DNA from: Nitrospirota bacterium
Lineage (GTDB): Bacteria > Nitrospirota > Leptospirillia > Leptospirillales > Leptospirillaceae
Direction: 5' to 3'
Assembly: GCA_021801345.1 (NCBI GenBank)
Contig: JAJYYA010000021.1
Coordinates: forward strand, 1 to 64,000
Length of the DNA: 64,000 nt
Positions within the stretch are counted from its first letter, which is position 1; each line of letters opens with the position of its first letter. The notes under the pieces were generated by a model, which saw only the letters and a list, made by a program, of their open reading frames with translations, was not told the origin of the DNA and ran no database searches. Of the stretch, positions 1 to 64,000 are shown piece after piece. The position numbers and the translations under genes are program-made.

Positions 1-94
1 TCCCTCCGAATACTTGAAGATGTTTGATGAAAGAAAGAGATGAATGAGTGAGTGCCTCTTGTTTCGCCACTCTCCCATGAGGTAAGATTATCCC

Positions 95-529
95 ATGTTT
101 GACACTCACACGTACGTCAAAAAGCTTGAATTGGCTGGGTTCACCGAAACTCAGGCCGAAGTCCAGGTCGAGGCTCTTTCTGCGGTCTTGGAAGAGATCA
201 AGGAGACGCTTGCGACAAAGGACGATCTTCTGATTATGGAAGAACGCCTGACCGGGCAGAATCGTTCTTTGGAAGAACGTCTGACCGGGCAGATGAATAC
301 GCGCTTTGCCCAGATGGATGCCCAAATTCACTCCTTGGAGGAACGCCTGACCGGGCAGATGAATACGCGCTTTGCCCAGATGGATGCCCAAATTCACTCC
401 TTGGAGGAACGCCTGACCGGACAACTGAAAAGTGCCATCGCCGAGTCTCAAAACACGACCCTGAAATGGATTGTCGGTCTTTTTGTGACGCTTCTCGGTG
501 TCTTTATTGCCCTCCTCAAGATTCACTAA
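95..529 (+). CDS. Hendecad-repeat coiled-coil membrane protein (DUF1640-like), copy A
   Basis: This is a 144-residue protein. Residues 1-47 are a conserved head starting MFDTHTYVKKLELAGF. Residues 48-112 are about six 11-residue units alternating EERLTGQMN-type and TRFAQMDAQIH-type, the periodicity of a hendecad coiled coil. The C-terminus is one hydrophobic segment (WIVGLFVTLLGVFIALL), so the rod is probably anchored by its tail. The architecture resembles DUF1640 proteins and Borrelia Bdr proteins (family knowledge). The ATG follows GAGGTAAG with about nine bases between. The function is unknown; oligomerisation at the inner membrane is an inference. A paralogue at 2589-3056 shares the head and anchor but has a different number of repeats. 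Confidence 0.8.
   Translation: MFDTHTYVKKLELAGFTETQAEVQVEALSAVLEEIKETLATKDDLLIMEERLTGQNRSLEERLTGQMNTRFAQMDAQIHSLEERLTGQMNTRFAQMDAQIHSLEERLTGQLKSAIAESQNTTLKWIVGLFVTLLGVFIALLKIH
236..430 (+). repeat. 33/66-bp in-frame tandem repeat
   Basis: Bases 269-334 and 335-400 are nearly identical 66-base units, each made of two 33-base halves that encode 11 residues apiece. Partial units precede and follow them. The array stays in frame with the coiled-coil gene, so gain or loss of a unit changes rod length without breaking the protein. Confidence 0.85.
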
Positions 530-835
530 TTCTCTTTGATCCCTCGTTCCAGGTCTCTTCGTTCTACAATCCATGAACCATTTCCGTCGAGGTTACTTTC
601 GCCACCATTCTTTCCGATGTTTCTCGATCCAGCCTTTCGGAATGGAATCCATTCGGGCCTGCCACCCTTCCCCAGGCGCGCGGAAGTCGTCTGCCACTCC
701 CCGGCAGATGAGCCGGGTCGCATCCCTCAGATCTGCCCATTCGAACAATTCGGCCGATTTCTTGCTGTTTTTGGTCGTGGAAGACGTTTCCACATTGAGA
801 TTCTGGATGGCCTTGTGCAGTCCTGACCGGCAAGG
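530..835. other. Intergenic stretch with possible recombinase tail on the minus strand
   Basis: The left part (to about 611) is the end of direct repeat A. The rest lies between two convergent genes. I see no terminator or promoter. On the minus strand it contains an open frame that continues the recombinase frame beyond its TGA stop; see the 593-793 entry. Confidence 0.5.
593..793 (-). CDS. Possible small ORF or severed C-terminal tail of the recombinase
   Basis: The open frame is 66 codons from a GTG at 793, and 81 codons if read from just after the TGA at 836-838. It lies in the same frame as the recombinase. The translation looks protein-like, with a charged tryptophan-rich end (EWADLRDATRLICRG, then IEKHRKEWWRK). 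No clear ribosome binding site precedes the GTG. It could be a real small gene, a former C-terminus cut off by a nonsense mutation, or chance. I do not recognise a family. Confidence 0.3.
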   Translation of the reverse strand: METSSTTKNSKKSAELFEWADLRDATRLICRGVADDFRAPGEGWQARMDSIPKGWIEKHRKEWWRK

Positions 836-2293
836 TCAACAGGAACTTCCCCCATTGTCCAGGGGAATAACGAGGATCACCTCTCCGGGAGTTTTTTGCC
901 CTGACGTCAGGTAATCCGGAGAGATCTCGTTTGCCGCCAGGCTTCCCTCTTCCTTTTTTTCGGCCTTTCCTGAAAAGTCGAGGGGGCGAGTCGCCGGAAA
1001 GAGCCCATTGATTATCGCAGTGCCATCAATCTTCCCCGCCGCATCCTCGCCGGAATCAAAGATATGCTCCTGGATCCTCTCCGAACACTTGTTCCATGCG
1101 CTCACGGGGATGAACATGTAGTTCCTGGCGATCACTCCGACCGCCACATGGCAGGTGAGGTAGTTGGCGAGATTGGCGTCGCCGCAGACCTGGATTGCGG
1201 CCGAGGTGTAAAGCTTCCTGAGGTCGTGGGGGGAGAGGGGCCTTTGCCCGGAAAGCTCCGGGTACTTCGCCGCAAGCCGTTCGAGGATCCGGAGCGAGAC
1301 TCCCCGGATATCACGGATCCGGAACAGGGGGCGGTCGCTCTCCGGACCGGGCGGGGTCATGTGTACGACCTGTTGGAGAGTCTTCCTGAACAAGGGGGGC
1401 ACGGGGAGGATGTAGTCTCTCCGGTTTTTTGTCTCCTTGAGCGAGATCACGAGATCGTTGGCATTGACAAAACTCAGATGGCCCGGTGTCAGTCGCTTTC
1501 CATCGCCATGGCGCATCCCGGTCAGAAGAAGGAAGAGCGCGAATCCGGCCGCATCGCGCACGCGGGGATTGACGTCGGGGTCCTGGTTCAGGCGGAAGGC
1601 TTCTCGACCCCAGTCAGCGACAACGGAGGGATTCATGTAGTAAGCCGGCGGAAGCTCCCGGACGCGATCCCGGGAATGAAGGGCCTTCCGGCGGGGATTG
1701 CTGAAGGGATTCTCTCCGGAAAAGAGCTTGATGTCTTTCATGTAGTTGAAGATCGCCCGAAGGATCCTGATCGTGGTATTTCGGACCGTCTCCCCCCGGA
1801 ATCGCTCCCGGCTATCATCCCGGACCTGGACGATCCCGTTTGATATGCCGATGGCCGTCCTTTCGTCGAATGTTGCGAGCGGATGGTCGAGATAGCCGGC
1901 GCAATAGCGCGTGACGGTGTATCGGATATCCTTGACGGTCCTCGGCCGAAGAAGAGTTTTCTTGGCTTCGACATAGGTTTCGAGGGCTTCCCCGAGGGTC
2001 AACGAGTCCTTTGGGTGGGAAGGGGGGAGAGTGGAAGCGGAAGGATCGGAGATCTCCTGTCGTCTTGAGAGGATCTCGGAGGCCCGGAGGCGGGCCTCCG
2101 CCACGGAGATATCGGGAAAGCGTCCGATCATGTAGTGGATCTGCTCTCCCTCCTCGCGATAGCGGACCATGAAGCTCTTTTCCCTGACCGTCAGACGAAC
2201 ATAGAGGCCCGGGCAGGTCGTATCGTAAATGTCGGTAAAACCTCCGGAGACAAAGAGAGTCTCTATCAGGGAGTCGGTCAGGGGGCCTTCCAG
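836..2293 (-). CDS. Tyrosine recombinase/integrase, apparent CTG start
   Basis: This is a phage-type integrase that would carry out site-specific strand exchange through a tyrosine nucleophile. The catalytic set is visible in order: Arg in TGMRHGD, Lys in LKETKNRRDY, HDLR, a His in LTCHVAVG and Tyr in ARNYMF. The first ATG (2170) cuts the N-terminal domain in half. Upstream the frame stays open to 2408 and encodes an integrase-like start (LTDSLIETL, then GLYVRL). No ATG, GTG or TTG occurs there. A CTG at 2293-2291 lies four bases after a full AAGGAGG (2304-2298), so I chose it, giving about 485 residues. A start at 2170 or a broken 5' end are the alternatives. It is flanked by direct repeats of the coiled-coil gene; no attachment site is recognised. 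Confidence 0.75.
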   Translation of the reverse strand: MEGPLTDSLIETLFVSGGFTDIYDTTCPGLYVRLTVREKSFMVRYREEGEQIHYMIGRFPDISVAEARLRASEILSRRQEISDPSASTLPPSHPKDSLTLGEALETYVEAKKTLLRPRTVKDIRYTVTRYCAGYLDHPLATFDERTAIGISNGIVQVRDDSRERFRGETVRNTTIRILRAIFNYMKDIKLFSGENPFSNPRRKALHSRDRVRELPPAYYMNPSVVADWGREAFRLNQDPDVNPRVRDAAGFALFLLLTGMRHGDGKRLTPGHLSFVNANDLVISLKETKNRRDYILPVPPLFRKTLQQVVHMTPPGPESDRPLFRIRDIRGVSLRILERLAAKYPELSGQRPLSPHDLRKLYTSAAIQVCGDANLANYLTCHVAVGVIARNYMFIPVSAWNKCSERIQEHIFDSGEDAAGKIDGTAIINGLFPATRPLDFSGKAEKKEEGSLAANEISPDYLTSGQKTPGEVILVIPLDNGGSSC

Positions 2294-2297
2294 GGAT

Positions 2298-2304
2298 CCT
2301 CCTT
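2298..2304 (-). promoter_or_regulatory. Shine-Dalgarno that suggests the CTG start
   Basis: The minus strand reads AAGGAGG, a full match to the anti-SD, with four bases before an in-frame CTG. The later ATG at 2170 has no comparable site. This is the main reason for extending the recombinase gene. Confidence 0.5.
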
Positions 2305-2588
2305 GGGGGACGGAGATGTCGGCGAAAGGAGGAGCTTCTTCCTGTTGCTCAGCGTCAGAGAGAGCGACTGATTGCCGTTCCTTCGCAAGAACAGGGACGC
2401 AGGATCCTCAGAGGAAGACTAACCCAGGCCATGGCCCGGATGCAATCCTGTCGGTTTTTTTCCTGTGGGGATGACGATAAGATCCTTTTTCGTGATGACG
2501 GCAGAGGAGAAAGACGCTGAGGTCAAACGATCATGAGTCGCTCGGTTCCCCCTTGTCTCGCCGCTCTCCCATGAGGTAAGATTATCCC

Positions 2589-3056
2589 ATGTTTGACACT
2601 CACACGTACGTCAAAAAGCTTGAATTGGCCGGGTTCACCGAAACTCAGGCCGAAGTCCAGGTCGAGGCTCTTTCTGCGGTCCTGGAAGAGATCAAGGAGA
2701 CGCTTGCGACAAAGGACGATCTTCTCATTATGGAGGAACGTCAGTCTGGGCAGATGCGCTCTCTGGAGGAACGTCAGGCCGGGCAGATGCGCTCTCTGGA
2801 AGAACGTCAGGCCGGGCAGATGCGCTCTCTGGAAGAACGCCTGACCGGGCAGATGAATACTCGCTTTGCGCAGGTGGATGCCCAAATTCATTCTCTGGAG
2901 GAACGCCTGACCGGGCAGATGCGCTCTCTGGAGGAACGCCTGACCGGGCAACTGAGAAGTGCCATCGCCGAGTCTCAAAACACGACCCTGAAGTGGATTG
3001 TCGGTCTTTTTGTGACGCTCCTCGGTGTCTTTATCGCGCTGCTCAAGATTCACTGA
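2589..3056 (+). CDS. Hendecad-repeat coiled-coil membrane protein (DUF1640-like), copy B
   Basis: This 155-residue paralogue of the 95-529 protein has an identical N-terminal head and an identical C-terminal membrane segment. The rod has about seven 11-residue units in a different order: several Q-rich units (LEERQAGQMR) come before the LTGQMN, VDAQIH and LTGQLR units. The two proteins therefore differ almost only in repeat number and type, which suggests duplication followed by slippage within the 33-base array. The ATG has the same upstream GAGGTAAG. No function can be assigned; membrane-tethered oligomer formation is an inference from the sequence pattern. Confidence 0.8.
   Translation: MFDTHTYVKKLELAGFTETQAEVQVEALSAVLEEIKETLATKDDLLIMEERQSGQMRSLEERQAGQMRSLEERQAGQMRSLEERLTGQMNTRFAQVDAQIHSLEERLTGQMRSLEERLTGQLRSAIAESQNTTLKWIVGLFVTLLGVFIALLKIH
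2730..2957 (+). repeat. 33-bp in-frame tandem repeat, variant array
   Basis: About seven 33-base units encode xLEERxxGQMx-type undecapeptides. Three consecutive units are nearly identical (ctggaagaacgtcaggccgg type). Compared with copy A, the order and number of unit types differ. Confidence 0.85.
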
Positions 3057-3329
3057 ACCTTTTCGATCCCCTTATTCCCGGGACCTTCTTCGCCACTTCG
3101 CGAACCATTTTCGCTGAGGCTTCTTTCTTCCCCCATTCTGACCACTGAGGCGGCTAAAAAAGACTAAACAATCCTTGTCCGACCGAGCCTTTGCCACCGG
3201 AACGCGTTCTCCCCCACCGGTAAGGTTGAGGAGGGGCGTTCCCAAGCGTCATCGAGCCGTGATCCGTTCTCCTGAACTTGTTCGAACCGCTTTATTTCTG
3301 CTCGAAATTATCCACCAGAAACGTGGGTC
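3057..3329. other. Intergenic, flank of the IS607-like element
   Basis: The left part (to about 3139) belongs to direct repeat B. The remainder has no convincing gene on either strand and probably includes the DNA next to the right end of the IS element. Confidence 0.4.
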
Positions 3330-3330
3330 A

Positions 3331-3420
3331 GGTTCCTGCTTCGCAGAGGGCCTTATTGCGCCGTTCTCCACAGGCTTGACTTCCGGAGGAACTCTCCGTA
3401 GGACCGCGATGCGCGGTCAA
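3331..3420 (-). ncRNA. Candidate omega-RNA / right end of the tnpB element
   Basis: TnpB proteins use a guide RNA made from the 3' end of tnpB and the element's right end (established for IS200/IS605 and IS607 TnpB). Here a perfect hairpin (7-base arms gaccgcg/cgcggtc, 3402-3418) overlaps the tnpB stop. A second stem rich in TCC/GGA follows, and then GAAGCAGGAACC at 3342-3331. Limits and function are inferred. Confidence 0.3.
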
Positions 3421-4569
3421 TCCGACGGCCGAAGATTCCTGGCCGCGTTCACGTCCCGATCATGGATCGTTCCGCAATCCGGGCAGATCCATTGCCGGAC
3501 GGAGAGCGGCATTTTGTCCTGGACTGCTCCGCACTCCGAGCAAGTCTTGCTCGACGGGAACCACCGGTCTGCGACAACCACCCGTCCACCACGTCGTTCG
3601 GCCTTATACTCCAGCTTGCCTCCGGAACTCGAAAAAACTCATGTCGGCGATGGACCGGGCCAGACGGCGATTCTTCAGCATCCCGCGCACATTCAGACTC
3701 TCGATTCCGATGGTATCGAATCGACCTGTAAGATCCGTCGTCAGTTTGTGCAAAGCGTCTTGCCGGATATTGGCAATCCGGGCATGGAGCCGGGACAGCT
3801 TGGCCCTGGCCTTTTTCGCGTTCTCCGACACCGGTAGACGCACTCCTTTCGGGAGGGGCGCATCGGGGGTCAGTCCCATTTTCATCTTTGCGGCCTTGTG
3901 CTTGCGAGACAGGCTCCGGGAAAGCCGCCTCTGTCGCTTGATCAGAGCCCGGTGCGGTTTTGGACCGATGACTTTCTCCCCCGTGGAAAGCGTCGCCAGC
4001 GCCGTGATCCCAAGATCGACTCCGACCGCGCCTTGGTTTTCGGCGGGTCTTTTGGATCGATCTTCCCATTCGACGGCAAGACTGACAAACCAGCGGTCGA
4101 CCACACGGGAGACGGTAGCCGACTGAATCTTTCCGGAGAATCGAAGGGATTCGTTCATCCGGACCCATCCGAGAAGTGGAATTCGGATCTTCCGGTCCCG
4201 GACTTCGAATTGGTCATTCGTGAGACTAAAACTGTCGTGAACGCCTTTCCTGTGAAACTGCGGACACTGGCTTCGACCTTCAAAGAAGTTCCTGAAGGCG
4301 TCCCCCAACTGGATGATCACCATCTGCGGGGCGTTCTTCGTGACTTCCAGCATCCAAGGGAACTTTTCCCGCTTGAGGGCGTTGAGCTGCCGACGGAGAG
4401 CGGTCTCTGATGGTTTGGGAAGAGAGGGATCGGCCTTGTGCGCATGGTATTGCCGGTTCCACTCGGCCAATGCCCAGTTGTACGCGAAACGGGCGACTCC
4501 GCACGCCTTCCGGAAATACGTCTCCTGAGCATCGTTGGGATCGAGATGGATCTTGTGGGCAACGATCAT
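3417..4569 (-). pseudogene. tnpB: tnpB, RNA-guided nuclease of the IS607 element, single frameshift
   Basis: TnpB is the RuvC-type, RNA-guided endonuclease ancestral to Cas12. The first frame (3604-4569, 321 residues) holds the N-terminal region and RuvC I (GVDLGITALATL) and RuvC II (IGIESLNVRGM). It stops early after EFRRQAGV. Skipping one base near 3617-3624 restores the expected continuation EYKAERRGG. After that come the zinc finger CSEC...CPDC and the final RuvC aspartate in HDRDVNAARN, ending at 3417. All catalytic residues thus survive, split across two frames. The start overlaps the tnpA stop. The frameshift could be a recent mutation, programmed frameshifting or a sequencing error. 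As read, the truncated product lacks RuvC III and should be inactive. Confidence 0.85.
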
Positions 4570-5192
4570 TCTTTGGCCTCTTCGACAGACTTCCTGATTC
4601 CGTCCAGCAGCTTCCGGTTCTTGTGACTACGACTCCCGTAGAGCCGGGCCGAAAAAACCGAGACGATTTCCAAGACATCCTCCGCCAAGTCTTCCTCGAA
4701 TGTCATGTCCTCGCCCTGGTTGAGGATGACCACCTCGACCTTCTTGGCCTCGCAGATAGCAAACACCAGTTCGGCCCCGAAGCGCAACAACCGGCCCTTG
4801 TGGGTGATGACCAGACGCCCCACTTGTTCCGCGATGATGTCGTTCAAAAGGCGCTTCAAGCCTTTCTTGTGAGTGTTCATCCCTGAACCGAGATCTGAAA
4901 TGACTTCGAAGGTCCAGCCTTGACGTGCACAGTACAGTTCTAAAACCTGTTTCTGTCGTTCCAGATCGTCTTTCTGGTCGTGGCTCGACACGCGGGCATA
5001 GGCGACAGTTTTTCGGGCGGACTCGTCCGACGTCCGGAACCACTCCGGGCGCAACTTCGCCAGGTCGTACCGGCGATGCCCGCCCGCCGTGTGCTCGGGC
5101 ACCAGTTTTCCGCTCACTTCCCAACGCCGAAGCGTCGTCACGGAGACGCCCAGGGATTTTGCTGCATCACTTATTCCTACTAATCTCTCCAT
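4566..5192 (-). CDS. tnpA: IS607-family transposase TnpA (serine recombinase with MerR-like HTH)
   Basis: This 208-residue protein begins with a MerR-type helix-turn-helix (residues about 5-50, SDAAKSLGVSVTTLRRWEVSGKL). A small serine-recombinase catalytic domain follows, with the nucleophile region YARVSSHDQKDDLERQ and the arginine-containing motif KGRLLRFG. It is predicted to excise and integrate the element through a serine-DNA intermediate, without target duplication. The length and domain order are those of IS607 OrfA. It overlaps tnpB by four bases, which implies translational coupling. The reading frame is intact, so the element could still move even though tnpB is broken. Confidence 0.9.
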   Translation of the reverse strand: MERLVGISDAAKSLGVSVTTLRRWEVSGKLVPEHTAGGHRRYDLAKLRPEWFRTSDESARKTVAYARVSSHDQKDDLERQKQVLELYCARQGWTFEVISDLGSGMNTHKKGLKRLLNDIIAEQVGRLVITHKGRLLRFGAELVFAICEAKKVEVVILNQGEDMTFEEDLAEDVLEIVSVFSARLYGSRSHKNRKLLDGIRKSVEEAKE

Positions 5193-5199
5193 AGTGAAT

Positions 5200-5228
5200 A
5201 GTTTAGATTAATTTAGATCATATTTCAA
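5200..5228 (-). promoter_or_regulatory. tnpA promoter with TTTAGAT direct repeats
   Basis: On the minus strand, TTGAAA (5228-5223) and TAAACT (5205-5200) are separated by 17 bases, directly upstream of tnpA. The plus-strand heptamer tttagat occurs at 5202-5208 and again at 5212-5218, ten bases apart, so both face the same side of the helix. Binding of TnpA here and self-repression are inferences. Confidence 0.5.
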
Positions 5229-5352
5229 GAAAACTGTTTATCCCCTCCCTGCCATTTTCTTATCAGCCTAGAATACAGGGGCGACAAGTGCGTGCCCCGG
5301 CGCTTTTTCTTCCGTGCTTCGCACGATCTTTTCGGGGGATTCCGGGAGGGAG

Positions 5353-5739
5353 TCACACAAGAAGGATGAAGTCGCCATAACGGGCCAGCTGACTGTCGTG
5401 TGTCATCAGAATGAGGGGCTCGCTCAATGCCTGGGCGACAAGGATGCGGTCGAAAGGATCCGGGTGCAGGGAGGGGAGCTCTTCAACTTTTGCCGCATGT
5501 TCCGGAGAGACGGGGAGAAACCGGTAACCCGATTTGCGAAAATGATGCAGAGACTCAGCGCCTGAAACCGGCATGGTCTCCCTCTTCAATGTGTGCTTAA
5601 TAGAGATCTCCCAGACCGTAGCCGCACTGATGTAGATGGCATTTTTCGGGTCGAGGATCAGATCGCAGGCTTTGGAAGGGAGCCGGGGATCATCGACTAT
5701 TGCCCAAAGAGCGATGTGGGTGTCCAGCAAAAGTCTCAA
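5353..5739 (-). CDS. vapC: PIN-domain toxin (VapC family)
   Basis: This 128-residue PIN-domain protein is a predicted metal-dependent ribonuclease toxin. The acidic residues of the PIN fold are visible: Asp in LLDTH near the N-terminus, Glu in VWEISIK, Asp in HPDPFDRILVAQA and Asp in MTHDSQ. It begins inside the last codons of the upstream antitoxin gene (four-base ATGA overlap), which fits a co-translated type II toxin-antitoxin pair. The cellular RNA target cannot be read from the sequence. Confidence 0.88.
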   Translation of the reverse strand: MRLLLDTHIALWAIVDDPRLPSKACDLILDPKNAIYISAATVWEISIKHTLKRETMPVSGAESLHHFRKSGYRFLPVSPEHAAKVEELPSLHPDPFDRILVAQALSEPLILMTHDSQLARYGDFILLV

Positions 5740-5984
5740 GGCTGTGGAAGGCCATGAAAGGAGGCAGCAATGGCTTCGTTTTCCTCATCGATGTTGTCCG
5801 GGATGTAAAACAGGCCTTTGGCTACGCCGATTCGGCGGGAGGGCGGCATCTCGTCAAGTCCGACAAGTTTGGCAATGGGATGTCCATGTCTTGCAATGAC
5901 GATCTCTTTTTCGGAGCCGGCCTCCAGTTCCGCGACCAGTCTCGACAGATGTGTTTTTGCTTCAAAGATCTGGACAATCTTCAC
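5736..5984 (-). CDS. vapB: Phd/YefM-like antitoxin
   Basis: This is the cognate antitoxin of the PIN toxin. The fold signature is KIVQIFEAKTHLSRLVAELEAG, followed by EIVIARHGHPIAKL, typical of the Phd/YefM DNA-binding N-terminus. The C-terminal part (IPDNIDEENEAIAASFHG) is the probable toxin-neutralising tail. I chose the GTG at 5984 because family members start at this motif. A GTG at 6041 would add 19 unconserved residues and lies right next to AAAGGA, so it cannot be excluded. The gene overlaps the toxin gene by four bases. Confidence 0.8.
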   Translation of the reverse strand: MKIVQIFEAKTHLSRLVAELEAGSEKEIVIARHGHPIAKLVGLDEMPPSRRIGVAKGLFYIPDNIDEENEAIAASFHGLPQP

Positions 5985-6065
5985 TGTTTTTGCGGGAAGC
6001 CCCGAAGACTTGTCCGGGGGGGATAGCGCCTCTCCCGCCACTCCTTTATCTTTGCTATCTTGTAA

Positions 6066-6102
6066 GAATTGTCCGGACCTTGAGAGGCCGACTCCACAAT
6101 TC
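6066..6102. promoter_or_regulatory. Possible operator of the toxin-antitoxin operon
   Basis: The arms gaattgt (6066-6072) and acaattc (6096-6102) are perfect inverted repeats upstream of the antitoxin start. Type II antitoxins usually repress their own promoter through such dyads (family knowledge). No strong -35/-10 pair could be assigned. Confidence 0.35.
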
Positions 6103-6376
6103 CTTTAATATGGTCTGGTCTGGTTTGACTCTATTGCATGACCTCTTTAGTCTACTTCATTTCGGAGACAAGTCAAGGCGGCGCTCGCGCCCTTGATCGT
6201 GGCTCCACCGAGGAGTGACTGTCTGATGGGGTAGTGGGGGCTGTTGCAAAGCTCTCTTTCGGGGGTGACAAGTCTCTGGGGAAAGGCGGGAGCAAAGAGT
6301 GCTCGCTGTATCACCGGCTCCCGGAGAGCTTCGATGAAAAAGGGAGGAGCGTCGGAGATGGCTCGTGAAGCAACGC
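6103..6376. other. Spacer between toxin-antitoxin operon and treS
   Basis: I see no gene supported by start, ribosome site and composition. The minus-strand frame here is only the out-of-frame extension of a shadow frame inside treS. At 6239-6250 the plus strand reads gggctgttgcaa, which resembles the termini of some insertion sequences, but there is no partner terminus or transposase. Confidence 0.35.
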
Positions 6377-8092
6377 TTAACTGTCGATCAGTCTTCGTTC
6401 GGGATGTGAGGCAGAAGAGGCGGCACGTGCGTGATTCCTCTGGGTCCGGGCTGGGGGGATGAGGGAGAGCCAGAAGAAGCCGTAGGGGCTCAAGGTAAAA
6501 TGAAAGCGGGCGCGGGCAATGAGGGGGAAGGGGGTTTTGTCGAACATCTCCACGATCGAATAGCCCCTGTAGCGCGAGAGGTCGAGCGTGACCGACTCCG
6601 CCCGGTCCGAGAGGTTGTTGATGATAAGGGCGACATCCTTCCCCATCTCCCGGAAGTAAGCAAGAATCGAACGATTCTTCGAGTGAAGAAAGTGAAGCTC
6701 CCCCCTTCCGAAGAGGCGAGCGCTCTGGCGGACCGCGATCATCTGCCTGAGCGTGTTGAGAGGGCTGGTGGGGAAGCGAGCCTGATTTTCCACATTGACA
6801 ACCTGATAGCCGTAGATGGGGTTCTGGATGACGGGGGAATAAAGGTCGGACGGGTTGGCCCGGGAGAAGCCCCCGTTCTTGTCCGAAGACCACTGCATGG
6901 GGGTCCGGACCCCGTTCCTGTCTCCGAGGTGGACATTGTCTCCCATGCCGATCTCGTCTCCGTAGTACAGGATCGGGGTTCCGGGCAGAGTCAGAAGAAG
7001 GCTGTGCATCAAGTCGATCTTGCGCCGGTCGTTTTGCATGAGAGGGGCCAGCCGTCGCCTGATGCCGATGTTGAGTCTCATTCGGGGATCCTGGGCGTAG
7101 GTCGACCACAGATAGTCCCTCTCCTGGTCGTTGACCATCTCGAGGGTAAGCTCGTCGTGGTTTCTCAGGAAGATGGCCCACTGGCACGCGCTGGGAATTT
7201 TGGGAGTCTGATCGAGGATGTCGATGATCGGACGGTTGTCGCTCTTAGCGATCGCGATGAAGAGCCTCGGCATGAGGGGAAAGTGGTAAGCCATGTGGAA
7301 CTCGTCCCCTTCTCCGAAGTAGGGCAGAACATCCTGGGGCCATTGATTGGCCTCCGCAAGAAGCATCCGGTCGGGAAACTCGCGGTCGACCTCGGCTCTC
7401 AGACGCTTCATGAAGGTGTGGGTCTCCGGAAGGTTCTCGCAGGAGGTGCCTTCCCGCTCGAAGAGATAGGGGACGGCATCGCAGCGCAACCCGTCTACTC
7501 CCAGTCCGAACCAGAATTTGACGACCTTCAGAAGCTCCTCCTGAACCTTCGGGTTCTCGAAGTTCAGGTCGGGCTGGTGGTGGAAGAAGCGATGCCAGTA
7601 GTACTGCCGGGTCCTCGGCTCCCATGTCCAGTTCGACTTTTCCGTGTCGCTGAAGATGATGCGTGTTCCGCGGTATTTTTCGGGGGTATCGCTCCAGACG
7701 TAGTAGTCCCTGTAAGGGGAGGAGCGCGAGGAGGCGGCCGAAACAAACCACGGATGCGTGCGCGAGGTATGGTTTAAAACCAGCTCGCTGATGACTCGAA
7801 GTCCCAGGTCGTGGGCCTTGTCGATGAACCGTCTGACGTCGTCCATCGACCCGTAGGAGGGGTGGATGGTGGTGTAGTCCCGGATGTCGTAGCCGTCGTC
7901 GCGAAGAGGGGAGTCTGTGAAAGGCAGAAGCCACAGGGCGGTAACGCCGAGATCTTTGATGTAGTCGAGCTTTTCGATGAGACCCGGAAAGTCGCCCACG
8001 CCGTCGTGGTTTTTGTCGAAGAAGGACTTCACGGGAATTTCGTAGATGATAACGTCCTTGTACCAGTCCGGGGCGCCGTGGAGGGCGGTCAC
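6377..8092 (-). CDS. treS: Trehalose synthase (GH13 maltose alpha-D-glucosyltransferase)
   Basis: TreS interconverts maltose and trehalose in the cytoplasm. The translation (571 residues) shows the GH13 regions in order: DGVGDF near the N-terminus, SELVLNHTSRTHPWF (region I), DGLRCDAVPYLFEREG (nucleophile Asp), LLAEANQWPQDV (acid/base Glu) and FLRNHDELTLE (transition-state Asp). YGDEIGMGDN and RTPMQWSSDKNGGFS are typical of this subfamily. No maltokinase domain is fused. The GTG start at 8092 overlaps the stop of the upstream gene (GTGA) and is preceded by AAAGGA. The frame is open further upstream, but that sequence overlaps the other gene and is not conserved. Translation is probably coupled to that of its catalytically degenerate neighbour. 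Confidence 0.9.
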   Translation of the reverse strand: MTALHGAPDWYKDVIIYEIPVKSFFDKNHDGVGDFPGLIEKLDYIKDLGVTALWLLPFTDSPLRDDGYDIRDYTTIHPSYGSMDDVRRFIDKAHDLGLRVISELVLNHTSRTHPWFVSAASSRSSPYRDYYVWSDTPEKYRGTRIIFSDTEKSNWTWEPRTRQYYWHRFFHHQPDLNFENPKVQEELLKVVKFWFGLGVDGLRCDAVPYLFEREGTSCENLPETHTFMKRLRAEVDREFPDRMLLAEANQWPQDVLPYFGEGDEFHMAYHFPLMPRLFIAIAKSDNRPIIDILDQTPKIPSACQWAIFLRNHDELTLEMVNDQERDYLWSTYAQDPRMRLNIGIRRRLAPLMQNDRRKIDLMHSLLLTLPGTPILYYGDEIGMGDNVHLGDRNGVRTPMQWSSDKNGGFSRANPSDLYSPVIQNPIYGYQVVNVENQARFPTSPLNTLRQMIAVRQSARLFGRGELHFLHSKNRSILAYFREMGKDVALIINNLSDRAESVTLDLSRYRGYSIVEMFDKTPFPLIARARFHFTLSPYGFFWLSLIPPARTQRNHARAASSASHPERRLIDS

Positions 8093-9774
8093 GAGGGGGA
8101 TCCTTTCCTGTTCGTGGGCTCCGGCCGGGAAGGCGGCCGGACAAGTTCGAACCACATGAAGGCGTAGGGGGTCAGTGTCATGAGGTAGGGGTGGCGGGGA
8201 ATGCGCGGAAAGAAGGCCCCGCCGAAAAGCTCCCTTGGAAGGAGCGTGGCGTATTCTCCCAGATGGAGAAGTCCGCAGATGGACGATTTGGAGAGGTTGT
8301 GGACAAAGAGACAGAGGGAGTGCTCCCTTCGACGGACAAAGGCGAAAAGGGCGGGATGAGTCGTCTCGACCGTTCGGAATGTGCCGTGGGAGGTCAGGGC
8401 CAAATGGCGGTTTCTCGTCTCGATCATCCGCCGGATATTGGAGAGGTGGGAGTCGCTGAAGCGCTCCTGGCTTTCCACGTTGATCATGGTGTAGCTGAAG
8501 GCCGGATCGTCGATGACCGGATTGTAGAGCTCTTCGGGGTCGGCCTGGGAGAATCCGGCATTTCGGTCGGAGGACCATTGCATGGGGGTTCGGACCGTGT
8601 TGCGATCGGGAAGGTGGGGGTGGTCTCCCATGCCGATCTCGTCTCCGTAGTAGAGGACCGGCAGCCCCGGGAAGGTGAGAAAAAGACTTGAGCAAAGGAG
8701 CATGCGCCGTCTGCCGTTTTCCATCAGCCGGGCCGGGCGGGAAAGAATCGTTCGTCCCGTAGAGGCTGCCGAAGGAGAGGGGAGGACATCGCCTTCCTCC
8801 TCCTGAAAGCTCTCGAAGGTCTCCTCGGAGCGCTCCCGCAGGTCAAGGACCCATCGGACGGGAAGTTCCTTTTTTGCGTGGGCCTGCTTTTCTCCAGAGA
8901 AAAGAGCCTGGGAAAGGGGCTCTTTGTTTTCCTCCCGCACGGCCCTGAGGAGGGAAGGGAAGAAGCCGTTGAAGTGATAGAAGATCCGCGGGTCTTTTTG
9001 AAGGGCGCCCCGGAGAGGTGTGCCTGTTTCGAGGAGAAAAACCCGATCCGGGAAAGCGCTGCGGAGGGGGGCGACGATGTCGTAAATTTCTCTGGCAGGC
9101 TGCTCCACCGGCTCGATTCCCCGGCGCCCCTGTTTATTGAGCCGGCCGGACCCGGCAAGGCGAAAGCCGTCGAGTCCCAGTGTGAGCCAGTGTTCGAAAA
9201 CCCTTCGGATCTCTTCTCGAAGCTCCGGATCTCCGTAGTTCAGGGATGGTTCCGACTTTCTGTCCTGATACCAGTAATAGCGCCCAGTGTCGTCGTCTTT
9301 TGCCCAGCTCTGGAGTTCAAGGCTCTCCTGCGAGGAGGGCGGGGCAAGCATTCTGTCGGCCCAGAAGTAGCTGTTTCTGAAGTTGCGACCATGGGGTTTC
9401 CGGGAATCGAGGAACCATGGGTGGTGGGTGCTGGTCGCATCGATCGGGAGGGAGGCGAGGACCCGAAGTCCTTTTGCGTGGGCCGCTTCGAAAAGAAGCA
9501 GAATGTCGGACAAGGAACCGAGCGCGGGGTCAGGACGCATCCAGTCGACAAGGGGATGTCGGGCGTTGCCCGGAAAGGATTGGAACGGGCAGTTCAGAAG
9601 GATGCCCTTGACCCCCAGGCTCTCGATATACCCAAGCCTGTCGAGGATGCCCTGAAAGTCTCCAATGCCATCGCCGGCATGGTCCTGGAAGCTTCTTATG
9701 TAAATCTCGTACAGGACTCCGTGGGAGATCCAGTCCGGTGTCTCAGTCACGGGGACTCCAAAGCGAATAGGCAT
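8089..9774 (-). CDS. Catalytically degenerate TreS/alpha-amylase-like protein (GH13 pseudoenzyme)
   Basis: This is a 561-residue full-length homologue of the adjacent trehalose synthase. It opens with TPDWISHGVLYEIYIRSF and keeps YYGDEIGMGDHPHL and RTPMQWSSDRNAGFS. The active site is gone: region I reads SLPIDATSTHHPWF instead of LVLNHTS, the nucleophile Asp is replaced in DGFRLAGSGRL, and the NHD motif is replaced by LRERSEET. Only the acid/base Glu (FLLETG) remains. Hydrolase or transferase activity is therefore unlikely. The reading frame is intact, with a good ribosome site (AAGGATGAG) and four-base coupling to treS, so it is probably functional as a partner or carbohydrate-binding subunit. 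That role is an inference. Confidence 0.85.
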   Translation of the reverse strand: MPIRFGVPVTETPDWISHGVLYEIYIRSFQDHAGDGIGDFQGILDRLGYIESLGVKGILLNCPFQSFPGNARHPLVDWMRPDPALGSLSDILLLFEAAHAKGLRVLASLPIDATSTHHPWFLDSRKPHGRNFRNSYFWADRMLAPPSSQESLELQSWAKDDDTGRYYWYQDRKSEPSLNYGDPELREEIRRVFEHWLTLGLDGFRLAGSGRLNKQGRRGIEPVEQPAREIYDIVAPLRSAFPDRVFLLETGTPLRGALQKDPRIFYHFNGFFPSLLRAVREENKEPLSQALFSGEKQAHAKKELPVRWVLDLRERSEETFESFQEEEGDVLPSPSAASTGRTILSRPARLMENGRRRMLLCSSLFLTFPGLPVLYYGDEIGMGDHPHLPDRNTVRTPMQWSSDRNAGFSQADPEELYNPVIDDPAFSYTMINVESQERFSDSHLSNIRRMIETRNRHLALTSHGTFRTVETTHPALFAFVRRREHSLCLFVHNLSKSSICGLLHLGEYATLLPRELFGGAFFPRIPRHPYLMTLTPYAFMWFELVRPPSRPEPTNRKGSPS

Positions 9775-9867
9775 AGGCTCATCCTTAAAGCACGCGGTCT
9801 TCTGCCTTTGGGGCCATGAGGCGCGAGAAGGATTCTTTCGGGATCCTTCCTTGGCAGTGACGCTCTA

Positions 9868-9896
9868 ATCTTGGGATATTCCCAAAGGGGAGTCAA
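9868..9896 (-). promoter_or_regulatory. Putative promoter and dyad operator of the TreS operon
   Basis: A perfect 15-base dyad TTGGGATATTCCCAA lies at 9871-9885, about 100 bases upstream of the GH13 operon start. On the minus strand TTGACT (9896-9891) could be a -35, with a poor -10 (CAAGAT) 17 bases on that overlaps the dyad. A repressor bound there would block the promoter. The regulator is unknown. Confidence 0.45.
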
Positions 9897-10129
9897 CTCC
9901 AAGGGCTCAATTCCAGTCGTCTGAGTTTTTCAGGAATACCTCGAAGGCATGTTCTGTCATTATTGCCTTTATTTAAAATATTATTATTTTATTTTTTAAT
10001 GTATATCATGTTTGTTATTAAAATGTTTTTATTTAATAAAAATATTTTTTGTTGAATTTATTTACTAATTAATAGTAGCATGGCTCTTCGTTTTTAATTT
10101 CTAAAAAAGAAAGGAAGGGAAAGGTTCGT
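9897..10129. other. AT-rich intergenic region
   Basis: Bases about 9958-10080 are almost entirely A and T (for example ttatttaaaatattattatt), in strong contrast to the GC-rich surroundings. The region separates the divergent TreS operon and the AAA+ activator. Many promoter-like hexamers occur by composition alone, so none can be trusted. No sigma54-type GG/GC element was seen. Confidence 0.6.
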
Positions 10130-11191
10130 ATGGAATTCGATTTTAGAAAGATGATTGTGGGTGAGGAAAATCTTGAAGAAGTTCTTTGTGCGTCATCGGA
10201 AAGAATGCGGGAGGTAGCGGCTGAGATCAGGCTCTATGCTCCGTTGGACTTTCCTATTCTGATCGAAGGGGATTCTGGAACCGGCAAGGAGCTTGTTGCC
10301 AGGGCGCTTCACGATTTGTCGGGACGTCGTCCCTCTCCTTTTTTGGCGATCAACATTGCCGAAGGGTCGGACACCCTTTTTGAAAGCAATCTTTTCGGTC
10401 ATAAAAAAGGAGCCTTCACCGGCGCTGACCATGCTCGACCCGGAATTATCGAACAGGCGATGGACGGAACTCTTTTTCTCGATGAAATCAACAGCCTTTC
10501 GAAGTCACTTCAGCCAAAGCTGCTTCGAGTCCTTGAGGAAAAAGTCTACTGGCCCGTAGGTGCAACCGCTCCTGTCAGCACTTCCGCCCGATTTCTTTTT
10601 TCGACCAATCAGAAGCTTGCAAAAATGACAGACAATGGGCAGTTCAGGGAGGATGTCATGTATCGGCTGGGTCGGACGATCCGATTGCCTCTCCTGCGGG
10701 AACGGCAAGAGGATATCCCGGCTCTTGCCAAGAGGCTGATTGCTGAGTCGAGCCGGAAAATTTTTGAATCGATTTCGCGTCGACAGGGAGAGTCCGGAGC
10801 GTGGAATGCAAACTTCAAGACCCCGCCGGTTTTGAGCGAGGGGGCCCTGTTGAAGATGCGGAGCTATCCATGGCCGGGAAACATAAGGGAAATGAAGGTT
10901 GTGGTGGAAAGAGCGGTTCTTGTATGTCGTAATAAGACGATCCTTCCCGAACACATTGAATTTCCCTACGCGACGGAGACCCGCCTGGAAAAATATGATG
11001 CCGCGCTGGAAACCTTCTCCCAAGGCTATTTTTCCCGGGTTCTCGATTTGGCTGGAGAAAACTTTCGTCTGGGAATGTTGCTAACCGGCATGTCCGAGAC
11101 AAGTTATCGGAGAAAAATCCGAAAGTATCGAAAAAACAAAATGCGTGACAGAAATGAGAAATATGAGAGCGATGAGGGAGAGGACAGCTAA
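10130..11191 (+). CDS. Sigma54-dependent transcriptional activator lacking a sensor domain
   Basis: This 353-residue bacterial enhancer-binding protein consists almost only of the AAA+ core. Walker A is GDSGTGKE, the sigma54 contact loop is GAFTGAD, Walker B is LFLDEI, and the arginine-finger region is FREDVMYRLGRTIRLPLLRER. PWPGNIREMK marks the end of the core. The last 60 residues contain a Fis-like helix-turn-helix (FRLGMLLTGMSETSYRRKIRKY). There is no receiver, GAF or PAS domain before the core, so activity is probably controlled by a partner protein or by expression, as in PspF (analogy). The ATG follows AAAGGAAGGGAAAGG. The target promoter is not evident here. Confidence 0.88.
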   Translation: MEFDFRKMIVGEENLEEVLCASSERMREVAAEIRLYAPLDFPILIEGDSGTGKELVARALHDLSGRRPSPFLAINIAEGSDTLFESNLFGHKKGAFTGADHARPGIIEQAMDGTLFLDEINSLSKSLQPKLLRVLEEKVYWPVGATAPVSTSARFLFSTNQKLAKMTDNGQFREDVMYRLGRTIRLPLLRERQEDIPALAKRLIAESSRKIFESISRRQGESGAWNANFKTPPVLSEGALLKMRSYPWPGNIREMKVVVERAVLVCRNKTILPEHIEFPYATETRLEKYDAALETFSQGYFSRVLDLAGENFRLGMLLTGMSETSYRRKIRKYRKNKMRDRNEKYESDEGEDS

Positions 11192-11250
11192 GCTTTCCTG
11201 GGAACTTTTGTCGCCCACATAAAGGTATTTGAAAGAAGGCCAGATTATTC

Positions 11251-11279
11251 TTGACAATCGTTTTCGTGGAAAGTATAAT
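11251..11279 (+). promoter_or_regulatory. Strong sigma70-type promoter for the tRNA-tuf-secE-nusG block
   Basis: TTGACA (11251-11256) and TATAAT (11274-11279) are both perfect consensus hexamers with the ideal 17-base spacer. They lie about 135 bases before tRNA-Tyr. This is the strongest promoter seen in the window and suits a stable-RNA and elongation-factor operon. Confidence 0.9.
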
Positions 11280-11413
11280 TCCGGTTTGTCTTCGTTCTGA
11301 TTTGCCTATTTTCAAGGGTGGCCAAGGAAGACTTCGGATAGTCAGCAGGATTTATGTGTCTGACTGGAAAATGTCTCCCCGGTTCCACGGCAATGCTTGA
11401 TAGGGCCTGTTAG

Positions 11414-11498
11414 GGGGAGGTTCCCGAGTGGACAAAGGGAACAGACTGTAAATCTGTCGCCAGCGGCTTCGGAGGTTCGAATCCTCCCCTCCCCACCA
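11414..11498 (+). tRNA. tRNA-Tyr (GTA)
   Basis: Acceptor arms ggggagg/cctcccc pair fully. The anticodon loop ctgtaaa gives GTA. The T arm is ggagg-ttcgaat-cctcc, and CCA is encoded. The 85-base length with a long variable arm is typical of bacterial tRNA-Tyr. Confidence 0.97.
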
Positions 11499-11531
11499 CA
11501 TAAGGAAATTGGTTTGCGCGTTTTTAAGCAT

Positions 11532-11606
11532 GCGGGAATAGCTCAGCGGTAGAGCGCCAGCCTTCCAAGCTGGACGTCGCGGGTTCGAATCCCGTTTCCC
11601 GCTCCA
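11532..11606 (+). tRNA. tRNA-Gly (TCC)
   Basis: Acceptor gcgggaa pairs with ttcccgc. The anticodon loop around cttccaa gives TCC. The T loop is ttcgaat, and CCA is encoded. It lies between tRNA-Tyr and tRNA-Thr in the same transcription unit. Confidence 0.97.
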
Positions 11607-11654
11607 CCTACTATTGATGGTTGTTTACCCGACTTTTTGGGCCGGTCGCATCTT

Positions 11655-11730
11655 GCCCTTGTAGCTCAGTTGGCAGAGCACATCCTTGGTAAGGATGAGG
11701 TCACCGGTTCAATCCCGGTCAAGGGCTCCA
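11655..11730 (+). tRNA. tRNA-Thr (GGT)
   Basis: Acceptor gcccttg pairs with caagggc. The anticodon loop ttggtaa gives GGT. The D arm has agctcagttggcagagc, and CCA is encoded. It is followed 46 bases later by tuf, the common bacterial tRNA-tuf arrangement. Confidence 0.97.
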
Positions 11731-11776
11731 TTGTTCTTTTTCGTTACCACGTGGTCAATCTTATCTGGAGGTTCAA

Positions 11777-12976
<1,200 letters not shown>

Positions 12977-12998
12977 CTTTTACTGAAAGGAATGACTG

Positions 12999-13148
12999 AT
13001 GCGCGAGATCATCACCCTGGCCTGCACCGAGTGCAAGGACAGAAACTATTCTACGATGAAGAATAAGCGAAACAACGCAGAGAAGATCGAACTGAAAAAA
13101 TTCTGCAAGAAATGTCGTGGTCACAAGGTTCATAAGGAAACGAAGTAA
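12999..13148 (+). CDS. rpmG: 50S ribosomal protein L33
   Basis: This 49-residue protein of the large subunit begins [12 protein letters not shown] and carries two CxxC pairs (CTEC and CKKC), so it is the zinc-ribbon form of L33. It lies between tuf and tRNA-Trp, ahead of secE, the usual position of rpmG in bacteria. The ATG follows GAAAGGAA. Nothing suggests that it is a zinc-independent paralogue. Confidence 0.96.
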
Positions 13149-13152
13149 TCCT

Positions 13153-13229
13153 AGGCCAGTAGCTCAATTTGGCAGAGCTCCGGTCTCCAAAACCGGTGGT
13201 TGGGGGTTCAAGTCCCTCCTGGCCTGCCA
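13153..13229 (+). tRNA. tRNA-Trp (CCA)
   Basis: Acceptor aggccag pairs with ctggcct. The anticodon loop tctccaaaa gives CCA. The T arm has gttcaag, and CCA is encoded. It sits four bases after rpmG and just before secE, a common bacterial order. Confidence 0.97.
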
Positions 13230-13250
13230 ATGAAAAGGTGAGGTGTTTTG

Positions 13251-13442
13251 ATGGGCCGCATGGAAAAATGGAAGGGATATCTTTCCGATGTTGCGGTCGA
13301 GCTGAAGAAAACATCCTTTCCTTCGCGTGAGCAGACATTCGGATCGTCTGTCGTTGTGGTTGTCATGGTCGTGTTTATGTCCTTTTTCTTGGCTCTGGCG
13401 GATCTTATCCTGGCAAAGGTCGTCGGACTGATTCTTCGCTGA
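13251..13442 (+). CDS. secE: Preprotein translocase subunit SecE
   Basis: This 63-residue single-span form of SecE, the essential clamp around SecY, has an amphipathic N-terminal helix with the conserved VELKKTSFPSREQT motif. One membrane helix follows (SSVVVVVMVVFMSFFLALADLIL). E. coli SecE has three spans; this short form is the usual one in most other bacteria. I use the ATG at 13251. A TTG one codon earlier is unnecessary because AAGGTGAGGTG is well placed for the ATG. nusG follows directly. Confidence 0.94.
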   Translation: MGRMEKWKGYLSDVAVELKKTSFPSREQTFGSSVVVVVMVVFMSFFLALADLILAKVVGLILR

Positions 13443-13480
13443 CGCGGGAGTGCCCCCGCCCTTTTGAAATGGATTAATGG

Positions 13481-14014
13481 ATGGCCGAAAAAAGCTGGTT
13501 TGTCCTGCATACATATGCAGGGTTTGAAAACAAGGTGAAGTCGGCCCTTGAAGGGTTGCGGGAGAGGGACGGAATCGCGGATGGGATTGGAGTGGTTCTC
13601 GTGCCGACCCAAAACGTGACCGAGTTCAAGGAAGGCAAGAAAAAGGTCTCGACGAGAAAGGTTTTTCCTGGATATGTTCTGATAGAGTTGGACCCGACCG
13701 ATGAGATGTTCCATTTTGTGAAGGCTGTTCCCAAGGTGACAGGTTTTTTGGGCAATCAGGGAAAACCCCAACCTATGACGGCAACCGAGGTCAATGAGCT
13801 CTTCCACCGGATCGAGGAAGGGACGGCCATGCCTGCCGCCAGCGAACAGTTCTTTGAGGGCGACTCGATCCGGATCACGGATGGACCTTTCCAGGGATTC
13901 ACCGGAGCCATATCCGGAGTCGATTCAGAGCATGGCAAGGTCAGGGTTCTTGTGAGCATTTTTGGTCGGCAGACGCCGGTAGAGCTCGACTTTCTTCAAA
14001 TTGAGCGAGCATAG
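13481..14014 (+). CDS. nusG: Transcription termination/antitermination protein NusG
   Basis: NusG couples RNA polymerase to Rho or to the leading ribosome. The 177-residue protein has an NGN domain at the N-terminus (WFVLHTYAGFENKVKSALE, then FPGYVLIELDPTDEMFHFVK). A KOW domain is at the C-terminus (EGDSIRITDGPFQGFTGAISGVD). It has the standard two-domain length without the large insertion found in some thermophiles. It sits between secE and rplK, as in most bacteria. Confidence 0.97.
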   Translation: MAEKSWFVLHTYAGFENKVKSALEGLRERDGIADGIGVVLVPTQNVTEFKEGKKKVSTRKVFPGYVLIELDPTDEMFHFVKAVPKVTGFLGNQGKPQPMTATEVNELFHRIEEGTAMPAASEQFFEGDSIRITDGPFQGFTGAISGVDSEHGKVRVLVSIFGRQTPVELDFLQIERA

Positions 14015-14048
14015 ATCGTCCTCCTAATGTTCTAGTCTGGGGAAAATA

Positions 14049-14474
14049 ATGGCTAAAGAAATTACAGGCTATGTCAAGCTTCAAATTCCGGCAGGGAAGG
14101 CCAATCCGGCACCTCCTGTCGGACCTGCTCTCGGTCAGCATGGCGTCAACATCATGGAGTTTTGCAAGCAATTTAACGCCAAAACCCAGGGACAGGATAA
14201 TACAATCATTCCGGTTGTGATTACTGTTTACAAGGATCGCACATTTACCTTCATCACAAAGACGCCTCCGGCTTCCGATCTTCTGAAAAAGGCCGCGGCC
14301 GTTCCGAAAGGGTCGAAGACTCCGAACAAGGAGAAGGTCGCGGCAATCCCGAGGTCGAAGGTCCTTGAGATCGCCAAGCTCAAGATGCCTGATCTCAATG
14401 CCTATGATGTCAATCATGCGGCAAGCATCATTGAGGGAACGGCCAGAAGCATGGGAATAACCATCGAAGACTAA
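14049..14474 (+). CDS. rplK: 50S ribosomal protein L11
   Basis: This 141-residue protein builds the base of the L7/L12 stalk and binds the GTPase-associated centre of 23S rRNA. It has the characteristic proline-rich segment [24 protein letters not shown], which is the thiostrepton/release-factor region, and the C-terminal rRNA-binding part ending GTARSMGI. It begins 34 bases after nusG and is 10 bases before rplA. Confidence 0.98.
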
Positions 14475-14484
14475 GGGTTGAAAA

Positions 14485-15183
14485 ATGTCAAAAGGAAAGC
14501 AGATCGCGAAGGCACAGGAGAAGGTTGCTCCCTCGGACTATTCCCTGAAGGATGCCATTTCTCTGATTCAATCGATTAAGTTCGCGAAGTTTGACGAATC
14601 CGTGGACCTCGCCGTCTCTTTGGGGATCGACCCGAAGCGGTCTGACCAGATGGTCCGCTCGGCCATTGTTCTTCCCCATGGTCTCGGAAAAAAGGTTCGG
14701 GTTCTTGTCTTCGCCAAAGGCGAAAAAGAGAAGGAAGCTCTCGACAATGGAGCCGACTATGTCGGAGGGGATGATCTTGTTGCCCGCATTCAGGAAGGGT
14801 GGCTCGAGTTTGATCAGGTCATCGCGACTCCCGACATGATGGCAGCCGTGGGAAAGGTCGGAAAGATTCTTGGACCTCGGGGGCTGATGCCCAACCCGAA
14901 GACCGGCACCGTGACCGTTGAAGTCGGCAGGGCCGTAAGAGAATCCAAGCAGGGAAAGGTTGAGTTCAAGTCCGAAAAAGCAGGAATTCTTCATTTTTCT
15001 GTCGGAAGGGCCAGCTTTGCTCCTGAAAAACTTTTGGAAAATGTCATGACGGCCATGGGGGCAATCGTCAAAGCCAAGCCTCAGACATCTAAGGGGAAGT
15101 ATCTCAAGTCCCTCTCCATTTCCACGACGATGGGGCCTGGAGTCAAGATCGACGTGAACCAACTCCTGAAAGAGGTTGTTTAA
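14485..15183 (+). CDS. rplA: 50S ribosomal protein L1
   Basis: L1 forms the mobile L1 stalk that helps release deacylated tRNA, and in many bacteria it represses its own operon. The 232-residue protein has [10 protein letters not shown] and the signature [22 protein letters not shown]-like segment ([18 protein letters not shown]). The stop overlaps the rplJ start by one base (TAATG), so translation is likely coupled. I did not find a convincing L1 binding mimic in the leader. Confidence 0.98.
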
Positions 15184-15704
15184 TGGCAAACAAAGCTCAT
15201 AAGACGGCCAGCATCGAATCGTTCCGGAAGATTGCGAAAGCTTCCTCCGTGACGGTGGTTGCCGAATACAAGGGCCTCAACGTTCAAAAGCTTTCCGCGC
15301 TTCGCCGCTCCCTCAAGTCTCACGGGGGAGAGTTCTCGGTCTACAAGAACACATTGGCGAGGATCGGAACGGAATCAACCGCCATCTCCTCCCTTGTTCC
15401 CGATATGAAGGGGCAGGTTGGCTACGTTTTTTCCGAACAGAATCCCCTTGGAGTCATCAAGGCAGTTGTTGACTATTCCAAGGAGAATCCCCTTTTCAAG
15501 ATCAAGGCAGGGGTTTTTGATGGACAGAAGGTGTCTCACCAGGAGCTGATCGAACTGTCGAAGGTTCCCGATCGGAAGGTTCTTTACGGCCAGTTACTGG
15601 GACTCCTTCAGGCTCCCCTTTCCAACCTTGTCGGGGGGCTTCAGCAAATCCTCAGAAAGCCCATGTATGCGCTTGAGGAGCGAAAGAAACAGCTCGAAGG
15701 CTAA
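15183..15704 (+). CDS. rplJ: 50S ribosomal protein L10
   Basis: This 173-residue protein anchors L7/L12 dimers to the ribosome. The N-terminal rRNA-binding domain ([18 protein letters not shown]) and the C-terminal helix that binds L12 dimers ([19 protein letters not shown]) are both present. It starts on the last base of the rplA stop and is followed by rplL after 41 bases, the conserved L10-L12 pair. Confidence 0.97.
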
Positions 15705-15745
15705 TTTTTTCTCAATTCATTTTCCGAAACGGGAGGTTCCTTACG

Positions 15746-16135
15746 ATGTCAAAAATGTCTGTTGATGAAATTCTTGGTGGTATTGAAACATTGTCCGTCC
15801 TTGAGCTTGTTTCCCTCATCAAGAACATGGAAGAGAAGTTCGGCGTTTCGGCTGCTGCTCCTGTGGCCGTTGTTGCCGCTGGGGGAGGGGCTGCTGCGGC
15901 CGCCGCTCCGACTGAGGAAAAGACCGAATTTGACGTGATCCTCAAGTCGGCTCCTGCTGACAAGAAGATCAATATCATCAAGGTCGTCAGAGAGCTGACC
16001 AGCCTCGGACTCAAGGAAGCCAAGGACCTCGTCGAGGGAGCTCCCAAGCCCATCAAGACGGGTGTTGCCAAGGCTGACGCTGATGCTTCCAAGGAAAAGC
16101 TTGTCGCTGCCGGCGCAGAAGTCGAAATCAAGTAG
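15746..16135 (+). CDS. rplL: 50S ribosomal protein L7/L12
   Basis: This 129-residue stalk protein recruits translational GTPases. An N-terminal dimerisation domain ([17 protein letters not shown]) is joined by an alanine-rich hinge to the C-terminal factor-binding domain ([36 protein letters not shown]). It has a strong ribosome site (GGGAGG). An attenuator-like hairpin follows before rpoB. Confidence 0.98.
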
Positions 16136-16156
16136 CATCGTCAGCTTCCTCGATAT

Positions 16157-16198
16157 CCGGAGGGTTCGCACTTGCGTCCCTCCGGTTTTCTCATTTTT
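16157..16198 (+). terminator. Attenuator-like hairpin between rplL and rpoB
   Basis: The perfect 8-base arms ccggaggg (16157-16164) and ccctccgg (16178-16185) are followed by a T-rich run (ttttctcattttt). This matches an intrinsic terminator. Because rpoB follows in the same direction without an obvious promoter, partial termination that lowers rpoBC relative to rplJL is likely, as known in E. coli. Confidence 0.75.
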
Positions 16199-16283
16199 AA
16201 AGCAATCCATAGATCTTCTCAATTCCGACGTCTCTCCCGATAAATGAGCTCCACATCAAAATGCATGACTTGAGGAATAATAG

Positions 16284-19200
16284 ATGGAGAACAAAACCGC
16301 GATAGTTCGCCACAATTTTGGTGGCGGTCAGCAGTTTATCGATGTTCAGGATCTTATTGAGATTCAGAAACGGTCCTACGAGCGATTTCTTCAGCTCGAT
16401 TTGCCTGCCCCCCAGCGCGAAGACAGCGGATTGCAGTCAGCCTTTCTGAGTGTTTTTCCCATCGAAGACTATAATGGCAACTACCGGATAGATTTTATTG
16501 AATACTCTCTTGGCGACCCCAAATACGAAGAGCACGAGTGTCTTGAACGCGGGATGACCTATGCGGCTCCTCTCAAGATCAAGATCCGTATTGCGGCGCT
16601 GGAACAGAATAAAGAGACCGAAAAGACTCTTGCACCTTCCTCCAAGGAACCTGCCTTTTCTGTAAAGTATATGAAGGAAGAGGAGAAGTATCTTGGCGAT
16701 CTTCCTCTTATGACCACAAAGGGCACATTTATCATCAATGGCACGGAGCGGGTGGTTGTCAGCCAGCTTCACCGGTCCCCCGGTGTCTTTTTTTCACACG
16801 ACAAGACAAAGACCCGTCTGACCGGCACTCCTCTTTTTACCTCCCGAATCATTCCCTATCGCGGCTCCTGGATCGACTTTGAGTACGATCAAAAGGACAA
16901 TCTTTACGTGCGTATCGATCGCAAGAAAAAGTTCCCTTCGACGATCCTGCTCAAGGCCATGGGAATGACCGCCGCTGATATCGTCAGGGAGTACTACAAT
17001 ATCGAAACCCTTCGCATCAAGCCCGGAGCCCCTGAACTTTACGCATATTATCCGATCGAGCCGGGGGCGACCCTTCCCTTTCAGCTAAAGGACCATGACG
17101 GCCTTGTATTCAGAGACGATTCGGTTCCGATGGAAGCGAATGAGGCGACGAGGCTTCTCAGGGACCGTATTGACCTGACTCTCCGCTTTCAGGCGGAGAA
17201 CGAAGATGAGGTCACGATTCCGAATATCCGGTTCTTTTCCGACTCCAAAACATCCGGGATCCTTATTCCCCTCATTGGTGTTAGAGGAGCCGCCGGGACC
17301 AACTCTCTTCTGTCCCGAGAGGCAAAGTCCCTGCTGTCGAAGATCGAGTCAAAGCTCTCTGACATACCGTTGGGCCAACTTGCCGTTCCCCTGACGGCCA
17401 AGGCTTTTCTTTCCCTCCTTGATCTTTCCGCCAAGGCCAGCGAGACCGTACTTCACTCGATTCTCCCCTTTGCTGAAAAAATCCGGGATTTTATCATTTT
17501 TCGTCCCACACAAGTCTTTCGCTCGATGGAGATCTCCTTGGGCGATCCCCTTCCGTTCAAGGTTTGGACCCGTTCCTACAAGGAAGAAGGGGACCGCGTC
17601 AAGACCAGCGATGAAGTCGTTTACCAGGACAAGGTGACGAAGTTTTCCAAGGAAATCGTAAAAGCCATCAATTCCCAGTCCTCCATGGGAACCATGCACT
17701 CGAAGAGCAAAAAATTCTATCCTCTTTCCGTCGAGCCGCAAACGGGAACGGATCGGTATCTTCTTCTTGAAGCCATTCCGGAAAAGGAGGTCGAGGACTT
17801 TTACTCTGCGGAAGATTTGCTCGATCCGAAGAATTCCATGGATGTTCTTCTGACCGTCGGACAACGCGTGATCGAAGAGGATGGCGACAAGGCAAGGATT
17901 CCCGTTCTGACCAATCTGATTCAGCGCGGAATCTTCGAAATTCGCTGTTACTCGGTTCCCGCAAGCCAAAGGGCAAAGGCCGTTCTTCATCAGACCCTTC
18001 TTATCGACAAGAAGGTCTTGGCTCAGGATCGTGTCGGCCACACTGAAACGGACCGGTACCGATTTGTCCGCTATCTTGTTGCCTCCGGCATCGAGCCTTC
18101 CGTCAGGGCAAAATCTCTCGTCTCCCGGTTTATGGGGGGACTCGTTGCCGATGTCAATGTTGCTTCGAAGAAGGTCACCTTTATTGTGCGGCCGACGGCG
18201 AAGGCTCTTTTCAAGCTTGTGACATCAGACGGCGAGACGCTCGTCTCAGACAACGCTCCGATCAATGCCGAGACTCTTCAGCAAATCGGGGAGCACAAAA
18301 AGCTTGTTCTTGTCCGGGCAAAGCATGAAGATATGCCTGTTTCCGTTTCGGTAAGACCCGAGGCAGATGGTCTGACCATCGCTCTGTCCGGCGACAGTGC
18401 CGTCACGGTTTCAGACCTCCAAAACTATTCCCATCTCTTTGAGATTGAAGAGCCTAAAAAGGGATCTCCCTACAAGCGGGGAGGGGACCTTTTCGAGCTG
18501 GAAGATCTCGATGTGGCAAAGAAGTCAAAGATGGAGAATGTCTCCCTGGTCTATGCTCCCACCAACAAGTCCCATGATCTCCTTGCGGAGCTTCTTGATC
18601 TTGCCCTGAATCCGCACCGAATCGAGTCGGATCCGGCTGTCATCGAGATCTATAAGAAGATCCGCCCGGGAGAGGTTCCCCATGTGGAGACGGCGCGTCA
18701 GTTCTTCGAGCAGTCCTTCTTCAACAGCAAACGATACGATCTTTCTTCGGTCGGACGCCTGAAGCTCAACTCGAAGCTTGGCATCCGTGAGAGTCTGACC
18801 AATCGGCTTCTTACGAAAAACGACATTGTCGAAGTGATTCGCTATATGGTCGACCTCTTGGAGAACAAAGGCGAAATCGACGACATCGATCACCTTGGAA
18901 ACCGTCGCGTGCGCTCAGTCGGAGAGCTTCTTGAAAACCAGTTCCGGATTGGTCTTGTCCGAATGGAGAGGGCGATCAAGGAACGTTTGAATCTTGGCGA
19001 TCCCGAGAGCGTCATTTCCTCCGATCCGATCAATGTGAAGCCGGTCACCGCCATCATCAAGGAGTTCTTTGGTTCAAGCCAGCTTTCGCAGTTTATGGAC
19101 CAGACCAACCCCTTGGCAGAGGTGACTCACAAACGTCGTCTTTCTGCGCTTGGGCCCGGAGGCTTGACGAGGGAACGCGCAGGATTTGAGGTTCGTGACG

Positions 19201-21476
19201 TTCATGCCAGCCATTATGGTCGTATCTGCCCGATCGAGACCCCGGAAGGACCCAATATCGGTCTTATTACATCGCTCGCAACCTTTGCCCGGGTGAATGA
19301 CTTCGGCTTCATAGAGTCTCCCGTCCGGGTGGTCGAAAACGGCATTGCCAAGCCGGAGATTGTCTATCTGTCGGCAATGGACGGAGATAAATACATTATT
19401 GCCCAAGCCAGCACCAGGCTTGATCATCATGGAGCCCTGACCGAAACCCAGGTCTCGGCCCGTTTTAAAGGGGACTTTATCAGCGTTTCCCCTGATCAGG
19501 TCCAGTATATCGACGTGGCTCCCCAACAGATTGTCTCTGTGGCGACGGCACTCATTCCCTTCCTTGAGCACAACGACGCGAATCGGGCCTTGATGGGATC
19601 CAACATGCAACGTCAGGCCGTTCCCCTTCTCCGTCCGAGTGCGCCCCTTGTCGGAACCGGTATGGAAAAGGTGGTTGCCAGGGATTCGGGATATGTGATC
19701 TATGCGGCTGAGGACGGCGAGGTCGTCAAGGTCGACGGCACCTCCTTTACCGTCAAGTACAAGAATACAGGCGTGAAATCCTATCCGCTGATCAAGTTCA
19801 GGAGATCCAATCAGAACACCTGCCTCAATCAGAAGGTGTTGCTGAGCCCCAAGACGAAGTTCAAGAAAGGGGACGTTCTCGTTGACGGACCCTCGACCGA
19901 GCGGGGCGATCTGGCGATGGGACAGAATGTTCTCGTTGCCTTTATGCCTTGGGGCGGATACAACTTCGAAGATGCCATCCTGATTAGCGAACGCCTTGTT
20001 CGCGACGATATGTTTACGTCGATCCATATCGAGGAGTTTGAACTGGAGGCTCGCGAGACCAAGCAAGGAAAAGAGGAGATCACGCGAGATATCCCCAACC
20101 TCTCCGACGAAGCCTTGAGGAACCTCGATGAGGGAGGCATCGTCAGGATCGGTGCCGAGGTCAAGCCAGGCGACATTCTTGTCGGCAAGGTCACGCCCAA
20201 GGCCGAAACCCAGTTGACGCCCGAAGAGCGACTCTTGCGCGCCATCTTCGGTGATAAGTCGGCAAATTGGAAGGATGCCTCCCTGACGGTTCCGGCAGGA
20301 ATCGAAGGGATCGTGGTCGATGTGAAGATCCTTTCCCGAAAAGGAGTGGAGAAAGAGGAGCCTGCCATGGCTTCTCCCGTTCACGGGCAGGATATCGGTT
20401 CGCTTACCCATGCCTATCAGGGAGACCTTCGCAAGGTCGAGGCCGAAAAGAAGGAAAAGATCAAGGCATTTCTTCTTGGAAAGGTGATCAAGGAGGATAT
20501 CCTTGATGCAGAAACGGGCGATGTCATTCTCAAGAAGAAGCGGCGTTTGACAGCTGAAACGCTCGAGAAGCTCGGAGACTATTCCGCGATTACCCTGTCG
20601 GATCAGAAGGAGCAGGACGAGCTCCAGGCAATCGAATCGCGGACGAAGGAAAAGATCGAGGCCATCCAGATGCGCCACGACGAACGTATTGGCAGGCTCA
20701 AGAAGGGGGATGAACTCTCCCCCGGAGTTCTCAAGCTTGTCAAGGTTTATGTGGCGATGAAACGAAAGCTTTCCGTCGGAGACAAAATGGCGGGCCGTCA
20801 CGGGAACAAAGGTGTTGTTTCCCGGATCGTTCCCGTGGAGGATATGCCGTTTTTGCCCGATGGCACTCCGGTCGACATCATCCTGAACCCCCTGGGCGTT
20901 CCTTCCCGTATGAATGTGGGACAGATTCTTGAAACTCACTTGGGTATGGCGGCCAGAGCCCTGGGTATCCACTTTGCCACACCGGTCTTCGACGGTGCGA
21001 GCGAAGAGGAGATCAAGTCCATGCTCAAAAAAGGCGGGATTTCCGAAACAGGGCAAACAAAGCTCGTCGATGGGAAGACGGGAGAAATCTTTGACCGGCC
21101 AGTGACAGTGGGTGTGATGTATATGTTCAAACTGCATCACCTTGTTGACGACAAGATTCATGCCCGCTCCATCGGACCCTACTCACTTGTGACACAGCAG
21201 CCTCTTGGCGGTAAGGCCCAGTTTGGAGGACAGCGCCTGGGAGAAATGGAAGTCTGGGCTCTCCAGGCCTATGGGGCCGCCTCGACCCTCCAGGAATTCC
21301 TCACGGTAAAGTCCGACGATGTCTCCGGACGGAGCCGAATGTACGAGGCCATTGTGAGAGGGGACAACTATCTGGATCCGGGTCTTCCCGAATCCTTCAA
21401 TGTTCTGATCAAAGAGCTTCAGAGTCTTGCACTGGATATCGAACTTCTAAAGACACAGGAGAAGTTGAATGACTGA
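16284..21476 (+). CDS. rpoB: RNA polymerase beta subunit with a large lobe insertion
   Basis: This catalytic beta subunit is 1730 residues, against 1342 in E. coli. The core is canonical. [45 protein letters not shown] near residue 925 is the rifampicin pocket with sensitive-type Asp, His and Ser. [23 protein letters not shown] and [15 protein letters not shown] are also present. Between about residues 227 (LLKAMGM) and 785 ([12 protein letters not shown]) there are about 560 residues where E. coli has about 150, a net gain of roughly 400 in the beta2/lobe domain, at the site of E. coli insertion SI1. Its composition and codon use look like the rest of the gene. An SI2-like insertion near [10 protein letters not shown] is also present. 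It overlaps rpoC by eight bases. Confidence 0.98.
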
Positions 21477-24400
21477 TATGACGCACGACGAACAGGAAGA
21501 GGATCACTCCGGGAGCGAATTGGCCGTTGTCGGGCAGGCACCCCCGGTTGAAATCGTAGAACACGAGGCACCGGCCTTTTCCTCCGAGAGAGGGCGTTAC
21601 AGAGATGCCGAAAAGGGGGATATCTTTCAGTCCTTCGACTCCGACATGCTGTCCTTTTCGCAGATCAAGATCATGCTTTCCTCTCCCGACAAGATCCGCT
21701 CCTGGTCGCACGGGGAGGTCAAAAAGCCTGAAACAATCAACTACCGTTCCTTCAAGCCGGAACGGGACGGTCTTTTTTGTGCCAAAATCTTCGGTCCCGT
21801 GAAGGACTGGGAATGCAATTGCGGAAAATATAAGCGCATGAAGCACCGCGGAGTCATTTGCGACAAGTGTGGCGTCGAAGTGATCCAGAGCAAGGTGCGT
21901 CGCGAAAGAATGGGGCATATAGAGCTTGCCGCTCCTGTCGCGCACATCTGGTTTTTGAAAGGCCTTCCTTCAAGGATCGGCAATCTTCTCGACATGACAA
22001 TCAAGGATCTCGATCAGATTCTTTACTTTGAATCCTATGTGTTGACCGACCTTGGAACGGTGATCAAGGATCTCGACGATTCAAAAAACAAGGCGATCCT
22101 TGACATTCTTTCGAAAAAGGCCGTTCGCCACCTTTTTATGGACGAGCAGGGGGCCTATTCGGAGGTTCCTTCCGACCAGATCTCCAGTGAATACTTCAAG
22201 GAACGGGATACGACGCCGGTTTTCATCCTCCAGGACAAGGACGCGGCATCCATCGATGCTCTCGTTTCCGATCAGGCGGCAAACGAGTCGGCTTCGAAGA
22301 AAAAGAAGAAGGACGCAAGCCAGGAGGGTCGGGAAAATCTTGTAAAGTTCAAGACCCGGCAGCTTCTTGTTCTTGACCTGTATTCGTCAAAGACAGGAGA
22401 GATTCTCTCTCGTGGTGGCTCAAAGGTTCAAGAGCTTTCCATCGAGAAGGGAATGATTTTCGTTGTCCTCCCGGACGAATCGTACACTCAGATCATCAAG
22501 ACGATTGCCGAAGCAGAGAAGAGGCGGGAAGAAATCCTGTCCTCCTTTTCAAAGCATCGGCCTATTGCCAAGGAGGAGTTCGACCGGATTCGCCGCGAAT
22601 TTCCTACCTCCAATCTGAAGGGCGAGATCGGTGCCGAAGCCATACGATCCCTGCTTCGTAACCTCGACCTCGAGAAGCTTGGCCACGACCTTCAGGAGCA
22701 GATGCTTGATCCTAGCGTGAGTGCCGCCACCAAAAAGAAGCATGCCAAGAGGCTCAAGATTGTCGAGGCTTTCAGAAAGTCGGGCAACCTTCCCGAGTGG
22801 ATGATTCTTGACGTCATCCCCGTCCTTCCCCCCGATCTGCGGCCTCTTGTGCCACTCGATGGGGGACGCTTTGCCACCTCCGATCTCAATGACCTCTACC
22901 GGCGCGTCATCAATCGCAACAATCGCCTCAAGAGGCTGCTCGATGTCTCCTCTCCCACCCCCCAGCTGATCATTCACAACGAGATCCGCATGCTTCAGGA
23001 GGCGGTGGACGCTCTCTTCGACAATGGTCGCAGAGGGCGGGTCATTCGTGGCGCCAACCGGCGTCCCCTGAAATCCCTTTCCGACATGCTCAAGGGAAAG
23101 CAGGGCCGTTTCCGTCAAAACCTCTTGGGAAAGCGCGTCGACTATTCCGGCCGTTCCGTGATTGTTATCGGTCCCGAACTCAAGTTGAATCAGTGTGGAT
23201 TGCCCAAGAAAATGGCTCTCGAACTTTTCAAACCCTTTATCTTCCAGAAGCTGGAGGAGCGAGGGCTTGTCAATAATATCAAAACCGCCAAAAAGCGAGT
23301 GGAGGGAGAGGATCCGATCGTCTGGGATATTCTCGACGAGGTGATCCGTGAACATCCCGTTCTTTTGAACCGGGCGCCGACACTCCACCGTCTTGGAATC
23401 CAGGCCTTTGACCCCGTACTCGTTGAAGGGAAGGCAATCCGACTCCATCCCCTCGTCTGCGCAGCCTTTAACGCAGACTTCGACGGTGACCAGATGGCCG
23501 TTCATGTTCCTCTTTCGATCGAGTCGCAGCTTGAGGCGCGCGTCCTCATGATGTCTGTGAACAATGTTCTTTCTCCCGCCAACGGGAAGCCCATCATGGT
23601 TCCGACCCAGGATATGGTGATCGGGTGTTACTACCTGAGCAAGGAAAAGGCAGGGGATAAGGGGCAGGGAATGTCCTTTTCCTCTCCCAAGGAGGTTCGT
23701 ATCGCCTATGATTCTGGCGAGGTCGGGCTCCATGCAAAGATTCATGTTCGGATGAAGGATGCCGACGGCTTGCCCCAGAAGGTCGAGACAACGGTGGGAA
23801 GGATTCTATTCAGCGAAATTCTTCCGGACCAGATTCCCTTCTCGGAAATTAACAGGGAGCTGAACAAGAAGGTTCTGACGAACCTGATCGATTTTTGCTA
23901 CCGGAATGCCGGACGCAAGGAGACCGTGACCTTTCTCGACAATATCAAGCAGGTCGGATTCCACTTTGCGACCCGGTCGGGCCTCTCCATAGCCATTGGG
24001 GATATGCGTATCCCGGCCCATAAGTCTCTGACAATTGAAAAGGCCAATGAGGAGATTCAGGAGATCCAGACCCAATACAACGAAGGTCTGATCACTGCGG
24101 GCGAGCGCTACAACAAGGTGATCGACAAGTGGGCCCAGATCACGGAGCAAGTGGCCGACGAAATGATGAAAGAGTTGAAGGACGAAGAGGCCGCGGTTAA
24201 GGAAGGACGGAGTGAATCTAACTTCAACTCCATCTACATGATGGCCGATTCCGGCGCAAGAGGATCTGCCCAGCAGATCCGTCAGCTGGGTGGCATGCGT
24301 GGTCTGATGGCGAAGCCCTCGGGCGAAATCATCGAGACTCCGATTACAGCCAATTTCCGGGAAGGCTTGAGCGTTCTCCAGTACTTTATTTCGACGCACG

Positions 24401-26193
24401 GAGCCCGGAAGGGACTTGCCGATACGGCACTCAAGACTGCGAACTCGGGATACCTGACACGGCGTCTTGTCGATGTGGCGCAGGATGTCATCATTACGGA
24501 AGAAGACTGCGGCACAATGAACGGAATCGATGTCACTGCACTCGTTGAGGGAGGCGAGACGATCGAACCCCTCGAAGAGCGCATTCTGGGACGGGTGTCT
24601 TCGGAAGATCTCTACGCTCCCGGAACCTCTGGGAAAAAGAAGTCGTCCAAGCCGGATCTCATCTTGAGGGCCGGACAGGAGATTAACGAGGAAGAGGTCG
24701 ACAAGATCAAGGAATCGGGCATCGATATTATCAAAATCCGCTCGGTTCTGACCTGCCAGTCGAAGCGGGGCGTCTGTGCCGCGTGTTACGGACGCGATCT
24801 GAGCCGGGGAAAGCGCGTAGAGCTCGGAGAGGCGATCGGAATCATTGCGGCGCAATCCATCGGCGAGCCGGGAACGCAGCTTACGATGCGGACCTTCCAC
24901 ATCGGAGGAACGGCCCAGGTTGGAAAGCAGTCGGTCCACGAGGCCAAGAGAGACGGTCTTGTGCGCTACGACAACCTTATGACAGTCAAGAACAATGAAG
25001 CCTCCAATATCGCAATGTCGAAAAACGGAAAAATCGTCATTATCGATGAGGAGGGACGGGAAAAGGAGCGCTACTCTGTCGTCTACGGAGCCAAGCTACT
25101 TGTCGAAAATGGCCAGAGAGTAACGGTCGGATCCAAGCTTGTCGAATGGGATCCGTTCTCGACGCCGATCATCACCGAGGTGGAAGGGGTTTGCAACTTC
25201 AAGGATATCATCGAGCGCCAGACCTTGCGCGAGGAGATCGATGAGACTTCGGGCCTCAAGAGCCGTGTGATCATTGACTCCAAACAAAACCTTCGACCGC
25301 GTCTTGAGGTTCGTGAAGCCGGAACGAAGAACCGGAGAGAGTACCCCCTGCCTACAGGGGCCCATATTCTTATCGATGAAAAATCGACGGTCTATCCGGG
25401 AGACGTTCTTGCGAAGATTCCGAGAGAATCAACGAAGACAAAGGACATCACCGGAGGTCTTCCGAGAGTTGCGGAACTTTTTGAAGCCAGGAAACCAAAG
25501 GAGCAGGCGATCATCACCGAGATCGAAGGAACTGTGACGTTTGCCAACAGCAAGCAAAGCCGCGGGACCCGAACTATCAAGGTGATCAACGATCTGGGCG
25601 ACGAGAAGGAGTACATCATCCCCAAAGGGAAACATGTCAGCGTCCATGAAAACGACTGGGTCGAGGCAGGAGAGCCACTCATGGACGGATCGGTGAACCC
25701 GCACGACATCCTGACCGTTCTTGGCCCTCAAAACCTTATGTCCTATCTCGTCAACGAGGTCCAGGAGGTCTATCGCCTCCAGGGGGTGGGAATCAATGAC
25801 AAGCATATTGAAGTCATTGTCCGACAGATGCTGCGCAAAATCCGCATCGACGATCCGGGTGACTCCATATTCATGATGGGAAGTCAGGTCGACAGAGGTC
25901 TCTTCGAGGAGGAAAATGAAAAGCTCCTCGCCCAGGAAAAGAAGCCAGCCAGCGGAAGTCCGCTTCTTCTCGGAATTACCAAGGCGGCCCTATCCACGGA
26001 AAGCTTCATCTCTGCGGCCTCCTTCCAGGAAACGACGCGGGTTTTGACCGAGGCGGCCATCAACGGAAAAACAGATGACTTGCAGGGGCTCAAGGAAAAC
26101 GTCATTGTTGGTCGGCTTATCCCGGCTGGAACGGGCTTTCCGAAGTTTAGAAAGACCTACATACCCCTTGAGGGTGAGTCGGAAGGATCTTGA
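21469..26193 (+). CDS. rpoC: RNA polymerase beta' subunit with clamp insertion
   Basis: This subunit is 1574 residues (E. coli 1407). It has the active-site [12 protein letters not shown], the N-terminal zinc finger [23 protein letters not shown], and the C-terminal cysteines [16 protein letters not shown]. The trigger-loop region [16 protein letters not shown] is followed by an E. coli-like SI3 and then [19 protein letters not shown]. Two parts are unusual. There is an acidic N-terminal extension of about 50 residues, and about 150 extra residues between YFESYVLTD and GAEAIRSLL (about 187-387), with a lysine-rich linker [10 protein letters not shown]. Thermus beta' also has an insertion in this clamp area (family knowledge). 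Its start lies within the end of rpoB. Confidence 0.98.
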
Positions 26194-26218
26194 CTTATCC
26201 TGCCTTCATCAATAAAAT
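26190..26218 (+). promoter_or_regulatory. Putative str operon promoter overlapping the rpoC stop
   Basis: TTGACT (26190-26195) overlaps the rpoC TGA and is followed after exactly 17 bases by TAAAAT (26213-26218). rpsL starts about 50 bases later. A stem-loop follows at once in the leader. This suggests that the str genes can be transcribed independently of rpoBC. Confidence 0.65.
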
Positions 26219-26223
26219 GACAA

Positions 26224-26243
26224 GGTTCGCTTTTTGCGGAACC
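26224..26243 (+). promoter_or_regulatory. Leader stem-loop before rpsL
   Basis: ggttcgc and gcggaacc pair around a ttttt loop, directly after the putative -10 hexamer and about 28 bases before rpsL. It may sit at the 5' end of the str mRNA. A role in stability or autoregulation is only a suggestion; there is no T tract, so it is not a terminator. Confidence 0.35.
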
Positions 26244-26270
26244 GAATTTGGAAAAATGGAGGAATCTTAA

Positions 26271-26645
26271 GTGCCGACAATTAATCAACTTGTTCGTAGC
26301 GGCCGAAAGAAGCTGCAAGACAAGAGCAAAAGCCCTGCACTGACCCGGTGCCCTCAGCGGCGCGGTGTTTGCGTCAGGGTCTATACGACGACCCCGAAAA
26401 AGCCGAACTCAGCTCTCAGAAAAGTGGCCCGCGTTCGGATGACAAACGGATTCGAGATCACCGCCTACGTTCCGGGTATCGGGCACAACCTCCAGGAGCA
26501 CTCCATTGTCCTCGTCAGGGGTGGTCGTGTGAAGGATCTTCCGGGTGTGCGCTACCATATCGTCCGTGGAGCGCTGGATGCCGCCGGCGTTGCCAATAGA
26601 AAGCAAAGCCGTTCCAAGTATGGATCGAAAAAAGCCAAGTCGTAA
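26271..26645 (+). CDS. rpsL: 30S ribosomal protein S12
   Basis: This 124-residue decoding-centre protein has [17 protein letters not shown], with the lysine whose mutation gives streptomycin resistance left wild type. It also has [17 protein letters not shown], with the second such lysine and the methylthiolated Asp. The start is GTG, preceded by TGGAGGAA. First gene of the str operon, with its own putative promoter. Confidence 0.98.
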
Positions 26646-26689
26646 GATTCGTCGAGAACGTTTGATTCAACAAAGCTGGAGTCCAAGAG

Positions 26690-27163
26690 ATGCCGCGTAG
26701 ATCTAATCAGGTTGACCGCCGTGAGGTTTTGCCAGACGCCAAGTTTAATAGCCGCTTGGTCTCTAAGATGATCAATACCCTGATGAAGCAGGGGAAGAAG
26801 TCGACAGCTGAGAATGTCTTCTATTCCTCCATGGAGATTGTCACGACCAAGATGGGCCCTGATCCGCTTAAGGTCTTCAAGCTGGCCGTCGACAATGTGA
26901 AGCCTCTTCTTGAAGTGAAGTCTCGCCGAGTCGGTGGGGCCTCCTATCAAGTTCCTGTTGAGGTCAGGCCGAACCGCCGCATCTCTTTGGCGCTTCGCTG
27001 GATGGTTAACGGCGCCAAGTCTCGTGCCGGACACTCGATGGAAGAGAAGCTCGCGGCGGAGATTATCGACGCATCCAACAATGTTGGTTCTTCTGTCAAG
27101 AAGCGTGAAGATACTCATCGTATGGCAGAAGCCAACAAGGCATTTGCGCATTATAAGTGGTAG
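26690..27163 (+). CDS. rpsG: 30S ribosomal protein S7
   Basis: This 157-residue protein initiates assembly of the 30S head by binding 16S rRNA. It starts MPRRSNQVDRREVLPDAKFNS and has the usual RRVGGASYQVPVEVRPNRR loop and the C-terminal EDTHRMAEANKAFAHYKW. The length is the short bacterial form. It lies between rpsL and fusA, 9 bases before the latter. Confidence 0.98.
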   Translation: MPRRSNQVDRREVLPDAKFNSRLVSKMINTLMKQGKKSTAENVFYSSMEIVTTKMGPDPLKVFKLAVDNVKPLLEVKSRRVGGASYQVPVEVRPNRRISLALRWMVNGAKSRAGHSMEEKLAAEIIDASNNVGSSVKKREDTHRMAEANKAFAHYKW

Positions 27164-27172
27164 GAGGAACAG

Positions 27173-29248
27173 GTGAGTCGGCAGTATTCCCTTGAAAAGA
27201 CCCGCAATATCGGAATTATGGCCCACATTGATGCGGGTAAGACAACCACGACCGAGCGAATCCTTTTCTATACCGGAGTCGTGCACCGTATGGGAGAGGT
27301 GCACGAAGGCAATACGGTTATGGACTGGATGGACCAGGAACGTGAGAGGGGAATCACGATCACTTCTGCCGCCATCACCACTGTCTGGAAAGATCATCGG
27401 GTCAATATCATCGATACCCCGGGCCACGTCGACTTCACGATTGAAGTGGAGCGCTCTCTGCGGGTGTTGGATGGCGCCATTGCTCTCTTCGACTCGGTTC
27501 AGGGAGTCGAACCCCAGTCCGAGACCGTTTGGAGGCAGGCCGATAAATATCGGGTTCCCCGTATTGCCTTCATGAACAAGATGGACCGTGTGGGGGCGGA
27601 CTTTTACGCATCCGTGGCCACGATGGTAGACAGACTCAAGGCCAATCCAATTCCAGTTCAGATCCCCATCGGGGCCGAAGACAATTTTTCGGGAGTCGTC
27701 GATCTCGTGACCATGAAGGCGATCGTCTATAACGATCCCACCGGCATGCGCTACGATGTCGTCGATATTCCTGCAGAGATGAAGGAACAGGCTGACAAGT
27801 ACCGGGAGATGCTGCTCGAGTCAGTGTCGATGCATGACGACGCCATCACAGAAAAGATTCTTGGCGAAGAGGAGGTAACCGCGGAAGAGATCGTCCGGGC
27901 CCTCCGCAAGATCACAATTGAGATGAAGGGAACGCCTGTTCTTTGTGGCTCTGCCTTTAAGAACAAAGGTGTTCAGCAACTTCTCGATTCTGTTCTTGCT
28001 TATCTTCCCGGACCGCTCGATGTTCCCGATGTTGTCGGCATCAATCCTGCCGACAAGTCTGAGCTCATCAGGAAGTGTGACGACGCTGCTCCATTTTCTG
28101 CACTTGCATTCAAGATCATGACCGATCCTTTCGTGGGACAGCTGACCTTCTTCCGCGTCTACTCGGGAAGAGTCGATGCCGGCTCCTATGTGTACAACTC
28201 TACCCGCCAGGGACGTGAGCGCATCGGTCGTATCCTTCGTATGCATGCTGACAAACGGGAAGATATCAAAGAGGTCTATGCGGGCGACATTGCCGCCGCT
28301 GTGGGCCTGAAAAATACTTTGACGGGCGATACTTTGTGTGACGAGAACAGTCCGGTGCTTCTTGAGGTTATCGAGTTTCCCGATCCGGTTATCTCGGTTG
28401 CGATCGAGCCGAAAACCAAAGGCGATCAGGAAAAGCTAGGTCTGTCACTCGGGCGACTTTCTCAGGAAGATCCCTCTCTTCGTGTTTCGACTGACGAGGA
28501 GACAGGTCAGACAATTATTTCAGGTATGGGAGAGCTTCACCTCGAGATTATCGTCGACCGCCTCAAGCGGGAGTTTAAGGTCGATGCAAATGTCGGGAAG
28601 CCTCAGGTTGCCTATCGCGAGACGATTACCCAGAAGGTGGAGATCGAAGGGAAGTATATTCGTCAGACGGGAGGTCGCGGACAATACGGACATGTCGTCT
28701 TTGAACTCGAACCTCTTGAGCGTGGTGCCGGCTTTATCTTTGAAAACAAGATTGTCGGCGGCGTCGTTCCGAAAGAGTATATTCCTGCGATCGAAAAGGG
28801 AGTTGTCGAGGCTATGGCCGGGGGTGTTCTGGCCGGGTTCCCGCTCGTTGATATGAAGGTCTCTCTGACATTCGGTTCTTATCACGATGTCGACTCCTCT
28901 GAGATGGCATTCAAAATCGCCGCTTCCATGGCTCTTAAAGAGGGCGTAAGAAAAGCTCAGGGGGCCATTCTCGAGCCAATCATGAATGTCGAAGCGGTCG
29001 TTCCCGAGGAATATCTCGGCGATACGATGGGAGATCTCAGCAGTCGGCGCGGAAAGATCATCGGCATGAATGCTCGCGGTGGAGCGCAGGTTATTGATGC
29101 CCACGTTCCTCTTGCGGCAATGTTTGGGTATGCGACAGATCTTCGTTCGATGACTCAGGGAAGGGGAATCTTTACTATGCTCCTGGCTTATTATGAGCCG
29201 GCCCCCAAGAATGTTGCCGACGAAATTATTGAAAAGTCCAAGGCGTAA
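27173..29248 (+). CDS. fusA: Elongation factor G
   Basis: EF-G drives translocation by GTP hydrolysis. The 691-residue protein has the P loop [19 protein letters not shown], switch [19 protein letters not shown] and the guanine motif NKMDR. Domain IV is [15 protein letters not shown] and domain V follows. The length matches canonical EF-G1. It has a GTG start behind AGGAGGAACAG. No second EF-G is present in the window. Confidence 0.98.
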
Positions 29249-29295
29249 TCTTTAGCCGTCAACAAGGGTCATAACAAGAATCCAGGAGTGAGATC

Positions 29296-30495
<1,200 letters not shown>

Positions 30496-30515
30496 AAGGT
30501 GGAGTAAAACCGATT

Positions 30516-30821
30516 ATGAATCAAATCATTCGGATTCGTCTCAAGGGCTATGATTTCAGGATATTGGACCAGTCCCTCGTGGATATCGTCTCCACCGCTA
30601 AGCGTACGGGCGCGACGATCAAGGGACCGATCCCCCTTCCCACAAGGATTGAGAAGTTTACGGTCCTACGTTCTCCTCATGCGGACAAGAAGTCGCGGGA
30701 GCAGTTCGAACGGCGTACCCATAAGCGCCTGATCGACATCATCGAATCAACACCTGAAACGATCGATGCTCTCATGAAGCTTGAGCTTCCGGCTGGCGTC
30801 GATGTTGAAATCAAGCTGTAG
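30516..30821 (+). CDS. rpsJ: 30S ribosomal protein S10
   Basis: This 101-residue protein serves in the 30S head and, with NusB, as NusE in antitermination. It has the typical [14 protein letters not shown] start and [29 protein letters not shown] loop. First gene of the S10 cluster, only 20 bases after tuf, so it is probably co-transcribed with the str genes. The ribosome site is AAGGTGGAG. Confidence 0.98.
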
Positions 30822-30830
30822 GAGACAACT

Positions 30831-31445
30831 GTGAATTCCATCATAGGCGAAAAAGTCGGTATGACCCAGATCTACCTTGCGAACGGCAAGGCAGTTCCTG
30901 TGACTGTCGTAAAAGTCGGTCCCTGCGAGGTCATTCAGGTGAAATCTCAGGATAAAGACAGGTACTCTGCTGTCCAGCTGGGATACGGCATGGTCAAGCC
31001 TGGATCTTTGAACAAGCCGTTGAGAGGTCATTTCCAAAAGCATGCGCAGAACTCCTACCGGACGATTCGGGAGGTCGTCATCTCGGGTGAGCCTCCGGCC
31101 TCCGGAACGATCATCGGAGCCGACTTCTTTAAGACCGGTGAGCTGGTGAGCGCAACAGGAATGAGCAAGGGAAAAGGTTTTGCCGGTGTTATGAAGCGCC
31201 ATCATTTTCGTGGAGGCGACGCAACCCACGGTTCCATGTTTCATCGGGAACCCGGCTCCATCGGATCCTCGGCTTATCCCTCCCGGGTGCTTAAGAACAA
31301 AAAGCTTCCCGGTCATATGGGCCATCGGAAGGTGACGATCAAGAATCTGGAGGTGGTAGAGGTCAAGGCAGAGGCGAATCTTGTCCTGCTTAAGGGAGCA
31401 GTTCCCGGCCACCCCGGAACCATTCTTGTTTTTAAAAAAGATTAA
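30831..31445 (+). CDS. rplC: 50S ribosomal protein L3
   Basis: This 204-residue early-assembly protein reaches the peptidyl-transferase centre through its long loop. [22 protein letters not shown] and the following HREPGSIG segment are the conserved parts, including the glutamine/histidine methylation region in other species. It has a GTG start after AGGAGACAACT and lies 9 bases after rpsJ. Confidence 0.98.
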
Positions 31446-31460
31446 TTTAAAGGATTATAG

Positions 31461-32099
31461 ATGAAGATCCCAGTTCTTTCGTCAGAAGGAAAGTCCTCAT
31501 CGACACTCGTCATTGAGTCCGATGTCACACCAGAAGCCTTCAACAAGAGTGTTATCCATGAGATTACGACCATGGAACTTGCCGGAATGAGGTCCGGGAC
31601 TTCCTCGACGAAGACTCGGGGAGAGGTTTCCGGCGGAGGAAAGAAGCCTTATCGTCAGAAGGGAACGGGCCGGGCCAGACAGGGTTCTTCTCGTGCTCCC
31701 CAATGGCGTGGCGGGGCCATCATTTTTGGCCCCCGTCCTAGAAACTACTTCTATAAGCAGCCGTCTCGGAAGGTACTGAAAGCTCTTCGGGAGGCTCTCC
31801 TAGTCAGGGGGGCAGAAGGAAAGATTTCCATTATTCCTTCTCTCGAGATGCAGACATCCAAGACGAAAGACTTTGTGACTCTTTTGACCCAGTACAAAGT
31901 CCTTCCTGGCTACCAAAACATCCTGCTTATCTCCGAGGAGCTTGAGGAGAATGTCTGGTTGGCTTCGCGCAATATACCTGGCATCACCATTCTTCCTCCT
32001 TCAGCTGTGACGTCATTGTATGTTGTTCTCTCAGACGTCGTTCTTGTTGCGGAGGATTCCCGCTCCTGGCTTGAACAGTTTCTGAAAGGGGCCCAATAA
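31461..32099 (+). CDS. rplD: 50S ribosomal protein L4
   Basis: This 212-residue protein lines the exit tunnel and in some bacteria represses the S10 operon. The conserved tunnel loop TRGEVSGGGKKPYRQKGTGRARQGSSRAPQWRGG is complete, with no macrolide-resistance-type deletion seen. The rest of the protein (GPRPRNYFYKQPSRKV) is typical. The stop overlaps the rplW start by one base (TAATG). Confidence 0.97.
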   Translation: MKIPVLSSEGKSSSTLVIESDVTPEAFNKSVIHEITTMELAGMRSGTSSTKTRGEVSGGGKKPYRQKGTGRARQGSSRAPQWRGGAIIFGPRPRNYFYKQPSRKVLKALREALLVRGAEGKISIIPSLEMQTSKTKDFVTLLTQYKVLPGYQNILLISEELEENVWLASRNIPGITILPPSAVTSLYVVLSDVVLVAEDSRSWLEQFLKGAQ

Positions 32100-32386
32100 T
32101 GGACATTTCCGATATTCTTATTCGCCCTATTCTTTCGGAGAAATCCGATCGGGTCAGGGAAAAGAACTCCGTGTACCTTTTTCACGTCTATAAAAAGGCC
32201 AACAAGATTCAAATTCAGAAGGCAGTCGAGTCCATCTTTAATGTCAAGGTGGAGTCTGTGCGCACTGTTGTTCGCAAGGGGAAAGCAAAGAGGATTGGCA
32301 TCGTCAAGGGAAGTCTGCCTGACAGAAAGCGTGCCTATATCACCCTTAAGGATGGTTTCAAGCTAGATATTTTTGAGGGAGCATAA
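32099..32386 (+). CDS. rplW: 50S ribosomal protein L23
   Basis: This 95-residue protein sits at the tunnel exit, where trigger factor and SRP dock. It starts [28 protein letters not shown], and contains VEKIFNVKV-like [14 protein letters not shown]. Its start overlaps the rplD stop, and rplB follows two bases after its own stop. Confidence 0.97.
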
Positions 32387-32388
32387 AA

Positions 32389-33210
32389 ATGGGAATCAAG
32401 ACATATAATCCTGTTCCTCAGTCGAGCCGATATAAAACCGGCTATACTTTCGATGAAATCACGGCTGAGAAGCCATTTAAGCCTCTTACTACCTCCAAGA
32501 AGTCTTCCGGAGGAAGAAACAATATTGGAACTCTTACCTCTAGGCATCGGGGTGGTGGGCACAAGAGAGCCTATCGGCTTATTGACTTCAAGCGCAATAA
32601 GGACGGGATTCCTGCCAAGGTGGAATCCATTGAGTACGATCCTAACCGGTCGGCCCGGATTGCCCTTATTTGCTACGCTGATGGTGCACGCTCATATATT
32701 CTTGCACCGGTGGGCTTGAATGTTAACGATACTGTCGTTTCAGGAGCAGGATCCGATATTCGCCCGGGAAACTCTCTTGAAATCATGCAGATTCCTCTGG
32801 GTACGCTTATCCACAATATCGAGTTTAAGATTGGTGCCGGAGGGAAGATCGCTCGTTCCGCCGGGGCCTACGCCCAAATTTTGGGAAGAGAGGGTGATTG
32901 GGTTATAATCAAACTTTCGTCCGGGGAAACTCGACGGGTCCATGGACGCTGTCGCGCCACCGTTGGGCAGGTTGGCAATATCGAACACGAGAATATTTCT
33001 ATTGGAAAAGCCGGTCGATCTCGATGGATGGGTAAACGGCCTCATGTTCGTGGCGTTGCCATGAACCCGGTTGATCATCCCCTGGGGGGAGGCGAAGGAA
33101 AGTCTTCAGGAGGACGCCACCCGTGTTCTCCATGGGGACAGCCTTCAAAGGGATTCAAGACAAGACACAATCCCAAGACCGATCGTTTTATCATTAGACG
33201 TAGAAAGTAA
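32389..33210 (+). CDS. rplB: 50S ribosomal protein L2
   Basis: This 273-residue protein is essential for subunit association and peptidyl-transferase activity. [18 protein letters not shown] lies near the N-terminus. The C-terminal [30 protein letters not shown] includes the conserved histidine thought to contribute to function. The length equals the usual bacterial form. Confidence 0.98.
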
Positions 33211-33222
33211 AAGGGATTATCC

Positions 33223-33507
33223 ATGCCGAGATCTATTAAAAAAGGTCCTTTTATCGACGCCTCTCTTCTGGAGAAGGTCGAGAAGTCAGTCTCAACTGGT
33301 GAGAAAAAGATGATCAAGACCTGGTCGCGCCGGTCGATGATCATTCCGGAAATGATTGGTTTTACCTTTTCTGTTCACAACGGGAAAAAGTTTATTCCCG
33401 TCTATGTGACGGAAAACATGGTTGGTCACAAGCTCGGTGAATTTTCACCGACACGGCTTTTCAAGGCTCATGGTGGCTCTAAAGTCGAGAAATCATCAAA
33501 ACGCTAG
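33223..33507 (+). CDS. rpsS: 30S ribosomal protein S19
   Basis: This 94-residue head protein contacts the A-site finger. [20 protein letters not shown] and [46 protein letters not shown] are canonical. It lies 12 bases after rplB in the S10 cluster. Confidence 0.98.
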
Positions 33508-33534
33508 TCAAACAAACGATTTGAAAGGCTTGAG

Positions 33535-33879
33535 ATGTCGACTCCAGGTGAAGCGATTGCAAAGAACAGATTTATAAAAATTTCTCCGAGGAAGGTTCGC
33601 TTTGTTATTGACGCGATCCGGGGAATGGATGTTGTTAAGGCCCAGTCCTATCTGACCTTTACTCGCAGAGGACCGGCTCCTATTGTTTTGAAGACGCTGA
33701 ACTCTGCCGTCAGTAATGCTCAGCAAAAGTTTTTAGGTGAGTCGAAAGACCTGAAGATCGACAGAGTTTTTGTGGATCAGGGTCCTATCATGAAGAGAAT
33801 TCAGGCACGTGCGATGGGCCGGGCCTACTCAATCAAGAAAAGAATGTCGCATCTTACAATCGTTCTCACGCGCAAATAG
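33535..33879 (+). CDS. rplV: 50S ribosomal protein L22
   Basis: This 114-residue tunnel-wall protein has a globular part [16 protein letters not shown] and a beta-hairpin tip region [29 protein letters not shown] that reaches into the exit tunnel. No insertion typical of macrolide-resistant variants is apparent. The gene lies between rpsS and rpsC. Confidence 0.97.
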
Positions 33880-33902
33880 CGCCGCCATCACACAGGGGTC
33901 AC

Positions 33903-34592
33903 ATGGGACAGAAAGTACATCCAACCGGGTTTCGACTGGGTTATATCAAAACGTGGAATTCTCGCTGGTATGCCAAAAAGGCTTACGTTGAATGGCTCCA
34001 CGAAGACCTTCAAATTCGAAAGTATATCAAGAAGAAGCTCTACCAGGCGGGAATTTCTCGTATTGATATAGAGCGGACCGGCAAGGACAGCATTACGCGT
34101 GTTCTGATCCATTCAGCTAAGCCTGGCCTTATTATCGGGAAAAAGGGCTCCGAAATTGAAAAGCTGAAGGTCGAGCTCGCGAAAAGCATCAAGTCTGAGC
34201 TTTCTATCTCTATCAAGGAAGTCAAAAAGCCAGAGGTAGATGCCCAGCTTGTTGCTGAGTCTATTGCCTCTCAACTCGAAAAACGGATCTCGTTCCGTCG
34301 GGCGATGAAAAAAAGTGTTGCATCGGCTCTACGGTTTGGCGCTCTCGGTATAAAAATTTGTTGTGCCGGCCGTCTTGGTGGCGCAGAGATTGCCAGGACC
34401 GAGTGGTATCGTGAAGGACGCGTTCCTTTGCAGACAATCCGTGCAGACATCGACTTTGGGTTGGCTGAGTCCTATACCACCTTTGGAAAAATTGGAATTA
34501 AGGTTTGGGTGTATATGGGGGATCATCTTCCATCGACCTCCGAGGCGACCGCAGATAAGGCCTCAGACAAGAACAGAAAGGTGAAGGCGTAA
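33903..34592 (+). CDS. rpsC: 30S ribosomal protein S3
   Basis: This 229-residue protein lies at the mRNA entry site and takes part in the ribosomal helicase. [26 protein letters not shown] opens the protein, the KH domain has [16 protein letters not shown], and the C-terminal domain has [27 protein letters not shown]. Its stop overlaps the rplP start by one base. Confidence 0.98.
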
Positions 34593-35008
34593 TGTTAAGC
34601 CCAAAAAAAGTCAAACATCGCAAAATGATGAAGGGAAATCTCAAGGGGAAGGCTTATCGCGGCTCCGAGCTTTCCTTTGGAGACTATGGTCTTAAAGCGA
34701 TTGAGCCTCACTGGTTGACCTCTCGCCAGATTGAAGCTGGTCGTATTGCGATTACCCGTTTTGTAAAAAGAGGCGGTAAGGTTTGGATTCGCGTTTTCCC
34801 GGACAAGCCTATTACCCGGAAGGCTGCCGAGACTCGTATGGGATCCGGAAAGGGCAACCCTGAGTTTTGGGTTGCCGTGATCAAACCCGGTCGTATTATT
34901 TATGAAATGGAAGGCGTCACCCCCGAGGTTGCCGAAGAGGCACTCCGCCTTGCTTCCTATAAGATGCCTTTCGCCACGAAAATAGTGAAAAGAGAGGACT
35001 TCAAATGA
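34592..35008 (+). CDS. rplP: 50S ribosomal protein L16
   Basis: This 138-residue protein organises the A-site tRNA region of the large subunit. It begins [24 protein letters not shown] and contains [53 protein letters not shown], all typical. It overlaps rpsC (one base) and rpmC (ATGA). Confidence 0.98.
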
Positions 35009-35193
35009 CGGCTGATGAGATCCGCCAGATGAAAGATGACGAAATCAAGAAAGCTATAGCTGAAAAGAAGCGCTCTCTTCTTAGCTATCGTATTCAGCGT
35101 GTAAACGGTCGCCTTGAGCATCCCCATCTGGTTAAGACGGAGAAGCGGATTGTTGCTAGGCTCAATACCGTTTTAGCGGAAAGGAAAAAGTAA
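35005..35193 (+). CDS. rpmC: 50S ribosomal protein L29
   Basis: This 62-residue helical hairpin protein lies near the tunnel exit. The sequence starts [26 protein letters not shown] and ends with the [15 protein letters not shown] helix. The start overlaps the rplP stop by four bases, and rpsQ begins on the next base after its stop. Confidence 0.96.
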
Positions 35194-35460
35194 ATGGCAA
35201 CCCAGGAATCTTCGGAGAACACTCCGGCTAAATCGTCGAAACAAATTCAGGGTGTTGTAGTCAAAAACAAGATGACTAAGACTGTGGTCGTTGAGATTCG
35301 CAGGAAGGTTGTCCATCCCCTTTATAAAAAAGTTGTGACAAAGAAGAACAGGCTGAAGGCCCATACGGAGGAATCGATTCCCGAAGGCTCGACCGTTCTT
35401 ATCGCTGAAACGCGACCTATTAGCAAGGATAAACACCACAGGGTTGTTCGGGTTCTTTAA
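35194..35460 (+). CDS. rpsQ: 30S ribosomal protein S17
   Basis: This 88-residue primary 16S rRNA-binding protein has the OB-fold core GVVVKNKMTKTVVVEIRRKVVHPLYKKVVTKKNRLKAH and IAETRPISKDKHHRVVRVL. The first 17 residues (ATQESSENTPAKSSK) are a polar extension not present in all homologues. Confidence 0.97.
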   Translation: MATQESSENTPAKSSKQIQGVVVKNKMTKTVVVEIRRKVVHPLYKKVVTKKNRLKAHTEESIPEGSTVLIAETRPISKDKHHRVVRVL

Positions 35461-35482
35461 TTTCATTGGCGAGGCTATTTAG

Positions 35483-35851
35483 ATGATACAGCTTAGGACT
35501 ATTTTGCAGGTTGCCGACAACTCCGGTGCCAAGAAAGTCATGTGTTTTCATATTATGGGCGGCTCTAGACGTCGTTATGCTCATCTGGGAGACACAATTG
35601 TTGTTTCCATCAAGGAAGCGACCCCGAATGCGTCTGTAAAAAAAGGTGATGTCGCAAAGGCGGTAGTTGTCCGAACGGTCAAGGAAGCTCGTCGTGAAGA
35701 TGGGTCCTACATTCGCTTCGACCAGAATGCCGCAGTCCTGATTAATGCTCAAGGGGATCCTATCGGGACTCGTATCTTCGGGCCTGTTGCGAGAGAGCTT
35801 CGCAAAAGAAAGTTTATGAAGATTTTATCGTTGGCACCAGAAGTTATATAA
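35483..35851 (+). CDS. rplN: 50S ribosomal protein L14
   Basis: This 122-residue protein lies at the subunit interface and is the docking site of the silencing factor Rsf[22 protein letters not shown] opens the protein and [40 protein letters not shown] is the conserved core. Canonical length. Confidence 0.98.
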
Positions 35852-35867
35852 CTGAAAAGGATAATTC

Positions 35868-36218
35868 ATGAGAAAAAAGATGCCTTCTCCATTCTCCTTC
35901 CCCTCTTTGAAGAAGGATGACAAGGTCATTGTCACAGCTGGAAAAGACAAAGGGAAAACCGGAAAGATCATAAAGGTTGACCGTGTCTTTCATCATGTTT
36001 TTGTCGAAAATATAAACATGATCAAGAAGGCCATCAAACCTAATCAGACTTCTCGGGAGGGTGGTTTCGTCACTAAGGAAAATGCCCTTGATGCTTCCAA
36101 TGTGATGCTTGAGTGCCCGCATTGTCACAAACCTACTCGTATTACTCATAAGTTGTTCGAGAACGGGAAAAAGTCACGTGTATGCAAGAAGTGTAATGAA
36201 ATTATCGACCAGAAGTAA
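35868..36218 (+). CDS. rplX: 50S ribosomal protein L24
   Basis: This 116-residue assembly initiator for the large subunit has a KOW motif ([26 protein letters not shown]). The C-terminal segment contains CPHC and CKKC pairs, a zinc-ribbon-like feature found in many bacterial L24 proteins. A short basic extension ([11 protein letters not shown]) precedes the KOW domain. Confidence 0.97.
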
Positions 36219-36232
36219 CTGACGAAAGGTTA

Positions 36233-36895
36233 ATGATGGCAGAGAAGAAGTCGCCTACTCCCGCAAAATCGGGAAAAACGGCCAAACCGAAGAAAGATGC
36301 GAAAACAAGCGAGACCGCCGCTCCTTCTGTGGATGCAGTGAGAACCAAGTCATCAGAACCCCGCATGAAGATCCGTTATTTCAAGGAGATTCAGCCAAAT
36401 CTGATGCGTGAACTGAAACTCTCGAATGTCATGCAGGTTCCGAAAATTGTCAAGGTCACGTTGAACGTTGCTCTGGGTGAAGCCATCGGAAACCCCAAAC
36501 TTCTTGATATGGCCTCTAAGGAACTGGCATTGATCACTGGGCAAAAGCCTGTGTTGACCAAGGCCAGAAAGTCCATTGCAGGATTTAAGCTCCGGGAAGG
36601 CATGCCTATTGGTGTCATGGTCACCCTTCGAGGTGACATTATGTGGGAGTTCCTTGACCGCCTTATTTCTATCGCCCTTCCGCGTATTCGAGATTTTAAG
36701 GGAGTCAATGATCGCTCGTTTGATGGCAACGGGAACTATTCCCTCGGCCTGAAGGAGCAGATTATTTTCCCTGAGATCAAGTATGACGAGATCACCATGA
36801 CTCACGGTTTTGATATTTCCATCGTCACGACTGCCAAGGATAATGCTACATCCAAGGCTCTCCTGACACATTTAGGGATGCCTTTCAGAAAGTAA
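36233..36895 (+). CDS. rplE: 50S ribosomal protein L5 with N-terminal extension
   Basis: This central-protuberance protein binds 5S rRNA and contacts P-site tRNA. The core ([35 protein letters not shown], then [25 protein letters not shown]) is canonical and about 178 residues long. It is preceded by about 42 residues rich in Lys, Ala, Pro and Ser ([20 protein letters not shown]). The extension is in frame with a good start behind GAAAGG. A start at the internal ATG 36365 would give the standard length, but it has no clear ribosome site, so the long form is preferred. Confidence 0.95.
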
Positions 36896-36905
36896 AGGAA
36901 AAAAA

Positions 36906-37091
36906 ATGGCCAAAATTTCTATGGTTTTGAAAGCCAAAAAAATTCAGAAATTTAAAGTCAGGAGCTACAATCGCTGTCGCATTTGCGGCCGTCCCCGAGG
37001 TTACATGAGGGATTTTGGTATGTGCCGTATCTGTTTTAGAAATCTCTCTCTTAAAGGCGAAATTCCAGGTATCACGAAGTCGTCCTGGTAA
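36906..37091 (+). CDS. rpsZ: 30S ribosomal protein S14, zinc-binding type Z
   Basis: This 61-residue protein of the 30S head has both CxxC pairs of the zinc form ([22 protein letters not shown]) and the typical C-terminus [11 protein letters not shown]. The long zinc-free S14 is not found in the window. The short type is usual in organisms that keep S14 inside the spc operon. Confidence 0.97.
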
Positions 37092-37105
37092 ACACGGAGG
37101 AATGA

Positions 37106-37504
37106 ATGTCATTGACTGATCCTATTGCTGATATGCTGACGCGTATCAGAAATGCCAATATGCGGGTTTATCAGACCGTTTCCTGCCAGCATTCCAAGCT
37201 TAAGGAAAGTATCCTTAAGGTTATGGTGGAAGAGGGCCTGATTGCCTCCTATGAGGTGAAAGAGGAGGAAGGGAAAAAGTCCCTTGTAATTCATCTTCGT
37301 GTTTCGAAGGAGAGGGTCCCCCTTATTCGCGGCCTTAAGCGCATTTCGAAACCAGGTCTTCGTATTTATCAAAAGGTCAGCAAGCATAAATTGTTGATGG
37401 GTGGGATTGGTGTGACAATCATCTCTACATCTAAGGGCGTAATGACCGATCGGAAAGCCAAGCAGTTGAATCTTGGCGGGGAAGTTCTTTGTCAAATCTG
37501 GTAA
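37106..37504 (+). CDS. rpsH: 30S ribosomal protein S8
   Basis: This 132-residue protein binds the central domain of 16S rRNA, and in E. coli it represses the spc operon. SLTDPIADMLTRIRNANMR and the C-terminal TSKGVMTDRKAKQLNLGGEVLCQIW are characteristic. It lies between rpsZ and rplF, as expected. Confidence 0.98.
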   Translation: MSLTDPIADMLTRIRNANMRVYQTVSCQHSKLKESILKVMVEEGLIASYEVKEEEGKKSLVIHLRVSKERVPLIRGLKRISKPGLRIYQKVSKHKLLMGGIGVTIISTSKGVMTDRKAKQLNLGGEVLCQIW

Positions 37505-37522
37505 CCTGCTGACACGGAGTCA

Positions 37523-38065
37523 ATGATGTCTCGTATTGGAAAAAAACCTATTCAGGTTCCCAAAGGTGTCACTGTCAAGGTTGACAAGCTCGACCTTCAC
37601 ATCAAAGGCCCTCATGGAGAAATGCACCACACTCTGCCCTACGGATTTTCTGCATTGCTTGAGGCAGACACTCTCAGTGTTTCCAGGCCCTCAGACAATG
37701 GGAAGGACAAGGCCCTCCATGGTCTTCACCGGTCCCTGATCAACAATAAAATTACCGGTGTTGCTCAACCTTTCAAAAAGGTCCTCGAGATTTCTGGAGT
37801 TGGCTTCAGAGCGCAGCTTGCGGGGCAAAACCTCTCCATGACACTTGGATTTACCAAGCCTGTTGAAATGACCCTTCCTCCCCAGATCAAAGGATCTGTG
37901 GAAAAACAGACCGTCATTACCTTAACATCCTTTGATAAAGAGCTACTGGGAAAGATATCCTCTGAAATCAAGCAGGCTAAGCCTGTTGAGCCTTACAAGG
38001 GCAAGGGGATTCGCTTTGAGGGTGAAAAGGTTCGACGCAAAGAAGGCAAAACAGGCAAAAAGTAA
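37523..38065 (+). CDS. rplF: 50S ribosomal protein L6
   Basis: This 180-residue protein near the sarcin-ricin loop has two similar alpha/beta domains. MSRIGKKPIQVPKGVTV opens the protein and KAKPVEPYKGKGIRFEGEKVRRKEGKTGKK closes it. The first ATG (37523) is one codon before the family's usual Met, so the true start may be 37526. Confidence 0.97.
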   Translation: MMSRIGKKPIQVPKGVTVKVDKLDLHIKGPHGEMHHTLPYGFSALLEADTLSVSRPSDNGKDKALHGLHRSLINNKITGVAQPFKKVLEISGVGFRAQLAGQNLSMTLGFTKPVEMTLPPQIKGSVEKQTVITLTSFDKELLGKISSEIKQAKPVEPYKGKGIRFEGEKVRRKEGKTGKK

Positions 38066-38084
38066 TTCTTGAGAGGGGAATAAG

Positions 38085-38441
38085 ATGAAGCTTTCCACAC
38101 GCAATGAAAAACGAATCTCAAAACATAAAAGAGTCCGCAAGAAGATCAAGGGGAGCACCGAGCGACCCAGGCTCTCGGTCTATCGGAGCCTCAAATATAT
38201 TTATGCTCAGATTATCGACGATTCGACTGGCTCTACCCTTGCTTCCGCATCCTCTTTGACGATGTCCGAAGAAAAGTCGGGGGATACTGTGGCCGTTGCC
38301 AAAAAAGTCGGAGAGGTTCTAGCTTCCGAAGCAAAGAAAAAAAATATAACTTCTGTCGTTTTTGACAGAGGCGGTTACCTGTACCATGGTCGCATCAAGG
38401 CACTGGCTGAGGGTGCTCGTGCGGGCGGACTTCAGTTTTAA
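38085..38441 (+). CDS. rplR: 50S ribosomal protein L18
   Basis: This 118-residue protein binds 5S rRNA together with L5. [20 protein letters not shown] and the C-terminal [26 protein letters not shown] are conserved. The ribosome site is GAGGGGAAT. It lies between rplF and rpsE. Confidence 0.97.
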
Positions 38442-38461
38442 AATTGCTATAGGAGGTGTTT

Positions 38462-38950
38462 TTGGAACACGTTAAGGTAGACCACAGTGCTTTGAAGGAC
38501 AAGGTTGTTTTCGTTAACCGTGTCTCGAAGGTCGTCAAGGGAGGAAAGCGCTTTTCTTTTTCCGCTCTTGTGGTCGTCGGAAATGGAGCGGGTGTTGTTG
38601 GCATGGGGAAAGGAAAGTCTACCGAGGTCCCCGAAGCCATTAAAAAGGCGATCGAAAATGCCAAGAAAAATCTTATCTCGGTTCCGCTCAAGGCGACAAC
38701 GGTCCCCCATGAAGTGATTGGCCACTTTGGGGCAGAAGACGTCATGATTAAGCCTGCATCTGAAGGTACAGGCTTAATTGCCGGAGGTGCCGTTCGAGCT
38801 GTCATGGAGGTGCTCGGGGCAACAAATGTTCTCTGTAAATCGCTGGGGTCGAGCAATCCCTATAATGTCGTTCGCGCGACTCTTGAAGGACTCAAGCAGC
38901 TTCGGAGCTTCAAGGATGCGATGGATGAACGCCGCCCTGAAAGCGTTTAA
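38462..38950 (+). CDS. rpsE: 30S ribosomal protein S5
   Basis: This 162-residue accuracy protein has [28 protein letters not shown] (the dsRBD-like N-terminal domain) and [38 protein letters not shown] place the start at TTG 38462, five bases after a perfect AGGAGG. The GTG at 38456 lies inside that ribosome site and is less likely. Confidence 0.96.
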
Positions 38951-38973
38951 CAAAATAAAATCAAGGATTTGAA

Positions 38974-39159
38974 ATGGCAGAGTCTAAAATAAAGATCCGT
39001 CTTCTCAAGAGTACGATCGGGGTTCCCCTCAAGGTGAAGAAGGTTATCTTCGCCCTGGGACTGACCCGTCCCAACAGTGAGGTGATTCATCCAGCATCCC
39101 CTTCCATCATGGGAATGGTTGCGAAGACAAGACATATGATTGAAGTGACCGAAATCTAG
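38974..39159 (+). CDS. rpmD: 50S ribosomal protein L30
   Basis: This 61-residue protein of the bacterial L30 type has KIRLLKSTIGVPLKVKKVIFALGLTRPNSEVIHPASPSIMGMV. It lies between rpsE and rplO in the usual spc order. L30 is dispensable and absent in some lineages; here it is intact. Confidence 0.96.
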   Translation: MAESKIKIRLLKSTIGVPLKVKKVIFALGLTRPNSEVIHPASPSIMGMVAKTRHMIEVTEI

Positions 39160-39173
39160 GGAGATTGCTGAAG

Positions 39174-39620
39174 ATGAAATTTCATGACTTAAAGCCGGCT
39201 GACGGGGCAAAGCATCGCAAAAAAAGAGTCGGTCGAGGAATTGGATCTGGCCATGGGAAAACCTCCACAAAAGGACACAAAGGACAAGGCGCCCGCTCTG
39301 GCGGAACCAAACCATTAGGCTTTGAAGGCGGTCAGACGCCCCTTTTCCTCAGAATTCCCAAGCGTGGATTTATTCCCCTTGATGATATTGAGGTTCTTAT
39401 TGTCAATATTTCTCGTCTTGAGGATTTTTCTTTTCCTGATAACAAGGTCGACATTGAGACTCTCCTCGATTTGGACGTGATCAGACCTCCAAAATCTCGG
39501 AAGTTTGCGGTGAAGATCCTTGGAAATGGCGAGCCGACCAAGCCTTATGTCATTGAAGGAATAGCAACGAGCCGGCCAGTAGAAGAAAAAATATTAAAAG
39601 CTGGTGGCTCGATTGTTTGA
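39174..39620 (+). CDS. rplO: 50S ribosomal protein L15
   Basis: This 148-residue late-assembly protein has a glycine/lysine-rich N-terminal arm KHRKKRVGRGIGSGHGKTSTKGHKGQGARSGG and a globular C-terminus. The ATG at 39174 is preferred over a TTG at 39165 because it gives the canonical N-terminus MKFHDLKPADG. The last 17 bases overlap the secY start. Confidence 0.97.
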   Translation: MKFHDLKPADGAKHRKKRVGRGIGSGHGKTSTKGHKGQGARSGGTKPLGFEGGQTPLFLRIPKRGFIPLDDIEVLIVNISRLEDFSFPDNKVDIETLLDLDVIRPPKSRKFAVKILGNGEPTKPYVIEGIATSRPVEEKILKAGGSIV

Positions 39621-40926
39621 AAGAATTTTTCGCACATTCGAAAATATCTGGAAAATTCCTGAGCTCCGTCAGCGGGTTCTTTTTACCCTTGGCATGCTTG
39701 TCGTATACAGGGTAGGTGCTTACATTCCCACCCCCGGAGTCAACGGGTCAGAGCTCTCAAAGTTTCTGCATCAAAATGGCGGGGCTTTGATCGGTTTTTT
39801 TGACATGTTTTCCGGAGGCGCACTTTCTCGCTTTACGATTTTTGCCCTTGGTATCATGCCCTATATTTCCGCCTCTATTATTCTTCAGCTCCTCACGGTT
39901 GTTCACCCAGCCCTGCAGGCGCTTTCAAAGGAGGGGGAGAGGGGCCGCAAGGTTATTACGAAGTATACTCGCTATCTGACCGTTCTGATCGCAATGATCC
40001 AATCCTTTGGAATTGCGCTTGGCCTTGAGAAAATGAATAATGGCCAGTTTGTCGCGCATCCGGGATGGGGTTTCCGCCTGATGGTCATGATCACATTGAC
40101 GGCAGCGACCACATTTGTCATGTGGATCGGGGAGCAGATCACAGAACGCGGAGTCGGGAATGGGATCAGTCTTATTATTTTTTCAGGCATAGTCGCCCGT
40201 ATGCCCTCTGCCGTTCTTTCAACCTTCAAGCTTTTTCAGCAGAGGGAAATTTCAGGCTTTGTCCTGATAGGCGTTGCCTTGATGGTTATATTTGTTGTCG
40301 CCGCCATTGTATTTATTGAGACAGCTCGGAGAAAGATTCCCGTCGAGTATGCCAAGCGGCTTGTCTCAAACAAGCTTGTTGCGGGACAGTCGACACATAT
40401 TCCCTTCAAGATCAATACAGCAGGCGTCATTCCTCCGATCTTTGCCTCGTCACTGATCTCTTTTCCTGCAACGATCGCAGGCTTTATCTCTGTTCCATGG
40501 ATTCAGTCGATAGGGAAGTCGTTATCTCCTGGAAGCTTTTCCTATACAGTTCTTTATGTACTTCTTATCCTTTTTTTCAGCTTTTTTTATACTGCAGTTG
40601 TCATGAATCCGGCTGACATTGCGGAGAACATTCAGAAATACGGTGGTTTTATTCCTGGTATACGGCCAGGAAAGACGACGGCCGCATTTATTTATAATGT
40701 AATGAATAGGATTACACTTGTTGGGGCCATTTATTTAGCCCTTGTCTGTGTCATTCCTGAGATCCTTATCACCCAGCTTCATGTCCCCTTTTACTTTGGT
40801 GGAACATCGCTTCTTATTGTGATAGGCGTTTCATTGGATACATCCCAACAAATCGAATCCTATATGATGTCCAGAAACTATGAAGGCTTTCTTAAGAAGA
40901 GCCGCATCAGGGGAAGGATAGCCTAA
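39604..40926 (+). CDS. secY: Preprotein translocase subunit SecY
   Basis: SecY is the protein-conducting channel of the inner membrane. The 440-residue protein shows ten hydrophobic spans. The first (LFTLGMLVVYRVGAYIPTPGV) ends in the conserved periplasmic motif. The plug helix region is GALIGFFDMFSGGALSRFTIFALGIMPYISASIILQLL, and the cytoplasmic loops are KYGGFIPGIRPGKTTA and MSRNYEGFLKK. A GTG at 39604 is used, overlapping rplO by 17 bases; a TTG at 39613 is possible. With secE here and yajC-secD-secF at 60-63 kb, most Sec components are in this window. Confidence 0.97.
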   Translation: MARLFERIFRTFENIWKIPELRQRVLFTLGMLVVYRVGAYIPTPGVNGSELSKFLHQNGGALIGFFDMFSGGALSRFTIFALGIMPYISASIILQLLTVVHPALQALSKEGERGRKVITKYTRYLTVLIAMIQSFGIALGLEKMNNGQFVAHPGWGFRLMVMITLTAATTFVMWIGEQITERGVGNGISLIIFSGIVARMPSAVLSTFKLFQQREISGFVLIGVALMVIFVVAAIVFIETARRKIPVEYAKRLVSNKLVAGQSTHIPFKINTAGVIPPIFASSLISFPATIAGFISVPWIQSIGKSLSPGSFSYTVLYVLLILFFSFFYTAVVMNPADIAENIQKYGGFIPGIRPGKTTAAFIYNVMNRITLVGAIYLALVCVIPEILITQLHVPFYFGGTSLLIVIGVSLDTSQQIESYMMSRNYEGFLKKSRIRGRIA

Positions 40927-40929
40927 ACG

Positions 40930-41586
40930 ATGTTTATCGTGTTCATTGGCCCTCCCGGAGTGGGGAAGGGAACCCAGGCAAATATGCTTGTGGAAAAATA
41001 TCCAATGGTCAAAATCTCTACAGGCGATCTGTTGCGTGAATCTATTCGTGATAAGTCTGTTCTTGGAGAAAGAGCCAAAGGATTTATGGAGCGTGGGGAA
41101 CTTGTTCCCGACGCTCTTGTCATCGACCTTGTTAATGAAAAAGTCAACTCGACGGCCGCTTCGGGGAAAAGCTACATTTTTGATGGTTTCCCCAGGACTA
41201 TTGAGCAAGCCAAAGAACTAGATAACCTTCTCGAGTCCAGGTCCTCAAAGATTTCAGTGGCAGTTGATTTTTCCATGGACGAGGAAGAGCGGATCGAACG
41301 TCTTTCAGGTCGCCGGATGTGTCCTAGCTGCCAACGTACGTATCACATTAAATTTGCAAAACCCAAAAATGATTTGACTTGCGATGCCTGCAATATACCT
41401 TTGGTTCAGAGATCAGATGATGATGAATCCGTTATTCGTCAGCGCTCTTCTGTGTACTGGGACCTAACGCGCCCATTGCTTGATTTTTACCGAAAGCGCA
41501 ACCTTCTTCAAACAATTGATGCAAGCAGGAATATTGATCTTGTTTTTTCGGATCTTGACCGCTTTATTCAAAAAATTAAGCCTTAA
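40930..41586 (+). CDS. adk: Adenylate kinase (zinc LID type)
   Basis: It catalyses ATP + AMP = 2 ADP. The 218-residue protein has the P loop GPPGVGKGTQA, the AMP-binding STGDLLRE and the FDGFPRT motif. Its long LID domain contains CPSC and CDAC, the four-cysteine zinc site typical of Gram-positive and many other bacteria but missing in E. coli. It starts four bases after secY and abuts map, the standard secY-adk-map order. Confidence 0.97.
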   Translation: MFIVFIGPPGVGKGTQANMLVEKYPMVKISTGDLLRESIRDKSVLGERAKGFMERGELVPDALVIDLVNEKVNSTAASGKSYIFDGFPRTIEQAKELDNLLESRSSKISVAVDFSMDEEERIERLSGRRMCPSCQRTYHIKFAKPKNDLTCDACNIPLVQRSDDDESVIRQRSSVYWDLTRPLLDFYRKRNLLQTIDASRNIDLVFSDLDRFIQKIKP

Positions 41587-42339
41587 ATGATTTACCTTAA
41601 GACGGACCAGGAAATCTCAAAGATTCAAAAGGCCGGTAAAATTGTTGCCAATTGCCTAAAAGAGATCCGTTCCATGGTTTCTCCTGGGTTATCTCTTTTC
41701 GAAATTGATAAGTTTGCTGAAGATTTTCCTAAGCAGTTTGGTGGTCGTGCGGCCTTTAAGGGGTATCATAATTACCCGGCCTCAATATGTCTTTCTGTAA
41801 ATGATGTTGTTGTGCATGGAATTCCTGATTCATATGTGTTAAGATCAGGAGATATTGTCGGTATCGACTATGGTGTTGAACTGGATGGGTACTACGGGGA
41901 TTCGGCTATTACCGTTCCAGTCGGAGAGATCTCTTCGGAGGCTATTGTCCTTATCGACACGACTAAATCTGCTCTTGAACTCGGAATTGCCAAGGCCCTC
42001 ATGGGAGGGAGGCTTGGCGATATTTCCTTCGCTATCCAGGAATATGCCGAGGCAAAGAGCTTTTCTGTCGTAAGAAACTATGTTGGTCATGGGATTGGGC
42101 GAAAGCTTCATGAAGAGCCCCCCATCCCCAACTATGGACATAAGGGTAAGGGTGTAAAGCTTGAGGCGGGGATGGTTCTTGCCCTTGAGCCGATGGTTAA
42201 CGCTGGTACCTACGAGACGGTACTTCTTTCCGATGGCTGGACCGCTGCCACGAAGGATGGTCGTCTTTCTGCTCATTTCGAGCATACCATTGCGATTACA
42301 AGGTCAGGGCCAAGAATTCTGACTCTTCCAGATAATTGA
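41587..42339 (+). CDS. map: Methionine aminopeptidase type I
   Basis: It removes the initiator Met from nascent proteins. The 250-residue protein contains the metal-binding set: Asp in GIDYGVELDGYYGDSA (two Asp), His in VGHGIGRKLHEEP, Glu in LALEPM and Glu in HFEHTIAIT. It starts directly after the adk stop without a spacer, and infA follows. No N-terminal zinc-finger extension is present. Confidence 0.97.
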   Translation: MIYLKTDQEISKIQKAGKIVANCLKEIRSMVSPGLSLFEIDKFAEDFPKQFGGRAAFKGYHNYPASICLSVNDVVVHGIPDSYVLRSGDIVGIDYGVELDGYYGDSAITVPVGEISSEAIVLIDTTKSALELGIAKALMGGRLGDISFAIQEYAEAKSFSVVRNYVGHGIGRKLHEEPPIPNYGHKGKGVKLEAGMVLALEPMVNAGTYETVLLSDGWTAATKDGRLSAHFEHTIAITRSGPRILTLPDN

Positions 42340-42360
42340 ACTGTTGCGATCGGGGAAATT

Positions 42361-42579
42361 GTGGGGAAAGAGGATACCGTTGAGGTACAGGGTACTGTCC
42401 TGGAAACCTTGCCAAACGCCATGTTTAGGGTCGAGCTTGAAAATGGCCATAAGGTACTGGCGCACATCTCAGGGAAGATGAGAATGAATTATATTAAGAT
42501 TCTTCCAGGAGATAAAGTGACCCTTGAACTCTCCTTGTATGATCTGACACGAGGCCGTATCACCTATCGTTTCAAGTAA
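42361..42579 (+). CDS. infA: Translation initiation factor IF-1
   Basis: This 72-residue OB-fold protein blocks the A site during initiation. The family pattern is clear: [70 protein letters not shown]. It has a GTG start and lies between map and rpmJ, as in many bacteria. Confidence 0.97.
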
Positions 42580-42607
42580 AGAAACCGTTCATAATCCGGA
42601 GGATGTA

Positions 42608-42721
42608 ATGAAGGTCAGAGCATCGGTAAAGCCAATATGTTCAAAGTGCCAGGTTATCAGGCGCAACGGGATTGTTCGCATTAAATGCGAAAACCCAAAG
42701 CACAAGCAAAGACAGGGTTAA
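42608..42721 (+). CDS. rpmJ: 50S ribosomal protein L36
   Basis: This 37-residue protein begins [17 protein letters not shown] and ends [10 protein letters not shown]. It carries the Cys, Cys, Cys, His zinc-ribbon set, so it is the C+ form. It stands in the usual place before rpsM. The ribosome site is CCGGAGGATG. Confidence 0.97.
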
Positions 42722-42743
42722 ATTAAATCGAAGGAGAAGTTCC

Positions 42744-43121
42744 TTGGCGCGTATTGTAGGGATTGATCTTCCCAGAAACAAGCGTATTGAAATTGCATTG
42801 ACGTATATTTTTGGAATCGGAAAGCCCACATCCCAGCTGATTCTGGGAAAGGCCGGGGTCAATCCCGACACACGCGTCCATGCTCTGACGGATGATGAAG
42901 TTGCAAAACTTCGTGATGCCGTCGAGACCACCTGTACCGTGGAAGGCGATTTGCGCCGCGAGATTTCACAGAACATCAAGCGCAAGATGGACATTGGCTG
43001 CTACCAGGGTCTTCGTCACCGCAAAGGCCTTCCTGTTCGCGGCCAAAGAACAAAGACCAATGCGAGAACGCGCAAAGGCCCTAAAAAGGGCATTGGTGCC
43101 AAGAAAAAAACGGGATCCTGA
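42744..43121 (+). CDS. rpsM: 30S ribosomal protein S13
   Basis: This 125-residue head protein contacts P-site tRNA through its tail. [25 protein letters not shown] begins the protein and [24 protein letters not shown] is the basic C-terminus. The correct start is TTG 42744, seven bases after AAGGAGAAG. The longer upstream frame overlaps rpmJ and is not conserved. Confidence 0.97.
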
Positions 43122-43157
43122 CCTTAAGCCGCCGCCTGGAAAAACTATGAGGATTGC

Positions 43158-43544
43158 ATGAGCGTAAAAAAGGGAACAAAAAAACGAGAAAAGAAGAACA
43201 TCCCTGTTGGAATTGTTCATATTCATGCTTCGTTCAATAATACGATCATTTCAATTACGGACTCTAAGGGTGATGTGATTGCCTGGTCGAGCTCCGGAGC
43301 TCAAAGCTTTAAGGGCTCGAGAAAGAGCACCCCATTTGCTGCTCAAAAAGCTGCCGAGATTGCCACGAAGAAGGCGGCTGACATGGGCATGAAAGCCTGT
43401 GAAGTCTATGTCAAGGGACCTGGTTCAGGGAGAGAGTCTGCCATTCGAGCTCTCCAGACCGTTGGAATCAAGATCAGCCTGATTAAAGATGTCACCCCGA
43501 TTCCCCATAATGGTTGCCGACCCCCGAAAAGACGCAGGGTATAG
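43158..43544 (+). CDS. rpsK: 30S ribosomal protein S11
   Basis: This 128-residue platform protein has [46 protein letters not shown] and ends [14 protein letters not shown]. It lies between rpsM and rpsD in the alpha operon. Length and sequence are canonical. Confidence 0.98.
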
Positions 43545-43586
43545 TCGCTTAGAAAACATTGACTGAATTTAGATAAAGGAGACACG

Positions 43587-44216
43587 TTGGCTCGTTATAA
43601 TGGCCCTGTTTGTCGTTTTTGCAGAAGAGAAGGTGTGAAGCTTTTCTTGAAAGGTGCACGCTGTCTGTCTGCCAAGTGTGCGATTGATCGTCGGGCCTAT
43701 CCGCCTGGCGAGCATGGACAGAGTCGTGCCAAAGCCTCCGAGTATGGTCTTCAGCTTCGCGAGAAGCAGAAGGTCAAACGTATCTATGGAATTCTTGAAA
43801 GGCAGTTCAGGAAGACCTTCAAGCTTGCCTCCCGCAAAAAGGGAAATACTGGCCAGTCCCTTCTGAGCGCGCTCGAGATGCGCCTCGACAGCGTGGTCTA
43901 TCACATCGGCTGGGGAGCTTCACGCAACGAGTCCCGCATGCTCGTGACCCATGGTCATGTTCTTGTTAACGGAAAGAAAGTGAATATTCCTTCATTTTCT
44001 TGCAAGGTTAACGATTCCGTGTCACTTTCCGCTGCCATGCAGTCGAGCGAGAAGGTTGCAGGAAATTTCCGTGATGCCGAGCAGAGAGGCGTTGTGTCGA
44101 CATGGCTTGATGTGGACAAGAACGCCTTTAAAGCCGTTGTAAAGGATATTCCCCAGAGAGATGCGATCAATATCCATATTGCCGAGAACCTTGTCGTCGA
44201 ACTTTACTCACGTTAA
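43587..44216 (+). CDS. rpsD: 30S ribosomal protein S4
   Basis: This 209-residue primary assembly protein represses the alpha operon in E. coli. The N-terminus keeps a four-cysteine zinc site (CRFCRREGVKLFLKGARCLSAKC), and ERQFRKTF and the S4 RNA-binding domain (MRLDSVVYHIGWGASRNESRMLVTHGHVLVNGKKVNIPS) follow. It has a TTG start with the ribosome site GGAGACACG. Confidence 0.97.
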   Translation: MARYNGPVCRFCRREGVKLFLKGARCLSAKCAIDRRAYPPGEHGQSRAKASEYGLQLREKQKVKRIYGILERQFRKTFKLASRKKGNTGQSLLSALEMRLDSVVYHIGWGASRNESRMLVTHGHVLVNGKKVNIPSFSCKVNDSVSLSAAMQSSEKVAGNFRDAEQRGVVSTWLDVDKNAFKAVVKDIPQRDAINIHIAENLVVELYSR

Positions 44217-44245
44217 GGTTTTCCGTGGATACAGAGGAGAAAAAT

Positions 44246-45214
44246 ATGGAAGTGCTTGTATCTTCCCAAATGCCAAAAGGGCTTGCCGTTTCGCATGTCT
44301 CTTCCCGCTCGTCTCGTCTTGTTATCGAGCCTTTTGAGCGTGGATTCGGTATTACGATCGGGAACGCGCTTCGTCGCGTTCTTCTTTCTTCAATCCCCGG
44401 CGTTGCCATTACGGCCATTCGTGCAAAGAATGTCTTTCACGAGTTTTCAAATATCCCCGGTGTTGTCGAAGATGTGAGCGACATCATCCTGAACCTCAAG
44501 TCTCTGCGTATGAAAGCGCTTCTTCAGGGTGAGCACTGGATTCATCTCAAGGTTAAGGGGCCCCGTGTCGTCAAGGCCTCTGATATTGACACTGGCGGAG
44601 CGGTCGAGGTCATGGATCCTGACCACGTCATTGCCACCCTCGATGAAGGGGGACACCTTGACATGGATCTCAAGGTCGAGTTTGGTCGCGGGTACGTCCC
44701 TGCCGACCATACGAGAACGGCAGAGACGGAAGTCGGCATTATTCCTATCGACGCGATCTTCACCCCTATCAACAAGGTGAATTATTTTGTTGAAAGTACA
44801 CGTGTCGGCAGAATGACGGACTACGATCGCCTGATCTTTGAGATTGAAACTGATGGAAGTATTACTCCGGGCGAGGCTATTGCGGACGCTGCCAAGATTC
44901 TCCGTAGCCATCTCGATCTCTTTGCCTCCGTTGATGGGAATTTTTCCAGCGATGCCAACGCTCCCTCCCTTGAAGACTCTTCTCCCAAAGAAGAGACGAT
45001 CATGGACAAAAGCGTGAATGAGCTTGAACTTTCTGTCCGGGCGGCCAATTGTCTGAAAAGTGCCGACATCAAGAAGATTGGTGAGCTTGTCCGCCGCACA
45101 GAAGATGACCTTCTTCAAACGAAGAACTTTGGCAAGAAGTCCCTTGATGAAATCAAAGAGGCACTTGAGAATATTGGACTTTCCCTTGGAATGGACCTTT
45201 CGAATCAGTCGTAA
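44246..45214 (+). CDS. rpoA: RNA polymerase alpha subunit
   Basis: This 322-residue assembly platform of RNA polymerase has an N-terminal dimerisation domain (RGFGITIGNALRRVLLSSIPGVAI, and the TPINKVNYFVESTRVG region). A linker leads to the C-terminal domain (LELSVRAANCLKSADIKKIGELV, then LLQTKNFGKKSLDEIKEAL), which binds UP elements and activators. I chose ATG 44246 because GAGGAG lies six bases before it; the GTG at 44225 has no such site. Confidence 0.97.
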   Translation: MEVLVSSQMPKGLAVSHVSSRSSRLVIEPFERGFGITIGNALRRVLLSSIPGVAITAIRAKNVFHEFSNIPGVVEDVSDIILNLKSLRMKALLQGEHWIHLKVKGPRVVKASDIDTGGAVEVMDPDHVIATLDEGGHLDMDLKVEFGRGYVPADHTRTAETEVGIIPIDAIFTPINKVNYFVESTRVGRMTDYDRLIFEIETDGSITPGEAIADAAKILRSHLDLFASVDGNFSSDANAPSLEDSSPKEETIMDKSVNELELSVRAANCLKSADIKKIGELVRRTEDDLLQTKNFGKKSLDEIKEALENIGLSLGMDLSNQS

Positions 45215-45249
45215 GGGTTGAATTAACAGGAACTTTCTGGAGAACGACA

Positions 45250-45672
45250 ATGAGACATCGTGTTGCAGGACGCCAGTTTGGTCGCGATTCAAGTCATCGG
45301 AGCGCCATGTTCCGTTCGCTCATCACCTCTTTTTTTGAACATGAGCGTATCGAAACGACGACCATGAAGGCCAAGGAACTTCGTCCTATGGTGGAGAAGC
45401 TGATTACAAAGGCTCGTGAAAAGAACGTTCACCACCTTCGCGAGATCTTGAAAGTGATCCGCAGTAAGGATGTAGCATTTCATCTGTTTGACAGCATTGC
45501 TCCCCGGTTTGTTTCCCGTCCTGGCGGCTATACCCGAATCGTCAAGACCCGTCGTCGTATTGGGGATGGCGCCGAAATGGCCATTCTTGAGCTTGTGGAA
45601 CGGGGAGAGTCCCTGTCCGCCAAGAGATCCCCCTCCGCGCCTCCCAAAGAAAAAGCCGAAGATAAGACGTAA
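45250..45672 (+). CDS. rplQ: 50S ribosomal protein L17
   Basis: This 140-residue protein near the tunnel exit has RHRVAGRQFGRDSSHRSAMFRSLITSFFEHERIETTTMKAKELRPMVEKLIT. The family's C-terminal core ends at about residue 118; a charged tail (SPSAPPKEKAEDKT) follows. Last ribosomal gene of the long cluster. Confidence 0.97.
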   Translation: MRHRVAGRQFGRDSSHRSAMFRSLITSFFEHERIETTTMKAKELRPMVEKLITKAREKNVHHLREILKVIRSKDVAFHLFDSIAPRFVSRPGGYTRIVKTRRRIGDGAEMAILELVERGESLSAKRSPSAPPKEKAEDKT

Positions 45673-45690
45673 ACTTCAAAGGACTTTTTC

Positions 45691-46125
45691 ATGCCTTCGG
45701 AACGCGATAAGTCGGTTCGTACTTCCACGCCGCTTTTTCTTGCTATTGGGACCCTCATCCTTGTGTTGGGGGTCCTCCTTCTTGTCAGGCACTCCCTTTC
45801 AAAACAGAATCTTATATACTCCCGTCAGGCCTTTATCCTTGATACCAGAGGACTTTCTCCTGCCCAAATTCATGAAACATCTGTCGATGATAACTACCAG
45901 CAACGAGGCTCGGAGCTGTGGTATCTGGGGAACAATCTTTTTGAGTATCATGCCCCGCCAACGATTCGTCTGATTCTTATCAAGAACAGCGCTCATGAAA
46001 ACCAGGGAAAGATGACGAGCGTTACTATTGCGCCTCATTATGTTCGCTACCGCTTTTCCCTTCCGTTTAAGCCTCCCATTACCGTTGTTACGAATGGTGG
46101 GACCTTTCTCTTCCGTCTTCCCTAA
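45691..46125 (+). CDS. Membrane-anchored protein of unknown function downstream of rplQ
   Basis: This 144-residue protein has a short cytoplasmic N-terminus (MPSERDKSVRTSTP) and one membrane helix at residues 15-32 (FLAIGTLILVLGVLLLV). A soluble region of about 110 residues follows, with little charge clustering. By the positive-inside rule the soluble part faces the periplasm. No motif or family is recognised. It begins 18 bases after rplQ in the same direction and ends shortly before a strong terminator, so it is probably the last gene of the alpha operon transcript. Leader-peptidase cleavage is not evident. Confidence 0.75.
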   Translation: MPSERDKSVRTSTPLFLAIGTLILVLGVLLLVRHSLSKQNLIYSRQAFILDTRGLSPAQIHETSVDDNYQQRGSELWYLGNNLFEYHAPPTIRLILIKNSAHENQGKMTSVTIAPHYVRYRFSLPFKPPITVVTNGGTFLFRLP

Positions 46126-46201
46126 ATCGCCTCTTTTCCGTTAGATTTCACTGCGCTCGCAGACACGTTCTTTCCGTCAGTCGCGATCTTGGCACGTACC
46201 A

Positions 46202-46242
46202 TAAAAAAAGGGGAGAAGGCATTTGCCTCCTCCCCTTTTTTA
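46202..46242. terminator. Bidirectional terminator
   Basis: The stem ggggag-aggc/gcct-ctcccc, with one internal mismatch (A16/C29) and an attt loop, lies between a seven-A run on the left and a six-T run on the right. It therefore works as an intrinsic terminator on both strands. It ends the ribosomal block from the left and the CBS gene from the right. Confidence 0.9.
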
Positions 46243-46261
46243 TGTGTGAAGTGTCTGAGAT

Positions 46262-46675
46262 CTATTCGGTGACGCCACCATCCCAGGAGTCTTCCCTGCC
46301 AACATAGGTGGGGTGGATAAGGTCTCTGATGGAGATGAGTCCAAGAACGGACTCTTCCTCATCGACGACGAGCAGATGGCGAATATGGTGTTTGTCCATC
46401 ATATCCTGGGCTTCGTAAACCGAGGCCTCGGGAGAGATGGTCAAAACCGGGGCACTCATGACCTGCGAGCAGGGAGTAATGTAGGGAATCCGGTCCTCGC
46501 CAATGACGCGGCGAACAATATCGGTCTCCGTGATGATTCCGACGGTTTTGTCTCCCTGGACGACAAGAAGACTGCCCACTTTTTTCGACTTCATTATGTC
46601 TGCAACCTCTCGGGCAGTCGTGTTCATTTCAACGGAAATAGGGTTTCTTGTCATAATCTTTTTTACAGAGACCAT
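46262..46675 (-). CDS. CBS-domain protein
   Basis: This 137-residue protein consists of two CBS motifs: residues about 5-60 (VKKIMTRNPISVEMNTTAREVADIMKSKKVGSLLVV, then GIITETDIVRRVI) and about 70-125 (VMSAPVLTISPEASVYEAQDMM, then GLISIRDLI). Such Bateman modules bind adenine nucleotides and usually regulate another protein. With no fused effector domain its partner is unknown. It shares a terminator with the opposing ribosomal cluster and has the ribosome site AAAGGGGGGG. Confidence 0.9.
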   Translation of the reverse strand: MVSVKKIMTRNPISVEMNTTAREVADIMKSKKVGSLLVVQGDKTVGIITETDIVRRVIGEDRIPYITPCSQVMSAPVLTISPEASVYEAQDMMDKHHIRHLLVVDEEESVLGLISIRDLIHPTYVGREDSWDGGVTE

Positions 46676-46728
46676 CGTGCCCCCCCTTTAATATTTTAGA
46701 CGCTTTCCCGAGCCTGCCTGTCGGATTG

Positions 46729-48099
46729 TTATCCTGGAACCTTTGGCGTGGGCTTTTTGTTGAAGAATGTATACATTCCTTTACTGGCGATATCAGGTCC
46801 CTTGATCGTCCAGACCCCCTTGTCGATGGTCAATGCGGCAACCGAAATGGTCGGATCTTCGTTCGACGCTGTCCCGATGAACCACTCATAGTGACCCGCA
46901 GGATTCTTTCCGGTCAACGTTCCTGTCTTTCCTGCTACGAGAATGTGCCGAAGTCTCGGATTGGAGCGCCAACGAAAGAAGGCACGCCGCCCCGTTCCTT
47001 TGGCGACTGTCGATCTCATCATCCCGATCATTGTCTTTGCAATGAGGGGCGAGGCGACTTGGAAAAGGTAGTTTGGACTGTCTTGGAAGAGGGTTTCTCC
47101 ATTTTTTCCCAAAACCTTTTCGATCAAATGGGGACGCATCATCACCCCGTCATTGGAGAGCGCCCCCGCGATCATCGCCGCATGGACCGGGCTGATTGCC
47201 ACATCACCGAAGCCCGCCGATGCAAAGGCAAACCCGTTAAGGTCGTCAGGAATGTCCGCATGGCTTTGATCGATGGAGAAGTCGGCATCGATCGGCTTGT
47301 TGAATCCATACCGGAGAGCCGTCTGCCGAAGATCTTCCGGCGTAAGGTATTTGAGTGCAATTTTTGCGAAAACGGTATTGATCGATTTTCCGAGAGCTTC
47401 CGCAACGGTAAACTCAAGCCAGTCTCTTCGCCGATTGCTCTTCCAGTATGCCGGCCCGATGCAGTAGAGGCATCCGTGGAAATGAATGCGCGTGTTCGGG
47501 GTGATCCTGTTGTGGGAAAGGGCATCGGTAGCGGTGATGATCTTGAAGAGCGAGGCGGCGGGATATGTTGCGCGCAAGAGAATTCCCGGATCGAATTCAT
47601 TGAAACGGGAACCCCAGAAGGCAATCAGGCGTCCATTCTTGGGATTGGCCGCGACAAAGACCCCATAAGGAACCCGATGAGCTCGGATATAACGCCCTGT
47701 TCTCTCCTGCAATGTGGGGTCGACCGTCCAAACAACCGTATACCCTCCATCAAGGTGGGTAACGTAGCGTCCGTTCTCGATGGTCGAAAAATGAGGGAGA
47801 AATCCCTCAAGAAGAACCGGCTGGTTTCCGTTCATTCGAATGACCGGGACGCCATTCTTTGTCAGAAAGGAGGGTTCCCCATCAAAAATGCCGGACAGGC
47901 CGGATGGCGCAACCTGGATCGGAGCTTGGGGAAGCGGATCATTCGAGGCGGCTTTGGCGTCCTTGTTGAAGGAAAAGATCAGATCGGAGGCCGGGAGATT
48001 AATCGAGCGGATCGCCTGAGGGAGGTGATAGAGCCCCGCGGAGAGTAGGAGAAGAATAAAGATTCGGCTCAAAAGCGCCCGCGAAATGGGGTCAGGCAT
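46729..48099 (-). CDS. Penicillin-binding protein, single transpeptidase domain
   Basis: This membrane-anchored D,D-transpeptidase cross-links peptidoglycan. The 456-residue protein has one N-terminal membrane helix (ALLSRIFILLLLSAGLYHL) and a penicillin-binding domain with the three motifs: SxxK in YPAASLFKI, SxN in GKSINTVFAK and KTG in VAGKTGTLTG. It lacks a glycosyltransferase domain, and the region before the transpeptidase is short, so it is class B-like and smaller than FtsI or PBP2. Its exact role (division, elongation or spore-type) cannot be told. The start is ATG 48099, six bases after AGAGGT; an upstream ATG at 48138 is less well supported. It has its own promoter about 250 bases upstream. 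Confidence 0.88.
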   Translation of the reverse strand: MPDPISRALLSRIFILLLLSAGLYHLPQAIRSINLPASDLIFSFNKDAKAASNDPLPQAPIQVAPSGLSGIFDGEPSFLTKNGVPVIRMNGNQPVLLEGFLPHFSTIENGRYVTHLDGGYTVVWTVDPTLQERTGRYIRAHRVPYGVFVAANPKNGRLIAFWGSRFNEFDPGILLRATYPAASLFKIITATDALSHNRITPNTRIHFHGCLYCIGPAYWKSNRRRDWLEFTVAEALGKSINTVFAKIALKYLTPEDLRQTALRYGFNKPIDADFSIDQSHADIPDDLNGFAFASAGFGDVAISPVHAAMIAGALSNDGVMMRPHLIEKVLGKNGETLFQDSPNYLFQVASPLIAKTMIGMMRSTVAKGTGRRAFFRWRSNPRLRHILVAGKTGTLTGKNPAGHYEWFIGTASNEDPTISVAALTIDKGVWTIKGPDIASKGMYTFFNKKPTPKVPG

Positions 48100-48405
48100 T
48101 ACGTTACCTCTGTTGAGCTGTGTGAACCTTTTCTCCACTGTCCCGATGCCAAAAGAGGAGCATAAGGAGGTTTATGCCAGAAATTGGCGACAAGAGGAGA
48201 ACGGAAATCCGGAAACCTTCTCCGGGAGATCGTTGTCTATGGACTCTTCGGCGATCTTGCTGCAAATCGCCAGCAAATGGAAAAATCGTGATCTGAGCTA
48301 AGGCTTTCAAGTATTTTTCTGAGGGAGTCCATGACTCTCAGGGAAATTATACGGGAATAAATACGGAAATCAAGTCAACTCCCAAAGATTCAGGGTCAAT
48401 TCCGG
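48100..48405. other. Leader and promoter region of the penicillin-binding protein gene
   Basis: No gene is supported on either strand. The right part holds the promoter at 48346-48373. The remaining roughly 240 bases would be a long untranslated leader. I found no known riboswitch pattern in it. Confidence 0.5.
48346..48373 (-). promoter_or_regulatory. Promoter of the penicillin-binding protein gene
   Basis: On the minus strand TTGATT (48373-48368) and a perfect TATAAT (48351-48346) are separated by 16 bases. TTGACT also occurs five bases further upstream but leaves a 21-base gap. Transcription would begin near 48340. Confidence 0.6.
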
Positions 48406-50553
48406 TTATCGATGGTCGGTGCTGCGTCTGACCGAGTACAAAATGCTGTGGGGTATGTGCAGGGATAAGCGTTTTCCCCTTTCGGGCTGAGACGTTCCCT
48501 CTTGAGGAGAGGTCTTTTTCCCTCTTCTTTCGGAGAGCGTTCCCAGAGCATGAAACACCATGAAAATGGATGCGACCGACCAAGCCTGAATCCGGCAGGA
48601 TGTCGGGTAGGGAAGGGGGGAAGAGTCTTCCTTCTCACGAGAAAAACCGCAGTAGAGTTCGGGCGCCCGTTCGCCAGGAAAGGATGAAAGTGCCGAGAAA
48701 TAGCCGCGAGCAAGGAGGGAGGCTTCTCTTAAAAATCCGTACCTTGAAAAACCTTCAAGGATGATAGCGTTGTCGTGAGGCCAGACTGAACCGTTGTGGT
48801 AGGAGACCGGGTTGTAGCGGGGTTCTCGGGAGCCGATCGTTCTGATGCCGAATCCGGAAAACATGTCGTCTTGCATCAGCTCCTTTGCCGTTATTCGGGC
48901 AAGCTTCTGCTCCGCGATCCCGGTAAATAGAAGGTGACCGGCGTTTGAGCTTCGTACTTCGCAGGGGCGGCCCTTTCCATCGATGGCCAGCGAGAACATT
49001 CCGATCGCGTCGCTCCAGAAAAGGGCATTGAAGAGCTTTTTCAGATCGCGGGCCTTCCGGGTATAGGTGGCGCTTCCGGTGCGGTCCCCGCGGGCGCCAA
49101 GGACAGCGGCATATCCCCGGTAGGCCATATAGAGGTATCCCTGGACCTCTGCAAGGGCAATGGGATGGGGAGCGATCTGTCCGTCGTCGTGGAAGACCGA
49201 GTCGCTCGAGTCTTTCCAGCCTTTCTGGATAAGACCCCCTTCGGTGTCGCCCGAGTAGACAAGAAATCCTGAGGAAGGATCGATCCCGAAGTTCTCAATC
49301 CAGCCCATGGCCCGGTCAAGAGCCGGACCGATTCGGGAAAGGAAGCGGCGATCACCTGTTTTGTCAAGGTAGGCTGCAGATAAGGCGACAAAAAGAGGCG
49401 TTGCATCGACCGATCCGTAGTAAGAGGAGAAGGGGACAGAGGGATCATGCGCCGCTTCTCCGAGGCGAAATTCGTGGAGGATCTTTCCGGGTTCGGAGTC
49501 CCGAAAGTTGTCTCGTGTTTTTGCCTGGTGAGCGGCAAGAAAGGCGAGGATCGACTTCGCGAGAGCGGGGTAGGCCCAGAGGGTGAAGAATCCTGTCAGC
49601 AGAGAATCCCTGCCGAATGGGGTCGAGAACCAAGGGATGCCGGCATAGGGAAAGGGTCCGGAAGGCTGGGGGGAAAGAAGGATTCGGAGATCCCGGAGAG
49701 CATTGTTCCGCCATCGGTCAAAGGGAAATCCTTCCCCTTCAATCCTTGCCCAGCGGGAGCGGAATGCCTTGTCTTTTCTGCTGTCCTGAGCCTCCCTCCG
49801 GGCGATGGTGTCGGCGATCAGGAAAGATTTCGGCGGAAAGCTTCTCCCCGTATCCTGGAAGAGAGTTGAGACCCGAAATGACGCGTATCCATAAGCAGGG
49901 ATCCTGATGTGTCCCTCGAAGCCCTTTGACGTGGGAAAAAGGTGGGGCTCGTGGACGATGATGCAAGACTCCCTTCGTATGCTGTCCTCGCAAACACAGG
50001 AAAGGAGGAGAGAATTGTCTTTTTCTGACAGTTTTTTCTCGACCGTGTGCACAGGCCAGTGGGAGCGTATCCCACGGATATCCATGATATCCCTGAAGTC
50101 GGCGTCGATCTGCAAGGAGACGGGGAGAGTGATCTCGTGCATTCCGTGATTGTCGATGCGGATTTCGTCTTCGAGCCCGTTCGGAGCGCAAAACCGGTTA
50201 TGGAGGACGAGGAGAGGGCCGTCCACGACGGAAGGAGAGCTTTCATTTTCGTTCATTTCGGGTGTGATGGAGGGGCCGAGTCGGATGACGGAAAAAGAGA
50301 ACGGGCTGTCTTGATTGCCTCCGTCCGTGAGGGGAGTGATCGGGAGCGGTTCCATTCCGGAAACCCTAAGACTGAGCCGGGAAAGATAGCGCATTCCCTT
50401 CCAGTAAACACCGTGGAAGGCTGTGCGGTCGGCATCGACCTCCATCGCATTGCCCCAGATTCCGGAGAGATCGCCATTTTTAAAGAGATGGTCGTTCGGG
50501 GTGAGCGTCAGAGGGATTTTCTGTCTGAGATCCTTGCGGCTGCCTTCGTTCAT
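48406..50553 (-). CDS. Amylo-alpha-1,6-glucosidase / glycogen debranching enzyme
   Basis: This 715-residue protein has an N-terminal beta-rich debranching domain (residues about 15-250, YLSRLSLRVSG and similar) and a C-terminal (alpha/alpha)6-barrel. The barrel carries PWFSTPFGRDSLLTG, KILHEFRLGEAAHDPSVPFSSYYGSVDATPLFV and NPVSYHNGSVWPHDNAII, the signatures of bacterial GDE-type glucosidases. Removal of alpha-1,6 branches from glycogen-like glucans is the family function. It is the last gene of the biotin operon, overlapping bioF by four bases, which is an odd functional pairing. The last 30 residues are rich in Ser, Arg and Lys and not conserved. Confidence 0.87.
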   Translation of the reverse strand: MNEGSRKDLRQKIPLTLTPNDHLFKNGDLSGIWGNAMEVDADRTAFHGVYWKGMRYLSRLSLRVSGMEPLPITPLTDGGNQDSPFSFSVIRLGPSITPEMNENESSPSVVDGPLLVLHNRFCAPNGLEDEIRIDNHGMHEITLPVSLQIDADFRDIMDIRGIRSHWPVHTVEKKLSEKDNSLLLSCVCEDSIRRESCIIVHEPHLFPTSKGFEGHIRIPAYGYASFRVSTLFQDTGRSFPPKSFLIADTIARREAQDSRKDKAFRSRWARIEGEGFPFDRWRNNALRDLRILLSPQPSGPFPYAGIPWFSTPFGRDSLLTGFFTLWAYPALAKSILAFLAAHQAKTRDNFRDSEPGKILHEFRLGEAAHDPSVPFSSYYGSVDATPLFVALSAAYLDKTGDRRFLSRIGPALDRAMGWIENFGIDPSSGFLVYSGDTEGGLIQKGWKDSSDSVFHDDGQIAPHPIALAEVQGYLYMAYRGYAAVLGARGDRTGSATYTRKARDLKKLFNALFWSDAIGMFSLAIDGKGRPCEVRSSNAGHLLFTGIAEQKLARITAKELMQDDMFSGFGIRTIGSREPRYNPVSYHNGSVWPHDNAIILEGFSRYGFLREASLLARGYFSALSSFPGERAPELYCGFSREKEDSSPLPYPTSCRIQAWSVASIFMVFHALGTLSERRGKKTSPQEGTSQPERGKRLSLHIPHSILYSVRRSTDHR

Positions 50554-51677
50554 GAGCCCTTCTTTTCTTTGGGAGTGAGGATGTCCTCAATGGCCGAGAG
50601 CACTGTTTCGTCCCAGCTGGTGTTGACGGAGAGCCGGAGAGTCTCTTCGCCCTGAGAAACTGTGGGATAGGTCAAAAGCGGAAGATGAAAGCCCCTGAGG
50701 GCCATTTTGTTTGAAAGTTCGGACAGGTGTGCGGGATCTCCCGTGAGGGCGATGATGGGGGAGTCGCTCTCCCGTCCGGTCAGTCGGCATTGCCAGTATC
50801 GGCTGGACTCCTGGAGACTCTCCACACGTTTGGGAGAGTGTTCGATGAGACTCAGGGCCTCGAGGGAGGCGGCAAGGACGCCCGGGGGAAGGGCCGTCGT
50901 GTAGATCAGTGTGCGCGCCACCGAGGCCAGGAGTTTTTCGGCCCTCTCCGAGAGAACCGCAAATCCGCCGAGGCTTCCCAGAGCTTTTGAAAAGGTGCCC
51001 GTCACAATCATATGATCTGGGTCGAAGGGGAGGTCTTGCTGCTCGAGTCCTCCCCTCCCGCTTTTCCCCATCGTTCCCGTCGCGTGAGCGTCGTCGATGA
51101 CAAGGAGTCCTCCCGTCATTGCGACGATCTCGTAAAGCTCCCGGAGGGGAGCCCTATCACCCTTCATGCTGAATACGGACTCTGTGACAATGATCGGTGC
51201 CCGGGCGGGATGTTTTTTCAGGAAGTCCCGGACAAAGTCCCAATCGTTGTGCGGGTAGACGATCCTCGTGGCTTTCGTCAAACGCATGCCGTCGATCAGG
51301 GAGGCATGGTTGTCCTCATCGGAAAAGATCATGCCGGAGGGCTCTCCGACAAAGGACATGACGGCCAGGTTGGCGTGGTATCCGGATGAAAAGAGAATCG
51401 CCTTTCCCGCCCCGCTGGTTTTGAAGCGGGCCGTGGATTCCTCGAGGGCTCCGTTTAGGACATGGTTTCCGGAGAGGTATCGGGAGCCGGTTGCCCCTGT
51501 CCCCGACTCCCGTATCGCCCGGATGGAGGCCTCGATCACTTGCGGGTGCCGGGAGAGGCCCAGGTAATCGTTGGAGGAAAGGGAGCGAAGATGGGGGGGC
51601 GGAAGGGTTTTCAGGCGCACATCTCTTTTCGGAAAACGATAGGCTTCCCCGGGATGTTTTTTTCTGTCCCCGCTCAT
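50550..51677 (-). CDS. bioF: 8-amino-7-oxononanoate synthase
   Basis: BioF condenses pimeloyl-CoA with L-alanine in biotin synthesis. The 375-residue PLP enzyme shows SSNDYLGLSRHP, GTGATGSRYLSGN, SSGYHANLAVM, DDAHATGTMGKSGRG and the PLP lysine in TGTFSKALGSLGG. It overlaps bioW upstream and the debranching-enzyme gene downstream, each by ATGA, so translation is coupled along the operon. Confidence 0.95.
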   Translation of the reverse strand: MSGDRKKHPGEAYRFPKRDVRLKTLPPPHLRSLSSNDYLGLSRHPQVIEASIRAIRESGTGATGSRYLSGNHVLNGALEESTARFKTSGAGKAILFSSGYHANLAVMSFVGEPSGMIFSDEDNHASLIDGMRLTKATRIVYPHNDWDFVRDFLKKHPARAPIIVTESVFSMKGDRAPLRELYEIVAMTGGLLVIDDAHATGTMGKSGRGGLEQQDLPFDPDHMIVTGTFSKALGSLGGFAVLSERAEKLLASVARTLIYTTALPPGVLAASLEALSLIEHSPKRVESLQESSRYWQCRLTGRESDSPIIALTGDPAHLSELSNKMALRGFHLPLLTYPTVSQGEETLRLSVNTSWDETVLSAIEDILTPKEKKGS

Positions 51678-52513
51678 CGACCGATCTCTCGGATCCTTGC
51701 CGAGGGAATCGTCCGGAGGGGGGGATCCGTGAAGGGGAGAGGGGCCGGGAGAAGCTGCGAGGAGAAAAGCACCGGCGTCTTTCGAAGAAATGCGACGAGA
51801 GAGGGAATATCGGCACCCTCCCGGACAAGATAGATGCGCCCTCCGGTCGGAAGATCGGGGGGTTTGATGAAGGGGATCCGAACATAGCCTGTTGTCCGGG
51901 AGGCGAGATAGCCTGTCTGGTAGGAGGGGTCGTCGGAGGCGCAGATCTCGAGGAGGATCGGTTCGGCCATAAGAACCTTGCTCGAGAGGATCAGTGCATC
52001 GACAAAGCGGTGACTGGGAGGGGGAAGGTGTCGGTCGACCGTTTCGCCAAGGATTCTTCTCAGGGTCGGCCGGCAGCCCATATGGGTTGTTCTTACTCCC
52101 TCGGCTTGGGTATCCGCGAGAATCTCCCCGTTCTCCCCGACGAGTAGCGCTCCGTTTCGCGAGGAGCGACCGAGAATCTCCCGGTCGAAGACTTCGAGGA
52201 TGCGGGAGGCTGCGGCCGGAGAGAAAAGACTGGAAAGAATGCTCAGAAGAGACTTCCGGGTCTCTTCCGGCCCGGAGCTGTCCAAGGCTCTTACCGGCAG
52301 AAGGCGGCCATCGACGATCTCGGAGGGGAGGACCGGATCGATCGTCAGGATCTGCTGGGCGTGGGCCCCGTCTGCCGGCAAAGCAAAAAGTCTCGTTCCC
52401 AGCCTGATGAGGGCCTCTGAGTATTCTTCGGCAGGAACAAGGTCCTCCCCTCCGGAAAGATGGCGGCCGTCCTTGTGGATCCGCATCCTGATGCTGAAGT
52501 ATGCGTCAGTCAA
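51674..52513 (-). CDS. bioW: 6-carboxyhexanoate-CoA ligase (pimeloyl-CoA synthetase)
   Basis: BioW activates pimelate to pimeloyl-CoA, the substrate of BioF. The 279-residue protein begins YFSIRMRIHKDGRHLSGGEDLV, matching the family's SIRMRAS...HISGAE start, and contains GVRTTHMGCR and RTTGYVRIPFIK. It has a TTG start eight bases inside bioB. Its presence means pimelate, rather than a BioC/BioH-made pimeloyl-ACP, feeds the pathway. The source of free pimelate (BioI or BioZ-like enzymes) is not in the window. It is somewhat longer than typical (about 230-260). Confidence 0.9.
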   Translation of the reverse strand: MTDAYFSIRMRIHKDGRHLSGGEDLVPAEEYSEALIRLGTRLFALPADGAHAQQILTIDPVLPSEIVDGRLLPVRALDSSGPEETRKSLLSILSSLFSPAAASRILEVFDREILGRSSRNGALLVGENGEILADTQAEGVRTTHMGCRPTLRRILGETVDRHLPPPSHRFVDALILSSKVLMAEPILLEICASDDPSYQTGYLASRTTGYVRIPFIKPPDLPTGGRIYLVREGADIPSLVAFLRKTPVLFSSQLLPAPLPFTDPPLRTIPSARIREIGR

Positions 52514-53543
52514 CGCCGGCAGTCATGGGAGAAAGAGGGTGGGGAGGAACAAGATCAAAGCCCAGATCGCGGATCATCCGGATGTCGAGATCGGGAGAGC
52601 GGCCCGAACGGGTCAGATAGTTTCCGATCATGACACCATCGGCTCCGTGAGAGAAGATTTCGGTGTGCCGGTCGCCCAATGCCTGAATCCGTCCTCCGCA
52701 GACGCGGACCTCCCGCTCAGGAAAGAAGAGGCGGCATACGGCGACGATCCGGAGCGCCTCATCGGCTCCGATTGTGGCGGAGGCGCCAAAAAGAGGCGTT
52801 CCCGCAATCGGCACGAGGAAGTTGAGGGGGATCGAATCGACCTCGAGCTCCCGGAGAAGCCCAAAGAGAGAGACTCTGTCTTCATTGCCCTCTCCCACGC
52901 CGAAGATGCCGCCGGAACAGACCGATATGCCGGCCTCTTTGGCCTTCCGGACCGTGGCGATCCGCTCGTCGTAGGAGTGGGTGGTCACGATTTTCGGGAA
53001 GTGGTTTCGGGAGGTTTCGAGGTTGTGATGGAGTCGGTCGAGTCCTGCTTCCTTCAGGATGCTGACGGTTTCGCCGGAGACAGAGCCGAGAGTGGCGCAG
53101 GACCAGAGGCCGAGTTCGGAGTGCATTCGGCCAAGCGCCTCCTCCACCACGCGAAGTTCGACAGGATTCTCAAGACTTCGGCCGCTTGTGCCGATACAGA
53201 ATCTGCGGGTTCCGTTCTGCTGCGCGGATCTGGCCGCCCCTACGATCGCCTCGGAGGCCAGGATGTCATATGTGGGAGCGATGGTCCGGAAATGGGTCGA
53301 CTGGGCGCAGAAGTGGCAATCTTCGGAGCAGGCTCCGGATTTGGCGTTCATCACGGTGCAGGGATCGATCGTCTTGCCGCGAAAACTCTCCCGAACCCGG
53401 TCGGCGCCTTCTTTGATGACCGGGGAAAACTCTTCCGGAAGAGACATGAGCCAGAGTGCCTGGTCTTGAGAGATTCCAACTCCCTCGATAGAGGACTGTG
53501 CACACTCCTCTATCTGGTCAAGAATATGGGTTTCGTTCGTCAT
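52506..53543 (-). CDS. bioB: Biotin synthase
   Basis: This radical SAM enzyme inserts sulfur into dethiobiotin. The 345-residue protein has the cluster motif SGACSEDCHFCAQS, plus the auxiliary-cluster region and LNFLVPIAGTPL, GGRIQALGD and GADGVMIGNYLT. The start at ATG 53543 follows AGGAAAGGA; a longer upstream frame is unconserved. First gene of bioB-bioW-bioF-debranching enzyme, with a putative promoter at 53664-53692. Confidence 0.96.
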   Translation of the reverse strand: MTNETHILDQIEECAQSSIEGVGISQDQALWLMSLPEEFSPVIKEGADRVRESFRGKTIDPCTVMNAKSGACSEDCHFCAQSTHFRTIAPTYDILASEAIVGAARSAQQNGTRRFCIGTSGRSLENPVELRVVEEALGRMHSELGLWSCATLGSVSGETVSILKEAGLDRLHHNLETSRNHFPKIVTTHSYDERIATVRKAKEAGISVCSGGIFGVGEGNEDRVSLFGLLRELEVDSIPLNFLVPIAGTPLFGASATIGADEALRIVAVCRLFFPEREVRVCGGRIQALGDRHTEIFSHGADGVMIGNYLTRSGRSPDLDIRMIRDLGFDLVPPHPLSPMTAGVD

Positions 53544-53663
53544 GGGTTTTGATCCTTTCCTGCCTTTGGCAGATATCGTCGTCCGACGTCGACAAGGTCG
53601 AGATTTGAGGGGAGCTCCAAAGGCGCGTCCGGTCCTCCGGGGGCTTTCGGAAGTTCCCTTGCA

Positions 53664-53692
53664 ATTTAGCCTAATTTTCCGAAAAATTCCAA
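53664..53692 (-). promoter_or_regulatory. Putative bioB promoter
   Basis: On the minus strand TTGGAA (53692-53687) and CTAAAT (53669-53664) are separated by 17 bases, about 120 bases before bioB. The match is moderate. The AT-rich spacer includes ttttcggaaaa, a small palindrome-like element that could be an operator. Confidence 0.45.
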
Positions 53693-53771
53693 TCCTCGCG
53701 GCCAGGACTCTTCGGCGGGGCGGGCCCATTTTTTCCTCATGTTCGTGGGGGGCTCTGGACTCCGTGAATTC

Positions 53772-53800
53772 TTGACAGGATGGAGGGGCGGGATTACTAT
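53772..53800 (+). promoter_or_regulatory. clpC promoter
   Basis: TTGACA (53772-53777) is perfect and TACTAT (53795-53800) follows after 17 bases. It lies about 60 bases before the clpC start. The fit to sigma70 suggests basal housekeeping expression. Confidence 0.75.
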
Positions 53801-53859
53801 TTTTATGAGGGAAGTTGTCATTCGACGATTCCGTTTGAGTCAAATTCAGGAGCCCTGCC

Positions 53860-56301
53860 ATGATGGACAAATTTACGGAAAAGGGACGCAAGGTCATTAT
53901 CATGGCCCGCGAAGAGGCCGAGAAGCATCAGAACGACTATCTGGGAACGGAGCATATCGTTCTTGCCCTGATCGGCGATCAGGAGGGTGTCCCGGTGGCG
54001 GTCCTCAAAAGGATGGGGCTCACCCCCGACCAGGTCCGGATGGAGATCGAGCGCAATCTTCTGAACGGGACGGCGACGCTGACCTTCGGAGAGCTGCCTC
54101 TTACCCCCCGGGTCAAGCGCGTGATCGAATATGCCGTCGATGAGGCCCGGCTTCTGGGCCATACCCATATCGGAGCGGAGCATCTTCTCCTTGGTGTTCT
54201 GCGGGAAGAGGACGGGATCGGAGGAAAGATCCTTCGGGCCTTGGGTTCGAACCTTCTTGCCGCCCGCCAGCTGACGGCCAGCCTTCTCAAGAAGGCCGGA
54301 TCCGGTTCTGTTCGGGAAAAGGAGCGCAAGAGCGGAACTCCCGCTCTCGACGAATTCGGCCGGGATCTCACCCAGATGGCGGCCGACGGCCATCTCGATC
54401 CGGTCATCGGCCGTCACGACGAGATCGAGCGGGTTCTTCAGATCCTCGGACGAAGAACGAAAAACAACCCCGTCCTCATCGGAGAGTCCGGAGTCGGGAA
54501 GACGGCAATCGTCGAGGGGCTGGCCCAGAAGATCGTCAATGGGGAGGTTCCCGACAACCTTCTGAACAAGAGGGTCGTGGCGCTCGACCTCGGCTCCCTC
54601 GTGGCCGGGACAAAGTACCGAGGCCAGTTCGAGGAACGGCTCAAGGTCGTCATGAAGGAGGTCGTGACCGCCGGCAATATCATCGTCTTTATCGACGAGC
54701 TTCACACCTTAGTCGGTGCCGGCGCGGCCGAAGGGTCGATCGATGCTTCCAATATGCTCAAGCCTGCGCTTTCCCGCGGCGAGATCCAGTGCATCGGGGC
54801 CACCACTCTCGACGAGTACAGAAAATACATCGAAAAAGACGGCGCTCTCAAGCGACGCTTCCAGCCGATCTATGTCAACGAGCCTCCCGTGGATGAGGCC
54901 GAACGGATCATCCTTGGCCTTCGGGACCGCTACGAGGAGCACCATGGCGTCGTGATCACCGACGATGCCGTACACGATGCCGTTGTTCTTTCGGAGCGCT
55001 ATGTCACCGACCGGTTTCTTCCGGACAAGGCGATCGATATCATCGACGAGGCAGGGTCCCGCGCAAAGCTCAAGAGCTTCTCCCTTCCGCCCGAGATCAA
55101 AGAGCTCGATGCCATCCTCAAACGCTCCATGAAGGGCAAGGAGCAGGCGATCCGCCAACAGAACTTCGAGGAGGCGGTTCGATTCAGAACCCAGGAGGAT
55201 ATTCTCAGAAAGCAGATCGAAGAGGAGAAGGTCAAGTGGAAGAACCTCCAGGAACAGAACAAGCCCGTCATCGGAGGTGAGGAGGTCTCGGTTATCGTCT
55301 CCAAGATGACGGGAATTCCTCTTTACCGGATCGAGGAAGGCGAAAGCGAACGCCTCCTCAAGCTCGAGGAAGAGTTGCACCGGAGGGTGGTGGGGCAGGA
55401 CGAGGCGATCTCTGCGGTCGCCCGGGCCATCCGGCGTTCGCGGGCGGGAATCAAGGGGGAGAAGCGGCCGATCGGCTCCTTTATCTTCCTCGGACCCACA
55501 GGCGTCGGCAAGACCGAGCTTGCAAGAACGCTGGCCGATGTCATGTTCGGAAACGAAGATGCGCTGATCCGGGTCGACATGTCGGAGTATATGGAGCGCT
55601 TCAATGTCTCCCGTCTCACCGGGGCGCCTCCGGGATATGTCGGCTATGAAGAGGGCGGACAGCTCACGGAGAAGGTTCGTCGCCGGCCCTATTCCGTCAT
55701 TCTCTTCGACGAGATCGAAAAGGCTCATCCCGATATGTTCAACGTCCTCCTGCAGGTTCTCGACGACGGGTTTATTACCGACAGTCTGGGCCGCAAGATC
55801 GACTTCAAGAATACCGTGCTCATCATGACCTCCAATCTTGGGGCCCGGGCCATCGAAAAGGACGGATCCTTGGGCTTTGCCCGGGGGGCGGGCGAGGTTC
55901 GTGAAGAGTTTATCAAGAGCACGATTCAGGACGATCTCAAGCGGACCTTTAATCCGGAGTTTTTGAACCGGATCGACGAGATTGTGGTCTTCCACCCCCT
56001 CGACGACAAGCAGCTCGAATCCATTGTCGATATTCGGATCGAGGAGCTCAACCTGCGTCTGGCCCCCAAGGGGATCCTCCTTGAGATCGATCCCGAGGTC
56101 AAAAAGTGGCTGGTCAAGGAAGGCTATCAGGCCAATTACGGAGCCCGCCCCATGCGGCGCGCCATTCAGCGGCACATCGAGGATCGGCTCTCGGAAAAGG
56201 TTATCTCCGGAACCATTCATCCCGACAAGAAGATCCGGGTCGTTTTGCGGGAGGGGCAGCCCGTTTTTATCGAGGAAGACGCCCTGGCGTCTGTCGTCTG
56301 A
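53860..56301 (+). CDS. clpC: ATP-dependent Clp protease ATPase subunit ClpC
   Basis: This Hsp100 unfoldase feeds substrates to ClpP. The 813-residue protein has a duplicated Clp-N domain (residues 1-145), AAA-1 with GESGVGKT, a middle domain with a UVR-type segment ([23 protein letters not shown]), AAA-2 with GPTGVGKT and the C-terminal D2-small domain. The UVR motif and the lack of a long coiled-coil middle domain separate it from ClpB. It has the sequence of a ClpC rather than ClpA. clpP and an mcsAB/ctsR system are not in the window. Confidence 0.96.
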
Positions 56302-56311
56302 CTCTTCCTGC

Positions 56312-57316
56312 ATGATTCTGGCTCTCGAAACATCCTGCGACGATACCTCTGTGGCCCTGGTCGACATGACCGGGGCCCTTCTTTTTCATCGCTCCCTTTC
56401 CCAGATTCCCCTGCATGCGCCTTTCGGGGGGGTGGTTCCAGAACTGGCCTCCCGCACCCATGCCTTGCATCTTCCCGCCCTCGTGGAGGAGTGCCTTCGC
56501 GAAACCGGGCGGACACTCTCCGACCTTTCCGCCTGCGCCCTGACGATTGGTCCGGGGCTATCGGGAGGTCTTCTTGCGGCCATCGCCTATCTGAAGGGAG
56601 TCGGTTTCGGAACGCGCCTACCTCTTGTGCCGGTTCACCATGTCCGCGCCCACCTTCGCGTGGCCGCAAACTCTCCGGATGAGATCCTTCCGGGCTCTCT
56701 TGGGCTTGTCGTCTCCGGTGGCCACACCCATCTTTATCGCATCGATCTCTGGCCCAATCTTGCGCTTCTGGCCCGAACCACCGACGATGCGGCCGGAGAG
56801 GCCTTCGACAAGGGGGCCAAGGCCATGGGGCTTCCCTACCCCGGAGGTCCCGAGATCGAGCGTCTGGCGTCCGGTTATACCGGGCGGACCGAACGCCTTG
56901 TCCGGGCGATCCACACTCCCGCCCCTTTCGACATGAGCTTTTCTGGGCTCAAGACGGCCTTTGTCGCTCTTGTTGGCCGGGAGGGGTCCGATCCGGAAAA
57001 GCGGCCCTTTCTGGCCGCCTCCTGCCAGGGAGCGATCATCGGCCATCTTATCGACCGTCTGGGCAAATCTCTGAGCCATTATCGGCCCCCGGCCCTTTTC
57101 GTGGGGGGGGGCGTCGCGGCCAACGGGGCCTTCCGAAGAGCACTCGAAGCCCTGTGCGGAGATTTGGGGGTTCCCCTTCGGGTGGCGCCTCGCCCCCTTT
57201 GCGGCGACAACGCAGTTATGGTAGCTTTGATGGGTTTGGAGCTATTCCGGGAAGGAAATTTTTGTTCGTTCCCCTATGACGAGATTCGCCCCCGTCCGCG
57301 GTGGGACGAGGATTAG
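56312..57316 (+). CDS. tsaD: tRNA N6-adenosine threonylcarbamoyltransferase
   Basis: TsaD transfers threonylcarbamoyl to A37 of ANN-decoding tRNAs. The 334-residue protein has an ASKHA fold with ALETSCDDTSVALVD, the metal-binding HxxxH in VPVHHVRAHL, GLVVSGGHTHL, DDAAGEAFDKGAKAMGLPYPGGP and FVGGGVAANGAFR. The start at 56312 is ten bases after clpC; a longer frame within clpC is a shadow. It ends just before argS. Confidence 0.96.
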   Translation: MILALETSCDDTSVALVDMTGALLFHRSLSQIPLHAPFGGVVPELASRTHALHLPALVEECLRETGRTLSDLSACALTIGPGLSGGLLAAIAYLKGVGFGTRLPLVPVHHVRAHLRVAANSPDEILPGSLGLVVSGGHTHLYRIDLWPNLALLARTTDDAAGEAFDKGAKAMGLPYPGGPEIERLASGYTGRTERLVRAIHTPAPFDMSFSGLKTAFVALVGREGSDPEKRPFLAASCQGAIIGHLIDRLGKSLSHYRPPALFVGGGVAANGAFRRALEALCGDLGVPLRVAPRPLCGDNAVMVALMGLELFREGNFCSFPYDEIRPRPRWDED

Positions 57317-57321
57317 ATGGA

Positions 57322-60526
<3,205 letters not shown>

Positions 60527-60609
60527 GAGATCGTTACTGAAGATAAACGCGGCTGTCGGGGCGCGTGAGATGACGTTCCGTTTTTTCACATTCCGGAGAT
60601 CACCAGATC

Positions 60610-62181
60610 ATGCATAAAAAAAGCGTGCGCGGGCGCATCCTGCTCCTTGTCACTTTCACACTCCTCTCGCTGGCCTTTATTCTTCCCTCCCTTCCCGTCT
60701 GGACGTCTCTCCCGGCAGGGGTGAAGTCGGTTCTTCCCTCAGGAGCGATTTCGCTTGGCCTCGATCTGAGAGGCGGGATCTCCATCACCCTACAGGTGAT
60801 GGAGGAGAAGGCCATCTCCGGGACCCTCGAGGAGATCGCGGCAGGACTTTCCGAAAAGGGGGCAAAGCCTCAAATCTCGGGGATGACGCTCTCCGTGCCT
60901 GTCGAAAGCCCTGCGAAGAAAAAGGAGATCGTGGACTATCTCGCGAGCCGGGCGCCCTTTCTCGAAAAGAAATCGGAGGACGGAGGACGGCTGGTCTTCG
61001 ACCTCTCCCCCGCCGAGGCCACTCGCATCAGAACGCACGCCATGACCCAGGCGATCGAGGTTATCCGCAACCGGATCGACCAGTTCGGGGTTTCGGAGCC
61101 GGTCATCGAGCCGCAGGGGAGGGACAGGATCCTGATCCAGCTTCCGGGGGTGACCGATCCCGAACGGGCCATGGCCCTGATCGGTCGGACAGCCCGCCTC
61201 GAGTTCAAGCTGGCCGACGACTCAACCGATCCGGGGCTCTTCCTTTCCGGAAAGACCCCTCCTCCCCCGGGGGACGAGATTCTCTACGGGGCCGCTCCGC
61301 CCAAGTCCGGGAGCACCCGGATTCCCTACCTTCTGAAGTCGGCTCCCCTTATGGGGGGCGACACGATCAGCGACGCCCGGGTGGCCTTCGGCCAGTTTAA
61401 CGAACCTTACGTCTCCCTGACCTTCAACAGCGCCGGTGCGAAGCTCTTCGACCGGATTACGAAGGACCATGTCAAGGAGCGGCTCGCCATCGTCCTCGAC
61501 CGGACGGTCTATTCGGCTCCGGTCATCCAGGAGGAGATCTCGGGGGGGCAAGCCCAGATCACCGGCAGCTTCTCGATGAAGGAGGCCAAGGACCTTGCCA
61601 TCGTTCTCCGATCCGGGGCCCTTCCTGCCCCGGTCAGGATCCTCCAGAACGTGACCGTCGGCCCCTCCCTGGGCAAGGACTCGATCCGTGCGGGGCTCCA
61701 TGCGACCCTGATCGCGCTTCTCCTGGTGCTTGTCTTCATGGCCGTCTACTACCGTTTTTCGGGCATTGTGGCCGACTTTGCCCTTCTCCTCAACATGCTC
61801 TTTCTTCTGGGGGCGATGGCCGCCCTCCATGCCACACTCACCCTTCCCGGTATCGCCGGCGTCATTTTGACGGTCGGCATGGGGGTCGATTCGAACGTCC
61901 TCATCTTCGAACGTATCCGGGAGGAGCTTCGGGCGGGAAAACCTGTCCGCTCCTCCATCGACTCGGGCTATGACAAGGCCTTTCTCACCATTGTCGACTC
62001 CCACGTCACCACGCTGATCACCGCCGTCATCCTTTTTATCTTCGGGACCGGCCCCATCAAGGGATTCGCGGTGACGCTGACGGTGGGGATCGCGATCAAC
62101 CTCTTCACCTCGCTCGCCGGCACGCGCATTGTCTTCGACCTCCTCTCCCGGAGATCGAAGATCGACCGCCTTTCAATATGA
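60610..62181 (+). CDS. secD: Protein translocase subunit SecD
   Basis: SecD uses the proton gradient to help complete export. The 523-residue protein has an N-terminal helix, then SLGLDLRGGISITLQV and the periplasmic P1 domain including RNRIDQFGVSEPVIEPQGRDRILIQLPGV. Five C-terminal helices follow, with GVDSNVLIFERIREEL and SSIDSGYDKAFLTIVDSHVTTLI. It is followed by secF after 28 bases. Confidence 0.97.
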   Translation: MHKKSVRGRILLLVTFTLLSLAFILPSLPVWTSLPAGVKSVLPSGAISLGLDLRGGISITLQVMEEKAISGTLEEIAAGLSEKGAKPQISGMTLSVPVESPAKKKEIVDYLASRAPFLEKKSEDGGRLVFDLSPAEATRIRTHAMTQAIEVIRNRIDQFGVSEPVIEPQGRDRILIQLPGVTDPERAMALIGRTARLEFKLADDSTDPGLFLSGKTPPPPGDEILYGAAPPKSGSTRIPYLLKSAPLMGGDTISDARVAFGQFNEPYVSLTFNSAGAKLFDRITKDHVKERLAIVLDRTVYSAPVIQEEISGGQAQITGSFSMKEAKDLAIVLRSGALPAPVRILQNVTVGPSLGKDSIRAGLHATLIALLLVLVFMAVYYRFSGIVADFALLLNMLFLLGAMAALHATLTLPGIAGVILTVGMGVDSNVLIFERIREELRAGKPVRSSIDSGYDKAFLTIVDSHVTTLITAVILFIFGTGPIKGFAVTLTVGIAINLFTSLAGTRIVFDLLSRRSKIDRLSI

Positions 62182-62209
62182 ACGATACCCACACCGGGGG
62201 AGACCTCTC

Positions 62210-63157
62210 ATGTTCGAACTGATCAGAAACCCCTCCATCGACTTTATGGGAAAGAAGAAGTTTTCTCTTGCCCTCTCGTCGCTCCTCGTCCTGGTCGGAC
62301 TTGTCGCCCTTCTGCAGATTGCCCGCGGTAAGGCCAACCTGGGCATCGACTTTACCGGCGGCACCGCTCTCCTGGTCCACTTCGACCGCCCCGAGTCGAT
62401 TGCCGACGTCCGGACCGCTCTTTCGGGGGGAGGATTTCCGGGGGCGGCCATCCAGAATGTCAACGGGACATCGGACCTCTTTATCCGGGTCAAGGCCCAA
62501 AGAGAGTCGACCCACTCGGTGACCGAATCGCTCCTATCCCTCCTTCACGCCCGCTTTGCCGGGAACAGGCTCACCATCCGCCAGTCGACCGAGATCGGTC
62601 CCACCATCGGCGGGGAGCTGGCAGGGAAGGCCCTCGTTGCGATCTTCTTCTCTCTGGTGGGATTTATTCTCTACATCGCCGTCCGATTCGAGTTCCGTTT
62701 CGGTCTGGCCGCCGCCATTTCCACGTTCCACAATGTGATCGCCCTTCTCGGGATTCTCTATCTCCTCCATATCGAGATCAACCTGCTGATCGTGACGAGC
62801 CTCCTGACCCTGGCCGGGTATTCTCTGACCGACACGGTCGTCGTCTTCGACCGCATCCGCGAGCAGATGCGCCGGTCCGTCCGTCAGACCCCGGAGGATC
62901 TGATCAACTCCGGAATCAATCAGGTGCTCTCCCGGACGGTTGTGGTATCATTAACGGTAGAGCTCGTGCTCTTTGCGCTCCTGATCGGGGGGGGGCCTGT
63001 GATCCACGACTTTTCCCTGGCCCTCTTCGTGGGCGTGCTGATCGGGACCTATGCCTCCATCTTTGTGGCGAGCCCGCTCCTTCTGGTCCTCCCGGGGCGC
63101 AGGAAGGGACTGGGTTTTGCGCCGCGGAAATCGACTCCGGAGAAAAAAGGGATCTAG
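62210..63157 (+). CDS. secF: Protein translocase subunit SecF
   Basis: This 315-residue partner of SecD has six membrane helices. The first is followed by NLGIDFTGGTALLVHFDRP, and the last four include FRFGLAAAISTFHNVIALLG, GYSLTDTVVVFDRIREQMRR and the typical C-terminus. The ATG at 62210 follows GGGGGAGACC; an upstream frame overlapping secD is not conserved. Confidence 0.96.
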   Translation: MFELIRNPSIDFMGKKKFSLALSSLLVLVGLVALLQIARGKANLGIDFTGGTALLVHFDRPESIADVRTALSGGGFPGAAIQNVNGTSDLFIRVKAQRESTHSVTESLLSLLHARFAGNRLTIRQSTEIGPTIGGELAGKALVAIFFSLVGFILYIAVRFEFRFGLAAAISTFHNVIALLGILYLLHIEINLLIVTSLLTLAGYSLTDTVVVFDRIREQMRRSVRQTPEDLINSGINQVLSRTVVVSLTVELVLFALLIGGGPVIHDFSLALFVGVLIGTYASIFVASPLLLVLPGRRKGLGFAPRKSTPEKKGI

Positions 63158-63194
63158 CCCTCTTCTCTTCGGACCTCTGGAAAGGAACTGTCAG

Positions 63195-63305
63195 GTGCAG
63201 GGTGGAATCGACATTTCGGAAGTTCTCGGGAGCATTGGTCTCTTTGTTTTGCCGCCGGTGACCGTGCTTGTGATCCTCTACCTCAAGAAGAAGAATGTCA
63301 TCTGA
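63195..63305 (+). CDS. Possible 36-residue membrane peptide
   Basis: A GTG at 63195 with AAAGGAA upstream opens a 36-codon frame: a short polar head (QGGIDISEVLGS), one hydrophobic helix (IGLFVLPPVTVLVILYL) and a lysine tail KKKN. It lies between secF and the recJ-like gene in the same direction. A SecDF-associated small protein is a guess; no homologue is known to me. Composition and placement favour real coding, but the short length limits certainty. Confidence 0.45.
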   Translation: MQGGIDISEVLGSIGLFVLPPVTVLVILYLKKKNVI

Positions 63306-63314
63306 GAAACGGAA

Positions 63315-63341
63315 GGGAGTGCTGTCGGAAGACAGCCTCCC
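63315..63341 (+). promoter_or_regulatory. GNRA-loop hairpin in the recJ leader
   Basis: gggag-t-gctgtc/gacagc-ctccc pair, with one bulged T, around a ggaa tetraloop. No T run follows, so it is not an intrinsic terminator. It lies between the small membrane peptide and the recJ-like start and could be an mRNA stability or processing element. Confidence 0.4.
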
Positions 63342-63368
63342 CCGCTTCCCGCTGGCAGGAGAGTTTGC

Positions 63369-64000
63369 ATGACGGAGACGGGGCCCCGACGTCAGACCGG
63401 TCGGGACTGGGAGGTGTTCGAGACAGACGAATCGAGCGTCTATGCCCTCTCGCGGGCATGGGCGCTGGACCCCGTCTGGGTTCGCGTTCTTCTGGGGCGG
63501 GGCATCGATCCGGACTCCTATGAGAGGGATATCTCCGCGCCGACGCCTCCCGGCGACGACTCCCTCGGCGAGATGGAGGAACCGAGAGCGTGGTTTCATG
63601 CACTCCTCTCCTCCTCAGAGCCGGTTCTCATCTATGCCGACCTCGATGTCGACGGTCTTGCTTCGGCGGCGATTCTGGCCCGCTTCTTCCTTTATCGTCG
63701 CCATCCTTATTCCGTTCTTCTCACAAATCGCGAGGATGGCCGATCCCTTCTTCCCTCCCGCATCAAGCCTTACCAGGATCGGGGATTCCGGAGAATCATC
63801 GTCGCCGACATGGGGGCCTCGAGCGCCAACGTCCTCCGCATGCTCCAGGGCGAAGGGATGTCGTGTCTTGTGGTGGACCACCACCTGATTCCCGCCGAAT
63901 GGCCGCGCTCCTCCGTCCCTCTCGTCCACCCGGCGGGACGCTCGGCGCTGACCTCCGCCGGGGCGGCCTACACGCTGATCCGTCCCTATCTTTCCGCCGC
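63369..64000 (+). CDS. recJ: RecJ-like single-stranded-DNA exonuclease (5' part, cut by window end)
   Basis: The visible 210 residues belong to the DHH phosphoesterase family: YADLDVDGLASAAILARFF (motif I, DxDxDG), IIVADMGASS (motif II-like) and CLVVDHHLIP (DHH motif). The N-terminal WALDPVWVRVLLGRGID resembles RecJ proteins. It would degrade single-stranded DNA 5'-3' in repair. The ATG follows GGAGAG. The gene runs past base 64000, so the C-terminal half cannot be judged, and a shorter DHH family member is possible. Confidence 0.8.
   Translation, partial: MTETGPRRQTGRDWEVFETDESSVYALSRAWALDPVWVRVLLGRGIDPDSYERDISAPTPPGDDSLGEMEEPRAWFHALLSSSEPVLIYADLDVDGLASAAILARFFLYRRHPYSVLLTNREDGRSLLPSRIKPYQDRGFRRIIVADMGASSANVLRMLQGEGMSCLVVDHHLIPAEWPRSSVPLVHPAGRSALTSAGAAYTLIRPYLSA

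Follow-up and report, generated by a model that had tools for sequence, protein, structure and literature searches.

In the 64,000-nucleotide stretch of Nitrospirota DNA analysed here (the window), we found a minus-strand integrase gene whose protein begins at CTG 2293, to within about 3 codons, and not at the first ATG of its frame (2170). This placement is well supported. Apart from its start the protein appears, judged by its residues, to be a typical P4-like tyrosine integrase that has the usual catalytic set. Initiation at CTG is very rare, and we put the probability that this is a complete gene with a used, inherited CTG start at about 0.5. Should translation use the CTG, the few natural CTG starts would gain a recombinase from a distant phylum; if it results from mutation, the gene would capture a mobile element in the course of being silenced, beginning with its start codon. 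Under either reading, the beginning of the protein belongs at about 2293.

The frame ends at 836 and is open up to TGA 2410-2408, a span of 523 sense codons. Read codon by codon, its first ATG, GTG or TTG is ATG 2170 at codon 80, preceded by 79 sense codons that hold none of the three. The Shine-Dalgarno (SD) sequence AAGGAGG is followed by ATCC and then by the CTG, in frame with the integrase, and from this CTG the gene reads through 485 codons plus stop with no lesion (Table 1). An earlier note had described a startless frame down to the stop at 2408 with ATG 2170 as its first start, which the codon-by-codon reading confirmed, and a CTG at 2293 four bases after AAGGAGG, for which the coordinates proved right. 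Its claim that the first ATG falls inside the N-terminal domain is also borne out, the corresponding residue 42 cutting through the arm domain.

Table 1. Coordinates of the integrase gene and of the elements around its start, with the evidence for each
Feature	Position	Strand	Evidence
Predicted P4-like tyrosine integrase	836..2293	-	Pfam, PHROG, invariant R261/K289/H356/R359/H382/Y392
CTG, probable start codon or mutated remnant	2291..2293	-	homologue starts, profile position -3
Shine-Dalgarno AAGGAGG, 4 nt before the CTG	2298..2304	-	sequence, shuffle test, same spacing elsewhere
Candidate anti-SD TCCTCCTT, predicted to pair with AAGGAGGA at 2304-2297	2326..2333	-	prediction only
First ATG, rejected as start	2168..2170	-	no SD, inside arm domain
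Arm-type DNA-binding domain (PF13356 positions 1-78)	2036..2281	-	profile; fold match to 3jtz

The assignment to the integrases is based on several matches. The Pfam Arm-DNA-bind_3 match has an E-value of 1.6e-9 and 38.2 bits against a cut-off of 27, and it is also above the cut-off in a whole-genome search. The Phage_integrase match (E 7e-4, 19.9 bits) lies below the curated cut-off of 27.1, and the match to the PHROG integrase family reaches E 8.7e-21. Counted from the CTG, R261, K289, H356, R359, H382 and Y392 do not vary across the 17 aligned proteins (alignment A4, which L023 entered without its first residues) and also in A1. We take these to be the catalytic R-K-H-R-H-Y positions of the integrase, and the protein may be a working enzyme. 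Compared to P4-like island integrases, the gene differs in having no canonical start and no tRNA or attachment site seen adjoining it, the nearest tRNA being at 11414.

Homologue starts, the Arm-domain profile, the predicted fold and codon composition together place the start at about 2293. We aligned homologues with MAFFT in three modes, keeping 25 upstream codons for each, and all 16 start at residues 38-41 of the frame, where CTG 2293 is residue 39. Without the upstream flanks, two modes placed the first Met of 13 of the 16 homologues at residue 1 and the third placed that of all 16 at residues 11-14. We read this scatter as an end effect, though it counts against a clean alignment.

The PF13356 profile gave 24 matches in 61 genomes of the phylum, the own genome included, and 21 of them, among which is the integrase studied here, begin at profile position 1-3. 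In each of the other 20, a canonical start lies at the domain or ahead of it. For 18 of these 20 full-length arm-domain integrases the canonical start is found at profile position -5 to 0, and CTG 2293 falls at -3. Three matches beginning at profile 12, 20 and 41 (L133, L129 and L130 respectively) were set apart: L133 has a GTG at profile -1, and in L129 and L130 a stop interrupts the domain region, with no start ahead of that stop.

Codon composition was scored with log-odds derived from 103 of the genome's long frames, with the integrase left out. The region 2293-2171 has 0.174 per codon compared to an in-frame chunk average of 0.141, and the region 2407-2294 has -0.029 compared to an off-frame average of -0.142. 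The latter value is intermediate, being higher than 75 % of the off-frame chunks but than only 10 % of the in-frame ones, and the cumulative score rises no further from a point between about 2293 and 2326. A longer N-terminus was rejected, 2407-2294 being low as coding sequence, though above the off-frame average. Neither of the two remaining upstream frames, read by eye, contains an integrase-like beginning.

The structure predicted from the CTG has a mean pLDDT of 66 overall and of 71-90 per ten-residue block over residues 1-80. Its modelled arm domain spans residues 4-81 counted from CTG 2293, with helix 7-12, strands 20-23, 30-34, 39-47 and 50-58, and helix 64-76. This fold is shared with the arm domain of the HPI integrase, a P4-like island integrase (3jtz, 3rmp). 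Model residues 4-81 superpose on 3jtz 2-78 with a Z of 11.9 and an rmsd of 1.6 over 76 residues, and the 3jtz start is within about two residues of CTG 2293. Identity in the aligned arm domain is 28 %, and the sequence match alone is weak (E 0.055).

We compared the SD-CTG arrangement to what chance would give. Of 20,000 dinucleotide shuffles, 0.22 % gave a 7-nt SD ahead of some NTG or ATN codon within residues 36-43, and 0.1 % gave one ahead of a CTG; for a 6-nt SD the same test gives 1.2 %. Across 129 long frames of the genome, AAGGAGG is found 3-9 nt upstream of 1 in-frame CTG out of 999 and RGGAGG upstream of 9 out of 999 (CTG 2293 excluded). The bare GGAGG-N4-CTG pattern GGAGGNNNNCTG is not enriched, with 3 occurrences in the window against 3.57 expected. 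At least 60 startless codons are found in 19 of the 129 long stop-to-stop frames from 188 kb of this genome, the integrase included. A Pfam domain at E <= 1e-5 is present in 5 of the other 18, in every case after the first canonical start. Because the bare motif is not enriched and extensions lacking a start are frequent, neither counts as evidence on its own; it is the position of the SD-CTG pair, not the motif, that is unusual. Among 22 GGAGG-type genes of a crude gene set, 5 share the 4-nt SD spacing, and two integrases from relatives (L118 and L119) have it before an ATG.

One explanation for the CTG is that an ATG, GTG or TTG start recently mutated, leaving a young pseudogene or a trace-level leak. 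We consider this a real possibility, if short of even odds. The CTG is one base away from each canonical start, and the relatives that we could find do not use it. Exact-peptide scans of genome and viral contigs gave no close orthologue and none was found in phages, and a plasmid search gave three records at 22-27 % identity. Neither 100 genomes, including the own one, nor 395 genomes of the phylum (a set that again holds the own genome and shares members with the first) contain another match to the integrase above 30 % identity. Profile scans found 56 IMG/VR loci at 23-30 % identity and 4 loci in genomes, the highest at 38 % over 59 residues. We dropped 15 of the 56 IMG/VR loci because the contig ends before the start, and 4 exact duplicates among the resulting 45 loci (41 IMG/VR, 4 genome), which left 41 distinct distant homologues, many of them near-identical and hence not independent.

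The start codons of these 41 homologues are GTG in 33, ATG in 5 and TTG in 1, this lone TTG having an ATG three codons before it; the remaining 2 are frame-broken. None relies on CTG, and a canonical start is present in 39 of the 41, as in the 20 phylum matches to the profile. The two frame-broken homologues, L040 and L087, were considered as startless and rejected, both having a GTG in another frame. An integrase on a 727-kb plasmid of Salmonella Senftenberg (NZ_LN868944) and the 56 IMG/VR loci share domain order and start position with the integrase studied here, but at about 20-30 % identity and with a GTG or ATG start. Being mostly 20-30 % identical, the homologues show the position of the start and not the codon inherited by this lineage, and their canonical starts would lean mildly towards mutation.

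A recent mutation would also fit with the signs of decay nearby, where the TnpB of an adjoining IS607-like element is frame-broken, and with the truncated or frame-broken copies among relatives (L129 and L130; L040 and L087). In stretches from four relatives we did not find the region next to the treS-like genes; it therefore looks accessory. Against a recent mutation, the 485 codons hold no other lesion, the catalytic residues are kept and so is the strong SD. Conversely, we count against an inherited CTG the canonical starts of the homologues, the frame-broken TnpB neighbour and the promoter scan, which found no promoter-like site for the integrase gene. The earlier note had offered a rare natural CTG start that keeps expression low or a mutated 5' end, to be told apart by an ATG at this point in orthologues. 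The start near 2293 has stood, and the search returned no close orthologue, only distant homologues with GTG or ATG starts, most of which share too little identity (20-30 %) to mark this copy as mutated.

Initiation at another non-canonical codon is improbable. Both candidates, CTG 2281 (AAGG, 4 nt) and ATT 2230 (GGAGGT, 9 nt), have an SD-like stretch, and the profile match opens at CTG 2281. The SD of CTG 2281 is only 4 nt long, however, and ATT 2230, with its 6-nt SD, corresponds to residue 22; a start there would cost the arm domain its first helix and part of its first strand. It is likewise improbable that the start codon reflects a sequencing or assembly error: the genome is a draft of 73 contigs and the gene sits close to a contig end (position 1), at a distance of about 0.8-2.3 kb and between two near-repeats, but there is no direct sign of error and the rest of the frame is clean. 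Translation from ATG 2170 is scarcely credible, for although it is the first canonical start and gene finding limited to ATG, GTG and TTG yields a 444-aa ORF from it, it has no SD and removes about half of the arm domain (the first helix and strands 20-23 and 30-34, clipping strand 39-47), and the stretch lost is coding-like.

CTG starts behind strong SDs are already known, and the integrase would be another. The rep gene of RepFIB, described for F-like plasmids in PMC11983097, has a CTG start, with the SD GGAGG in pO157. Both genes have a CTG behind a strong SD, and the proteins are unrelated; according to that account the rep CTG is backed by N-terminal analysis and a CTC mutant, compared to sequence alone for the integrase CTG. 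Its authors suggest that the CTG gives just enough expression. As cited in the same paper, CTG is used by 20 of nearly 85,000 annotated genes and yields expression about tenfold below TTG. Another CTG start is reported for Salmonella Rhs-CT (PMC7043789), and one CTG-start ORF is described in a phage without an identifiable integrase (PMC3338817). In reported cryo-EM structures, CUG pairs weakly at its first position with an initiator tRNA variant (PMC11497404).

On the reading of an inherited CTG start, CTG 2293 would be the only plausible initiation site of the gene. The strong AAGGAGG would place the ribosome there and partly offset the weak codon, and the integrase would be made at a low level. 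This low expression is suggested by what has been published on genes that start with CTG.

The output may be reduced further by a hairpin predicted to cover the SD. In the minimum-energy fold an 8-nt anti-SD, TCCTCCTT, pairs with AAGGAGGA. Six folds of transcripts containing the anti-SD leave the SD 2-8 % unpaired, and three folds of shorter transcripts leave it 24-44 % unpaired. Shuffling the 100 nt upstream recreates the anti-SD element in 1.5 % of cases, and the fold of the start region is no more stable than shuffles (z -0.02). If it forms, the hairpin would hide the SD and thereby lower expression; as a post hoc prediction it is a weak lead only. We find it conceivable but unlikely that the gene is under a double translational lock, in which the CTG start caps the output and the SD/anti-SD hairpin is a second restraint. 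The hairpin would then be absent from shorter transcripts or opened by some signal, and promoter choice or RNA refolding would switch recombination on. Such a lock would mean that a natural non-canonical start serves to meter a recombinase.

The integrase is flanked by two tandem copies of a CCDC90-like coiled-coil gene (95-529 and 2589-3056, plus strand), which are 88 % identical in protein and differ in the number of 11-residue repeat units. These are the sole long repeats flanking the integrase, and the contig ends at position 1. The IS607-like element occupies 3420-5192 on the minus strand. Its TnpA, with resolvase and MerR domains, is intact in frame, and its TnpB is split, the TNB zinc-finger part (3420-3581) being in another frame than 3607-4569. 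It is followed by a PIN toxin and Phd/YefM-type antitoxin pair (5356-6041, minus strand). A second, diverged copy of the two treS-like genes of the window (6377-9774) is found on another contig of the same genome (C35, L142, about 9960-13250). The two genes there have 62 % and 68 % identity, and in the first an in-frame TAG falls within the matched part.
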